Positions 1-44,850 of a stretch of 44,850 bases of DNA are shown piece after piece. The notes beneath the pieces were generated by a model. It had not been told where the DNA came from and did no database searches. It saw nothing but the letters and a program-made list of their open reading frames with translations. Position 1 is the stretch's first letter. Each line of letters begins with the position of its first letter. Source of the stretch: Zoogloea sp. 1C4 (GTDB lineage: Bacteria > Pseudomonadota > Gammaproteobacteria > Burkholderiales > Rhodocyclaceae); assembly GCF_009469605.1 (NCBI RefSeq), contig NZ_SSXU01000027.1, positions 1 through 44,850 on the forward strand, in the 5' to 3' direction. The translations under genes were made by a program, and so were the position numbers.

Positions 1-407
1 TGGCGCCAAACATGCCTGCCGAACTGGTGTGCTCGGCCTTGCAGATGGCCATTACGCAGCGCCAACCGCCGGCGGGCCTGATCGTGCATTCCGACCGTGG
101 CAGTCAGTACGCCAGCGAAGCCCACCGTGCCTTGCTGAGCCGCCATGGCCTGACGGGCAGCATGAGTCGCAAAGGCAACTGTTGGGACAACGCCGTCATG
201 GAGCGCTTCTTCCTCAATCTGAAGAGGGAGCGGGTCTGGCAAAACGACTACGCCAACCACGCCGAGGCGTGTCGTGACATTACCGATTACATCGTCGGGT
301 TCTACAACAACGTCCGTCTGCACTCGACGCTGGGCTACCTGCCGCCCACGGCCTATGAACGGAAAACCGCTGTACAGCACCCTATCGAGGTGTCCGGTAT
401 TGCTTGA
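1..407 (+). CDS. IS3-family transposase OrfB, C-terminal part (5' end outside window)
   Basis: This is the C-terminal part of a DDE (rve-fold) transposase that cuts and joins insertion-sequence ends. The frame is open from the first bases of the window, so the true start lies upstream; the first internal Met is at position 12. The visible motifs are HSDRGSQYAS, which carries the second catalytic Asp, and SRKGNCWDNAVMERFF, which carries the catalytic Glu. These are followed by the typical IS3 tail FYNNVRLHSTLGYLPP. The first catalytic Asp must lie outside the window. The stop TGA is at 405-407. No frameshift is visible in this part. The family call is secure; the subgroup is not resolved. Confidence 0.93.
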   Translation, partial: APNMPAELVCSALQMAITQRQPPAGLIVHSDRGSQYASEAHRALLSRHGLTGSMSRKGNCWDNAVMERFFLNLKRERVWQNDYANHAEACRDITDYIVGFYNNVRLHSTLGYLPPTAYERKTAVQHPIEVSGIA

Positions 408-415
408 CCACTACA
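1..415 (+). mobile_element. IS3-family insertion sequence, right-end portion
   Basis: The transposase stop is followed within a few bases by TTGACCACTACA (404-415). It ends in CA, as IS3-family termini do, so I place the probable right end at about 415. The matching left inverted repeat is outside the window, so the boundary is inferred and no target duplication can be checked. Confidence 0.7.
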
Positions 416-437
416 AGTACCACCACATCGAAGTTGG

Positions 438-613
438 GTAGGTCGGGTTAGCGCAGCGTAACCCGACAACAAAGGCCCCGCGCACCCGGCCCCGGATCGA
501 CTTGACCGATGCGACGCCCCACCACAATGGCAGGGGACGAAGCACCGACGGGTAGGTTGGCGTGACGGGATTTCACGAGAAGCGTTGGGTTACGCGGGGC
601 TAACCCGACCTAC
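438..613. repeat. Dispersed palindromic element with GTAGGTCGG-type ends
   Basis: An arm beginning GTAGGTCGGGTTAGC (438-467, itself ending in AACCCGAC) has an inverted counterpart at 585-613 that ends CTAACCCGACCTAC. Between them is a second GTAGGTTGG head at about 552. I see no coding potential. The right edge at 613 coincides exactly with the point where the adjacent minus-strand reading frame is cut off. Related ends occur at 7499-7623 and 37885-37997. It is likely a REP/MITE-like dispersed repeat. Confidence 0.7.
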
Positions 614-723
614 GCCAACTGCCGCTCCACCCCGGCCCCCCCGCCAGCGGCGAGGAGGGCGTTGAGTTCGGCTTCGGCCGCGGCGGGGTCGAGGGCGGGG
701 ATGGAGAAGAAACGGAGTTGCAT
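610..723 (-). pseudogene. Truncated DGR accessory protein (HRDC-type), N-terminal 37 codons
   Basis: The frame starts at the ATG at 721-723, only 3 nt after the stop of the large FGE-domain gene on the same strand. It encodes MQLRFFSIPALDPAAAEAEL and then NALLAA...GVERQLA before a TAG at 612-610. This opening matches, from memory, the N-terminus of the accessory proteins found between target gene and template repeat in many diversity-generating retroelements, often annotated as HRDC-domain proteins. Intact relatives are several times longer. Here the frame ends at the exact boundary of the dispersed repeat (613), so insertion or recombination has removed the rest. The position downstream of a variable-region gene fits a DGR remnant. 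The alternative is a chance short frame, which the recognisable start and tight spacing argue against. Confidence 0.6.
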
Positions 724-726
724 GGT

Positions 727-3666
727 TTATTTTTTCTTTGATTGATCTGGCTTGGGCGAAAAACCAAACGTTGCCTTGACGCGATCCCACATCGTCGCCG
801 GCGCCGGCCCGGCGTCCCGCCGGGCCGGCGAGCCCTTCGGCACGCCCTCGCCCCGGCCCCCTCCCGGGGCCGGGCTCTTCCCTTGTGGCCCCTCCGGGGC
901 CACCGACGCCTCCGGCGAGCGCTCCGCGCTACTTGTGGACCTCAGGGAGAAGCGAAAACCCCGGGAGCCGTCGCGCACGCCACGGCGCCAGTGGCCGCGG
1001 AAGGCAGCGCGCAGCCAGCGCGGGTCGACGATCCACGACCCGCCACGCAGGGCGCGCAGGGCTTCAGCCTCGTCGCCCGCCGGGCCGCGCGGGTCCACCT
1101 GCGGCGCGCCGTCGTATTGTCGCGGGCCGTCCGCACACCATTCCCACACGTTGCCGTGCATCTGGTACAGGCCCCACGCGTTCGGGGCGTAGCTTTTGAC
1201 CGGAACCGTCTTTTTCCGGTACTCGCCCGTCGGGCCGTTGGCGTAGCTTTCCGTTGCCCGATAATTGGCCTGATCCAGCGTAATCCCATCGCCCCAGCTG
1301 AACGCCGTATCGCTGCCCGCACGGCACGCGTATTCCCACTCCGCTTCCGTCGGTAAATCTGCCTTTACACCGGGCAGGCGCTTTTCCACTTCCCTCAAGA
1401 AGCCTTGCACATCGTCCCAGCTCACCTTCTCTACCGGGTTCTGAGGGTCGTCCGTAAAGTTACTGGGATTGCTCCCCATCACCGACGACCACACAGCCTG
1501 GCTGCACGCCGTCTCCGCCAGCCAGAAACCTTCCGTCACACGAACCACATGACGCGGGCCTTCATCTTCCTCGCGCCCCACCTCGCCTTCCGGCGAACCC
1601 ATCACAAACTCACCCGGCTCGATCCACCGGAAACGCTGGGTGGCGGAACCGAAGGGGACGTCGATATACAAGCCAAACTCAAGGTCGGCCCCCATCCAGA
1701 CGCGTTCGCCGATATGTTCGGCCTCTGCATTGAAGCCGCGTGGCGACGGTGGCCAAACGTAGTCATCGCCACGCCCAGGCGGAACCCATGCCAGCCGTAC
1801 CGGCTTTCCAATTGGCGATGGTGCATAGGCGTAGAGCGTCACGCCCATGCACTCCCATTCCAGCGCCCACGACGGCCGCGGAATCTCCGCCACCGTGGCC
1901 CGCACCCAGGCGGTCTCAATGGTCCACGGCCCGGCCCCAGACACCAGTCGCCCAAGGGGCAGGGGCAATTCATCCACCGCGTGCCACTGGCGCGGCTGGC
2001 CGGGTGCGCTGAGTTCAAAGCCCGTATCGTCCGGGCTGCGTACCAACGGCCACGCCCCTTGCTCCGGCGGGTCGACGCAGACCATGAGCTGCCCTTCGTG
2101 GTGGGCGAGACACAGGGGCACCGCGTCCTTGCCCCGCCGGGGGTCGCTCAACAGCCGGTTGAGCACGGCGGCAGACACCCCGGCCGGCACCGGCGCGCCA
2201 CCGCGCAGGGCGTCGCGCCGGGCGCGCACATAGGCTTCCTGCAAGTGGGGCACCGACGCCCACAGGCGTTCGTGGGCACGAGGCCCCAGCCGGGCGAGGT
2301 AGGACGACAGCGCCTGCGCAGCCCGGCTGTGGGGGTGGTGGGCCAGGGTGCGGGCGGCGGCCGCCCAATCGTCGTCGGCCGCGTCGGCCTGCCAGTCGGC
2401 CAGATCGGCAGCCAGGGCGCGCTCTTCCATGCGGATCAGGTTGGAGAGGCCCCGGTGGTGATGCTCGACGATGCGGGCAACCCGTTGCCGGCAATCCAGC
2501 GGAAGGTTGCGCACCCCAGTGCGGTGGTGGGCCGCACGCTCGGCGCGTATCCACATGCCCAGCTCGCACTGCCCCACGTCCTCGTGGTTCCAGACCGCCA
2601 TCTCGACCTCGAGCGGCATTTGCAGTGACAGCCGGATCTCCCTCAGCAGCGCCGGTTCAACACGCACTGCCAAGGACAAGGCCGCAAGCAGCCGCTCCAC
2701 CTCCGCGCCCATCCCGGCCTCGGACGCACGCCCACGGCCGGGCACGAGCCGCCGGCCATGATCCCAGCGCACCAGTTGCAGCCGCCCGGGCAGGGCGCGC
2801 TGGCTAGCCGGATCGATGGCGCCTGCCAGCACGGTTGCGCTGCCGCCGGCCGCCAGATGTTCGCGCAGACGGCGCACCCAACCGGCGCGACGAGTCGAGT
2901 CCTGACCATGCACGGCCAGATCGCCGGCAAGCAGCCAGTGCTTCGTGTTCGTCAGGGTGCGCTCGTCGGTCTTTTTCCACTCCGGGCGAATGCCATCGCC
3001 ACGAATTTGCCATTCGTGCTCGGGAGTGAGGGCAAGAACGGTCAGATTGCCACGGGAGAGGCGGTAGGCCAGCTCGGCGAGTTCGACGAGATCGCTGTCG
3101 AGCGGCTGGGCAAGCACGCTCTTGTCGATGACCAGCGCTGCCTGCCGACTCCACTGGGGGCGCCGGAGCCGGGGCAGCCGACGGGGAAAACGCATGTACG
3201 CCGCCTGCGCAACCAGCTTGGGCACATCCAGGGCGCGCCCCGGCTGCCGTTGGCGCAAGTGCCGCCGCAGGAAGACCGCCAGACGTCGCTCGGGGCTAAG
3301 GGGGATGCTCGCAGGCGGCGCCTCGCCGCTGCCATCCAGACTGTCGATGATGGGGCCGGCAGGGTCGTCGGTGCGCAGCAGGTCATCGTCGGTCGGGGCA
3401 GGAAAGCTCTCCAGACTCACTACCGCAAAGTGGGTTGCCTGCAGAGGCGGCCGACGCTGCCCTTGGGGGAGGGGAGGCTTGGGGGGCTTGGGCGGGGGTT
3501 GTTTCGGCGGTTCGGGCGGTTCGGGCGGTTTGACGGGCTCGTAGCCCAGCAAGCCGGCAACATCCGCCGTTGCCGTCGGCCCGAGCGTATCGAGCAGCCG
3601 GAGCAGGTCGGCCCGACCGAGCGTGCTGCGCGGTGCGGGCTGCGGTTGAGGCCGGCGCGGCTTCAT
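727..3666 (-). CDS. Degenerate vWA-like / C-terminal FGE-sulfatase (C-type lectin fold) protein; DGR target
   Basis: This 979-residue protein is the last gene of the operon. Its ATG overlaps the MoxR stop as ATGA (3666-3663). Residues about 48-72 are a Pro/Lys-rich linker. Residues about 170-290 look like a degenerate vWA domain: a VIDKS strand ending is followed by helix/strand alternation, but a full MIDAS motif is not clear. From about 679 (EPGEFVMGSPEGE) to 909 it is an FGE-sulfatase/SUMF1-type domain, with LPTEAEWEYACRAG and GLYQMHGNVWEWCAD. The terminal LRGGSW...GFRFSLR block lacks the catalytic cysteines of true formylglycine-generating enzymes, so it is more likely a ligand-binding C-type-lectin fold. 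That block is the proposed DGR variable region. A low-complexity tail ends in SKKK. I infer a sensor or recognition subunit acting with the protease and ATPase. The N-terminal assignment is weak. Confidence 0.85.
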   Translation of the reverse strand: MKPRRPQPQPAPRSTLGRADLLRLLDTLGPTATADVAGLLGYEPVKPPEPPEPPKQPPPKPPKPPLPQGQRRPPLQATHFAVVSLESFPAPTDDDLLRTDDPAGPIIDSLDGSGEAPPASIPLSPERRLAVFLRRHLRQRQPGRALDVPKLVAQAAYMRFPRRLPRLRRPQWSRQAALVIDKSVLAQPLDSDLVELAELAYRLSRGNLTVLALTPEHEWQIRGDGIRPEWKKTDERTLTNTKHWLLAGDLAVHGQDSTRRAGWVRRLREHLAAGGSATVLAGAIDPASQRALPGRLQLVRWDHGRRLVPGRGRASEAGMGAEVERLLAALSLAVRVEPALLREIRLSLQMPLEVEMAVWNHEDVGQCELGMWIRAERAAHHRTGVRNLPLDCRQRVARIVEHHHRGLSNLIRMEERALAADLADWQADAADDDWAAAARTLAHHPHSRAAQALSSYLARLGPRAHERLWASVPHLQEAYVRARRDALRGGAPVPAGVSAAVLNRLLSDPRRGKDAVPLCLAHHEGQLMVCVDPPEQGAWPLVRSPDDTGFELSAPGQPRQWHAVDELPLPLGRLVSGAGPWTIETAWVRATVAEIPRPSWALEWECMGVTLYAYAPSPIGKPVRLAWVPPGRGDDYVWPPSPRGFNAEAEHIGERVWMGADLEFGLYIDVPFGSATQRFRWIEPGEFVMGSPEGEVGREEDEGPRHVVRVTEGFWLAETACSQAVWSSVMGSNPSNFTDDPQNPVEKVSWDDVQGFLREVEKRLPGVKADLPTEAEWEYACRAGSDTAFSWGDGITLDQANYRATESYANGPTGEYRKKTVPVKSYAPNAWGLYQMHGNVWEWCADGPRQYDGAPQVDPRGPAGDEAEALRALRGGSWIVDPRWLRAAFRGHWRRGVRDGSRGFRFSLRSTSSAERSPEASVAPEGPQGKSPAPGGGRGEGVPKGSPARRDAGPAPATMWDRVKATFGFSPKPDQSKKK
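940..1050 (-). other. Probable DGR variable region (VR) in the FGE domain
   Basis: Codons 873-909 of the 979-aa protein run from LRGGSW to GFRFSLR. In many DGR templates for this fold the positions after GGSW, before LRAA, after AA and before GFR are Asn (AAC/AAT). Here they read IVD, W, F, GHW, V and DGS. Of these twelve codons nine end in C, as expected if AAC codons were changed at their first two adenines; the exceptions are two TGG and one GTG. Only five adenines occur on the coding strand in 111 nt. This is the pattern of adenine-specific mutagenesis. No template repeat was found in the window, so the call rests on the pattern alone. Confidence 0.7.
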
Positions 3667-4616
3667 GCGGGCGGCTGTTTGCTGAAGACAAAGCCACGCA
3701 AAGCCTCGATGTGCTCGCCGGCATCGCCGCCGATGCCTTCGAGGGCGCGCAGCAGGTCGAGGTATTCGGCGAGCCCGGGCTTGTACACGCCGGCTTCATG
3801 GGCTGCCCTGCGATCCTCGATGAGCATCTGGGCGGCGGCGGTGGGCACCTCCGGAAAGGCAGCGCAGAGCTTTGGAAAATGCAGCTTGCCGCGCTCCTCA
3901 AGAAATTCGATAAACCCGCCCTCATCGGGCAGCTTGAGGGTCAGCACGAGGCAGCGGCGCAGAAAGGCGGGGGGCAGTTCCCGCTCGTCGTTGGTGGTGA
4001 CGACGACCAGCGGCGGCGGAACGCCTTTCCCCCGCGCCACCACCCGCCCCGTCGGCCCCACCGTGAAGCGCCCGTTGCCCAAGGCTTCGAGCAGGCCGTT
4101 GGGCAGATCGGCCTCGGCCTTGTCGATCTCGTCGATGAGCAGCACCGCGCCGTCGGCGGGCGTCCATTCTTCGTGGGGCAGGTCGGGAGAGGGGCCGCCG
4201 GGCCGGTAGTGCTGCAATTGCGCAGCCGCGCCGTTCCAGTCGAAGGCCCACCACAGGGGGCCGGGCTCGACATAGCGGGATACATCCAGGTCCCGTGGGG
4301 TCTCGCCGCCGGGCACAGCGGCGAGGTGGGCATCGGCCAGGCGGGCCACGGCGTCGAAGCGCCATTGCAGATCGCTGGCCTCGCTGCGGGCGTCCACCAC
4401 CACCGAGAGGAACAGGCGCTTGCTGGCCCATGCTGCGGCGTGGGCCAGCTGGCTCTTGCCGGTGCCGGGCTCTCCGCGCACCAGCAAGGGGCGGCCGGCA
4501 GCCTCGGCCGCGCGCAGGGCGTTGATCTGCTTTTCGTCGAAGCGGTGTTTGCTAGCGGGCCAGGTGCCCATGGGGGGCAGATCGAGATCGATGACGTCGT
4601 AGGAGGGCAGCTTCAT
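3663..4616 (-). CDS. MoxR-type AAA+ ATPase
   Basis: This AAA+ ATPase has 317 residues from the Met at 4616, whose ATG overlaps the protease stop as ATGA. An alternative start four codons upstream at 4628 is possible. Walker A GEPGTGKS is at about 48-55, Walker B LLIDEIDK at about 159-166, a sensor-1 segment VVVTTNDERELPP at about 204-216, and arginines follow in FLRRC. A helical C-terminal lid completes the domain. MoxR ATPases remodel or activate partner proteins, commonly vWA proteins. Here the partners are probably the protease and the FGE/vWA-like protein with which the gene is translationally coupled. Its 3' end overlaps the next start by 4 nt. The family call is firm and the partner assignment is inference from the operon. 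Confidence 0.93.
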   Translation of the reverse strand: MKLPSYDVIDLDLPPMGTWPASKHRFDEKQINALRAAEAAGRPLLVRGEPGTGKSQLAHAAAWASKRLFLSVVVDARSEASDLQWRFDAVARLADAHLAAVPGGETPRDLDVSRYVEPGPLWWAFDWNGAAAQLQHYRPGGPSPDLPHEEWTPADGAVLLIDEIDKAEADLPNGLLEALGNGRFTVGPTGRVVARGKGVPPPLVVVTTNDERELPPAFLRRCLVLTLKLPDEGGFIEFLEERGKLHFPKLCAAFPEVPTAAAQMLIEDRRAAHEAGVYKPGLAEYLDLLRALEGIGGDAGEHIEALRGFVFSKQPPA

Positions 4617-6040
4617 GCGGGGTTCCATTCGGGCTGATTGACGAGTTTCACGAACTCATGAATGCGCGCGAGCAGTTCGGCTTCGTCGCACAGATAGTAG
4701 GGTGCGCTGTCGTCCTCGGGGTCGCGGAGCAGCAGCAGGCTGATGCCAAGCTGGCTTTGCAGCCAGTCGGCAAGCTCCTGCCGCAAGGCGGGCGAGATCT
4801 CACCCTCCAGCACCAGCAGGCGCGCCCGCCCCTCTCTGGCTTCGCTGCGGAGATAAGCCCTGAGCTGGCTCATCATGGCCTTGCTCACATTGGCCGGCAG
4901 TGGATTGAGCGGAAGGACGATCTTGTGGATCAGGCGGGCGATCTCCTTCTGGCGGTCGGGCCCTTCCCCCATTTCGAAACCGGCCGCAGCATGCGCGAGC
5001 TTGTCTTGGACGGTGGGAATACCCGATGGGGTGGCGCCCGCCTCCCAGCATCGCCCGCGATTCAGGCCGGTGACGATCGCTGCGCTGGCCGGCGACATCG
5101 CTTCCAGCTCGATGATCGCGTCGAGCCCGCTGCCATCGGTAGCCGCACGGCAGGGCAGCATCTCCGGATCGAGGCATAGCCGCACGCTCAACCCCATCGC
5201 GTCGAGGAGGCGCTCGCGAGCGGTGTTGCGCTCGGTCTGCCCGAGCGTGACCGAACCATCCTTGAGCCGGGTTGCCGCCTGCTTGAGCGAGTCAATCAGC
5301 GCTTCGACACAGCGCTCACCGAGCGTTGCGGAATCGGTCTTCTCCAGCGCCTTGGCGAGGGGCCTTGGCAGGCCATCTTCCAGACCGCCAAGCACGGTGG
5401 CAAACACCGGGCTTTCGAAACTCGCCTTGAGCCGGCCCCGCATGTCGGCCACCCACTCATCCCAGCTGGGCGGAGGGAGAATCCGGCCGAGATCGGGTAT
5501 CTCGCTGCAAAGCCATTCCCACAGCTGATGGATCGCGATGGCGCAGCCGCGGTGGATGTTGGCGTCCTCGTAGTGCCGCACGGTCATGCCCCACACCCGG
5601 GCGCCGACGCAGGCGGCACTTCCGCTGTGGCCCTTGGGCTGCTTGCTCGACAAGAGGTAATGCGCTTCGCCCTCATCGAAGCGGGTGACGGTGTAGGGGT
5701 GAGCCGCCTCCCGACGCCCCTCGAAGTAGCCGTTGAGCTGCACTTCGCCCGGCTGCGTCTTACCCAGGAGGGGCTGCAGTACGGCAGCGCCTGCGGGCAT
5801 TGCATCCAGCGTGACCACAGCGGCATCCAGCTCATGATGAATGGCCAAACGCTCCGCGCTCACCGGATAGCACCCCGTCGCGCCCGCTTCGGGTCGCAAC
5901 CAGAGCCCGGTCCCCTCGTCAGTCAAGTGCTTTGCGGTAAGCACCTTTGCCGGAGCGATGAAGAAGCCGCTGCCAACAAAGTGCGCGCTATCCGTTGAAT
6001 TTGGTGAGTTCCAAAAGGAAACCAGTGCGTCCTTGACCAT
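4613..6040 (-). CDS. Trypsin-like serine protease with large C-terminal region
   Basis: This 475-residue protein has an N-terminal chymotrypsin-fold protease of about 160 residues and no signal peptide, so it is probably cytoplasmic. The triad is readable: His38 in LTAKHLTDE, Asp72 in HELDAAVVTL and Ser139 in KGHSGSAA, preceded by the fold's VGSGFFIAP strand. The remaining 300 or so residues match no domain I can name with certainty. They contain helices and a pattern such as SPASAAIVTGLNRGRCWEAG and EARLLVLEGEISPALRQEL-like strands. This resembles the C-terminal modules of proteases in MoxR/vWA-associated conflict systems, but I cannot verify that. It lies 10 nt after the Trypco1 gene and overlaps the MoxR gene. 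It probably acts as a triggered effector or as an activating protease. Confidence 0.88.
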   Translation of the reverse strand: MVKDALVSFWNSPNSTDSAHFVGSGFFIAPAKVLTAKHLTDEGTGLWLRPEAGATGCYPVSAERLAIHHELDAAVVTLDAMPAGAAVLQPLLGKTQPGEVQLNGYFEGRREAAHPYTVTRFDEGEAHYLLSSKQPKGHSGSAACVGARVWGMTVRHYEDANIHRGCAIAIHQLWEWLCSEIPDLGRILPPPSWDEWVADMRGRLKASFESPVFATVLGGLEDGLPRPLAKALEKTDSATLGERCVEALIDSLKQAATRLKDGSVTLGQTERNTARERLLDAMGLSVRLCLDPEMLPCRAATDGSGLDAIIELEAMSPASAAIVTGLNRGRCWEAGATPSGIPTVQDKLAHAAAGFEMGEGPDRQKEIARLIHKIVLPLNPLPANVSKAMMSQLRAYLRSEAREGRARLLVLEGEISPALRQELADWLQSQLGISLLLLRDPEDDSAPYYLCDEAELLARIHEFVKLVNQPEWNPA

Positions 6041-6050
6041 GCCGTGCGCC

Positions 6051-6401
6051 TCAGTCTTTCGATGCCGGAGCCGCCGTCTTCCACTTCACATTGACCTTCA
6101 GTTGGGCATTGGCTTCGCCCGAGGCCACGAACACCCCGATGTCGGCCTTGAAACCCAGGGTTAGTTCCAGCGACACCTCATCCGGCTTGAATTTGTCGAG
6201 AGCGTCCTTTGCCGGGCTGACCACCGCAGCCAAAGTTGCAGCCACATCCACCTTCTTCAGAGCATCGGCTGTCGTTGTTGCCGCCGATGTATCGGCAAAG
6301 CGCCCGCTCTTTTTGGGGGCCCCGACAACCTGCGAAACCGACTCCGCCTCCACCCACAGCATCTGCCCGTTGATTTCGATCTGCTCGATCTGACGCGTCA
6401 T
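6051..6401 (-). CDS. Trypsin-co-occurring domain (Trypco1/CU044_2847-like) small protein
   Basis: This 116-residue protein is the first gene of the operon; a GAGAGG ribosome-binding site precedes the ATG at 6401. The N-terminal half begins with a short strand pair (IEINGQMLWVEAE). The C-terminal half, KPDEVSLELTLGFKAD, then IGVFVASGEANAQLKVNVKW, matches the consensus I know for Trypco1, a domain named for its repeated occurrence next to trypsin-like proteases. No signal peptide or transmembrane segment is seen. The protease gene starts 10 nt after its stop. Its biochemical role is unknown; regulation or recruitment of the protease is a reasonable guess from co-occurrence. Confidence 0.8.
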   Translation of the reverse strand: MTRQIEQIEINGQMLWVEAESVSQVVGAPKKSGRFADTSAATTTADALKKVDVAATLAAVVSPAKDALDKFKPDEVSLELTLGFKADIGVFVASGEANAQLKVNVKWKTAAPASKD

Positions 6402-6744
6402 GTCTGCCTCTCAAATAGTTGAATGCGGGTTCTCGTGAAGGGCTCGCCACCAAAGGGTCAAACCCCGGCAACCCCTGAAAACATGTGAGCACTAACGACG
6501 GATGCCCCGACTCCGACGATACCACCACTGACTAGGCCGCAGGCATCGATGGCCATTCATCGATGCACACACCGACCTGCCCGCAATGCGCCTCCCGGCC
6601 CTCAGACCACGCCCTACGGCGGATTACAGGTGAGCCCCCTTACCCTGCAAATCCATATCGCCTACCATCATGTATTATTGAAATCGCGTAAACAACGCAC
6701 CACTGTACTTTCACACAACATCAATCAATCTCAGGAGCACCACC
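6402..6744. promoter_or_regulatory. Divergent intergenic region between conflict operon and unknown gene
   Basis: This 343-bp stretch has no convincing gene. It separates the minus-strand four-gene operon from the plus-strand gene at 6745 and must hold promoters for both. The right 90 bp are clearly AT-richer than the surroundings and include TATTAT at 6673-6678, a possible -10 for the rightward gene, but no good -35 at proper spacing is evident. An ATCGATG motif occurs twice close together (6545-6566). A Shine-Dalgarno AGGAG at 6733-6737 serves the rightward gene. Confidence 0.5.
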
Positions 6745-7209
6745 ATGACTCAAAACCTCGTCTCCCTTGATCTCACCGACAACCTGCCCAAGTTCGATGC
6801 AGCACTGGATGCCATCGAGGGTTTGATGGACGTTTTCGTGTCGCTCACGCCGGACGAGGTACGGCAGCTGACCAAGATCGGGGACAAGAGCGAGACCTTC
6901 TGCCGGCAGACCTTGGCGATCCTCGACCAGAACAAACAGGCGCTGCCGCCGGGTTTTGATCTGGGCGAGCTGAAGCGTGATCTTGCGGCTTTCGATGCGC
7001 TGCGCCCGCGGCTGATCCGCCTGCAGGCGCTGGCGGCCAAGTGCGCCGATACCCAGGTGGCCCTGGGCAGCGACATCCTCTCGGCGAGCTACGACGGCTA
7101 CCGGCTGCTCAAGGCTTTCGGCAAGGCCGACAATGTGACGCCGCTGAAGGAGACCATGCGTTCCAACGTGCGCCGCACCGCGCCGGCCAAGGCCGATAGC
7201 GCGGCCTGA
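6745..7209 (+). CDS. Uncharacterised small helical protein
   Basis: This 154-residue protein has a clean AGGAG site 7 nt before its ATG. I do not recognise the family. It is predicted mostly alpha-helical and soluble, with no signal peptide or membrane segment. Recognisable stretches are LTDNLPKFDAALDAIEGLM, SLTPDEVRQLTKIGDKSE and LAAFDALRPRLIRLQALA; the tail is Ala/Lys-rich. It is divergent from the protease/MoxR/FGE operon and immediately precedes the 21-bp palindrome array. The context therefore leaves open a link to the accessory region, but nothing in the sequence proves one. Codon use is like that of its neighbours. Confidence 0.8.
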   Translation: MTQNLVSLDLTDNLPKFDAALDAIEGLMDVFVSLTPDEVRQLTKIGDKSETFCRQTLAILDQNKQALPPGFDLGELKRDLAAFDALRPRLIRLQALAAKCADTQVALGSDILSASYDGYRLLKAFGKADNVTPLKETMRSNVRRTAPAKADSAA

Positions 7210-7257
7210 GCCCGGCCCGGGGTTTGAGGGGGTGGGGGGTGGTTTTTCATCGACGAG

Positions 7258-7488
7258 GGGTAATTGCCACCCTCCGTTGCCCAATTTTTAGGCGACGCTG
7301 CCTGATTTTTAGGCAACCGAGGGTAACCGGCACCCTCGGTCGCCTCATTTTTAGGCGACGTCGCCTAAATCTTAGGCAGCGCTGCCTAAAAATTAGGCGG
7401 CATTGCCTAAACTTTAGGCAGCAGAGGGTAATCGGGAGGGTCGATTGCCTAAAGATTAGGCAATCGAGGGTGAGCGCTACCCTCCCGC
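7258..7488. repeat. Phased array of 11 palindromic units on a 21-bp pitch
   Basis: Fifteen-bp imperfect palindromes start at 7258, 7279, 7300, 7321, 7342, 7363, 7384, 7405, 7426, 7447 and 7468, every one exactly 21 bp after the last. Two types alternate irregularly. Type A, GCCTAAANNTTAGGC-like, occurs seven times, at 7279, 7300, 7342, 7363, 7384, 7405 and 7447. Type B, GGGTAANNGNNACCC-like, occurs four times, at 7258, 7321, 7426 and 7468. The 6-bp spacers vary, and some extend the palindromes; around 7447 the symmetry reaches about 27 bp. The pitch is two helical turns, which would place every unit on the same DNA face. The open frames here on both strands are artefacts of a repeat length divisible by three. 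Confidence 0.85.
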
Positions 7489-7498
7489 TGTCCACGAC

Positions 7499-7623
7499 CC
7501 TGTAGGTCGGACTTCAGTCCGACATTTCGTGCGATCCGGATGGCGCGAGATGTTGGTCGATTGCCCGACCTACAGGGGCGGGGCGGCGGGGGTGGGTGTC
7601 GGACTGAAGTCCGACCTACAGGG
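7499..7623. repeat. Dispersed palindromic repeat (GTAGGTCGGACTTCAGTCCGAC family), copy 1
   Basis: A head CTGTAGGTCGGACTTCAGTC at about 7500 is followed by a CCGACCTACAGG tail (7566-7577) and then an inverted head ending at 7622. Each head carries its own internal hairpin, GTCGGACTTCAGTCCGAC. The same head and inverted head recur at 37885-37964. The element lies just upstream of the FAD-oxidase gene and does not code for protein. Confidence 0.8.
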
Positions 7624-7714
7624 TCGTGGGGAGCGGGGCTTTCCCGGGTAGTGATCCGCGCCAAACCGCGCTACCCTCTCGCCCACTTCCCAATCCCAAT
7701 TTCCCACGCCTGCC

Positions 7715-9085
7715 ATGCCCTTGCCCGACGCCTTTACCCAAGCCCTTGCCGAGCGCTTCGGCAAGCGTTTTTCCACTGCCGAGGCCGTGCGTGCCCACCA
7801 CGGGCATGATGAATCGCACTTTCCGGACGCGCTGCCGGATGGGGTGGTGTGGCCCCATTCCACCGCCGAGGTGGTGGAGGTGGTGAAGCTATGCCACGCG
7901 CACCGGGTGCCGGTGATCCCGTTTGGCGTGGGCAGCTCGCTGGAGGGGCACATCCTGGCGACCAACGGCGGGATCAGCATCGATCTGTCGGAGATGAACC
8001 AGATCGTCACGATCCACGACGAGGACATGGACGCGGTGGTGCAGCCGGGCGTGACCCGCAAGACGCTCAACGCGGCGCTGCATGGCACCGGGCTGTTCTT
8101 CCCCATCGACCCGGGCGCGGATGCTTCGCTCGGCGGCATGGCCTCGACCCGCGCCAGCGGCACCAACGCCGTGCGCTACGGCACCATGCGCGAGAACACC
8201 CTGGGGCTGGAGGTGGTGCTGGCCGATGGCCGGATGATCCGCACCGGCGGGCGGGCCCGCAAGTCGTCGGCGGGGTACGACCTGACCCGGCTGTTCGTGG
8301 GTTCGGAGGGCACGCTGGGCATCATCACCGAGCTCACGGTGCGCCTGCATCCGCTGCCGGAGGCGATCTCCAGCGCCACGTGCTCCTTCCCGGATGTGGC
8401 GAGCGCGGTGCAGACCGTGATCCAGACCATCCAGCTGGGCGTGCCGGTGGCGCGCATCGAGCTCCTCGACACCCTCACGGTGCAGGCGGTCAATCGCTAC
8501 AGCAAGACCACCCTGCGCGAATCGCCGATGCTGTTCTTCGAGTTCCACGGCTCGCCCACCGGCGTCGAGGAGCAGGCCCAGACGGTGCAGGAGATCGCCC
8601 GCGACAACGGCGGCCAGGATTTTGAATGGGCGACCCGCCCCGAGGATCGCTCCCGTCTGTGGCAGGCCCGCCACGACGTGCTGTTCGCCTGCCTCAACCT
8701 GCAGCCGGGCAGCCGCGGCATCTCGACCGACGTGTGCGTGCCCATCTCGCGCCTCGCCGAGGCCATCGCCGGCACCCAGGAGGAGATCGCCGCCACCGGG
8801 CTGATCGCCCCCATCGTCGGCCACGTGGGCGACGGCAACTTCCATGTGGTGATCCTCACCGAGCCGGACAACCCGGATCAGGTGCACGCCGCCGAGGCGC
8901 TGGGCCGGCGCATCGTCGAGCGGGCGCTGGCGCTTGACGGCACCTGCACCGGCGAGCACGGGATCGGGATCGGGAAGAAGGATTTTCTGCTCGCCGAACA
9001 TGGCGAGGGCGTGGCGGTGATGGCCAGCCTCAAGGCGGCGCTCGACCCGCTGGGGTTGATGAATCCGGGCAAGGTGATCGGCTGA
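7715..9085 (+). CDS. FAD-linked oxidase, D-lactate dehydrogenase (cytochrome)/GlcD type
   Basis: This 456-residue flavoprotein belongs to the FAD_binding_4/FAD-oxidase C family. The FAD-binding half contains [13 protein letters not shown], the nucleotide-contacting [20 protein letters not shown] and [19 protein letters not shown]. The C-terminal half has HVGDGNFH and the near-terminal [13 protein letters not shown], characteristic of D-2-hydroxyacid dehydrogenases. It probably oxidises D-lactate or a related 2-hydroxyacid to the 2-oxoacid and passes electrons to the respiratory chain. D-lactate is favoured over glycolate because no GlcE/GlcF partner genes are adjacent. No clear ribosome-binding site precedes the start, which was chosen because [16 protein letters not shown] matches the family's usual opening. 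The gene stands alone between a repeat cluster and an MCP gene. Confidence 0.88.
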
Positions 9086-9148
9086 TCCGCCCGCCGGCGG
9101 GGGTGGCGGGGCGGCCCGCAGATTTATCCGGAATTAACAATCCGGCGA

Positions 9149-9175
9149 TCAAGTCGGCCTGGGCGGGGTCGATAC
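9149..9175 (+). promoter_or_regulatory. Candidate sigma-28 (FliA) promoter for the MCP gene
   Basis: TCAAGTCG (9149-9156), 11 nt, then GTCGATAC (9168-9175), compared with the sigma-28 consensus TAAAGTTT-N11-GCCGATAA: 5 of 8 and 6 of 8 matches with exact spacing. It would start transcription about 25-30 nt before the ATG at 9211, which supports that start over an upstream GTG at 9103 that lies before this promoter. Confidence 0.5.
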
Positions 9176-9210
9176 CCGAGGGATCGTCCACCGCACCCCC
9201 GCGATCCGCC

Positions 9211-10419
9211 ATGTCCGCCTCCTCCATCCGCGCCGATGACATCGCCACCCTCTCCGGCATCGTGCTGGCCCTGGCCGGCATCGTAGCCCACACCGCCGGC
9301 GCCCCGGCCTGGCTGCACTACGCCCTGGGCGGCGGGGTGATCGCGGCGCTCATCGCCGCCACCGTCATCAGCCACCGGGCCCGCGCCCGCGCCCGCGAGC
9401 ACGCCCGCCAGCAGCGCGAGCGCATCGACTCCGGGGTGCTCGAATACGACACCCTGTGCGACCGCATCGCCGCCGAGAGCGAGGCCCACTACGCCCGGCT
9501 GGGCGAATCCCTCACCCAGATGAACGAGGTGGTGGCCAGCGCCGCCCAGGCCATGGGCGGCAACGACCACCGGGAGCAGCTGCGCCAGCAGGTGGACGAG
9601 CTGGTGGCCCTGGCCGCCAACGAAGACCAGGCCCGGCAGCGCAGCGGGCTGCAGCGCTTTGCCGAGGAGACCCGCGAGGCGCTGCGGGCGTTCGTGCTCA
9701 CCGTGGGGGCGCTGCAGGCCAGCGGCGCCGACATCGCCGCCCGCTTCATGGCCATGCGCGAGAAGGTGAACGCGGTCACCCGGCTGATGACCGAGGTGAA
9801 CCAGATCAACAACCAGACCGAGCTGCTGGCCCTCAACGCCGCCATCGAGGCCGCCCGGGCCGGCGAGGCGGGCCGCGGCTTTGCGGTGGTGGCCGACGAG
9901 GTGCGCAAGCTCGCCCAGCGCACCGAGGTGTTCAGCACCCAGATCGACGCCCTGCTGCGCGAGATCCACGTGGCCATCGACGACGTGGGGGTGGCGGTGG
10001 ATGTGTCGGCCTCCACCGACATCAGCAAGGCCCGCTCGTCGGAAGACAACGTGAACACCATGTGGGCCGAGATGAGCGAACTCAACGCCCGCACCGCCGT
10101 CCAGGCGCAGCGCATCAACGAGGTGTCCGAATCGATCCACCGGCTGGTGATGCAGGGCATCCTGTCGATGCAGTTCGAGGACATCGTGAGCCAGGTGCTC
10201 GGCAAGCTGCAGCAGCACACCGCCTTCATGAGCCGCTACACCCAGGGCTTCTTCGACGCCCACCGGGACATGGACGAGAAGGACGGCCTCGCGCGCATCC
10301 AGCGCCGGGTGAGCACCCTCCACCAGCTGCTCGCCGAATCCTGCCGCTCATCGGCCGAGATCCGCTTCGAGGCGGTCAGCCAGACCGCGGTGAGCGCCGG
10401 CGAGATCGACCTGTTCTGA
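9211..10419 (+). CDS. Methyl-accepting chemotaxis protein, short type without periplasmic sensor
   Basis: This 402-residue chemoreceptor is counted from the ATG at 9211. Two adjacent hydrophobic helices (about residues 10-30 and 34-54) form a hairpin with almost no periplasmic loop, so no classical extracellular ligand domain exists. A coiled-coil region follows, then the signalling hairpin tip [20 protein letters not shown] and [19 protein letters not shown], the CheA/CheW-contacting core. After the core, [17 protein letters not shown] and a C-terminal EIDLF pentapeptide stand apart from a normal methylation helix. A GTG at 9103 would add 36 unlikely residues upstream of the proposed FliA promoter. 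It probably responds to an intracellular or membrane-borne signal. Confidence 0.88.
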
Positions 10420-10583
10420 CCCAGCCCCACAGGCCTGCAGCGCAAGGAGCAAGCGCGCCGATGTGCGCAAATACAACAATTGCAGCGAGCGACAACCGCA
10501 CCGGCCGGAATGCATTACCATCCCTCCGGCATCACCTGGCAGCACGAACAAACTTCCAACAACGCACCAAGAGGGTAACGACT

Positions 10584-11066
10584 ATGAAGAAACTGCTGAT
10601 TTCGCTGGCTGTGCTCCTCCCCGCCTCCGCCTTTGCCGCCGCCAACAACGTCGGCTCCTGCGGCCTGGGCTCCAAAGTGTTCGAAGGTCAGAAGGGCATC
10701 GCCCCGCAAGTGCTTGCCGTCACCACCAACGGCACCTTCGGCAACCAGACCTTCGGCATCACCTCCGGCACCCTGGGCTGCTCCCAGGATGGCGTCGTGA
10801 CCTCCGCCTGGAAGACCGCCATGTTCATCGACGGCAACAAGGCCCAGCTGGCCCGCGACGCCGCCTCCGGCCAGGGCGAAACCCTGGACGCGCTGGCCGC
10901 CCTGCTGAAGATCGACGCCCAGGACAAGGCCGCCTTCGTGAGCCTCGCCAAGGCCCGCCACGCCGACATCTTCGCCTCGGTCGACTCCGCCGACAGCATC
11001 GCCACCCAGCTCAAGGCCGCGCTGCAGTCCGACGCCCGCCTGGCCAAGTACGCCGACGCGGTGTAA
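10584..11066 (+). CDS. DUF3015 family secreted protein
   Basis: This 160-residue protein begins with a signal peptide, MKKLLISLAVLLPASAFA, cleaved before AANNVGSCGLG. The mature part, with GSKVFEGQKGIAPQVLAVTT and GTLGCSQDG, matches the DUF3015 family of periplasmic proteins of unknown function. Two conserved Cys (in SCGLG and GCSQDG) could form a disulfide. The start follows a GAGGG site at 10571-10575. A terminator lies 40 nt after the stop, and the next gene encodes a DUF4105 protein, a neighbour I recall for this family. No function can be stated. Confidence 0.88.
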   Translation: MKKLLISLAVLLPASAFAAANNVGSCGLGSKVFEGQKGIAPQVLAVTTNGTFGNQTFGITSGTLGCSQDGVVTSAWKTAMFIDGNKAQLARDAASGQGETLDALAALLKIDAQDKAAFVSLAKARHADIFASVDSADSIATQLKAALQSDARLAKYADAV

Positions 11067-11108
11067 CCCCTCTCCGGCGGGCTGGCGATGCCCACCCGCC
11101 GCGCTTCA

Positions 11109-11134
11109 AGCCCTGTGCCCGCACAGGGCTTTTT
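11109..11134 (+). terminator. Rho-independent terminator after DUF3015 gene
   Basis: A stem AGCCCTGTGC / GCACAGGGCT with a very short loop is followed by five T. It ends the DUF3015 transcript about 20 nt before the start of the next gene. Confidence 0.85.
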
Positions 11135-11152
11135 CATGTCTGCCCGCCCCCG

Positions 11153-13030
11153 ATGAAGACCCTGCCCGCCCTCGGCGCCGCCCTCGTCCTTGCCGCGCTG
11201 CCCGCCTGGGCCGCACCCATCGACGACCTGCTGGCCGCAGCCCGCGCAGCCCGCCTCGCCGACGACCCCGCCTGGGCCGACCTGCTGCAGTACGAGCCCG
11301 CCCCGGTCAACGGCCGCCTGCGCAGCCTGGCCGACGACGCCAGCTTCTTCAACGCCCCCGACGGCGCCACCAACGCCGCCGCCGAACTCGACGCGACCCT
11401 CGCCCGGCTCGTCGAGCCGGCCCGCCCCGACGCACCCGACGAGCACCCCCAGTGCCGCTTCCCGGCCCGCTTCCACTGGCTCAAGTCGCGCCTGCCCGAG
11501 CTCGCCCGGGCCACCCCGGACCAGCCCTGCCCGCGGCTGGCAGCCTGGGCCGCCGAGATCCGCCCGGCCGGCGCGACCCTGGTGTTTCCGTCGGCCTACG
11601 TGAACAGCCCGGCCTCGATGTTCGGCCACACCCTGCTGCGCATCGACGCCGAGGGCCAGACCGACGCCACCCGGCTCCTCGCCTACACCATCAACTACGC
11701 CGCCAAGGCCGACGCCACCGACGGCTTCACCTTCGCCATGAAGGGCCTCTTCGGCTTCTACCCCGGCACCCTGTCCAGCTCGCCCTACTACGTGAAGGTG
11801 CGCGAATACAGCGACATGGAAAGCCGCGACGTGTGGGAATACCGGCTCAACCTGACGCCCGACGAGACCCGCCAGCTGCTGCGCCACGCCTGGGAGATCG
11901 GCGCCACGCGCTTCGACTACTGGTTCTTCGACGAGAACTGCTCGTACATGATCCTGCGCCTGCTCGACGTGGCCCGGCCGGGCCTGCGGGTGTCCCAGCG
12001 CTTTCCCCTCACCGCCATCCCGGTGGATACCGTCAAAGGCGTGGTGGATGTGCCGGGCCTGGTCACCGACATCACCTTCCGCCCCGCTGGCGGCACCGAG
12101 CTCGCCCACCGGGCCAGCCGTCTGCCGCCCGACGCCATGGCCGCCGCCATCGCCGTGGCCGACGGCAGGCAGACGCCAGCGAGCCTGGGCACCGCGCCGC
12201 TGGCCATCGAACAGCTCGAATTCGCCGACCGGCTGGTGTCCTTCCGCGGCCACGCCGGCAAGCTCGACCAGGACGACGCCCTCGCCCGCCTGAAGGCCAT
12301 CCAGACCACCCGCAGCCGGCTGCCCGCCATCGACACCGGCAGCGTGCCGGTGCCACCGCGCCCCGAGACCGGCCACGCCTCCGGCCGCGTCGGGCTCTCG
12401 GCCGGGCGGGCCGCCGGCGCACCGGCGCTGTTCCTGGGCCTGCGCCCGGCCTACCACGACCTGCTCGATCCGGAGACCGGCTACAGCCGCGGCGCCCAGA
12501 TCCGCTTCTTCGACATCGCCGCCAGCCAGCGCGAAGGCCACGGCTGGCGCCTGGACCGTTTTCTGCCGGTGGATATCGTCTCCGTCGCCCCGCGCCGGGA
12601 ATGGACCCAGCCCCTGTCGTGGAAAGTGCGCTTTGGCTGGGAGCGCAGCCTGGGCTACCCGCTCGCCCCCAGCCCGATGGTGGCCGGCGGCCCCGGCGCC
12701 GCGTGGGAGTGGCGGAACCTGATGGCCTACGTCTTCCTCGAGAACCAGATACTCACCCAGGGCCGGCTCGAAAAGCGCTGGGCCATCGGCACCGGCCCAC
12801 TGGCCGGCCTGCTGTGGGATGTGGCCCCGGCCACCCGCGTGCAGCTCGAAGCCAGCCACCAGTGGTTCAACGACAGGCGCCTGGAACGCAGCCAGGCCCG
12901 CGCCCTGCTGCGCCACAGCCTCGGCCCGCGCAGCAACCTGGTGGCCGAGTACGAATGGACCCGAGCCGAACTGCCCGCCGACACGCCGCAGGCGCGCCGC
13001 ATCGCGCTGGGCTGGCAGCTTTACTTCTAG
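11153..13030 (+). CDS. DUF4105 (Lnb N-terminal-like) periplasmic/outer-membrane protein
   Basis: This 625-residue protein has an N-terminal signal peptide (MKTLPALGAALVLAALPAWA). The central DUF4105 domain shows the family hallmarks: FPSAYVNSPASMFGHTLLRI, YTINYAAKA, GLFGFYPGTLSSSPYY and WFFDENCSYMILRLLD. The invariant-looking His (FGHT) and Cys (ENCSY) suggest a papain-like NlpC/P60-type active site, though activity is not established for the family. The last 230 residues alternate aromatic and charged residues in strands that could form an outer-membrane barrel. The start ATG at 11153 was chosen because it begins the signal peptide. Its stop overlaps the convergent DUF1501 gene by 4 bp. Confidence 0.87.
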   Translation: MKTLPALGAALVLAALPAWAAPIDDLLAAARAARLADDPAWADLLQYEPAPVNGRLRSLADDASFFNAPDGATNAAAELDATLARLVEPARPDAPDEHPQCRFPARFHWLKSRLPELARATPDQPCPRLAAWAAEIRPAGATLVFPSAYVNSPASMFGHTLLRIDAEGQTDATRLLAYTINYAAKADATDGFTFAMKGLFGFYPGTLSSSPYYVKVREYSDMESRDVWEYRLNLTPDETRQLLRHAWEIGATRFDYWFFDENCSYMILRLLDVARPGLRVSQRFPLTAIPVDTVKGVVDVPGLVTDITFRPAGGTELAHRASRLPPDAMAAAIAVADGRQTPASLGTAPLAIEQLEFADRLVSFRGHAGKLDQDDALARLKAIQTTRSRLPAIDTGSVPVPPRPETGHASGRVGLSAGRAAGAPALFLGLRPAYHDLLDPETGYSRGAQIRFFDIAASQREGHGWRLDRFLPVDIVSVAPRREWTQPLSWKVRFGWERSLGYPLAPSPMVAGGPGAAWEWRNLMAYVFLENQILTQGRLEKRWAIGTGPLAGLLWDVAPATRVQLEASHQWFNDRRLERSQARALLRHSLGPRSNLVAEYEWTRAELPADTPQARRIALGWQLYF

Positions 13031-14286
13031 GCGGTGAGCCCCAGCGGCGCCCGCGCCGCGAGGCCAGGGAAGACCGCCGCCCGGTCACGCTCCGGCAGGG
13101 CCAGCACTTCGGCCAGCACGTGGCGGTGGTCGGTGGTCACCGCCAGATCGACGCCCTGATCGAGGCGCGGTGTATCCAGCCCCGGCCAGTCGCCGAACAT
13201 CCGTCCGCCGCGCACCCCGTCGCCCAGCACCAGCATCGCCGAGCCGTGGCCGTGGTCGGTGCCCTGGCTGCGGTTGGCGCGCAGGCGCCGGCCGAACTCG
13301 GTCATCACCACCACCCGCACCGGCAGCCCGGCGGCCGCCATGTCCCGGTGGAAGGCCGCCAGCCCGCGGGTGAGCTGGCCCACCAACCCATTGAAACGGC
13401 CCGGCTGGGCGTCGTGGGTGTCCCAGCTGGCGTGGTCGATGCACGCCACCCGCAGGCCCACGTCCATCCGCGCGAGGCGCGCGATGGCCTGCAGGCCCTG
13501 GGTGAAGCCGTTGTTCTCGTAGTTGGCGCCGGGTGGCGCGTAGGGCGTCAGGCGGCCGTCGGGCTGGCGGGGCAGGCGCGCGTCCACCAGCGCGGTGCGG
13601 GCCAGCACCCGGGCGCCGGCCTGGCGCACCGGGTCGGTGGCACCAGACGGGTAGAGCCGCGCGAGCACGGCGGCGGCGTCCTTGCCCCCGGCCAGCGGCA
13701 CGCCGCCGGAGAGATCGGGCAGCGCCAGCGCGTCGTCGTAACGCAGCAGCGAGGCCGACATGCCGGCGTTGGCCGACATCGCCGCGATGCGCCGGTCGTC
13801 GCCGCCCCGCTCGCCGAGGGTGGCGAGGTAGCGGGTCAGCCAGCCGCTGTCGCTGCGGGCGTAGTCGGCGATATTCACCACCCCGCGCTCGATCAGGTCC
13901 TGGGCCTCGAAATGGCTGCGGGTGCCGTTCATCAGCCCGCAGGCGTGGAGCACCGCCAGCCGGCCGGCTTCATACAGCTCGAAGAGCGGCCTGGCCTCCG
14001 GGTGCAGGCGGAAATCCAGCCCGCTGCCGAGGCCGTTGGCGAGCGCCAGCCCGGGGCGCTCGCCGCTGTCGAGCACGCGCAGATCGGGCGTGCGGGCGTC
14101 GATGTAGGGCTTGTCGTTGACGGGAGCGACGAGGTTGAGCCCGTCGCAGCCGCCGCGCTGGAAGACCACCACCAGCAGCGGCGTCGGGGCGCCCTCGGCG
14201 GCAAAGGCGAGCCGGCCCAGGCCGGCGAGGGGCGCGAAGGCCCCGGCGGCGGCGCAGGCCTTGAGAAAGTCTCGGCGGGTCGTCAT
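13027..14286 (-). CDS. DUF1501 family Tat-exported protein
   Basis: This 419-residue protein opens with a twin-arginine signal (TTRRDFLKACAAAGAFAPLA), so it is exported folded. The body has the DUF1501 pattern, for example LLVVVFQRGGCDGLNLVAPV, HACGLMNGTRSHFEAQDLIE, GLQAIARLARMDVGLRVACI and TEFGRRLRANRSQGTDHGHG near the C-terminus. The family belongs to the alkaline-phosphatase/sulfatase-like fold but has no established reaction. It follows the DUF1800 gene with a 13-nt gap, the usual pairing, so the two form one transcription unit. The C-terminal codons overlap the opposing DUF4105 stop. Confidence 0.9.
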   Translation of the reverse strand: MTTRRDFLKACAAAGAFAPLAGLGRLAFAAEGAPTPLLVVVFQRGGCDGLNLVAPVNDKPYIDARTPDLRVLDSGERPGLALANGLGSGLDFRLHPEARPLFELYEAGRLAVLHACGLMNGTRSHFEAQDLIERGVVNIADYARSDSGWLTRYLATLGERGGDDRRIAAMSANAGMSASLLRYDDALALPDLSGGVPLAGGKDAAAVLARLYPSGATDPVRQAGARVLARTALVDARLPRQPDGRLTPYAPPGANYENNGFTQGLQAIARLARMDVGLRVACIDHASWDTHDAQPGRFNGLVGQLTRGLAAFHRDMAAAGLPVRVVVMTEFGRRLRANRSQGTDHGHGSAMLVLGDGVRGGRMFGDWPGLDTPRLDQGVDLAVTTDHRHVLAEVLALPERDRAAVFPGLAARAPLGLTA

Positions 14287-14299
14287 GGCGGGCCTTTCG

Positions 14300-15937
14300 T
14301 CAGCAGGTCTGGAACTCGGCGCTCATCGCCGTAAAGGCAATCACGCGCCGCAGCAGGTTGGCATCTGCGGGTTTGGCGGCATCCAGCGCGCGGGCCGGGT
14401 CCACCGCCAGCCCGGCGAGGACGGCGCGGCCCACCGCTGCGTTGCCCGCCCCCAGCAGGCGGGTGGCGATGGCGTCCGCCGCCTGCCCGGCGCTGCTGGC
14501 CGGCGCCTCGAGCATGTCGGCCGGCTGCACCGTGCCGTTGCCCCAGCGGTTCTCCATCAGCCCCTGCACCAACTGCCAGCGCTGGCGCATGCCGTTGGCG
14601 CTGATCCAGTAGGCCGCCTCTTCCGGATGCCCGGTGGGCGGCGCCCAGCCGAACAGGCGCTGGCCGGCGTTGGCGAGGCCGGCGACCAGCCCCTCGGTGG
14701 CGGTGAAGGGCATCCCCGTTCCGCGCACGAAGGCCGCCGCCAGCGCCAGCGGACGCCGCAGCCGCGCGCCGCTGCTGCGGGCAAAATCCGGCGACAGGGC
14801 GATGAGCTCCACCACCCGGGCGATCTGGTCCGGCTGGCGGCGGGCGCGCCACCACAGGTCGGCGGCGGCAGACAGCAGCCGCGGCGAGACGCCATCGCCC
14901 ACCAGCCGGCGGCACAGCTTGCCGCTCAGGTGGCGGGCGGTGGCCGGGTGGTCGGCGATCAGATCGAGCACCTTGCGGCCGTCGGCGAGCGCCGGCTGGA
15001 AGGGGTCGAACTCGACGCCCAGCACGCGCTTCTGGTAGTTGTCGTGCCAGGATTCCACGTAGGCGAAGTGGCCGCTGGCGGGCAGGCGGTCGGCGCCGCC
15101 AAGGCCGCTGCCGTCCTCCACCACCCAGCCGGTGAAGGCCCGGGCGGCTTCGTACACGTCCTGGTCGATGAAGCCCTTGGGCTGACCCTTGAGGGCACCG
15201 GGCACGTCGCGCCAGCGGTTGTAGAACTCGTTGAGGTAGTGCTCGCGGCCCAGGCTGTGAAGCTCGAAGAGCTCCCGGGCGAAGTTCTCGTTGGCGGCGC
15301 CGGCGCGGGACGAGCGGTTGTTGAGGTAGTACAGCATGGCCGTGCTGCCGGCCACCGCTTCGAGGAAGTCCCGAAAGTTGCCCAGCGCATGGCGGCGGAT
15401 CACGTCCCGGTCGTAGGTGGGCAGCGCGACATTGACCTGCACCATCTGGCTGGCGTCCACGTTGAAGTGGTTGTGCCAGAAATCCACCAGCACCTCGCGC
15501 AGCTGCCAGCGGCTGTGCACCGCGCGGATCAGGCAGGCCACGGCCACCTCGGAGCGCGGCCGGAAGCGCTCCGGCCCGGCCATCGGGCGCTTGTAGTCGG
15601 TGAGCGGCCACAGCTGGGCGATGGGCGCGGCAAGCGAATCGAGGGGGCGCATCTCGTCCACCGCCGGGAACTCCGGCCCCGGCGCCTTGCCCGCGTCGTA
15701 GCGGATGCGCAGGCGGGCGGCGGCGAGGCGCTCGGCGCAGTCCGGGTCGTCGCCTTCGGGCGGGGCGAGCTGCTCGGCCAGCCAAACCCGCAGGCCCACG
15801 TCGCGCAGATGCAGGCGCTCGGGGAGCGGCCCGGGCCCGAAGGCCAGCCGGCCGAGCACGAGATCGTCCGCCACCTTGGGGGGATTGCCGGGATTGTCGG
15901 GGTTGCCGGACTTGCGCCCCGCACCTGTTCGCGCCAT
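14300..15937 (-). CDS. DUF1800 domain protein
   Basis: This 545-residue protein is counted from the ATG at 15937. A GGAGG site lies 7 nt upstream of that ATG, so I prefer it to a longer frame reaching 16210. DUF1800 features include VLVDFWHNHFNVDASQ, MLYYLNNRSSRAGAANENFA, RELFELHSLGREHYLN, ARAFTGWVV and DLIADHPATARHLSGKLCRR. These proteins almost always sit next to DUF1501 proteins, as here. The pair is thought to work together, possibly in extracellular polymer or carbohydrate-related processes, but no activity is proven. No clear signal peptide is present at the chosen start; export with the DUF1501 partner is possible. Confidence 0.87.
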   Translation of the reverse strand: MARTGAGRKSGNPDNPGNPPKVADDLVLGRLAFGPGPLPERLHLRDVGLRVWLAEQLAPPEGDDPDCAERLAAARLRIRYDAGKAPGPEFPAVDEMRPLDSLAAPIAQLWPLTDYKRPMAGPERFRPRSEVAVACLIRAVHSRWQLREVLVDFWHNHFNVDASQMVQVNVALPTYDRDVIRRHALGNFRDFLEAVAGSTAMLYYLNNRSSRAGAANENFARELFELHSLGREHYLNEFYNRWRDVPGALKGQPKGFIDQDVYEAARAFTGWVVEDGSGLGGADRLPASGHFAYVESWHDNYQKRVLGVEFDPFQPALADGRKVLDLIADHPATARHLSGKLCRRLVGDGVSPRLLSAAADLWWRARRQPDQIARVVELIALSPDFARSSGARLRRPLALAAAFVRGTGMPFTATEGLVAGLANAGQRLFGWAPPTGHPEEAAYWISANGMRQRWQLVQGLMENRWGNGTVQPADMLEAPASSAGQAADAIATRLLGAGNAAVGRAVLAGLAVDPARALDAAKPADANLLRRVIAFTAMSAEFQTC

Positions 15938-16121
15938 CGAAGGCCTCCGCTGCCAGTCCTTGAGCCCCGATGATAGCCCCCGCCCTTTGCACCGGCCTTG
16001 CATGGCGCTGGAACCCCGGACGCTTCTTCGTATCAAAACGTCAGATTCCGCCCCGGACCGGGCGCTGCCCACGAAGCCGCGCCCTCCCGCAGTCGCACCC
16101 CGATTTTGCGAGGAAACCACC

Positions 16122-19100
16122 ATGGCCGAGCAGGACCCTCTCCCCAGCCTCACCCCCGGCGCCACCCTCGACGACAAGTACACCGCCAGCACCGGCCGCG
16201 TGTATCTCACCGGCTATCAGGCGCTGGTGCGCCTCTTGCTGATCCAGCGCGACCGCGACCGGGCCGCCGGGCTCAACACCGCGGGCTTCGTGTCCGGCTA
16301 CCGGGGCTCGCCCCTGGGCGGGCTGGACTTGAGCCTGTGGAAGGCCCAGGCACATCTGGCCCGCCACGAGGTGGTCTTCCAGCCCGGCGTGAATGAAGAC
16401 ATGGCCGCCACCGCCGTGTGGGGCAGCCAGCAGGTCACGCTGTCGCCCCGGGCGCGGGTGCAGGGCGTGTTTGCCATGTGGTACGGCAAGGGGCCGGGGG
16501 TCGATCGCTGCGGCGACGTGTTCCGCCACGCAAACGCCGCGGGCAGCAGCCAGTTCGGCGGCGTGCTGGTGATCGCTGGCGACGACCACGCGGCCAAGTC
16601 ATCCACCCTGCCCCACCAGACCGACCACTTCTTCAAGTCGATGATGATGCCGGTGCTGGCCCCGGCCGGCGTTCAGGAATACCTCGACTACGGCGTGCAT
16701 GGCTGGGCGCTGTCGCGCTATTCGGGCTGCTGGGTGGCCTTCAAGGCGCTGGCCGACACGGTGGAGACTTCCGCCTCGGTGGATGTGGACCCGCAGCGGG
16801 TGGTCACCGTCACGCCCACCGACTTCGCGCTGCCGCCCGACGGCCTTAACCTGCGCTGGCCCGATCCGCCGCTGGTGCAGGAGCGCCGCCTGCTGCACTT
16901 CAAGCTCTATGCCGCGTTGGCCTACTGTCGCGCCAACCGGCTCAACCGGGTGGTGATCGACTCGCCCGCACCGCGGCTGGGCATCATCACCTCGGGCAAG
17001 AGCTACCTGGACGTGCGCCAGGCCTTCGACGACCTGGGCATCGACGAGGCGCTCGCCGCCGAGATCGGCATCCGGCTCTACAAGGTGGGCATGGTGTGGC
17101 CGCTGGAGGCCGAGGGCGTGCGACGCTTTGCCGAGGGGCTGGACGAGATTCTGGTGGTGGAAGAGAAGCGCCAGCTGCTCGAATACCAGCTCAAGGAAGA
17201 GCTCTACAACTGGCGCGAGGACGTGCGCCCGCGGGTGGTGGGCAAGTTCGACGAGAAAGGCGAATGGGCGATGATCGCCACGCCGGGCCCGGACGGGCGC
17301 ATCACCGTCGACCACGGCGAGTGGCTGCTGCCGGCAGCGGGCGAGCTCTCTCCGGCGATGATCGCCCGGGTGATCGCCGCGCGCATCGGGCGTTTCTTCA
17401 CCTCGGCGCGCATCGAGAGCCGGCTGGCCTTCCTGCAGGCCAAGGATCACACCCTCGCCCACCGGGTGTTCGCCATCGACCGGGTGCCCACCTTCTGCCC
17501 CGGCTGCCCCCACAACAGCTCCACCAAGGTGCCGGAAGGCAGCCGCGCCACCGCCGGCATCGGCTGCCACTACATGGCCAGCTTCATGCCCGACCGGCGC
17601 ACCGGCCCCTTCACCCACATGGGCGGCGAGGGCGTGCCGTGGGTGGGCCAGGCGCCCTTCACCGACGAGCCGCACATCTTCGCCAACCTGGGTGACGGCA
17701 CCTATTTCCACTCCGGCATCCTGGCGATCCGCCAGTCGGTGGCGGCCTTCAACCGCCCGGCCCACGGGCGCCAGCCCACCAGCGGCATCACCTACAAGAT
17801 CCTGTTCAACGACGCGGTGGCGATGACCGGCGGCCAGCCGGTGGATGGCGAGCTCACCGTGCCCCGGCTGCTGCGCCAGCTGCAGGCCGAAGGCGTGGGC
17901 AGCATCGTGCTCGTCACCGACGGCACCGACCGCCCCTGGCACGTGGCCGACATCCCCCACGGGGTGGCGATCCGGCACCGGGACGAGCTGGAGGTGATCC
18001 AGCGCGAGCTGCGCACCCTGCCCGGCGTGTCGGCGCTGGTGTTCGACCAGACCTGCGCCGCCGAGAAGCGCCGCCGCAGGAAGCGCGGCACCTACCCCGA
18101 CCCGCAGACCCGCGTCTTCATCAACGAGGCGGTGTGCGAGGGCTGCGGCGACTGCGGGCGCGAATCCAACTGCATGGCGATCCTGCCCGTCGAGACCGAG
18201 TTCGGCCGCAAGCGGCAGATCGACCAATCGGCCTGCAACAAGGATTTCTCGTGCCTGAACGGCTTCTGTCCGAGCTTCGTGACCATCGAGGGCGGACGGG
18301 TGCGAAAGGGCCGCGCCGCCGCGGTGGATGCGAGCCACCTGCCGGCGCTACCCGTGCCGCGGCTGCCCGCCACCACCCAGCCGTGGGGCATCCTCGTCAC
18401 CGGCGTGGGCGGCACCGGCGTGGTCACCATCGGCGCGCTGATCGGCATGGCCGCGCACCTGGATGGCAAGGGCGTGACCGTGCTCGACATGACCGGCCTC
18501 GCCCAGAAGGGCGGCTCGGTGTTCAGCCACATCCGCATCGCCGACGACCCGGAGCAGCTCCACGCGGTGCGCATCGCGGTGGGCGAAGCCAACGCGGTGA
18601 TCGGCGGCGACGTGGTGGTCACCGCCAGCGCCGACGCCCTCTCGCGGATGGCCGTCGGCACCACCCACGGGGTGGTCAATTGCGCCGAGACGCCCACATC
18701 CGAATTCACCCGCAACCCGGACTGGGTCTTCCCCCTCGACAAGATGCAGGCCGCGATCGTCGAAGCCGTCGGCCGCGAAGGCTGCAGCTTCCTCGACGCC
18801 GGCGCGCTGGCCACCGCGCTCCTCGGCGACGCCATCGCCACCAACCTGTTCCTGCTCGGCTTTGCCTGGCAGAAGGGCTGGGTGCCGGTGAGCGAGGCCA
18901 GCCTCGACAAGGCCATCGTGATGAACGGCGCGGCGGTCGAGATGAACCGCCAGGCGTTTCTGTGGGGCCGCCGCGCGGCGGTGGATCAGGTGGCGGTCGA
19001 ACGCCTGCTGGCGCCCGCGCCGGTAATCCCGATCCGCCCGACTACGGCCGCCGAGAGCCTCGACGCCCGCATCGCCCGCCGCGCGGCCTTCCTCACCGAT

Positions 19101-19709
19101 TACCAGGACGCCGCCTACGCCCGGCGCTACACCGACTTCGTGGCCCGGGTGCGCGAAGCCGAAGCCCGGCTGGGCAGCCAGCGCCTCACCGAAGCCGTCG
19201 CCGACAGCTATTTCAAGCTGCTGGCCTGCAAGGACGAGTACGAAGTCGCCCGGCTGTACGCCGACCCGGTTTTCTGGCAGCAGATCGATGAACGCTTCGA
19301 AGGCGATTTCACGGTGAGCTTCCACCTCGCGCCGACCTTCCTGGCCCGGCCCGATCCGGACTCCGGGCGCATCCACAAGCTGAAGTTCGGCCCGTGGATA
19401 AAGACGGCCTTCGGCTGGCTGGCCCGGCTTCGGCGCCTGCGCGGCACACCTTTCGACGTCTTCGGCTACCACGCCGAACGCAAGGCCGAACGTGCCCTCA
19501 CCGCCCAGTTCGAGGCCGACATCGGCCAGCTCATCGGCGAACTCGGCGCCGAGCGCCTGCCCATCGCCATCGAGCTCGCCCGCCTGCCGGACGACATCCG
19601 CGGCTACGGCCACATCAAGGCCGCGGCGATGCAGCGGGCAGCCGAAAAGCGCGAGGCGCTGCTGGCCCGCTGGCGCGCCGGCGGCCATCGACCGGCCAAC
19701 GTGGCCTGA
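16122..19709 (+). CDS. Fused indolepyruvate/2-oxoacid:ferredoxin oxidoreductase
   Basis: This 1195-residue enzyme oxidatively decarboxylates aryl- or branched-chain 2-oxoacids to acyl-CoA with thiamine pyrophosphate and iron-sulfur clusters. The order is as in the fused IorA-IorB type. The N-terminal pyrimidine-binding half (GFVSGYRGSPLGGLDL, GVNEDMAATAVWGSQQ) is followed by a cysteine cluster FCPGCPHNSS near residue 460. The TPP site GDGTYFHSG is near 526 with NDAVAMTGG. A second cysteine cluster, VCEGCGDCGRESNC, is near 672, with further Cys in CNKDFSCLNGFCP. The gamma-like domain with GVGGTGVVTIG is near 764. The ATG at 16122 has a GAGGAAA site. It is likely used in aromatic amino acid or aryl-acid catabolism. 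A ferredoxin partner is not adjacent. Confidence 0.92.
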   Translation: MAEQDPLPSLTPGATLDDKYTASTGRVYLTGYQALVRLLLIQRDRDRAAGLNTAGFVSGYRGSPLGGLDLSLWKAQAHLARHEVVFQPGVNEDMAATAVWGSQQVTLSPRARVQGVFAMWYGKGPGVDRCGDVFRHANAAGSSQFGGVLVIAGDDHAAKSSTLPHQTDHFFKSMMMPVLAPAGVQEYLDYGVHGWALSRYSGCWVAFKALADTVETSASVDVDPQRVVTVTPTDFALPPDGLNLRWPDPPLVQERRLLHFKLYAALAYCRANRLNRVVIDSPAPRLGIITSGKSYLDVRQAFDDLGIDEALAAEIGIRLYKVGMVWPLEAEGVRRFAEGLDEILVVEEKRQLLEYQLKEELYNWREDVRPRVVGKFDEKGEWAMIATPGPDGRITVDHGEWLLPAAGELSPAMIARVIAARIGRFFTSARIESRLAFLQAKDHTLAHRVFAIDRVPTFCPGCPHNSSTKVPEGSRATAGIGCHYMASFMPDRRTGPFTHMGGEGVPWVGQAPFTDEPHIFANLGDGTYFHSGILAIRQSVAAFNRPAHGRQPTSGITYKILFNDAVAMTGGQPVDGELTVPRLLRQLQAEGVGSIVLVTDGTDRPWHVADIPHGVAIRHRDELEVIQRELRTLPGVSALVFDQTCAAEKRRRRKRGTYPDPQTRVFINEAVCEGCGDCGRESNCMAILPVETEFGRKRQIDQSACNKDFSCLNGFCPSFVTIEGGRVRKGRAAAVDASHLPALPVPRLPATTQPWGILVTGVGGTGVVTIGALIGMAAHLDGKGVTVLDMTGLAQKGGSVFSHIRIADDPEQLHAVRIAVGEANAVIGGDVVVTASADALSRMAVGTTHGVVNCAETPTSEFTRNPDWVFPLDKMQAAIVEAVGREGCSFLDAGALATALLGDAIATNLFLLGFAWQKGWVPVSEASLDKAIVMNGAAVEMNRQAFLWGRRAAVDQVAVERLLAPAPVIPIRPTTAAESLDARIARRAAFLTDYQDAAYARRYTDFVARVREAEARLGSQRLTEAVADSYFKLLACKDEYEVARLYADPVFWQQIDERFEGDFTVSFHLAPTFLARPDPDSGRIHKLKFGPWIKTAFGWLARLRRLRGTPFDVFGYHAERKAERALTAQFEADIGQLIGELGAERLPIAIELARLPDDIRGYGHIKAAAMQRAAEKREALLARWRAGGHRPANVA

Positions 19710-19963
19710 GTGCTGATCTGGACGGCACTACGCGATTTCATCGCGACAAACTGCACAGGACTAGGATGATCTCTTGAGGTGGGCCGAACATCTTGCCATG
19801 CAGTACCGCCATGAGAGTTCCCGAGCAACGGAACTTAGCTGGCTTGGATCATTGTCTCCAAACCCCACCAATGTCATGCAAATGAGTTAGTATAAACAGC
19901 ACAATTAAGGCGACGACGAGCCTAAGCCTGTTGTTATCTCTTGACGACCTGGGAGGTCTTGAA

Positions 19964-20398
19964 ATGAGTGCGTGGAACGTTGAGGATGCGGTGAAGATGC
20001 TGAATGGCCGGGCAAAGGATCATAGCCTGGGCCGATGTGCGGAATACACACGTATCGCCATCGAGGCTGGCGGGATTGTACTTAAAAGACATATCTCAGC
20101 CAAGGATTACGGTTCGAGCCTGTTAGCAGTCGGCTTCACAACGCTTTCGCCTGATGTGTCTCTTTTCAAAGCAGGTGACGTCGCCATCATTCAGCCGATC
20201 AAGGGGCACCCCCATGGGCATATGGCGATGTTCAACGGGAAGATATGGATTTCTGACTTCAAGCAGAATCACGGCTACTATCCCGGCCCAACCTACAGAA
20301 AAATCAAGCCGCCAGTGACGATCTATAGGTATGGATCGCAGTCTGAGCAGACTTTTATTTTTGCGCCGGTGTATGCGGTCGATCATAGTTTGGCCTGA
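19964..20398 (+). CDS. CHAP/NlpC-P60-like peptidoglycan amidase, probable antibacterial effector
   Basis: This 144-residue protein is read from the ATG at 19964 behind a GGAGG site; a TTG 33 nt earlier is less likely. The layout fits papain-fold amidases: Cys in LGRCAEYTRIAIEAGGI and His in KGHPHGHMAMFNGKIWISD, with GDVAIIQPI between. It has no signal peptide, so delivery would need a dedicated system such as type VI secretion, and no such genes are in the window. The next gene, 14 nt on, encodes a signal-peptide protein that would make a suitable periplasmic immunity partner. Base composition is visibly lower in GC than the flanking genes, pointing to acquisition. The exact family (Tae-like or other) is not fixed. 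Confidence 0.65.
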   Translation: MSAWNVEDAVKMLNGRAKDHSLGRCAEYTRIAIEAGGIVLKRHISAKDYGSSLLAVGFTTLSPDVSLFKAGDVAIIQPIKGHPHGHMAMFNGKIWISDFKQNHGYYPGPTYRKIKPPVTIYRYGSQSEQTFIFAPVYAVDHSLA

Positions 20399-20412
20399 AC
20401 GGGAAGAAGAGT

Positions 20413-20859
20413 ATGCGCCCCGTCGCAGTGGCACTATTGCGCCTATCTCTGATTTGGATGCTGGTGGGTTCTTGCTCATCCGTGGCATTTGCCGATGCCA
20501 AAGGGCAAGTGGCAGAGTTTTATGGATGGTATCTGGGGCGCATTGCCGCAGACGATCCCCCGTCCCTGTCTGAAGGGACTGATCTAAAACGTTACGTCTC
20601 ATCAGCCCGCCTTCGAAAACTTAATAGGCAATTCAACAGTCCGGATGGCATGGATAACGACTATTTCATCCAAGCCCAAGACTATCTTGACAGCTGGATA
20701 AAGTACATTGCCGTAATTCCTATATCTGAATCTGCGAAGCGCGCTCAGCTCCGTGTGCAACTCGGGGAGGGGGGCGAACTCTACAAACTCAGGGTGATCG
20801 CGGTAAAAGAGGGGGGAGAGTGGAAAATCGACATGGTCAGTGTATCGAGTTCACCTTGA
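20413..20859 (+). CDS. DUF3828-like secreted protein, candidate immunity to the amidase
   Basis: This 148-residue protein has an N-terminal signal peptide (hydrophobic core VALLRLSLIWMLVGS, then SSVAFA before ADAKG). The Cys in GSCSSV could alternatively mark a lipoprotein. The mature part, with VAEFYGWYLGRIA, VSSARLRKLNRQF, YFIQAQDYLDSW and GGEWKIDMVSV, resembles DUF3828/NTF2-like proteins. It starts 14 nt after the amidase gene, shares its lower GC, and would reside where the amidase acts. An effector-immunity pair is therefore the simplest reading. The direct evidence is arrangement and localisation only. Confidence 0.65.
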   Translation: MRPVAVALLRLSLIWMLVGSCSSVAFADAKGQVAEFYGWYLGRIAADDPPSLSEGTDLKRYVSSARLRKLNRQFNSPDGMDNDYFIQAQDYLDSWIKYIAVIPISESAKRAQLRVQLGEGGELYKLRVIAVKEGGEWKIDMVSVSSSP

Positions 20860-21047
20860 ATCTCGTTTCAAGCGTAAGCGCAATCAACTGACCCGAGGTC
20901 AGCAGCAAAGGTTACCTCCCAAGGACGAACAGGAGCGGGTTCGATACGGATGCAGTTTTTCCGGCAGATCACCATCTCCGCGCAAACTGCAACGGAGCAC
21001 CAACCAGCCCGTTCGCCCACCCCGAGCAACACGCACGATGCCCGTCT

Positions 21048-21860
21048 ATGCTCCATTTGCCACCCTTCGCCCTGCCGCCCGCCCTCAAGGCCCTGCTGGC
21101 CCAGCTGGGCGGGGTGGCTGTTGCCTACGCGGCGGGCCGGGCCGGGCTGCTGCCGCCCGGCGCGTGGCCGGTGGTCACCGTCCAGGCCGTCGCCGCCGCG
21201 GGCATCGCCACACTGCTGCGCAGCGCCCGCTGGTGGCGCTGGATCCACCTGGGCTTCATGCCGGTGGTGGCCGGCGCCCTGGCCCTGCAGATCGCCCCGG
21301 GCTGGTATCTGGCGGCCTTTGTGATGTTTGCGCTGATCTACTGGAGCAGCTTCCGCACCCAGGTGCCGCTGTTCCTCTCCAACCCGCGCACCGCCGAAGC
21401 GGTGACCAGCCTGCTGCGCCGGGATCGACCGCCGTCGGTGCTCGATCTGGGCAGCGGCACCGGCTCGCTGCTGCGCCCGCTGGCCCGGCTGCGGCCCGAT
21501 TGCCGCTGCGAAGGTGTCGAATCCGCCCCCGCGCCCTACCTGCTGTCGCGCATCCTGGCCCGCCACCAGCACAACATCGCGCTGGCCCGGGGCGACTTCT
21601 TCAAGATGCCCTGGGGCGACTACGATCTGGTGTATGCCTTCCTGTCGCCGGTGCCGATGAACGCGGTGTGGGACAAGGCCCGCGCCGAACTGCGCCCCGG
21701 CGCGCTGCTGGTGAGCAACAGCTTCCCGGTCGAGGGCGTCGATCCGGAACAGGTGATCGAAGTGCCCGACAGCCGCCACACGCGGCTCTACTGCTACCGC
21801 CCCGCCGGCCCCGAGCCGACGCCCAAGCCCTTGGCGTCAAACGCTTTTGGGCGCCGATAA
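21048..21860 (+). CDS. Membrane-anchored class I SAM-dependent methyltransferase
   Basis: This 270-residue protein has three or four hydrophobic segments in its first 105 residues (for example LAQLGGVAVAYAAGRAGLLP and FVMFALIYWSSF). A class I methyltransferase domain follows: motif I VLDLGSGTGSLLRPL at about 128-142, CEGVESAPAPYLLS for the second strand, and a post-II segment GDYDLVYAFLSPVPM. The C-terminal part of the Rossmann fold appears short. The substrate is unknown; membrane anchoring suggests a lipid, quinone or membrane-protein target. It is flanked by unrelated genes, with a ParA-like gene about 95 nt downstream. Confidence 0.8.
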   Translation: MLHLPPFALPPALKALLAQLGGVAVAYAAGRAGLLPPGAWPVVTVQAVAAAGIATLLRSARWWRWIHLGFMPVVAGALALQIAPGWYLAAFVMFALIYWSSFRTQVPLFLSNPRTAEAVTSLLRRDRPPSVLDLGSGTGSLLRPLARLRPDCRCEGVESAPAPYLLSRILARHQHNIALARGDFFKMPWGDYDLVYAFLSPVPMNAVWDKARAELRPGALLVSNSFPVEGVDPEQVIEVPDSRHTRLYCYRPAGPEPTPKPLASNAFGRR

Positions 21861-21956
21861 GCGGCCGAATCCCCCCTCAATTCCGCCTCTCGTGCTGCCG
21901 TTAAGCAAGGAATAATGGCGTCATCGCGCCTTGCGTTCAGCGAGAGGATTTCAACC

Positions 21957-22661
21957 ATGTCCCGCATCATCTGCGTCATCGGCAACAAGGGCGGCACCGG
22001 CAAGACGACCCTGTCCCACATGCTGTGCCAGGGCCTCGGCCTGCTGGGCCAGCGTTCGGCCTGCGTCCTCACCGACACCCACCGCGAACCGCTCTCGCCC
22101 GACGGCCGCCGCTACGTGACCGCCGACGGACGCACCCCCGAGGCACTCCAGAAGATCGTCACCAAGCTGCGCACCATGGAAGGCTGGGTCGGCGTGATCG
22201 ACGGCGGCGGCAACCGGGCCGAGGTGGATCGCCTGCTCGACAGCCTCTCCGACATCGTGATCGTGCCCTTCCGCGATTCCCACGAAGACCTGCGCACCAC
22301 CCTCGGTGACCTGCAGACCTTCCCCCACGCCTACGCCCTGCCGTCCCAGTGGCCCACCAACGCCTGGCAGCGGGACGCCGCCGACCGCAGCGTGGCCCAG
22401 CTCCTCGGCGAATACCGCGACCGCCTGCTCCACCCGGTGGCCAGCCTGTCCGCATCCAAGCTGCTGCTGCAGAAGCAGATCCCCGACAGCCTGCCCTCCA
22501 ACCTCGGCAACGCCTGCCGCAGCCTGGCCCGGCAGGTGATGGAGATCCTCGAGATCGGCGAAGCGGACGCCGAACAGCGCGCCCGCCGCGACGCCCCGGC
22601 AGTCTCCGTGCCACCGGCGGCGGTCATGCCCGAAGGCTACGCCAGCACCGCCCGGCACTGA
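21957..22661 (+). CDS. ParA/MinD-like P-loop ATPase
   Basis: This 234-residue protein has the deviant Walker A of the ParA superfamily, IGNKGGTGKTTLS at residues 8-20, with the signature Lys before GGTGKT. A switch region VIDGGGNRAEVDRLL and strand DIVIVPFRDSHEDL follow. The C-terminal half is less conserved. ParA-type ATPases position DNA or large complexes by ATP-dependent dimerisation. There is no ParB here and an MCP gene follows about 190 nt later, so a role in positioning a chemosensory array or another cargo is possible, but it is not demonstrated. The ATG at 21957 is preferred over one at 21915 because a GAGAGGA site precedes it. Confidence 0.8.
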   Translation: MSRIICVIGNKGGTGKTTLSHMLCQGLGLLGQRSACVLTDTHREPLSPDGRRYVTADGRTPEALQKIVTKLRTMEGWVGVIDGGGNRAEVDRLLDSLSDIVIVPFRDSHEDLRTTLGDLQTFPHAYALPSQWPTNAWQRDAADRSVAQLLGEYRDRLLHPVASLSASKLLLQKQIPDSLPSNLGNACRSLARQVMEILEIGEADAEQRARRDAPAVSVPPAAVMPEGYASTARH

Positions 22662-22682
22662 ACCCGCCCTTCCTCGCCACTG

Positions 22683-22716
22683 CCCTCCCATCCCGGAGGG
22701 CCGTTTCATTTTGTCC
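22683..22716 (+). terminator. Weak terminator after ParA-like gene
   Basis: A CCCTCC / GGAGGG stem with a 6-nt loop (22683-22700) is followed by CCGTTTCATTTTG. The broken T tract makes it a moderate terminator at best. Confidence 0.5.
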
Positions 22717-22778
22717 GCCCGCCGGCACAAGGCCGCAGCGCACTTGCGCCCCTGTACAAAAAATAACCACAGACTTAC

Positions 22779-22805
22779 TGAGGTTTTCTTCCGTCCCGCC
22801 GAAAT
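22779..22805 (+). promoter_or_regulatory. Candidate sigma-28 (FliA) promoter for PAS-MCP gene
   Basis: TGAGGTTT (22779-22786), 11 nt, then GCCGAAAT (22798-22805), compared with TAAAGTTT-N11-GCCGATAA: six matches in each half and exact spacing. It is about 50 nt upstream of the MCP start, as expected for a flagellar-class gene. Confidence 0.55.
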
Positions 22806-22853
22806 AGCAGTCAACAAGGCGACACACGCCAGGGCGACGGGGAGACTCATCAG

Positions 22854-24935
22854 ATGCGTAACAACGGGCCAGTTACCGGCAAGGAACAGACTTTCGGCGA
22901 CGACATCGCCATCATCTCGCACACCGACGATGCCGGCCGGATCAACTTCGTCAACGACGACTTCGTGGCGATCAGCGGCTTTTCCAGCGACGAACTGATC
23001 GGCCAGTCCCACAACATCGTCCGCCACCCGGACATGCCCGGCGAGGCCTTCCGCGACCTGTGGGTCACCCTCAAGCGCGGCCGGCCGTGGTCCGGGCTGG
23101 TCAAGAACCGCTGCAAGAACGGCGACTTCTACTGGGTTCGCGCCGCCATCACGCCCAAGCCCGACGGCGGCTTCATGTCAGTGCGGGTCAAGCCGGCGGC
23201 CGGCGAGGTGCAGGCCGCCGAGGCGCTCTACCAGCGCATGCAGCGCGATCCGTCGATCCGGCTCCACGAGGGCAAGGTGCGCCGTACCGGCGTGGCCGGC
23301 GTCATCGAGCGGGGCATGGCGCGGATCGACAACATGCCCATCGGCCGCCGCCTGCTCGGGGTGATGGTCATCGTGATGGTCCTGCTCGCCGCCACCCTGG
23401 CCGACAGCCAGCGCTCGGCCCGCCAGATCGAGGCCCGCTATCAGGCGCACATCGCCCACGACGGCGCCCGCCGGGTGGACTTCTACAGCATGTACGCCCA
23501 GGGCCTGCAGATGGGTCAGGCCCTGCGCAACGCCATGCTCGACCCGGCCAACCCCAAGGCCTACGAGAACTACACCAAGGCTGCCGAGGCCTTCGAAAGT
23601 GTGGCCGGCAAGGCGCGCAGCCTCGACGAGCAGACCTTCACGTCGGGCCTGCCGGCGCGCATCCAGGATCTGCGCCGCGAGCAGCGGCAGATCCACGACC
23701 GGCTGTTCGCCCTCGTCAAGAATGGCCAGGGCGAAGACGCCCGGGCGATGCTCAACAAGGAGGAAACCCCGAAATGGCGGGAGATGCGTGACCTCCTGCT
23801 GGCCGAGATCAAGCGCCTCGACGAAGCCTCGCCTCACCTGCTGGCCGAGCTGAAGGAAGCATCCGACGCCGGCATCCGGCGCAGCCTGGGCCTTGGGCTG
23901 GGCGCCGTGGTGCTTGGCCTGATCCTCGGCGCCGGCCTGCTGGCCCGCACCGCCCGCCAGGCCGCCCGCGCCCGCGAGATGGTCTCCGCCGTGGCCGGCG
24001 GGCGGCTGTCCCTGCCCATCTGCCCGGGCAGCCGCGACGAGATCGGCGAGATCCTCACCCACGTGGCCATACTCAAGAACCGCCTCCACGAGGCGATCAG
24101 CCTGATCCAGCAGAGCGCCCGCGAGCTGGCCGACTCCAGCGCCCGCCTGGCCAGCGCCAGCGAGGCCACCGTCGACGCCACCACCACCCAGTCGTCCGCC
24201 ATCTCCACCATCGCCGCGGCGGTCGAGGAGCTGTCGGTCGCCAGCGACGCGATGAGCGAGAACGCCCGCGAGGCCCTCGGCGCCGCCGAGCACGCCATCA
24301 CCACCACCCGCGACAGCGCCACCATCAGCCGCGGCGCCGCCGAGACCATCGGCAACGCTGCCCGCGCGGTGGCCAGCACCGAATCCCGCATCGGCGAACT
24401 GGCCGACATGTCGGCCGAGATCAGCCGGGTGGTCAAGGTGATCCGCGAGATCTCCGATCAGACCAACCTCCTCGCCCTCAACGCCGCCATCGAAGCAGCC
24501 AGGGCCGGCGAACAGGGCCGCGGCTTCGCGGTGGTCGCCGACGAGGTGCGCAAACTGGCCGAGCGCACCGGCAGCTCCACCCAGGAGATCGCCGCGGTGA
24601 TCCAGCGCATCCAGTCGGTGAGCGACGCGGTGGCCAGCGATGTGGCCGCCGGCAGCAGCCAGGTGGCAACCGGCGCCCGCGACGCCCTGCACGCCGGTGA
24701 CGTGGCAGCCTCGGTCGAGACCTCCGTCGTCCAGGCTGGCGAAGCCATGCACCAGATCGGCGCGGCCCTCACCGAGAGCAGCACCACCACCCGCCACATC
24801 GCCGATCAGATGGAAACCGTGGCCGAGAACGCCGAAGTGGACGCCGACATGGCCCGCCAGTCGGCCACCGAAGCCCGCCAGATCGGCCACCTCGCCAGCA
24901 AGCTGCAGGCCCTCGCCGCCCAGTTCCGCACCTGA
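22854..24935 (+). CDS. PAS-domain methyl-accepting chemotaxis protein (Aer-like)
   Basis: This 693-residue chemoreceptor begins with a cytoplasmic PAS domain at about 10-120: ITFVND-type [20 protein letters not shown], then [20 protein letters not shown], the signature of Aer-type redox/energy sensors. A transmembrane helix at about 167-183 precedes a helical region (about 190-340) like the four-helix-bundle sensor of Tar-type receptors. A second transmembrane helix at about 345-364 and a short HAMP lead to the signalling domain with [20 protein letters not shown] and [19 protein letters not shown]. It therefore carries both an inner PAS and a possibly periplasmic sensor. FAD or haem binding by the PAS cannot be decided from sequence alone. 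The transcript is probably FliA-dependent. Confidence 0.9.
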
Positions 24936-25029
24936 GCCAGCCAACGGGCATGGAAAGGGAGGGTCGAGCCGGTTTACCCGCCCGGGTCGGTCGGGCAGAA
25001 TGCGCCGACTCCGACTCTCAAACCCTCCG

Positions 25030-25644
25030 ATGCTCACTGCCCACGGTCTTGCCTGCGATCGCGGCGACCGCCGTCTGTTTTCCGCTGTGGACTTCGCCGT
25101 CGCCCCGGGCCAGTGGCTGCAGGTGGAAGGCCCCAACGGGGCCGGCAAGACCAGCCTGCTGCGCATCGTCGCGGGGCTGGCGCCGGCGGCGGACGGACGC
25201 ATCGAATGGGACGGCCAGCCCGTCGCCCAGGTGCGCGACGAGTACCACGCCCGCCTGCTCTACCTGGGCCACGCCCCGTCCATCAAGGACGACCTCTCCG
25301 CCCTCGAGAACCTCCAGACCGCCGCCGCCGTGGCCGGCCGTCCGCTGGATGAGCACACCGCCCTCACCGCCCTGCGCCGGATCGGCCTGAAGGGCCGCGA
25401 AGACCTGCCCACCCGGGTGCTCTCCCAGGGCCAGAAGCGCCGCGTGGCGCTGGCCCGCCTGCTGTGCAGCCAGGCCCGGCTGTGGATCCTCGACGAGCCC
25501 TTCGTGGCCCTCGACGTGGCCGCCGTCAGCCAGCTGTGCGAGATCCTCGACGAGCACCTGTCCCGGGGCGGCATGCTGCTGTTCACCAGCCACCAGGCGG
25601 TGCAGCTCGGCGGCACGCCCTCCAGCCTGAGGCTGGGCGCATGA
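25030..25644 (+). CDS. ccmA: Cytochrome c maturation ABC ATPase CcmA
   Basis: This 204-residue ATPase has Walker A EGPNGAGKTSLLR, signature LSQGQKRRVALARLL and Walker B LWILDEPFVALD. CcmA powers release of holo-CcmE from the CcmC complex during periplasmic cytochrome c assembly. It is the first gene of a complete nine-gene System I cluster in the order ccmABCDEFGHI. The start at 25030 gives the standard family length. Its stop overlaps the ccmB start as ATGA. Confidence 0.95.
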   Translation: MLTAHGLACDRGDRRLFSAVDFAVAPGQWLQVEGPNGAGKTSLLRIVAGLAPAADGRIEWDGQPVAQVRDEYHARLLYLGHAPSIKDDLSALENLQTAAAVAGRPLDEHTALTALRRIGLKGREDLPTRVLSQGQKRRVALARLLCSQARLWILDEPFVALDVAAVSQLCEILDEHLSRGGMLLFTSHQAVQLGGTPSSLRLGA

Positions 25645-26306
25645 GCGCTTTCTTCGCCATCGTCCGCCGCGACCTGCTGCTGGCCGCCCGCCGCAAGAGC
25701 GAGGTGTTCACCGCGCTGTTCTTCTTCATGATCGTGGTCAGCCTGTTCCCCCTCGGCATCGGGCCCGAGACCGCGCTCCTGCGCCGCATCGCGCCCGGCG
25801 TGCTGTGGGTGGCGGCGCTGCTGGCGGCGATGCTGTCCCTCAACCGCCTGTTCGCCGCCGACCACGCCGACGGTACGCTGGAGCAGATGGCCCTGTCGCC
25901 CACGCCGCTGGCCCTGCTGGTGGCCGGCAAGACCCTCGCCCACTGGCTCACCGCCGGCCTGCCGCTGGTGCTGCTGGCGCCGGTGCTGGGCATCCAGTTC
26001 GATCTCTCCGCCCGCTCGCTGGGCATCCTGATGCTGTCGCTGCTGCTGGGCACGCCGATCCTGTCCCTCATCGGGGCGATCGGCGCGGCCCTCACCCTGG
26101 GCCTGCGCGGTGGCGGCGTGCTGCTGTCGCTGCTGGTGCTACCCCTGTATATTCCGGCCCTGATCTTCGGGGCCGGCGCGGTCGAGGCCGACATGGCCGG
26201 GCTCGGCGTGGGCGGACACCTGTCGCTGCTGGGCGCCCTCTTGGCGCTCGGCGTGTTCTTTGCCCCGTGGGCCGCCACCGCCGCCCTGCGCATCGCCCTC
26301 GAATAG
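25641..26306 (+). CDS. ccmB: Cytochrome c maturation ABC permease CcmB
   Basis: This 221-residue integral membrane protein has about six hydrophobic helices. The CcmB opening FFAIVRRDLLLAARRKSEV and the cytoplasmic segment FAADHADGTLEQMALSP are typical. It pairs with CcmA and CcmC to form the complex that frees haem-loaded CcmE. Translational coupling with ccmA is evident from the 4-nt overlap, and ccmC follows after 31 nt. Confidence 0.95.
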   Translation: MSAFFAIVRRDLLLAARRKSEVFTALFFFMIVVSLFPLGIGPETALLRRIAPGVLWVAALLAAMLSLNRLFAADHADGTLEQMALSPTPLALLVAGKTLAHWLTAGLPLVLLAPVLGIQFDLSARSLGILMLSLLLGTPILSLIGAIGAALTLGLRGGGVLLSLLVLPLYIPALIFGAGAVEADMAGLGVGGHLSLLGALLALGVFFAPWAATAALRIALE

Positions 26307-26337
26307 CGCCGCCACACCCTTTTTCGGATTCATCCCC

Positions 26338-27087
26338 ATGAGTCAGCGCTTCATCAACTGGTTCAAGTTCGCCTCGCCGGCCAGCTTCTATCCCCTCGCC
26401 GGCAAGGCCTGGCCCTGGTTCGCCGCCCTCGCCACGGCCTTCTGCGCCGCCGGGCTGTGGATCAGCTTCTTCGTCGCCCCCACCGATTTCCAGCAGGGCG
26501 AGGGCTACCGCATCATCTTCATCCACGTGCCGGCCTCGTGGATGTCCATGTTCATCTACTGCGTGATGGCCTTCTGGGCCGCCATCGGCATCACCTTCAA
26601 CACCCGCCTGTCGGGCATGATGAGCTCGGCCCTGGCGCCCACCGGCGCGCTGTTCGCCTTCATCTCCCTGTGGACCGGCGCCCTGTGGGGCAAGCCCATG
26701 TGGGGCGCCTGGTGGGTGTGGGATGCGCGGCTCACGTCGGAGCTGATCCTGTTCTTCCTGTACATCGGCTACATCGCCCTCACCGCCGCCATCGACGACC
26801 CGCGCCGGGCCGACAAGGCCGGAGCCATCGTGGCGCTGGTGGGCGTGGTCAATGTGCCGATCATCTATTTCTCGGTGAAGTGGTGGAACACCCTGCACCA
26901 GGGCGCGTCGGTGTCCCTCACCAAGGCGCCCACCATGGCCACCACCATGCTGTGGGGCATGCTGCTGATGGCCCTGGCCTTCTGGATGTACAGCATCGCC
27001 ATCGCGCTCTACCGGGTGCGGGCCATCATCCTCGAACGGGAACGCCACACCACCTGGGTGGCCGAACTGCCGGAGATGCAGCGATGA
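26338..27087 (+). CDS. ccmC: Haem lyase/export protein CcmC
   Basis: This 249-residue, six-helix membrane protein carries the tryptophan-rich WWD-type haem motif WGKPMWGAWWVWDARLTSEL. Conserved His residues flank it (IFIHVPASWMSM and WWNTLHQGASV) and act as haem ligands in the family. CcmC presents haem to CcmE at the periplasmic face. The stop overlaps ccmD as ATGA. Confidence 0.96.
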   Translation: MSQRFINWFKFASPASFYPLAGKAWPWFAALATAFCAAGLWISFFVAPTDFQQGEGYRIIFIHVPASWMSMFIYCVMAFWAAIGITFNTRLSGMMSSALAPTGALFAFISLWTGALWGKPMWGAWWVWDARLTSELILFFLYIGYIALTAAIDDPRRADKAGAIVALVGVVNVPIIYFSVKWWNTLHQGASVSLTKAPTMATTMLWGMLLMALAFWMYSIAIALYRVRAIILERERHTTWVAELPEMQR

Positions 27088-27266
27088 ACTGGGGCAGCGC
27101 CAGCGAATTCTTCGCCATGGGAGGCTACGGCCTCTACGTGTGGGGCAGTTTCGGCGTGACCGCCGCCGCCCTGCTGATTGAAACCCTGCTCGCCCGAAAG
27201 CGGGTCGCCGACACCCGCCGTGCCCTGCGCCGGGAACTTGCGGCCGACCGCAACGATCAAGACTGA
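27084..27266 (+). CDS. ccmD: Haem exporter small subunit CcmD
   Basis: This 60-residue protein has a single membrane helix ([20 protein letters not shown]) preceded by the usual [12 protein letters not shown] and followed by a basic cytoplasmic tail. CcmD stabilises the CcmABC-CcmE complex and helps release holo-CcmE. It starts inside the ccmC stop (27084) and ends 1 nt before the ccmE start. Confidence 0.92.
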
Positions 27267-27267
27267 G

Positions 27268-27708
27268 ATGAAACCACGTCACAAACGCTTCGCCATCATC
27301 GTCGGCGGCCTGGCCGCCCTCGGCATCGCCGCGGCCCTCGTCCTCAACGCCTTCCAGAGCAATCTGGTGTTCTTCTTCACGCCTACCCAGGTGGCCGGCG
27401 GCGAGGCCCCAAAGGGCCGCGCCTTTCGCGTCGGCGGGCTGGTGAAGGAGGGCAGCCTCCAGCGCACCGACATCACCGCCCGCTTCGTGGTCACCGACAC
27501 CGCCAAGGAGATCCCCGTCACCTACAAGGGCATCCTGCCGGACCTCTTCTCCGAGGGCAAAGGCGTGGTCGCCCAGGGCAGCCTGGGGCCGGACGGCCAG
27601 TTCACCGCCACCGAAGTGCTCGCCAAGCACGACGAGAACTACATGCCGCCCGAGGCCAAGGCCGCGGTGGACAAGGCCCACGAGGCCTCCCGAACCTTAA
27701 AGCAGTGA
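27268..27708 (+). CDS. ccmE: Haem chaperone CcmE
   Basis: This 146-residue protein has an N-terminal signal anchor ([22 protein letters not shown]) and a periplasmic OB-fold domain. Recognisable segments are [14 protein letters not shown] and [20 protein letters not shown]. The covalent haem-binding His lies in [14 protein letters not shown], with the nearby Tyr that serves as axial ligand in the family. It shuttles haem from CcmC to CcmF. A 105-bp gap with an imperfect inverted repeat separates it from ccmF, the only real break in the operon. Confidence 0.95.
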
Positions 27709-27802
27709 AGAGTGAAGGGTAACGAGTGAGGAGGCCGGCCTCAAGCCTCGTACGCTCCCGATTCGCCTGGTCACCGCATCACCCCTTACTCGTACCTCCT
27801 CC
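27707..27802. repeat. Imperfect inverted element between ccmE and ccmF
   Basis: The gap begins with AGAGTGAAGGGTAACGAGTG and ends with CACCCCTTACTCGTACCTCC, which are imperfect reverse complements. It could fold into a long interrupted hairpin. It looks like a small dispersed element dropped into the operon; no gene is present. Confidence 0.4.
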
Positions 27803-27813
27803 CCGGAGAAACC

Positions 27814-29766
27814 ATGATCCCCGAAATCGGCTCCTTTGCCCTCGTCCTGGCCCTGCTGGTGGCCCTCGTGCAGGGAACATTGCCCCTCGTCGGCGCCCAG
27901 CGGGGCGTGGCGGCATGGGTGCAGCTGGCGCGGCCCGCGTCGGCCACCCTGTTCCTGCTCATCGCGGTGGCCTTCGGCTGCCTCACCGCCAGCTTCATCA
28001 ACAATGATTTCTCGGTGCTGTATGTTGCCCAGCACTCCAACTCGCGCCTGCCGATCGAGTACCGCATCGCCGGCGTGTGGGGCGGCCACGAGGGCTCGCT
28101 GCTGCTGTGGGTGCTGATGCTGTCCCTGTGGGCGCTGGCCGTGGCGGCCTTCTCCCGCAGCCTGCCGGACGACATGGTGGCGCGGGTCGAGGGCGTGCTT
28201 GGCCTCGTCGCCGCCGGCTTCATCCTGTTCATCCTCACCACCTCCAGCCCCTTCGAGCGCCTCTTGCCCGGCGCCGACGACGGCCGTGACCTCAACCCGC
28301 TGCTCCAGGACCCGGGCCTGATCTTCCATCCGCCGATGCTCTACATGGGCTACGTGGGCTTCTCGGTGGCCTTCGCCTTCGCCATCGCGGCGCTGCTGTC
28401 GGGCCGGCTGGATGCCGCCTGGGCGCGCTGGTCGCGGCCGTGGACCACCGCCGCGTGGGTCTTCCTCACCCTCGGCATCGGCCTCGGCTCGATCTGGGCC
28501 TACTACGAGCTGGGCTGGGGTGGCTGGTGGTTCTGGGATCCGGTCGAGAACGCCTCCTTCATGCCCTGGCTGGTGGGCACCGCGCTGATCCACTCCCTGG
28601 CGGTCACCGAAAAGCGCGGCAGCTTCAAGAACTGGACGGTGCTGCTGGCCATCGGCGCGTTCTCCCTGTCGCTGCTGGGCACTTTCCTGGTCCGCTCCGG
28701 CGTGCTCAGCTCGGTGCACGCATTCGCCACCGACCCGAAGCGCGGGGTGTTCATCCTGCTGTTCCTGGCGGTGGTGGTCGGCTCGTCCCTCACCCTGTTT
28801 GCCTGGCGGGCGCCCAAGGTCAGCCTGGGCGGCGCCTTCGCGCTGGTGTCGCGGGAGACCATGCTGCTGATCAACAACCTGCTGCTCCTGTGCGCCGCCG
28901 GTGCGGTGCTGCTGGGCACGCTCTACCCGCTGGTGATCGACGCCCTCAACCTGGGCAAGCTGTCGGTCGGCCCCCCGTATTTCAACGCGGTGTTCGCCCC
29001 GCTGATGGTGCCGGTGCTGTTCCTGATGGCCGTCGGCCCCGTTGCGCGCTGGAAGCAGGCCAATATCGCCGACATCATCCGCCCCCTGCGGGCCGCCTTC
29101 GCGCTGGCCGTGGTGGCCGGCGTCGGCCTGCCCTTCGTGGCCGGCAACTGGAGCGCCGGCGTGGCGCTGGGCATCGGCCTGGCGGTGTGGATCGTCGGCT
29201 CGTCGGTGCTGCAGATCCTCGCCCGGGCCAAGTCCGGCATGCCGCCGCGGTCGTTCTGGGGCATGCACCTGGCCCACGTGGGCATCGCGGTCACCGTGGT
29301 CGGCATCGTGATGGTCAAGCACTACGAAACCGAGCGCGACGTGCGCATGGCCCCCGGCGACACCGTCGCGGCGGGCAGCTACACGATCCGCTTCCTGGGC
29401 GTCGAAGGCGCACCCGGCCCCAACTACACCGCCGCCCGCGGCAACCTGGAGCTCCTCAAGGACGGCCAGCTGGTGATGCCGCTGCATCCCGAGAAGCGCA
29501 AGTACCTCTCCTCCGCCATGCCGATGACCGAAGCCTTCATCGACCCGGGCCTCACGCGTGACATCTACGTCTCGCTGGGCGACCCGCTCGAAGGTGACGA
29601 CGGCGCCTGGAGCGTGCGCGTGTATTACAAACCCTTCGTCAGCTGGATCTGGGCCGGCGCCGTGCTGATGGCCCTGGGCGGCATCTTCGCCGCCAGCGAC
29701 CGCCGCTACCGCCTCAAGTCGGCCGCCCGCGCCGCCACCAAGCTCGCCCCCGGAGCCGCATCGTGA
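27814..29766 (+). CDS. ccmF: Cytochrome c haem lyase subunit CcmF
   Basis: This 650-residue multi-pass membrane protein is the core of the CcmFHI haem ligation complex. The WWD motif GWGGWWFWDPVENASFMPW is present, as are YRIAGVWGGHEGSLLLWV and FHPPMLYMGYVGFSV with haem-ligand histidines. A large periplasmic segment lies before the last helix (MAPGDTVAAGSYTIRFLGVE). The length is normal. The stop overlaps the ccmG GTG start (29763). Confidence 0.96.
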   Translation: MIPEIGSFALVLALLVALVQGTLPLVGAQRGVAAWVQLARPASATLFLLIAVAFGCLTASFINNDFSVLYVAQHSNSRLPIEYRIAGVWGGHEGSLLLWVLMLSLWALAVAAFSRSLPDDMVARVEGVLGLVAAGFILFILTTSSPFERLLPGADDGRDLNPLLQDPGLIFHPPMLYMGYVGFSVAFAFAIAALLSGRLDAAWARWSRPWTTAAWVFLTLGIGLGSIWAYYELGWGGWWFWDPVENASFMPWLVGTALIHSLAVTEKRGSFKNWTVLLAIGAFSLSLLGTFLVRSGVLSSVHAFATDPKRGVFILLFLAVVVGSSLTLFAWRAPKVSLGGAFALVSRETMLLINNLLLLCAAGAVLLGTLYPLVIDALNLGKLSVGPPYFNAVFAPLMVPVLFLMAVGPVARWKQANIADIIRPLRAAFALAVVAGVGLPFVAGNWSAGVALGIGLAVWIVGSSVLQILARAKSGMPPRSFWGMHLAHVGIAVTVVGIVMVKHYETERDVRMAPGDTVAAGSYTIRFLGVEGAPGPNYTAARGNLELLKDGQLVMPLHPEKRKYLSSAMPMTEAFIDPGLTRDIYVSLGDPLEGDDGAWSVRVYYKPFVSWIWAGAVLMALGGIFAASDRRYRLKSAARAATKLAPGAAS

Positions 29767-30350
29767 AACGTTTCCTGATCCCCCTCGGCATCTTCCTGGT
29801 GCTGATCGTGTTCCTCGCCATCGGCCTCAACCGTGATCCCCACGAGGTGCCCTCGCCGCTGGTCGGCAAGCCGGCGCCCGAATTCCGCCTCGTCACGCTG
29901 GCCGATCCGGCCAAGGAATTCTCCCCCGCCGACATGCGCGGCCAGGTGTGGCTGCTCAACGTATGGGCCTCGTGGTGCGTGTCGTGCCGCGCCGAGCACC
30001 CGCTGCTGGTGGCCTTCGCCAAGGACGGCAAGCTGCCGGTGGTCGGGCTCAACTACAAGGAAGTGCGCGGCGACGGTGGTCTCGACGCCAAGAAGCTCGC
30101 CCCGGAGCAGGAACTCGCCCTCACCCGCCAGCGCGCCGGCGCCTGGCTCGCCCAGCACGGCAACCCGTACCTGCTGTCGGTGCTCGACATGGACGGCCGG
30201 GTCGGCATCGACTACGGCGTGTATGGCGTGCCCGAAACCTATCTGATCGACAAGAAAGGCGTGATCCGCTTCAAGCAGATCGGCCCGATCACCCCCGAAG
30301 CCCTGAGCCAGAAGATCCTGCCGCTCGCCAAGCAGCTGGCCGCCGAATGA
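29763..30350 (+). CDS. ccmG: Thiol:disulfide oxidoreductase CcmG/DsbE
   Basis: This 195-residue membrane-anchored thioredoxin-fold protein starts with GTG inside the ccmF stop. The active site is WASWCVSCRAEHP, and the cis-Pro region is YGVYGVPETYLIDKKG, typical of CcmG. It keeps apocytochrome and CcmH thiols reduced for haem attachment. An N-terminal helix (LIPLGIFLVLIVFLAIGL) anchors it facing the periplasm. It overlaps ccmH by 4 nt. Confidence 0.95.
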   Translation: MKRFLIPLGIFLVLIVFLAIGLNRDPHEVPSPLVGKPAPEFRLVTLADPAKEFSPADMRGQVWLLNVWASWCVSCRAEHPLLVAFAKDGKLPVVGLNYKEVRGDGGLDAKKLAPEQELALTRQRAGAWLAQHGNPYLLSVLDMDGRVGIDYGVYGVPETYLIDKKGVIRFKQIGPITPEALSQKILPLAKQLAAE

Positions 30351-30850
30351 CGAACGCCATGACCCGCCGCCTGCTCGCGCCCCTCGCCGGCCTGCTCCTC
30401 GCCGCCAGCCTCAACCTCCACGCCGCCGACGCCACGCCGATGGCCGAAGACCCGGTGGTCGAGGCCCGCCTCGTCACCATCTCCGAAGAACTCCGCTGCC
30501 TCGTCTGCCAGAACGAAAGCCTCGCCGCCTCCCGCGCCGAGCTCGCCAACGACCTGCGCGAGGAAGTCCGCAAGCTCATCCACCAGGGCAAGTCCGACGC
30601 CGACATCCGCGACTACCTCGTCGCCCGCTACGGCGACTTCGTGCTCTACCGCCCGCCGGTCAAGCCCACCACCTGGCTCCTGTGGTTCGGCCCCTTCGCG
30701 CTGCTCGCCGGTGGCGCCGTCGGCCTCATCGCCTACCTGCGCCGGCGTGCCGGCAAGGTTGATGCCCCCGACCTGACCGCCGACCAGCGCGCCGCCGCCG
30801 AAGCCCTCCTCGGCACCGACTCCTCCCAACGCCCGAAGAACGACGCATGA
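30347..30850 (+). CDS. ccmH: Cytochrome c maturation protein CcmH (short form)
   Basis: This 167-residue protein has a signal peptide. The redox motif LRCLVCQNESLAASRAELAN contains the Cys pair that resolves the apocytochrome disulfide. YGDFVLYRPPVKPTTWLLWF leads to the C-terminal membrane helix. It is the short CcmH (CcmL-like) with the TPR part encoded separately by ccmI. The start is within the ccmG stop; a second Met four codons later is also possible. Confidence 0.94.
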   Translation: MTNAMTRRLLAPLAGLLLAASLNLHAADATPMAEDPVVEARLVTISEELRCLVCQNESLAASRAELANDLREEVRKLIHQGKSDADIRDYLVARYGDFVLYRPPVKPTTWLLWFGPFALLAGGAVGLIAYLRRRAGKVDAPDLTADQRAAAEALLGTDSSQRPKNDA

Positions 30851-32085
30851 CCGCCTTCTGGATTGCCGCCGGGCTGCTCACCGCCCTCGTCCTCGCCGTG
30901 CTGTGCTGGCCGCTGCTGCGCCACAAGGCCGCCGCCCACGCCTCCCGCCAGGCCATCAACACCGCCATCTACCGCGACCAGCTGGCCGAACTCGACCGGG
31001 ATCTCGCCAGCGGCGCCCTCTCCCAGGCCGACTACGCCAGCGCCCGCAGCGAGATCGAGCGCCGCGTCCTCGAAGACGTGGCCGGTGACCCCGCCGCCCC
31101 GACGGAGGCCCCGCGCCGCCTGCCGCGCACCGCGCTGGGCCTCGCCGTCAGCGTGCCGCTGGCCGCCGTTGCGCTGTATTTCGCCCTCGGCAACCCCGCC
31201 GCCCTCGACCCGGCCGCCTCCCAACAGGCCACCGAGCCCAGTGCCGCCGAAGTCGAGAAGATGGTCGCCACCCTCGCCACCAAGCTCGAACAGAACCCCG
31301 ACAACCCCGAAGGCTGGGTGATGCTGGGCCGCAGCTACAAGGTGATGGGCCGCTTCGACGACGCCGCCAAGGCCTTCGAAAAGGCCGGCCCGGCGATGGA
31401 AACCAACCCCGAGCTGATGCTCGAACTCGCCGACCTCTCCGCCGAACTCAACAACGGCAAGATCGAAGGCAAGGGCCGCGAACTGCTGCTGAAGGTGCTC
31501 GCCGACCAGCCCGACAACCCGCAGGCGCTGGTGCTCGCCGGCTACGACGCCTATTCGCGCCAGCGCTACGCCGACGCCATCAAGCACTGGGAGAAGCTGC
31601 TGGCGATGGTCCCGCCCGATTCCCAGGACGCCCAGAACCTCACCGCCGGCATCGAGAAGGCCCGCAGCCTGATGGGCGCCGGCGCCCCCGCCCGTGCAGC
31701 CGAGAAGCCCGCAAAGGCAGCCAAGGCCGACGTGCCCGCCGCCAGCAAGGTCAGCGGCAAGGTCGAGCTGGCCCCGGAACTCAAAGCCAAGGCCAGCCCC
31801 GACGACGTGGTGTTCATCTTTGCCCGCGCCGCCCAGGGCCCGCGGATGCCCCTGGCGGTGGTCCGGGCCAAGGTGGCCGACCTGCCGGTGGATTTCACCC
31901 TCGACGACAGCATGGCCATGAGCCCCGACTTCAAGCTCTCCTCCGCCGGCGAGCTGCGCATCGAAGCCCGCGTTTCCAAGAGCGGCAACGCCATTGCCGC
32001 GCCGGGCGACCTGTCCGGCGAAGTCGGCCCGGAGAAAGCCGGCGCCAGCGGCATCCGGCTGCGCATCGACCGCGTCGTGCCGTAA
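30847..32085 (+). CDS. ccmI: Cytochrome c maturation TPR protein CcmI (CycH)
   Basis: This 412-residue protein has an N-terminal membrane helix (FWIAAGLLTALVLAVLCW), a short helical cytoplasmic loop and a second helix (ALGLAVSVPLAAVALYFALG). Periplasmic TPR units follow, such as NPEGWVMLGRSYKVMGRFDD, and then a C-terminal beta domain (SGKVELAPELKAKASPDDVV). CcmI holds apocytochrome for the CcmFH ligase. It is the last gene of the operon, overlapping ccmH by 4 nt and followed by a hairpin. Confidence 0.94.
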   Translation: MTAFWIAAGLLTALVLAVLCWPLLRHKAAAHASRQAINTAIYRDQLAELDRDLASGALSQADYASARSEIERRVLEDVAGDPAAPTEAPRRLPRTALGLAVSVPLAAVALYFALGNPAALDPAASQQATEPSAAEVEKMVATLATKLEQNPDNPEGWVMLGRSYKVMGRFDDAAKAFEKAGPAMETNPELMLELADLSAELNNGKIEGKGRELLLKVLADQPDNPQALVLAGYDAYSRQRYADAIKHWEKLLAMVPPDSQDAQNLTAGIEKARSLMGAGAPARAAEKPAKAAKADVPAASKVSGKVELAPELKAKASPDDVVFIFARAAQGPRMPLAVVRAKVADLPVDFTLDDSMAMSPDFKLSSAGELRIEARVSKSGNAIAAPGDLSGEVGPEKAGASGIRLRIDRVVP

Positions 32086-32093
32086 TTTCGGCC

Positions 32094-32137
32094 CGGTACA
32101 GGCTGCCGGCCGCGATAAATAGTCGCAGCCTATACCG
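32094..32137. other. Inverted repeat downstream of ccmI
   Basis: CGGTACAGGCTGC (32094-32106) and GCAGCCTATACCG (32125-32137) are inverted with one mismatch around an 18-nt AT-containing loop. No T run follows, so it is not a standard terminator. It could be a rho-assisted end or an operator. Confidence 0.45.
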
Positions 32138-32314
32138 AGCATCGCAATAAACAATTGGCGCCGCGGCAGCGCTGCCGTACGATGGTCCGACGTCTGACAA
32201 AACTGCTTCCTGAGGGCAGGTCAGGCGATCTAGCTGCACTTGGCGCGCCGGGGTAAAAACAGAAAACACCCCCCAATACCCACAGAGATCCATCCCGGCG
32301 CCCATTTTTCCCCA

Positions 32315-32632
32315 ATGTCCCGCGAAAATCTCCTCTCGCCGCTCCCGCCACCGGGCCCGGAAGAGCGCTTTGACACCCTCTTCGCCAGCCCTCACGTGCG
32401 CATCGAGCGCATCGTCTCGCACCGCCACGCCAGCCCGCCCGGCTTCTGGTACGACCAGGCCGAGGACGAATGGGTGATGCTCGCCCAGGGCTCTGCCGAA
32501 CTGGAATTCGATGACGGCCGCCGCGAGCGGCTCGCCCCCGGCGACTGGCTGCTGATCCCCGCCGGCTGCCGGCACCGGGTCGCCGCCACCGGGCCCGACA
32601 CCGTGTGGCTCGCGGTGCACGTCGCCCGCTGA
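32315..32632 (+). CDS. Small cupin protein
   Basis: This 105-residue protein is a single beta-barrel cupin. The Met at 32315 (MSRENLLSPLPPP) begins the normal family sequence; an in-frame Met 25 codons earlier is less plausible. Cupin motif 1 appears as FWYDQAEDEWVMLAQGSAEL and motif 2 as LAPGDWLLIPAGCRHRV, with the metal-ligand-type His in CRHRV. Motif 1 has Glu/Asp but only weak His content (SHRHASPPG lies upstream). The substrate is unknown. It stands alone, upstream of a metallo-beta-lactamase-fold gene. Confidence 0.85.
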   Translation: MSRENLLSPLPPPGPEERFDTLFASPHVRIERIVSHRHASPPGFWYDQAEDEWVMLAQGSAELEFDDGRRERLAPGDWLLIPAGCRHRVAATGPDTVWLAVHVAR

Positions 32633-32703
32633 CGCCTGGCTCCCAACACAGATCCCGGCCGATTGTCGTATTCTCCTGTCCTTCCCCCACAGGAGAACGC
32701 CCC

Positions 32704-33672
32704 ATGATCCGACGCAGTCTCACCGCCCTGGCCTTTGCCCTGGGCGCCAGCTTCCTCCCCTTTTCCGCTGCCCAGGCCGAAGCGCCGGCCATCGGCACCC
32801 AGGTGCCCGGCTACTACCGCATGGCCCTCGGCACGCTTGAGATCACCGCCCTCTACGACGGCTACGTGGATCTCGGCGCCAACCTGCTGCTGGGCGCCAG
32901 CAAGGCCGAAGTGCAGAAGCTGCTCGCCAGACAGTTCATCGCCGGCGAGAAGGTCCAGACCGCCGTCAACGCCTACCTGATCAACGCCGGCGGCAAGCTG
33001 ATCCTCGTGGATGCCGGCGCAGCCAAGGCCTTCGGCCCGACCCTCGGCTTCATCGGCGAGCAGCTCCGCGCCGCCGGCTACAGCCCGGACAAGGTGGACG
33101 TGGTGCTCCTCACCCACCTCCACGCCGACCACGTGGCCGGCGTCCTCGACGCCGACGGCAAGCCGCTGTTCCCCAACGCCGAGATCCACGTGGCCAAGTC
33201 CGAGAGCGACTTCTGGCTGTCCGAAGCCAACGCCGCCGCCGCGCCCAAGGACTTCAAGCCCTTCTTCGAGCTCGCCCGCAAATCGGTGGCGCCCTACCAG
33301 GCCCTCGGCAAGTACAAGACCTTCACCGGCGAAGCCGACTTCGGCAGCGTGAAGGCCGTGCCCTCCAACGGCCACACGCCGGGCCACACCAGCTACATCG
33401 TCGAATCCGGCGGCCAGCGCCTGCTGATCCTCGGCGACGCGGTGCACGCCCACGCGGTGCAGTTCACCCACCCGGAAGTCGCCATCGAGTTCGACAGCGA
33501 CAAGAAAGCCGCCATCGCCGCCCGCAAGAAACTCTTCGCCTGGGCCGCGAAGGAGAAGCTGCTGGTCTCCGGCATGCACCTGCCCTTCCCGGGCATCGGC
33601 CACGTACGCGCCGAAGGCAAGGCTTACGCCTGGGTGCCGGTGGAATACAGCCCGATCCGCACCGACAAGTAA
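32704..33672 (+). CDS. Secreted metallo-beta-lactamase-fold hydrolase
   Basis: This 322-residue protein begins with a signal peptide (RRSLTALAFALGASFLPFSA, ending AQA) behind an AGGAGAA site. The metal-binding motif is LLTHLHADHVAGVL. Further ligands lie in SNGHTPGHTSYIV and LGDAVHAHAVQF, and a late His in VSGMHLPFPGIG. This is the set for a dinuclear zinc hydrolase. Periplasmic members include lactonases and quorum-quenching-type enzymes, but the substrate is not predictable. A strong terminator follows 20 nt after the stop. Confidence 0.9.
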   Translation: MIRRSLTALAFALGASFLPFSAAQAEAPAIGTQVPGYYRMALGTLEITALYDGYVDLGANLLLGASKAEVQKLLARQFIAGEKVQTAVNAYLINAGGKLILVDAGAAKAFGPTLGFIGEQLRAAGYSPDKVDVVLLTHLHADHVAGVLDADGKPLFPNAEIHVAKSESDFWLSEANAAAAPKDFKPFFELARKSVAPYQALGKYKTFTGEADFGSVKAVPSNGHTPGHTSYIVESGGQRLLILGDAVHAHAVQFTHPEVAIEFDSDKKAAIAARKKLFAWAAKEKLLVSGMHLPFPGIGHVRAEGKAYAWVPVEYSPIRTDK

Positions 33673-33691
33673 GCGCGGCATCGCTGCAAAC

Positions 33692-33721
33692 AAAAGGGCG
33701 ACCCGCGGGTCGCCCTTTTTG
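33692..33721. terminator. Bidirectional rho-independent terminator
   Basis: AAAAGGGCGACCC and GGGTCGCCCTTTTT form a near-perfect stem flanked by A and T runs. It can terminate both the rightward hydrolase gene and the leftward metK gene. Confidence 0.9.
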
Positions 33722-33744
33722 CTGGTGCCGAAAACCGGCGCGGC

Positions 33745-34911
<1,167 letters not shown>

Positions 34912-35100
34912 GAGGCACTCCTAGAAAAACAAAATCCCCGGGACTGGCGCCGTTGCCGTCTCTGGGGATTCGTCTGAGCGGCGACGCTTTAGCAGTATTT
35001 TTTTGGCCCGGGACACGGCGTTGCCGTGGACCTCCTCCGCCCTGCAAGTTGTCGGATTAACTCGGCGGAATCACAATTATAACTTTGCGCCCCCGGCCGT
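34912..35100 (-). promoter_or_regulatory. metK leader with terminator-like hairpin (candidate attenuator or riboswitch)
   Basis: In the direction of metK transcription there are three structures: a TCCGCC/GGCGGA stem (35069-35064 with 35041-35036) enclosing a 22-nt loop, a CACGGC-GTT-GCCGTG-type hairpin (35028-35014), and an AATCCCC/GGGGATT stem (34970-34964 with 34939-34933) followed by TTGTTTTTC. The last is a credible intrinsic terminator only about 12 nt upstream of the start, next to the ribosome-binding site AGGAG. The loop sequence has short likenesses to SAM-II riboswitches, not enough to name it. Confidence 0.55.
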
Positions 35101-35140
35101 CAATTAAGCCGATTCCCTACACACCCGTCCCGCACTGCCG

Positions 35141-36019
35141 ATGGCGTCGCTGATCTTCTCCTTCTTCGCCGGCCTGCCCCTGGGCACGCTGCAAAAACTG
35201 GGCGTTTTCGCCGGCTGGCTGACCTACGCCCTGTCGCCCACCTACCGACGGCGCCTGCGCGCCAACCTCGAACACGCCCTGGGCAAGGCCGACGCCGACC
35301 GGGTGTGGCGCCGCGCCGTGGGCGAAACCGGCAAGCAGGCGCTGGAGCTGCCGTGGATGCTGCTGCGCCCCCAGGACGAACTCGTCGCCAAGGTCGTCCG
35401 CGTGACTGGCTGGGAGCACGTCGAGGCCGCCGAGGCCCGCGGCGGCGGCATCCTGTTCATCACGCCGCACCTGGGCTGCTTCGAGATCACCGCCCAGTAC
35501 TTCTCGACCCACCGGCCGATCACCGTGCTCTACCGCGCGCCCAAGAAGGCCGTGCTGCAGCCCGTCATCAACGCCGGCCGCAGCCGCGGCAACATGCACC
35601 TGGCGCCGGCCGACGTTGGCGGCGTGCGCCGGCTCATCAAGGCCCTGCGCGCCAAGGAAGCCGTGGGCATGCTGCCCGACCAGGTGCCCGGCGCCGGAGA
35701 AGGCGCCTGGCTGCCCTTCTTCGGCCGCCCGGCCTACACCATGACGCTGGCCGCGCGGATGTCCGAGGTGGCCGGCGTGTCCACGATCTTCGCCTGGGCC
35801 GAGCGCCTGCCAGGCGGCGAGGGCTTCCACTTGCGCCTGCGCCCGCCCCTCGCGCCCCTCGAAGGCGACACCGAAACCCGCGCCGCCGCCATCAACCGCG
35901 AGATGGAAGCCCAGATCCGCGAGAATCCCGCCCAATACCTGTGGGGCTACAACCGCTACAAGCGCCCGAAAGACGGCGCGCCGGCCCCCACCTCCACGCC
36001 AGTTCAAAACCAACCATGA
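35141..36019 (+). CDS. LpxL/HtrB-family lysophospholipid acyltransferase (first)
   Basis: This 292-residue protein is a lipid A late-acyltransferase family member with an N-terminal hydrophobic segment (LIFSFFAGLPLGTLQKLGVF). The catalytic HX4E motif is in ITPHLGCFEITAQY, with RAPKK, MLPDQVPGAGEGAWLPFFGR and a C-terminal YLWGYNRYKRP. These enzymes transfer secondary acyl chains onto lipid A at the inner membrane. It overlaps the second acyltransferase by 4 nt (ATGA), and both diverge from metK. Which acyl position each uses cannot be told. Confidence 0.92.
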   Translation: MASLIFSFFAGLPLGTLQKLGVFAGWLTYALSPTYRRRLRANLEHALGKADADRVWRRAVGETGKQALELPWMLLRPQDELVAKVVRVTGWEHVEAAEARGGGILFITPHLGCFEITAQYFSTHRPITVLYRAPKKAVLQPVINAGRSRGNMHLAPADVGGVRRLIKALRAKEAVGMLPDQVPGAGEGAWLPFFGRPAYTMTLAARMSEVAGVSTIFAWAERLPGGEGFHLRLRPPLAPLEGDTETRAAAINREMEAQIRENPAQYLWGYNRYKRPKDGAPAPTSTPVQNQP

Positions 36020-36888
36020 GTCGAATCCTCGTTGCCCTGCTGTGGCTGCTCCACTGGCTGCCGCTGTCGGTCCAGGCCCCCATCGGCCGCGGCCTCGGGC
36101 TGCTGCTTTACTGGGTGATCCCGGCCCGCCGCAAGGTCACCCTCACCAACCTGCGGCTGTGCTTTCCCGAGCTTTCCGAAGCCGAACGCAAGGCCCTGGC
36201 GAAGGAACACTTCGCGCTGGCCGGGCGCAGCATGATCGAGCGCGGGCTGGCCTGGTTCGCCCCTGAAGCCCGCCTGCGCAAGCTGATCCGCATCGACGGC
36301 GAAGATCGGTTGAAGAAACTGGTGGAAGCCCGCCAGCCGGTGATCCTGCTCACGCCGCACTTCCTGGGGCTGGATCTGGGCGGCACGCGGATGGCCATGT
36401 CCTTCGACTGCGTGAGCATCTACGCCCGCCAGAAAGACCCGGTGATCGACCACTGGCTGTACCACGGCCGCAGCCGCTTCGGCAGCCAGGTGCTGCTGCG
36501 CCGGGACGAGAGCGTGCGGGCGTCGATTAAGGCGATGAAGGAGATCCGGCCGTTCTACTACCTGCCGGACATGGACAACGGGCCGCACGAATCCATCTTC
36601 GTGCCGTTCTTCGGCGTGCCGGCGGCGACGCTGTCTGCTTTACCGCGCCTCACCAAGCTGGGTGGCGCGGTGGTGATGCCCTGCATCACCCGCATGCTGC
36701 CGGGCGGCCAGGGCTACGTGGTGGAGCTGGGCGAACCGTGGAGCGACTTCCCCACCACCGACGTGGACGCCGACGTGCGCCGGATGAACGCCTGCATCGA
36801 AGACCAGGTGCGCACGATGCCGGCCCAGTATTACTGGGTGCATCGCCGCTTCAAGACCCGCCCGCCGGGCGAGCCGAAGATCTACTGA
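36016..36888 (+). CDS. LpxL/HtrB-family lysophospholipid acyltransferase (second)
   Basis: This 290-residue paralogue of the preceding enzyme is translationally coupled to it. It has an N-terminal membrane anchor (ILVALLWLLHWLPLSVQAP) and the catalytic HX4D motif in LLTPHFLGLDLGGTRMA. YYLPDMDNGPHESIFVPFFG and a C-terminal YYWVHRRFKTRPPGEPKIY are typical of lauroyl/myristoyl transferases. The pair probably completes lipid A acylation. It ends 15 nt before the stop of a convergent small gene. Confidence 0.93.
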   Translation: MSRILVALLWLLHWLPLSVQAPIGRGLGLLLYWVIPARRKVTLTNLRLCFPELSEAERKALAKEHFALAGRSMIERGLAWFAPEARLRKLIRIDGEDRLKKLVEARQPVILLTPHFLGLDLGGTRMAMSFDCVSIYARQKDPVIDHWLYHGRSRFGSQVLLRRDESVRASIKAMKEIRPFYYLPDMDNGPHESIFVPFFGVPAATLSALPRLTKLGGAVVMPCITRMLPGGQGYVVELGEPWSDFPTTDVDADVRRMNACIEDQVRTMPAQYYWVHRRFKTRPPGEPKIY

Positions 36889-36903
36889 ACGGCCGTGACG
36901 GCT

Positions 36904-37134
36904 TCAGCCGTCCTGGCCATCCTTCGCGGCAAGCTCCGCCAGCACCAGCGGAAACGCCGCGCTCCCCACCAGCGCCACGCCCGATACAACCAGCACCAGC
37001 CCAGCGCCGGATTCCTGCAGCAGCGGGTGCAGCCCCTCGCCAAAGCCAGCCAGCAGCAACAGCCCGGCGATCAGGCACGCCAGGCCCGGAATCCCCATCA
37101 GCCAGGCGCCCGCCGGCAGTCGCTTGAGGGCCAT
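36904..37134 (-). CDS. Small two-helix membrane protein of unknown function
   Basis: This 76-residue protein starts 2 nt after the trmB stop, so it is co-transcribed. Two hydrophobic segments (GIPGLACLIAGLLLLAGFG and AGLVLVVSGVALVGSAAF) flank a short polar turn with Glu and His, and the tail is acidic (AAKDGQDG). I recognise no family. The tight coupling and coding-like composition support a real gene; function is unknown. Confidence 0.7.
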   Translation of the reverse strand: MALKRLPAGAWLMGIPGLACLIAGLLLLAGFGEGLHPLLQESGAGLVLVVSGVALVGSAAFPLVLAELAAKDGQDG

Positions 37135-37136
37135 CG

Positions 37137-37862
37137 TCACACCCGCTTGAAGACCAGATCCCACACCCCGTGGCCGAGCTTGATGCCGCGGTTCTCGAAC
37201 TTGGTGAGCGGGCGGTAATCCGGCTTGGGCGCGTAGCCCTCGGCGGTGTTGGCGAGCAGCGGCTCGGCCCCGAGCACCTCGAGCATCTGCTGGGCGTATT
37301 CCTCCCAGTCGGTCGCGCAGTGCAGGTAGCCGCCGGGGGCGAGGCGGCTGGCGATCAGCTTGACGAAGGGCCCCTGCACCAGCCGGCGCTTGTGGTGGCG
37401 CTTCTTGGGCCAGGGATCGGGGAAGTAGATGTGCACGCCGGCGAGCGAGCCTTCCGGGATCATGTCGCGCAGCACCTCGACCGCGTCGTGCTGGACGATG
37501 CGCAGGTTGGTGATGCCGCCCTCGTCGATCAGCTTGCACAGGCTGCCCACGCCGGGCGCGTGCACCTCGATGCCGAGGAAGTCATCCCCCTGCCGGGCCT
37601 GGGCGATCACCGCGGTGGATTGGCCCATGCCGAAGCCGATCTCGACGATCTGGGGCGCCTTGCGGCCGAAGACGTCGGCCAGGTCGATGGGTTCGGGCCG
37701 GTACTGCACGCCCACCTTCGGCATCATCTCGTCGAGGAAGCGATGCTGGGCATCCGACATGCGGCCCTGGCGCAGCACGAAGCTGCGGATCGACTGGGAG
37801 GTGAGACGGCTGCCGCCCTGCGGCTCGTCGTCGGACTGGATGAGTTGCTGTTCGTCGCTCAT
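37137..37862 (-). CDS. trmB: tRNA (guanine-N7-)-methyltransferase TrmB
   Basis: This 241-residue enzyme methylates G46 in the tRNA variable loop with S-adenosylmethionine. Motifs include [16 protein letters not shown] (SAM site), [13 protein letters not shown], the family signature [20 protein letters not shown] and C-terminal [20 protein letters not shown] chose the start at 37862 ([13 protein letters not shown]). An in-frame extension to 38039 would translate through the dispersed repeat and is not coding. Confidence 0.95.
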
Positions 37863-37884
37863 GGCGGTCAAGGCTTGTGGTGAT

Positions 37885-37997
37885 CCCTGTAGGTCGGACT
37901 TCAGTCCGACATCCGTCGGCGAGATCAACGCGATCTGTCGGACTGAAGTCCGACCTACAGGGTAGGCGGATGTCGGGCCAATACCCGACCTACAGGT
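37885..37997. repeat. Dispersed palindromic repeat (GTAGGTCGGACTTCAGTCCGAC family), copy 2
   Basis: CCTGTAGGTCGGACTTCAGT starts at about 37886, its inverted partner ends at 37962, and a tail GTCGGGCCAATACCCGACCT, then ACAGG, follows to 37996. Heads match the element at 7499-7623 almost base for base. It fills most of the trmB-thiG gap. Confidence 0.82.
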
Positions 37998-38002
37998 TGA
38001 TT

Positions 38003-38032
38003 CAAGGAAAACGGCGCGCCGCAGCGCGCCGT
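38003..38032 (-). terminator. Rho-independent terminator after thiG
   Basis: On the minus strand ACGGCGCGC (38032-38024), a 4-nt loop and GCGCGCCGT (38019-38011) form a perfect 9-bp stem followed by TTTTCC. It lies about 20 nt after the thiG stop. Confidence 0.85.
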
Positions 38033-38052
38033 CGATCAATCGCGCTCCCGCG

Positions 38053-38838
38053 TCAGCTGCCGATCATCCCGGTGGTCGGCGAGCTCGGGCTGGCGGTGTA
38101 GTACTTGCGGGGCATGCGGCCGGCGAGGAAAGCCTCGCGGCCCGCCTCGACGCCCTTCTTCATGGCGCCGGCCATCTTCACCGGATCGTTCGCCAGGGCG
38201 ATGGCGGTGTTCATCAGCACGCCGTCGCAGCCCAGCTCCATGGCGATGGCGGCGTCCGACGCGGTGCCTACGCCCGCGTCCAGCAGCACCGGCACCTTCA
38301 CGGCGTCGCGCACCAGCTGGACGTTCCAGGGGTTGAGCACGCCCATGCCTGAGCCGATCAGCGAGGCGAGCGGCATCACCGCCACGCAGCCGATGTCTTC
38401 CAGCATCTTGGCCTGGATGGGATCGTCGGAACAGTAAACCATCACCTCGAAGCCCTCCTTCACCAGCACCTCGGCGGCCTTGAGGGTTTCGGGCATGTTG
38501 GGGAACAGGGTGTGCGGATCGCCCAGCACTTCAAGCTTCACCAGCCGGTGGTCGTCCAGCAGCTCGCGGGCGAGGCGCAGGGTGCGCACCGCGTCATCGG
38601 CGGTGTAACAGCCCGCCGTGTTGGGCAGGTAGGTGAAGCGCGAAGGGGGCAGCGCGTCGAGCAGGCTCGGGGCGTTCGGGTCCTGCCCGATGTTGGTGCG
38701 GCGGATCGCCACGGTGACGATCTGCGCCCCGCTCGCGTCCACGGCCTCGCGGGTCTGCGCGAAATCCTTGTACTTGCCGGTACCCACCAGCAGCCGGGAG
38801 GAATAGCTCTTGCCTGCAATCGTCAGCAAATCGTCCAT
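38053..38838 (-). CDS. thiG: Thiazole synthase ThiG
   Basis: This 261-residue TIM-barrel enzyme makes the thiamine thiazole from deoxyxylulose phosphate, dehydroglycine and ThiS-thiocarboxylate. Family segments are [68 protein letters not shown] with the reactive Lys, and [20 protein letters not shown] for phosphate binding. Its position after thiS and before trmB is the usual arrangement. It ends at a strong terminator. Confidence 0.96.
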
Positions 38839-38917
38839 CGAAGCGCCAGCCTCATCAAATCAGATCGGGAAACAACAGGAGTGGGCCGGACAGCCCGCCA
38901 GAAAACGGCCCTCGGCC

Positions 38918-39145
38918 TCAACCGCCACCCACCGCCACGACGATCTCGAGCGCATCGCCATCGGCGAGCTGGGTGCTGCCGTGCAGGCCCTTGGGCACGA
39001 TCTCGCCGTTCCGCTCCACCGCCAGCCGCTTGCCGGTAAGCCCCATCTCGTCGAGGAGCGCAGCCACCGTGGCCGGCGCCGCCAGCGAACGGGCCTCGCC
39101 ATTGATCTTGAGGGACAGCAGGGAAGTCGTGGTGTGGGTCGTCAT
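38918..39145 (-). CDS. thiS: Sulfur carrier protein ThiS
   Basis: This 75-residue ubiquitin-fold protein carries thiocarboxylate sulfur on its C-terminal Gly for ThiG. The sequence shows LKINGEARSLAAPATVAALL, then LTGKRLAVERNGEIVPK and a C-terminal VVAVGGG. The start at 39145 was chosen to fit the family; the longer frame would run into the tRNA gene. The 79-nt gap to thiG is somewhat large but lacks other features. Confidence 0.9.
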   Translation of the reverse strand: MTTHTTTSLLSLKINGEARSLAAPATVAALLDEMGLTGKRLAVERNGEIVPKGLHGSTQLADGDALEIVVAVGGG

Positions 39146-39212
39146 GGGCGCGAGTTTACCACGCCCCCCGTTGCCCTCGCCCGCGCCGATGCGTACAATC
39201 CCGGGCTCACGA

Positions 39213-39286
39213 GCGGGCGTCGTATAATGGTAATACCTCAGCTTCCCAAGCTGATGCCGTGGGTTCGATTCCCATCGCCCGCTCCA
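39213..39286 (+). tRNA. tRNA-Gly (anticodon CCC)
   Basis: The acceptor stem GCGGGCG (39213-39219) pairs with CGCCCGC (39276-39282), with discriminator T and an encoded CCA at 39284-39286. The anticodon arm TCAGC-TTCCCAA-GCTGA gives anticodon CCC. The T arm GTGGG-TTCGATT-CCCAT is complete. A mobile element begins directly after its 3' end. Confidence 0.96.
39264..39286 (+). other. Probable attachment site of the integrative element in the tRNA 3' end
   Basis: The integrase gene lies 240 nt downstream of the tRNA-Gly, pointing away from it, and the mobile genes follow without a break. Integrases of this class recombine within the last 18 or so bases of tRNA-Gly genes. The other copy of the repeat would be at the far end of the element, outside the window, so the exact length is inferred. 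Confidence 0.65.
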
Positions 39287-39524
39287 CTGCATCATTCTGA
39301 GGACTTCCGCAGAAGTCCAAGAGAGTCTGCAAGTCGTTGCCGCACAAGGACTTTTCCTCTCTTTGACGTTCTGCCGTGGTCCACTGCGATCCGCCTACAG
39401 CCGGGACTTTTAAGTCCACAAACAAGTCCATTTTTGCGGGCGCAGCTGATTCCGGATTGTTGATGGAGGGGCGAGGTCGACGTGACCAGCATCTGGTTCC
39501 TGACTCATGTTCAGGAGCAAGAGC

Positions 39525-41378
39525 ATGGCACTCTCAGACCTGGCCGTTCGACAGGCCAAGGCAACAGGCAAGGCATACACCCTCCCTGACTTGGATGGCC
39601 TCTCCCTGGCCGTCACGGCTGCAGGGGGCAGGACTTGGCACTTCCGCTACTACTGGGCGGGCAAGCAGAAGCGGATGTCGCTCGGCACCTACCCGGAGGT
39701 GACGCTTCGCGAGGCCCGCAGCCTACGCGACGAAGCGCGTGCCCTGCTAGCCAAAGGCACCAATCCTCGCGTTCACCGCAAGCAGAAGCGCACTGCTGTC
39801 CGGCTCGCCGACGAAAACACCTTCGAGGCGGTGTATCGCAAGTGGCTCAAGCATCGCGGGCTCAGCCTCAAGGAAGGCCGGCAGACGACCCTTTCGATAC
39901 TTCCGCGCATCTTCGACAAGGATGTGCTGCCCGCCTTGGGCAAGCGGTCGGTCTATGAGATCAAGCGTCCCGACCTCTTGGAGGTGATTGCCAAGATCGA
40001 GAAGCGCAGGGCGCTCTCCGTCGCCGAGAAAGTCAGGACGTGGTTCAACCAACTGTTCCGCTACGCGCTGGTGATCGTGCCGGGCCTGGAGCAGAACCCT
40101 GCCTCCGATCTCGATGTGGTGGCGCTGCCGCTGCCACCCGTCAACCACAACCCGTTCCTGCGCATGGCCGAGCTGCCGACGCTGTTGCAGCGGCTGCGCA
40201 GCTATCGCGGCAGGCGGCAGACCCAGCTCGGGCTGCGGCTGTTGCTGCTGACCGGCGTGCGAACCGGCGAGCTGCGACAGGCGATGCCGGATCAATTCGA
40301 TCTGGACCGTGGGTTGTGGATCATCCCGCCCGACGTCGTGAAGCAACTCCAGTTGGATATGCGCAAGAAGCGGCAGCAGCCGAAGGACATCCCGCCCTAC
40401 ATCGTGCCTTTGTCGATTCAGGCCATGGAGATCGTCCGGCACCTGCTGGATGAGTTCAAGCCGGCCCAGCGCTACCTGTTCCGGCACGACAGCGACTTGA
40501 AGAAGCGCATCAGCGAGAACACGCTCAATGGTGCCCTCAAGCGCATGGGCTATCAGGAACGCCTGACCGGACACGGCATCCGCGGCACGATGTCCACTGC
40601 GCTCAACGAGATCGGCTACCCGAAGGTCTGGGTGGATGCACAGCTCTCGCATGTCGATCCCAACAAGGTCAGCGCGACCTACAACCATGCCGAGTACGTG
40701 GAGCAGCGTCGCCGCATGATGCAGGACTGGGCCGATCGGCTCGACCTCTTCGAGCAGAACCAGGTCGAGGCGGCCAGCATGCCGCTCACCGTGCATCTGG
40801 AAGGCGTGCCCGCGTTCCCGAATGAGCAAACCGCAAGCGCACCCTCCACGCCGGTTGCCGCTTCGCCAATCCTGCTCGTGACGAAGCCGGGTGACGCCAT
40901 GCCGTTGGTTTCTGCCGCCGCACATCGGCTACCGGCGGTTCCGCCCCCTCGATCGGCCGCGCCGCTGGTGCCTTCGGACATTCAGCGCGAGAGGATGGAG
41001 CTGTTCGATGTCTTCGAAGCGCCGCACAACCTTCCCGTCGCGGCGTTTGCCAAGATGGCGGGCAAGTCCCGCAGGTGGATCAGCTACGAGATCAAGGCCG
41101 GCAACTTGCTGGCGTTGAACGTGGGCAACCGCGGCCAGCGGGTGCCGGACTGGCACCTCGACCCACTCAAGCACGAGCTGATCCAGTCCGTCCTCAAGCT
41201 GACCAGGGGTGCGGACCCTTGGCAGATCTACCATGCACTGCTGCAACCGCGCTCGATGCTGCGGGGGCATTCGGCACTGGAGGGCGTGACGGCCGGCAAT
41301 CTCGACAAGCTCGTCATGGCAGTGAGCACAGCCGTGAAGGAAAGCGAATGGACCCCGCCGCGAGTCGGAGTCGCCTAG
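39525..41378 (+). CDS. P4-type tyrosine integrase with extended C-terminus (IntB13-like)
   Basis: This 617-residue protein is read from the ATG at 39525 after AGGAG. The N-terminal DUF4102 arm-binding domain (LSDLAVRQAKATGKAYTLPD) precedes a core-binding domain and the catalytic domain. The tyrosine-recombinase residues are in LLTGVRTGELR (Arg), GHGIRGTMSTALNE (His-x-x-Arg), LSHVD (His) and ATYNHAEY (Tyr). About 190 further residues follow, far longer than phage P4 integrase but usual for integrases of the ICEclc family. They include a helix-turn-helix-like stretch (FAKMAGKSRRWISYEIKAG). It directs site-specific insertion at the adjacent tRNA-Gly. Confidence 0.93.
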   Translation: MALSDLAVRQAKATGKAYTLPDLDGLSLAVTAAGGRTWHFRYYWAGKQKRMSLGTYPEVTLREARSLRDEARALLAKGTNPRVHRKQKRTAVRLADENTFEAVYRKWLKHRGLSLKEGRQTTLSILPRIFDKDVLPALGKRSVYEIKRPDLLEVIAKIEKRRALSVAEKVRTWFNQLFRYALVIVPGLEQNPASDLDVVALPLPPVNHNPFLRMAELPTLLQRLRSYRGRRQTQLGLRLLLLTGVRTGELRQAMPDQFDLDRGLWIIPPDVVKQLQLDMRKKRQQPKDIPPYIVPLSIQAMEIVRHLLDEFKPAQRYLFRHDSDLKKRISENTLNGALKRMGYQERLTGHGIRGTMSTALNEIGYPKVWVDAQLSHVDPNKVSATYNHAEYVEQRRRMMQDWADRLDLFEQNQVEAASMPLTVHLEGVPAFPNEQTASAPSTPVAASPILLVTKPGDAMPLVSAAAHRLPAVPPPRSAAPLVPSDIQRERMELFDVFEAPHNLPVAAFAKMAGKSRRWISYEIKAGNLLALNVGNRGQRVPDWHLDPLKHELIQSVLKLTRGADPWQIYHALLQPRSMLRGHSALEGVTAGNLDKLVMAVSTAVKESEWTPPRVGVA

Positions 41379-41425
41379 CAGCAGGAATGCGGGATCGTGG
41401 CGAAACCGCGATCCCCGCACGTCTG

Positions 41426-42085
41426 TCAGGACACCAAGCGCGCGCGGCGGGCGAATCTTGCCTGGGTGTCCGACAAGGAAGCGTTGCGGCGGAGCAGGTA
41501 AGCCATCACGATCGTCGGTGCGCCGGCCAGCGGCCGCACGGCGATGCCTCGGCGTAGGTAGCTCGCCAGTCTCGCGGCAGGCGCAATGGCGATCCCGTAT
41601 CCGGCGGCAACCAGCGTCATCGCCACATCGAATGTCTCCACCGTTTGCTCTCGCTCTTGCAGCGCGTTTTCGAACACACGCTGCACGGTCATGCGCCATG
41701 GTTCATCGGTCGTGGACTGCGAGCAGATCAAGGGCTGCTTGAGCACTTCCCCGCACGGCACTTCACGGTAGGCCAGCAGGTGGGAGCGCTTGGCCACGGC
41801 GACCGCCAGCGTGTCATGCCACAGCGGTTCGCATACCCAGCCAGGCCACTGCCGGGCAACCGCAGACAAGGCGAAGTCGAAGCCGTCGTCCGGCAGCTCC
41901 GCGCCTCGATCGGGATCTGTCCAGCCGGCCAGGACGGCATGAGTCTCCGGCTCTTCGGCACGCTGCAGGGCGAGCACGTCGGCGAGCTGGGGAGGCACCC
42001 ATTCGCCGAGGACGGCCATGCGAATTTCGGCGGTGATGTCACTCGATTCCACGTCCAGCTCCCCCAGGCGGTGAACTCGTGGCAA
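41426..42085 (-). pseudogene. LysR-type regulator, effector-binding domain only
   Basis: This 219-residue frame matches the periplasmic-binding-protein-like substrate domain of LysR regulators: LDVESSDITAEIRMAVLGEW, ADLALSAV-like FDFALSAVARQWPGWV, HLLAYREVPCGEVLKQPLIC and TLVAAGYGIAIAPAARLASY. The N-terminal helix-turn-helix and linker (about 85 residues) are absent; upstream bases lead straight into the divergent XRE gene. It is either a truncated remnant or a free-standing effector domain. Without DNA-binding capacity it cannot act as a normal LysR activator. Confidence 0.7.
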
Positions 42086-42151
42086 CTGATCTCGAAGCCG
42101 TTGGATGAGTTAAGTTTAACGTGGTTTAAATCGTGACCGTGTTCGACGCTC

Positions 42152-42457
42152 TTGGCAATGCCAAAGCGTTCGATCCAAAGGGGCCGCCCCACCGGCACCA
42201 CTACCTACGAAGCGGAACCAGCCATCGCGTTTGGGGCTGCCGTGCGGGAAGAAAGAACCAACCAGGGCATCGCTCAGGAAACGCTGGCCCACATGGCCGG
42301 CATCGAACGGTCGCACATGGGCAAGATCGAGCGCGGCGAGCACGTCCCCACGCTCCCTCTCATCCTCAAGATCGCCCGTGCGCTGAAATGCAGTTCCGCC
42401 CACTTGATGACTCTGACCGAAGCCAAGCTGGCGGAGTCGGCCCCATCCGCAGATTGA
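42152..42457 (+). CDS. XRE-family helix-turn-helix regulator
   Basis: This 101-residue protein has a Cro/CI-type HTH at about residues 28-85: FGAAVREERTNQGIAQETLA, then HMAGIERSHMGKIERGEHVP and LPLILKIARALKCSSAHLMT. The N-terminal 25 residues are basic and polar. It is likely a dimeric repressor or activator of element genes, divergent from the LysR fragment and convergent with the relaxase gene 26 nt away. Its target sites are not evident. Confidence 0.9.
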   Translation: MAMPKRSIQRGRPTGTTTYEAEPAIAFGAAVREERTNQGIAQETLAHMAGIERSHMGKIERGEHVPTLPLILKIARALKCSSAHLMTLTEAKLAESAPSAD

Positions 42458-42483
42458 AGCCGGCCCGCACAGCGGTCGCATGC

Positions 42484-44328
42484 CTACGCCTGATCGTCGT
42501 CCTTGGCCCCAAGGGCTGAATCTTCGCGCTTTGCGGCCTCGTTGAGGAGCCGCAGGTATGGGTTGTCTGGCGGCGTCTCCTGGAACAGCGCATCCGGGCT
42601 GACGAGCAGGTAGCCGTGCAGCCGGCGCGACTTGCGCGGCCCCGTGACTTCGCAGGTCCAGATGTTCAGCCCGCTCGGCTGCTTGCGGTGCTGTCCCAAC
42701 TTCTCGAAGCGCTTCTGCACCCACTGCCACCCCTCCAGCTTCTCCTGCTTGGCCAGCGCGGCGACTTGAAGGTACTCCTGCGCGTAGCGCTGGAACACGC
42801 CGGGGCTGACGAGGTAGGTCGTACCGGCGACGGTATGCACCAGGGCCTTGGCGTCGTTGATGATGAGCTTGCGCGTCTGGATGCTCTGACGCAGCCAGGC
42901 CATGAAGTGCGCCCCGGAGGGCTCCGCGCGATCCTGGGAAGACGCGAGGCTCATCTGCGGCGGGGGCATGGTCGAAGGGGCCGGCTCGGGCTCGGCAACA
43001 GGGGAACTCGGGATCTCCGGTGTCGCGGGTGGAGCGGTGTCGCCCAGCAGGTCGAGCAGCGCGGCCACGCCGGCATCCGTGGCTGTGGATGCGATCGGCG
43101 CCGCGCTCGCGGATGCAGCTTCGATGCCTTCGGCGCGCGGCCCATCGGCCACCGCCGGCGCCTGCGGCTCCGCCTGTTCCTCCTCGACCTGCACACGGCC
43201 TGCGAACGGCGCCGGCCGGTCGGCGGCATCCCAGATCATCGCCGGCGAGAGTTTCAGGAAGGTGAAGGCGTGCGACCAGCCGGCGTCGCTGGTGACGGTA
43301 GCCTTCCAGATCGCCTTGCCATCCGGCGTCGGTTGCACGATGCCGTGATCCTGCAGCACGTTGAACACCGCCGTGTTGCTCGCCGGAATGCCGTCGATGC
43401 CCTGCGACAGCAGATGTGCGCGCAGCTTGTCGGAGACGGTCTTGCTCACCAGCCACAAGGCGTCTTGGGTCAGCCAACCGTCCGCCGGGCCGGCCTGGTT
43501 CAGCTTGAACGCTTCCTTGAGCAGGTAGCGCAAGCCGTCGAGCAATTTGCGTTGCAGCGCATGCTTGGGCGCCGCCAGCGCCTTGCTGGGATCGCCGCCG
43601 AGTTCCTGGGCGACCGATGCCTGGTCGGCCTGCACGACCAGTTCGCCGAGCGTGCCGGCGTGCTCGTACTGGCCGGCCAGCACGTACAGCAGCGCGGCCC
43701 AGAGGTCGGGATAGCCGCTGAGCCAGTCGAAGATGTCCCGATCGAGAAGGCGCACGTAGAGCAGCCCGGTGGCGGCGCTGTGCAGGCGGTACTCGCGCTC
43801 CTTTCGGTAACGGAAGCGGTAGGGCTTTCGCAGCGGGCCGTGCCAGGGATGCCAGACGCTGCCGTCGGCATGCTCGACGTGCAGATCGACCGCAATCTTG
43901 CCGATGTCGTGCAGCAAGGCCGCGTAGGCCGTGCCTGCGGTCCAGGCTTCGGCCTGGGCCGCCTGTGCCTCCGGCGTGACGCCCGCAGGCAGCAGGTATG
44001 ACTGCCGCAGCTTCAGCGCATAGGCGACGATCTCCAGGCCGTGGTCCAGCATGCCGCCCGGATAGGCGTGGTGGTGGTTCTCGGAGGCCGGGAACTGCTG
44101 GACCAGCTCGGCGTAGCGCTCCAGTGGGGCGAGGTAGAGCGTGGCGAACTGTCGGCGTGAGAGCGATGTGCGCTGCCAGATGTGTTCCAGCAGTTTCTGC
44201 CGGCGCGGCGTGGCCAGCAGCGATGCGGCCGACTCCGGCCGCATCGACCCTTTTGGAGTTTCGATGCCGGAGGTGGGCGGTGTGCCGGCGGTGGGTGGCA
44301 CCCGTTTGCGCTGGAACAGCGAGAGCAT
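42484..44328 (-). CDS. MobH-family relaxase (TraI_2)
   Basis: This 614-residue protein nicks oriT and pilots DNA in conjugation. The N-terminal TraI_2 region has PASENHHHAYPGGMLDHGLE, with the His cluster, and an HD-type metal motif AALLHDIGKIAVDLHVEHAD. A central linker rich in Ala, Pro and Glu (about residues 390-475) separates it from a C-terminal TraI_2_C domain (FMAWLRQSIQTRKLIINDAK, VSPGVFQRYAQEY). The length and order are standard for integrative elements of this group. The gene begins 13 nt before the G/C-T-rich candidate oriT. Confidence 0.92.
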   Translation of the reverse strand: MLSLFQRKRVPPTAGTPPTSGIETPKGSMRPESAASLLATPRRQKLLEHIWQRTSLSRRQFATLYLAPLERYAELVQQFPASENHHHAYPGGMLDHGLEIVAYALKLRQSYLLPAGVTPEAQAAQAEAWTAGTAYAALLHDIGKIAVDLHVEHADGSVWHPWHGPLRKPYRFRYRKEREYRLHSAATGLLYVRLLDRDIFDWLSGYPDLWAALLYVLAGQYEHAGTLGELVVQADQASVAQELGGDPSKALAAPKHALQRKLLDGLRYLLKEAFKLNQAGPADGWLTQDALWLVSKTVSDKLRAHLLSQGIDGIPASNTAVFNVLQDHGIVQPTPDGKAIWKATVTSDAGWSHAFTFLKLSPAMIWDAADRPAPFAGRVQVEEEQAEPQAPAVADGPRAEGIEAASASAAPIASTATDAGVAALLDLLGDTAPPATPEIPSSPVAEPEPAPSTMPPPQMSLASSQDRAEPSGAHFMAWLRQSIQTRKLIINDAKALVHTVAGTTYLVSPGVFQRYAQEYLQVAALAKQEKLEGWQWVQKRFEKLGQHRKQPSGLNIWTCEVTGPRKSRRLHGYLLVSPDALFQETPPDNPYLRLLNEAAKREDSALGAKDDDQA

Positions 44329-44340
44329 GGCGAACCCCGG

Positions 44341-44470
44341 ATGACGGGCTGCTCAGGGGCGCCTTTTGGCCTTTTCAGGATAGGGCCTTTCCCCTTGGCG
44401 CCCTTCCTTTGCCCCTTCTCAGCCCTTTGGCCTTTGTCGGAAGCCTTTGGGTATAGGGCCGCTGCTGCGC
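44341..44470. other. Non-coding repeat-rich stretch upstream of the relaxase (candidate oriT)
   Basis: The segment contains at least five GGCCTTT/GCCTTTT-type words and two ATAGGGCC words (about 44380 and 44453), with strong strand bias (C and T on the plus strand). Relaxase genes are often adjacent to their oriT. No nick-site consensus can be assigned by eye. Confidence 0.35.
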
Positions 44471-44531
44471 GGGTGCCACGATGAATGCGGCATGGGGCAA
44501 TCCCGGCAAGTGGGGCGCTGCGGGATGTTCG

Positions 44532-44850
44532 TCAGCTCTGGCCCAAGCCGGTGTCGAGGGCGGCGGATTGCGCTGCGAAGTCGTCGGGACGGCGCTTGCG
44601 GAAGGTTTCGAGATTGGCGAGCTTCCAGCGCAGTGCCGGCAGTTGCGCGGCGTGCTGGCACTGCACCAGCGACCAGTCCGGTTCTGCGCGCGCCAGCCCG
44701 CTCAGAAACTGCTTGTGCGCGGTGCTTGTATCTTTAAACCAGACCAGCGCGGTAGAGTCTGAACGCCGTTGAGGCGGCCAGACCGGCCCGTGCAGTTTGG
44801 TAGGCGCTGGGGTGATAGAGCCCGTGACTGAGTACAGAACGCATGGCCGC
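44532..44850 (-). CDS. Partial C-terminal reading frame, unidentified
   Basis: On the minus strand a frame open to the window edge ends at 44532 with stop TGA. Its last 70 residues look protein-like: FLSGLARAEPDWSLVQCQHA, then AQLPALRWKLANLETFRKRR and FAAQSAALDTGLGQS. The LPALRWKLANLE stretch recalls the C-terminus of AbiEii-type nucleotidyltransferase toxins, from memory only. The first 40 or so residues after the window edge look less coding, so the true start may be within the window at a non-ATG codon, or the frame may be a fragment. Confidence 0.35.
   Translation of the reverse strand, partial: RPCVLYSVTGSITPAPTKLHGPVWPPQRRSDSTALVWFKDTSTAHKQFLSGLARAEPDWSLVQCQHAAQLPALRWKLANLETFRKRRPDDFAAQSAALDTGLGQS

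Follow-up and report, generated by a model that had tools for sequence, protein, structure and literature searches.

A four-gene operon in the window (the whole 44,850-nucleotide stretch of Zoogloea sp. 1C4 DNA that was analysed) is real and well formed, and it encodes a Trypco1 protein, a trypsin-fold protease, a MoxR ATPase and a 979-aa FGE/C-lectin sensor, all on the minus strand (Table 1). With a probability of roughly two in three, the operon is a conflict switch of the MoxR-vWA ternary type whose sensor was written by a retroelement of the DGR type and has since been fixed. This reading builds on computed results, namely the gene order, the folds, a common module, the exchange of effectors, the DGR origin of the variable region (VR), and the lack of a detected reverse transcriptase (RT) or template in the assembly. 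A role in defence or kin recognition is what we infer for the operon. Zoogloea is a floc-forming wastewater genus. The genome, 5.0 Mb in 140 contigs with completeness 100 and contamination 0.25, includes the window as contig C61.

Table 1. Features of the operon and its downstream flank, in window coordinates
Feature	Position	Strand	Evidence or remark
Trypco1 protein, 116 aa, trypsin-co-occurring partner	6051..6401	-	PF19493 51.6 bits, E 1.5e-13
Protease effector domain, residues 1-189 of 475-aa protein	5474..6040	-	triad H38/D72/S139
Protease-protein C-terminal coupling module, about residues 190-475	4613..5473	-	common to TIR/phosphoesterase counterparts
MoxR-type AAA+ ATPase	3663..4628, likely start 4616 (ATGA overlap)	-	AAA_5 40.3 bits, Walker A/B
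Sensor, 979 aa	727..3666	-	FGE-sulfatase 141.4 bits
GRADL helical hairpin, sensor residues 16-42	3541..3621	-	N-terminal, conserved
Divergent vWA domain (modelled), sensor residues about 165-310	2737..3174	-	fold + profile
FGE/C-lectin domain, sensor residues 681-905	952..1626	-	PF03781 E 5.2e-41
DGR variable region by sequence comparison, ends at GFR.SL motif	941..1062	-	differences pile up at template-A sites
DGR accessory-gene relic, 37 codons + stop	610..723	-	matches longer versions in L048, L035, others
MITE-like element	438..613	.	30-nt inverted arms 438-467 / 584-613

The operon and its relatives

The first-pass annotation had described four genes joined by one 10-nt gap and two ATGA overlaps, and this arrangement was borne out from the sequence; all four frames are open, and the catalytic triad, Walker motifs, and MIDAS aspartates are intact. 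Profile and fold checks of the four proteins also support its naming of Trypco1, a trypsin fold, MoxR, and FGE. Three genes upstream of the operon were scanned against Pfam, giving no match for one, an FAD-linked oxidase, and a chemotaxis-type signalling protein. A palindrome array of type GCCTAAAnnTTTAGGC, mostly in 21-nt steps, lies at 7270-7465 between the gene without a Pfam match and the FAD-linked oxidase gene, and an exact-pattern search of the genome turned up one more array of this kind (C86:37511-37630). A MITE-like 41-nt inverted repeat with 95% complementarity occupies 7484-7637.

A scan of the genome collection for MoxR gave 216 relatives, and the analyses use the best 80 of these 216 loci, with 43-71% identity to the window MoxR. 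Within this set (phmmer, E 1e-3), the FGE part has homologues in 68 of 80 loci and the sensor N-terminal part in 47, while the protease protein is found in six and Trypco1 in three. Co-occurrence elsewhere, on which the first-pass proposal depended, was found in three of the 80 loci (L010, L013, and L018), where homologues of all four genes stand together; the FGE ends of two of these lie outside the data, since the L010 frame is broken at a masked stretch and the L018 contig ends. MoxR with the sensor and some effector is far more widely spread in the 80 loci than the four-gene set. The protease protein matches two of 100 genomes: G000 itself, and G005 of the same genus through its C-terminal part only, at C9:142608-143447, which is inside locus L011 (Zoogloea sp. 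JADJBR010000009.1).

Trypco1 is also recognised by NCBIfam (CU044_2847_fam, 44.5 bits), and its homologues adjoin the protease gene in L010, L013, and L018. Among the small upstream genes, for which 47 of 70 candidate frames were kept after a length and start filter, Trypco2 is present in 24 of the 48 rows scanned and Trypco1 in four. The MoxR protein has weak, ATPase-level matches only to the PADLOC models, the best at 17.6 bits, and the sensor has none. The best NCBIfam match of the MoxR protein, at 62 bits against a cut-off of 475 bits, is NF047784, a MadB family ATPase linked to the MADS defence system. The genome also holds a second, different MoxR set from C86:299765 onward (L120:3766-9161), with MoxR, a VWA_CoxE protein, and a 1138-aa TIR_2 and CHAT protein.

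A coupling module under exchanged effectors

In a fold search with the model of the protease protein, trypsin filled the matches listed. The C-terminal half, which the first-pass annotation had singled out for structure prediction, is predicted with good model confidence; a PDB profile search with it returned nothing usable, the best match (E 0.1) being a designed protein. The gene upstream of MoxR could be read in 77 of the 80 loci, and with one fragment (L066) dropped the window and 76 rows were scanned. Pfam assigned TIR_2 to 27 of these 77 rows, Trypsin_2 to 20, Metallophos to eight, PNP_UDP_1 to two, and SIR2_2, SEFIR, and Pkinase to one each, with 19 families in all. The coupling module received no Pfam name in the 77 rows, VMAP-C was absent at E up to 0.01 among the 19 families, and the names TERNS3 and iSTAND2 are likewise absent among them.

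The C-terminal parts were compared by hhalign, and one alignment covers the window and 42 chosen rows, 21 of them of the trypsin class. The part from trypsins near the window matches that of L011/L012 at E 5.4e-36, of TIR proteins at 1.7e-7, of phosphoesterases at 5.6e-6, and of far trypsins at 0.005. The TIR part in turn matches phosphoesterases (1e-22), far trypsins (4.5e-11), and L011/L012 (8.5e-6), and the phosphoesterase part matches far trypsins at 2.9e-19. The L011/L012 pairs with phosphoesterases (0.03) and far trypsins (0.46), and very nearly the pair at 0.005, carry no weight alone because 16 reversed-sequence controls, all at E 0.029 or worse, reach 0.029; the kinship of the module in those weak pairs therefore runs through TIR. 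By sequence comparison, then, the C-terminal half of the protease is a module that recurs in relatives behind TIR, phosphoesterase, or trypsin domains.

How often the effector has changed was read from a MoxR tree of 81 rows, 51 labelled for effector by sequence motifs and 30 unlabelled; ten rows are less than half filled, and of the 76 inner branches 31 are weak. The fewest changes on this tree number 11, against a least possible of two and a shuffled mean of 22.0, so the effectors are clustered yet repeatedly exchanged. Well-supported branches alone force five changes for trypsin, three for TIR, and four for phosphoesterase, and the smallest well-supported clade holding the window has five rows, three with trypsin and two with TIR.

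A VMAP system in the strict sense was rejected, as the 77 rows have no VMAP-C and the one VMAP-C protein compared with the coupling module (L105) gave hhalign E 0.11-0.61; a remote fold relation is possible. The comparison rests on that single protein because VMAP-C is so seldom found: it was detected in one of 11 genomes, and a wider look, not fully sensitive since it missed that same match in the same genome, gave matches in five of 398 genomes, none of which passed the cut-off.

The sensor and the probable loss of its retroelement

From its N-terminus the sensor has a GRADL mini-domain, a Pro-rich linker, a vWA-like domain, a helical domain, a beta region, and an FGE/C-lectin domain with the VR. 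Of the 80 loci, 76 gave readable downstream genes, and after 18 truncated, mis-started, or odd ones were dropped the window and 58 rows were left. The GRADL residues are conserved in most of the 55 rows with letters at these positions (R18 in 50, A19 in 49, D20 in 52, and L21 in 53). Residues 1-700 were modelled at pLDDT 84.3, and the top structural match of the N-terminus is NorD, the vWA partner of the MoxR-type ATPase NorQ. Of the MIDAS residues, D181 and D249 are kept, S183 is mostly kept, and the third MIDAS Ser is lost. Pfam detects vWA in none of the 59 sensor rows, and a PDB profile search with the N-terminus had nothing usable (best E 8.1). The N-terminal part nevertheless models as a divergent vWA domain by fold and profile, in agreement with the degenerate vWA-like region of the first-pass annotation. 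In the formylglycine-generating enzyme, the catalytic cysteine pair sits after a GGSW/Y motif. The last Cys of the sensor is residue 844 and the VR starts after it; formylglycine-generating activity was rejected for the sensor, which has no Cys in or after its variable part.

An intact homologue of the sensor is in L013 (Accumulibacter sp. SCELSE-10), where the four genes are followed by an RT frame and a template, and where all 17 differences between template (13539-13660) and VR (11606-11727) fall at template adenines. Template/VR pairs were found in 21 of the 80 loci by a scan blind to gene positions, and RT or a template pair in 24 of the 80. Tested with relatives' templates only, the window VR departs from the L013 template at 19 of its 24 A sites but at just 19 of the 98 remaining sites (Fisher p 6.9e-8), and for 20 of the 21 loci with an anchorable template p ranges from 5.1e-8 to 6.2e-4. 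Such an excess alone is no proof for the window gene, because ligand sites of C-lectins may vary without a DGR; the intact homologue in L013 and the accessory relic give weight to DGR origin. In the light of these comparisons, the block at the end of the sensor is by origin a VR of the DGR type.

The retroelement itself was not found. A PF00078 profile search of the window genome gave no matches, within the limits of 140 contigs and of a profile search that can miss matches; the same search was positive in six of six genomes from relatives, and among its matches is the RT on contig C62 that lies at the position of L013. The L013 RT as a query had no match in the window genome, a template pattern tolerating three mismatches found the VR alone, and a sensor-protein search found no second DGR target. 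The DGR accessory fragment that had been reported 3' of the sensor is confirmed as a 37-codon relic matching longer versions in L048 and L035. In L048, L035, L069, and others the accessory gene runs between sensor and RT, whereas the stop of the relic meets one arm of a MITE-like element. The arms are 90% complementary, and other contigs match the arm at no fewer than 31 places, counted at E up to 0.01 after scoring 40 of the 267 candidates.

The mutating machinery thus seems to have been deleted in the window genome, and since neither RT nor template was found and the relic abuts a MITE-like repeat, the sensor is probably the fixed descendant of a DGR-diversified one. An actively diversified sensor was rejected for the same lack of RT and template in the genome. 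What had been called a retroelement-diversified sensor therefore stands as to its DGR origin (L013 17/17, p 6.9e-8) and falls as to present diversification. At the extreme contig end (window 12-407) is the 3' part of a transposase with an integrase core (rve), which places the break in the assembly inside a mobile element beside the lost retroelement. Repeat-linked decay of RT is already known, because MITE-like arrays are described as replacing RT genes in Thiohalocapsa in the portions of Doré 2024 (PMC10907252) drawn on here.

Versions without an RT are common: among the 49 loci whose downstream sequence reaches 5.5 kb or more, 31 show none there, while RT matches occur in 18 and template pairs in 19. 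Cut-off starts of the accessory gene also end the sensor loci L012, L014, L041, L043, and L067, which suggests that the retroelement has been lost more than once while the sensors in front of it stayed. The Zoogloea genome of L011 (G103) has 16 PF00078 matches, and its sensor locus has two C-lectin targets and no RT in 8 kb downstream.

Published systems, a proposed mechanism, and alternatives

DGR-diversified MoxR conflict systems are already published (Doré 2024, PMC10907252; Kaur 2020, PMC7159879; Burroughs 2021, PMC8195603); statements on these and the other articles cited cover portions of each text. The combination is not new, since sets with DGR, MoxR, trypsin, and Trypco1 had been proposed as conflict systems that sense antigens (PMC10907252, PMC7159879); a literature search found no published experimental test of them. 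DGR 9 of Doré 2024 consists of MoxR, a DGR target with an N-terminal extension of unknown kind, and a trypsin-like peptidase without a VMAP domain, and the loci of clade 5A, a large clade with such extensions, often have Trypco1 or Trypco2 and TIR or peptidase genes nearby. These loci come from Thiohalocapsa PB-PSB1 and relatives, and at some of them repeat elements stand in place of the RT; the function proposed, which is said to be still to be tested, is antigen sensing or kin recognition (PMC10907252). Three differences from DGR 9 and clade 5A emerge: the extension has no predicted domains there but is modelled as a divergent vWA domain here, a single coupling module under exchangeable effectors was not found in the portions of that text covered, and the window has no detected RT, template, or short second target. 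No vWA assignment for these extensions was found in the texts covered, supplements aside, and the terms 'NorD', 'AlphaFold', and 'structure prediction' are absent from Doré 2024. VWA-CoxE is among the N-terminal domains listed for cyanobacterial DGR proteins (PMC7517822). The vWA assignment of the sensor N-terminal part, elsewhere an extension without known domains, would be one addition made here, as a model, beside the coupling module, the DGR origin of the VR, and the probable fixing of the sensor.

Kaur 2020 defines Trypco1, the VMAP systems, and their link to DGRs (PMC7159879). As in the VMAP ternary systems, the window has a MoxR AAA+ protein, a vWA component (by fold and profile), and a third component with an N-terminal peptidase, where other domains may stand in those systems; further likenesses are Trypco1 or Trypco2 beside trypsin, here with the Trypco1 gene adjoining that of the trypsin-like peptidase, an FGS/C-lectin domain on the vWA protein, and association with DGRs, which in the window extends to a DGR target judged by relatives' templates and not to an active DGR with RT and template in the genome. 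Unlike VMAP systems, window-type third components have no VMAP-C match (77 rows). Burroughs 2021 (PMC8195603) adds iSTAND2 and TERNS3 third components, which share with the window a third component encoded 5' of MoxR, and FGS domains are among the effectors there. TERNS3 is an alpha+beta module whose usual fusion partner is TIR, with proteases less frequent, while iSTAND2 is mainly linked to trypsin; the coupling module may be the published TERNS3, to which it is likened by description only. Unlike the systems of PMC8195603, in which vWA and an effector-bearing vWA-L are separate genes, the window has vWA, a helical part, and C-lectin in one protein.

For the proposed switch we infer ligand binding, docking in MoxR, protease activation, and an outcome for the cell. 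The C-lectin (FGE-fold) end of the 979-aa sensor would bind a foreign or non-self ligand, and its divergent vWA domain would dock in the MoxR ring in the manner of NorD and NorQ. By hydrolysing ATP, MoxR would then remodel the sensor and the coupling module via the helical and GRADL parts, and the remodelled module would free or activate the trypsin-fold effector, of which Trypco1 may be a partner or a restraint. The freed protease would cut cellular proteins, causing growth stop or cell death.

Several hosts of the related loci form flocs, granules, or aggregates (Zoogloea, Accumulibacter, Thiodictyon, and Lamprocystis). The operon could accordingly serve kin or allorecognition with no phage role, the sensor reading polymorphic markers of floc neighbours and the protease acting on contact with non-kin; this is unlikely, as anti-invader systems commonly use the TIR, SIR2, and phosphorylase-type domains that the same module bears in other loci. 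Kin recognition is an alternative named by Doré 2024 (PMC10907252), where Accumulibacter is among the hosts treated. Decay is a less probable account, in which the operon would be a remnant with no selected function since the retroelement was lost. The missing RT and template, the accessory gene cut short, the repeat element at the break, and the integrase-core transposase piece at the contig end are what it would predict, but four open frames with their overlaps, the triad, Walker motifs, and MIDAS aspartates have all been kept, and no RT shows in the downstream sequence of 31 of the 49 loci that have 5.5 kb or more of it.

To our knowledge, NorQD includes no C-lectin domain, protease, or Trypco1. 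It is nevertheless like the window in pairing a MoxR-type ATPase with a vWA protein, which sits in the MoxR ring; NorQD inserts metal into nitric oxide reductase (PMC13036017). That MoxR and the sensor form a chaperone of this kind, maturing an enzyme or inserting a cofactor as NorQD or RavA-ViaA do, with the protease merely processing the client, is very improbable. NorD is the best structural match of the sensor N-terminus and MoxR-vWA pairs act as such chaperones elsewhere (PMC13036017), but the operon has no client enzyme and none is evident among the three upstream genes profile-scanned, the third component is a protease in some loci and carries TIR or phosphoesterase in others, and the C-lectin end is hypermutated in relatives.

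Within the preferred reading of a conflict switch with a fixed sensor, a bolder version is less likely than not: that of a separate MoxR-vWA subsystem with its own coupling module, swappable effectors, and a DGR-written vWA-C-lectin receptor that was later fixed in Zoogloea and several relatives. Its odds are lowered because TERNS3 fits the description of the coupling module, the two having been compared by description only. Doré 2024 left many DGR targets beside MoxR whose N-terminal extensions had no assigned kind. Were these extensions vWA domains, the loci would follow the canonical MoxR-vWA scheme, and NorQD would serve as the model for a concrete interface between sensor and ATPase. One module under swapped effectors would offer a single handle on activation across effectors, and the window locus is a simple test object, with an unchanging sensor, one protease, and no mutating element. 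Should the separate subsystem be real, a recognition specificity that was once acquired would have become fixed and inherited.
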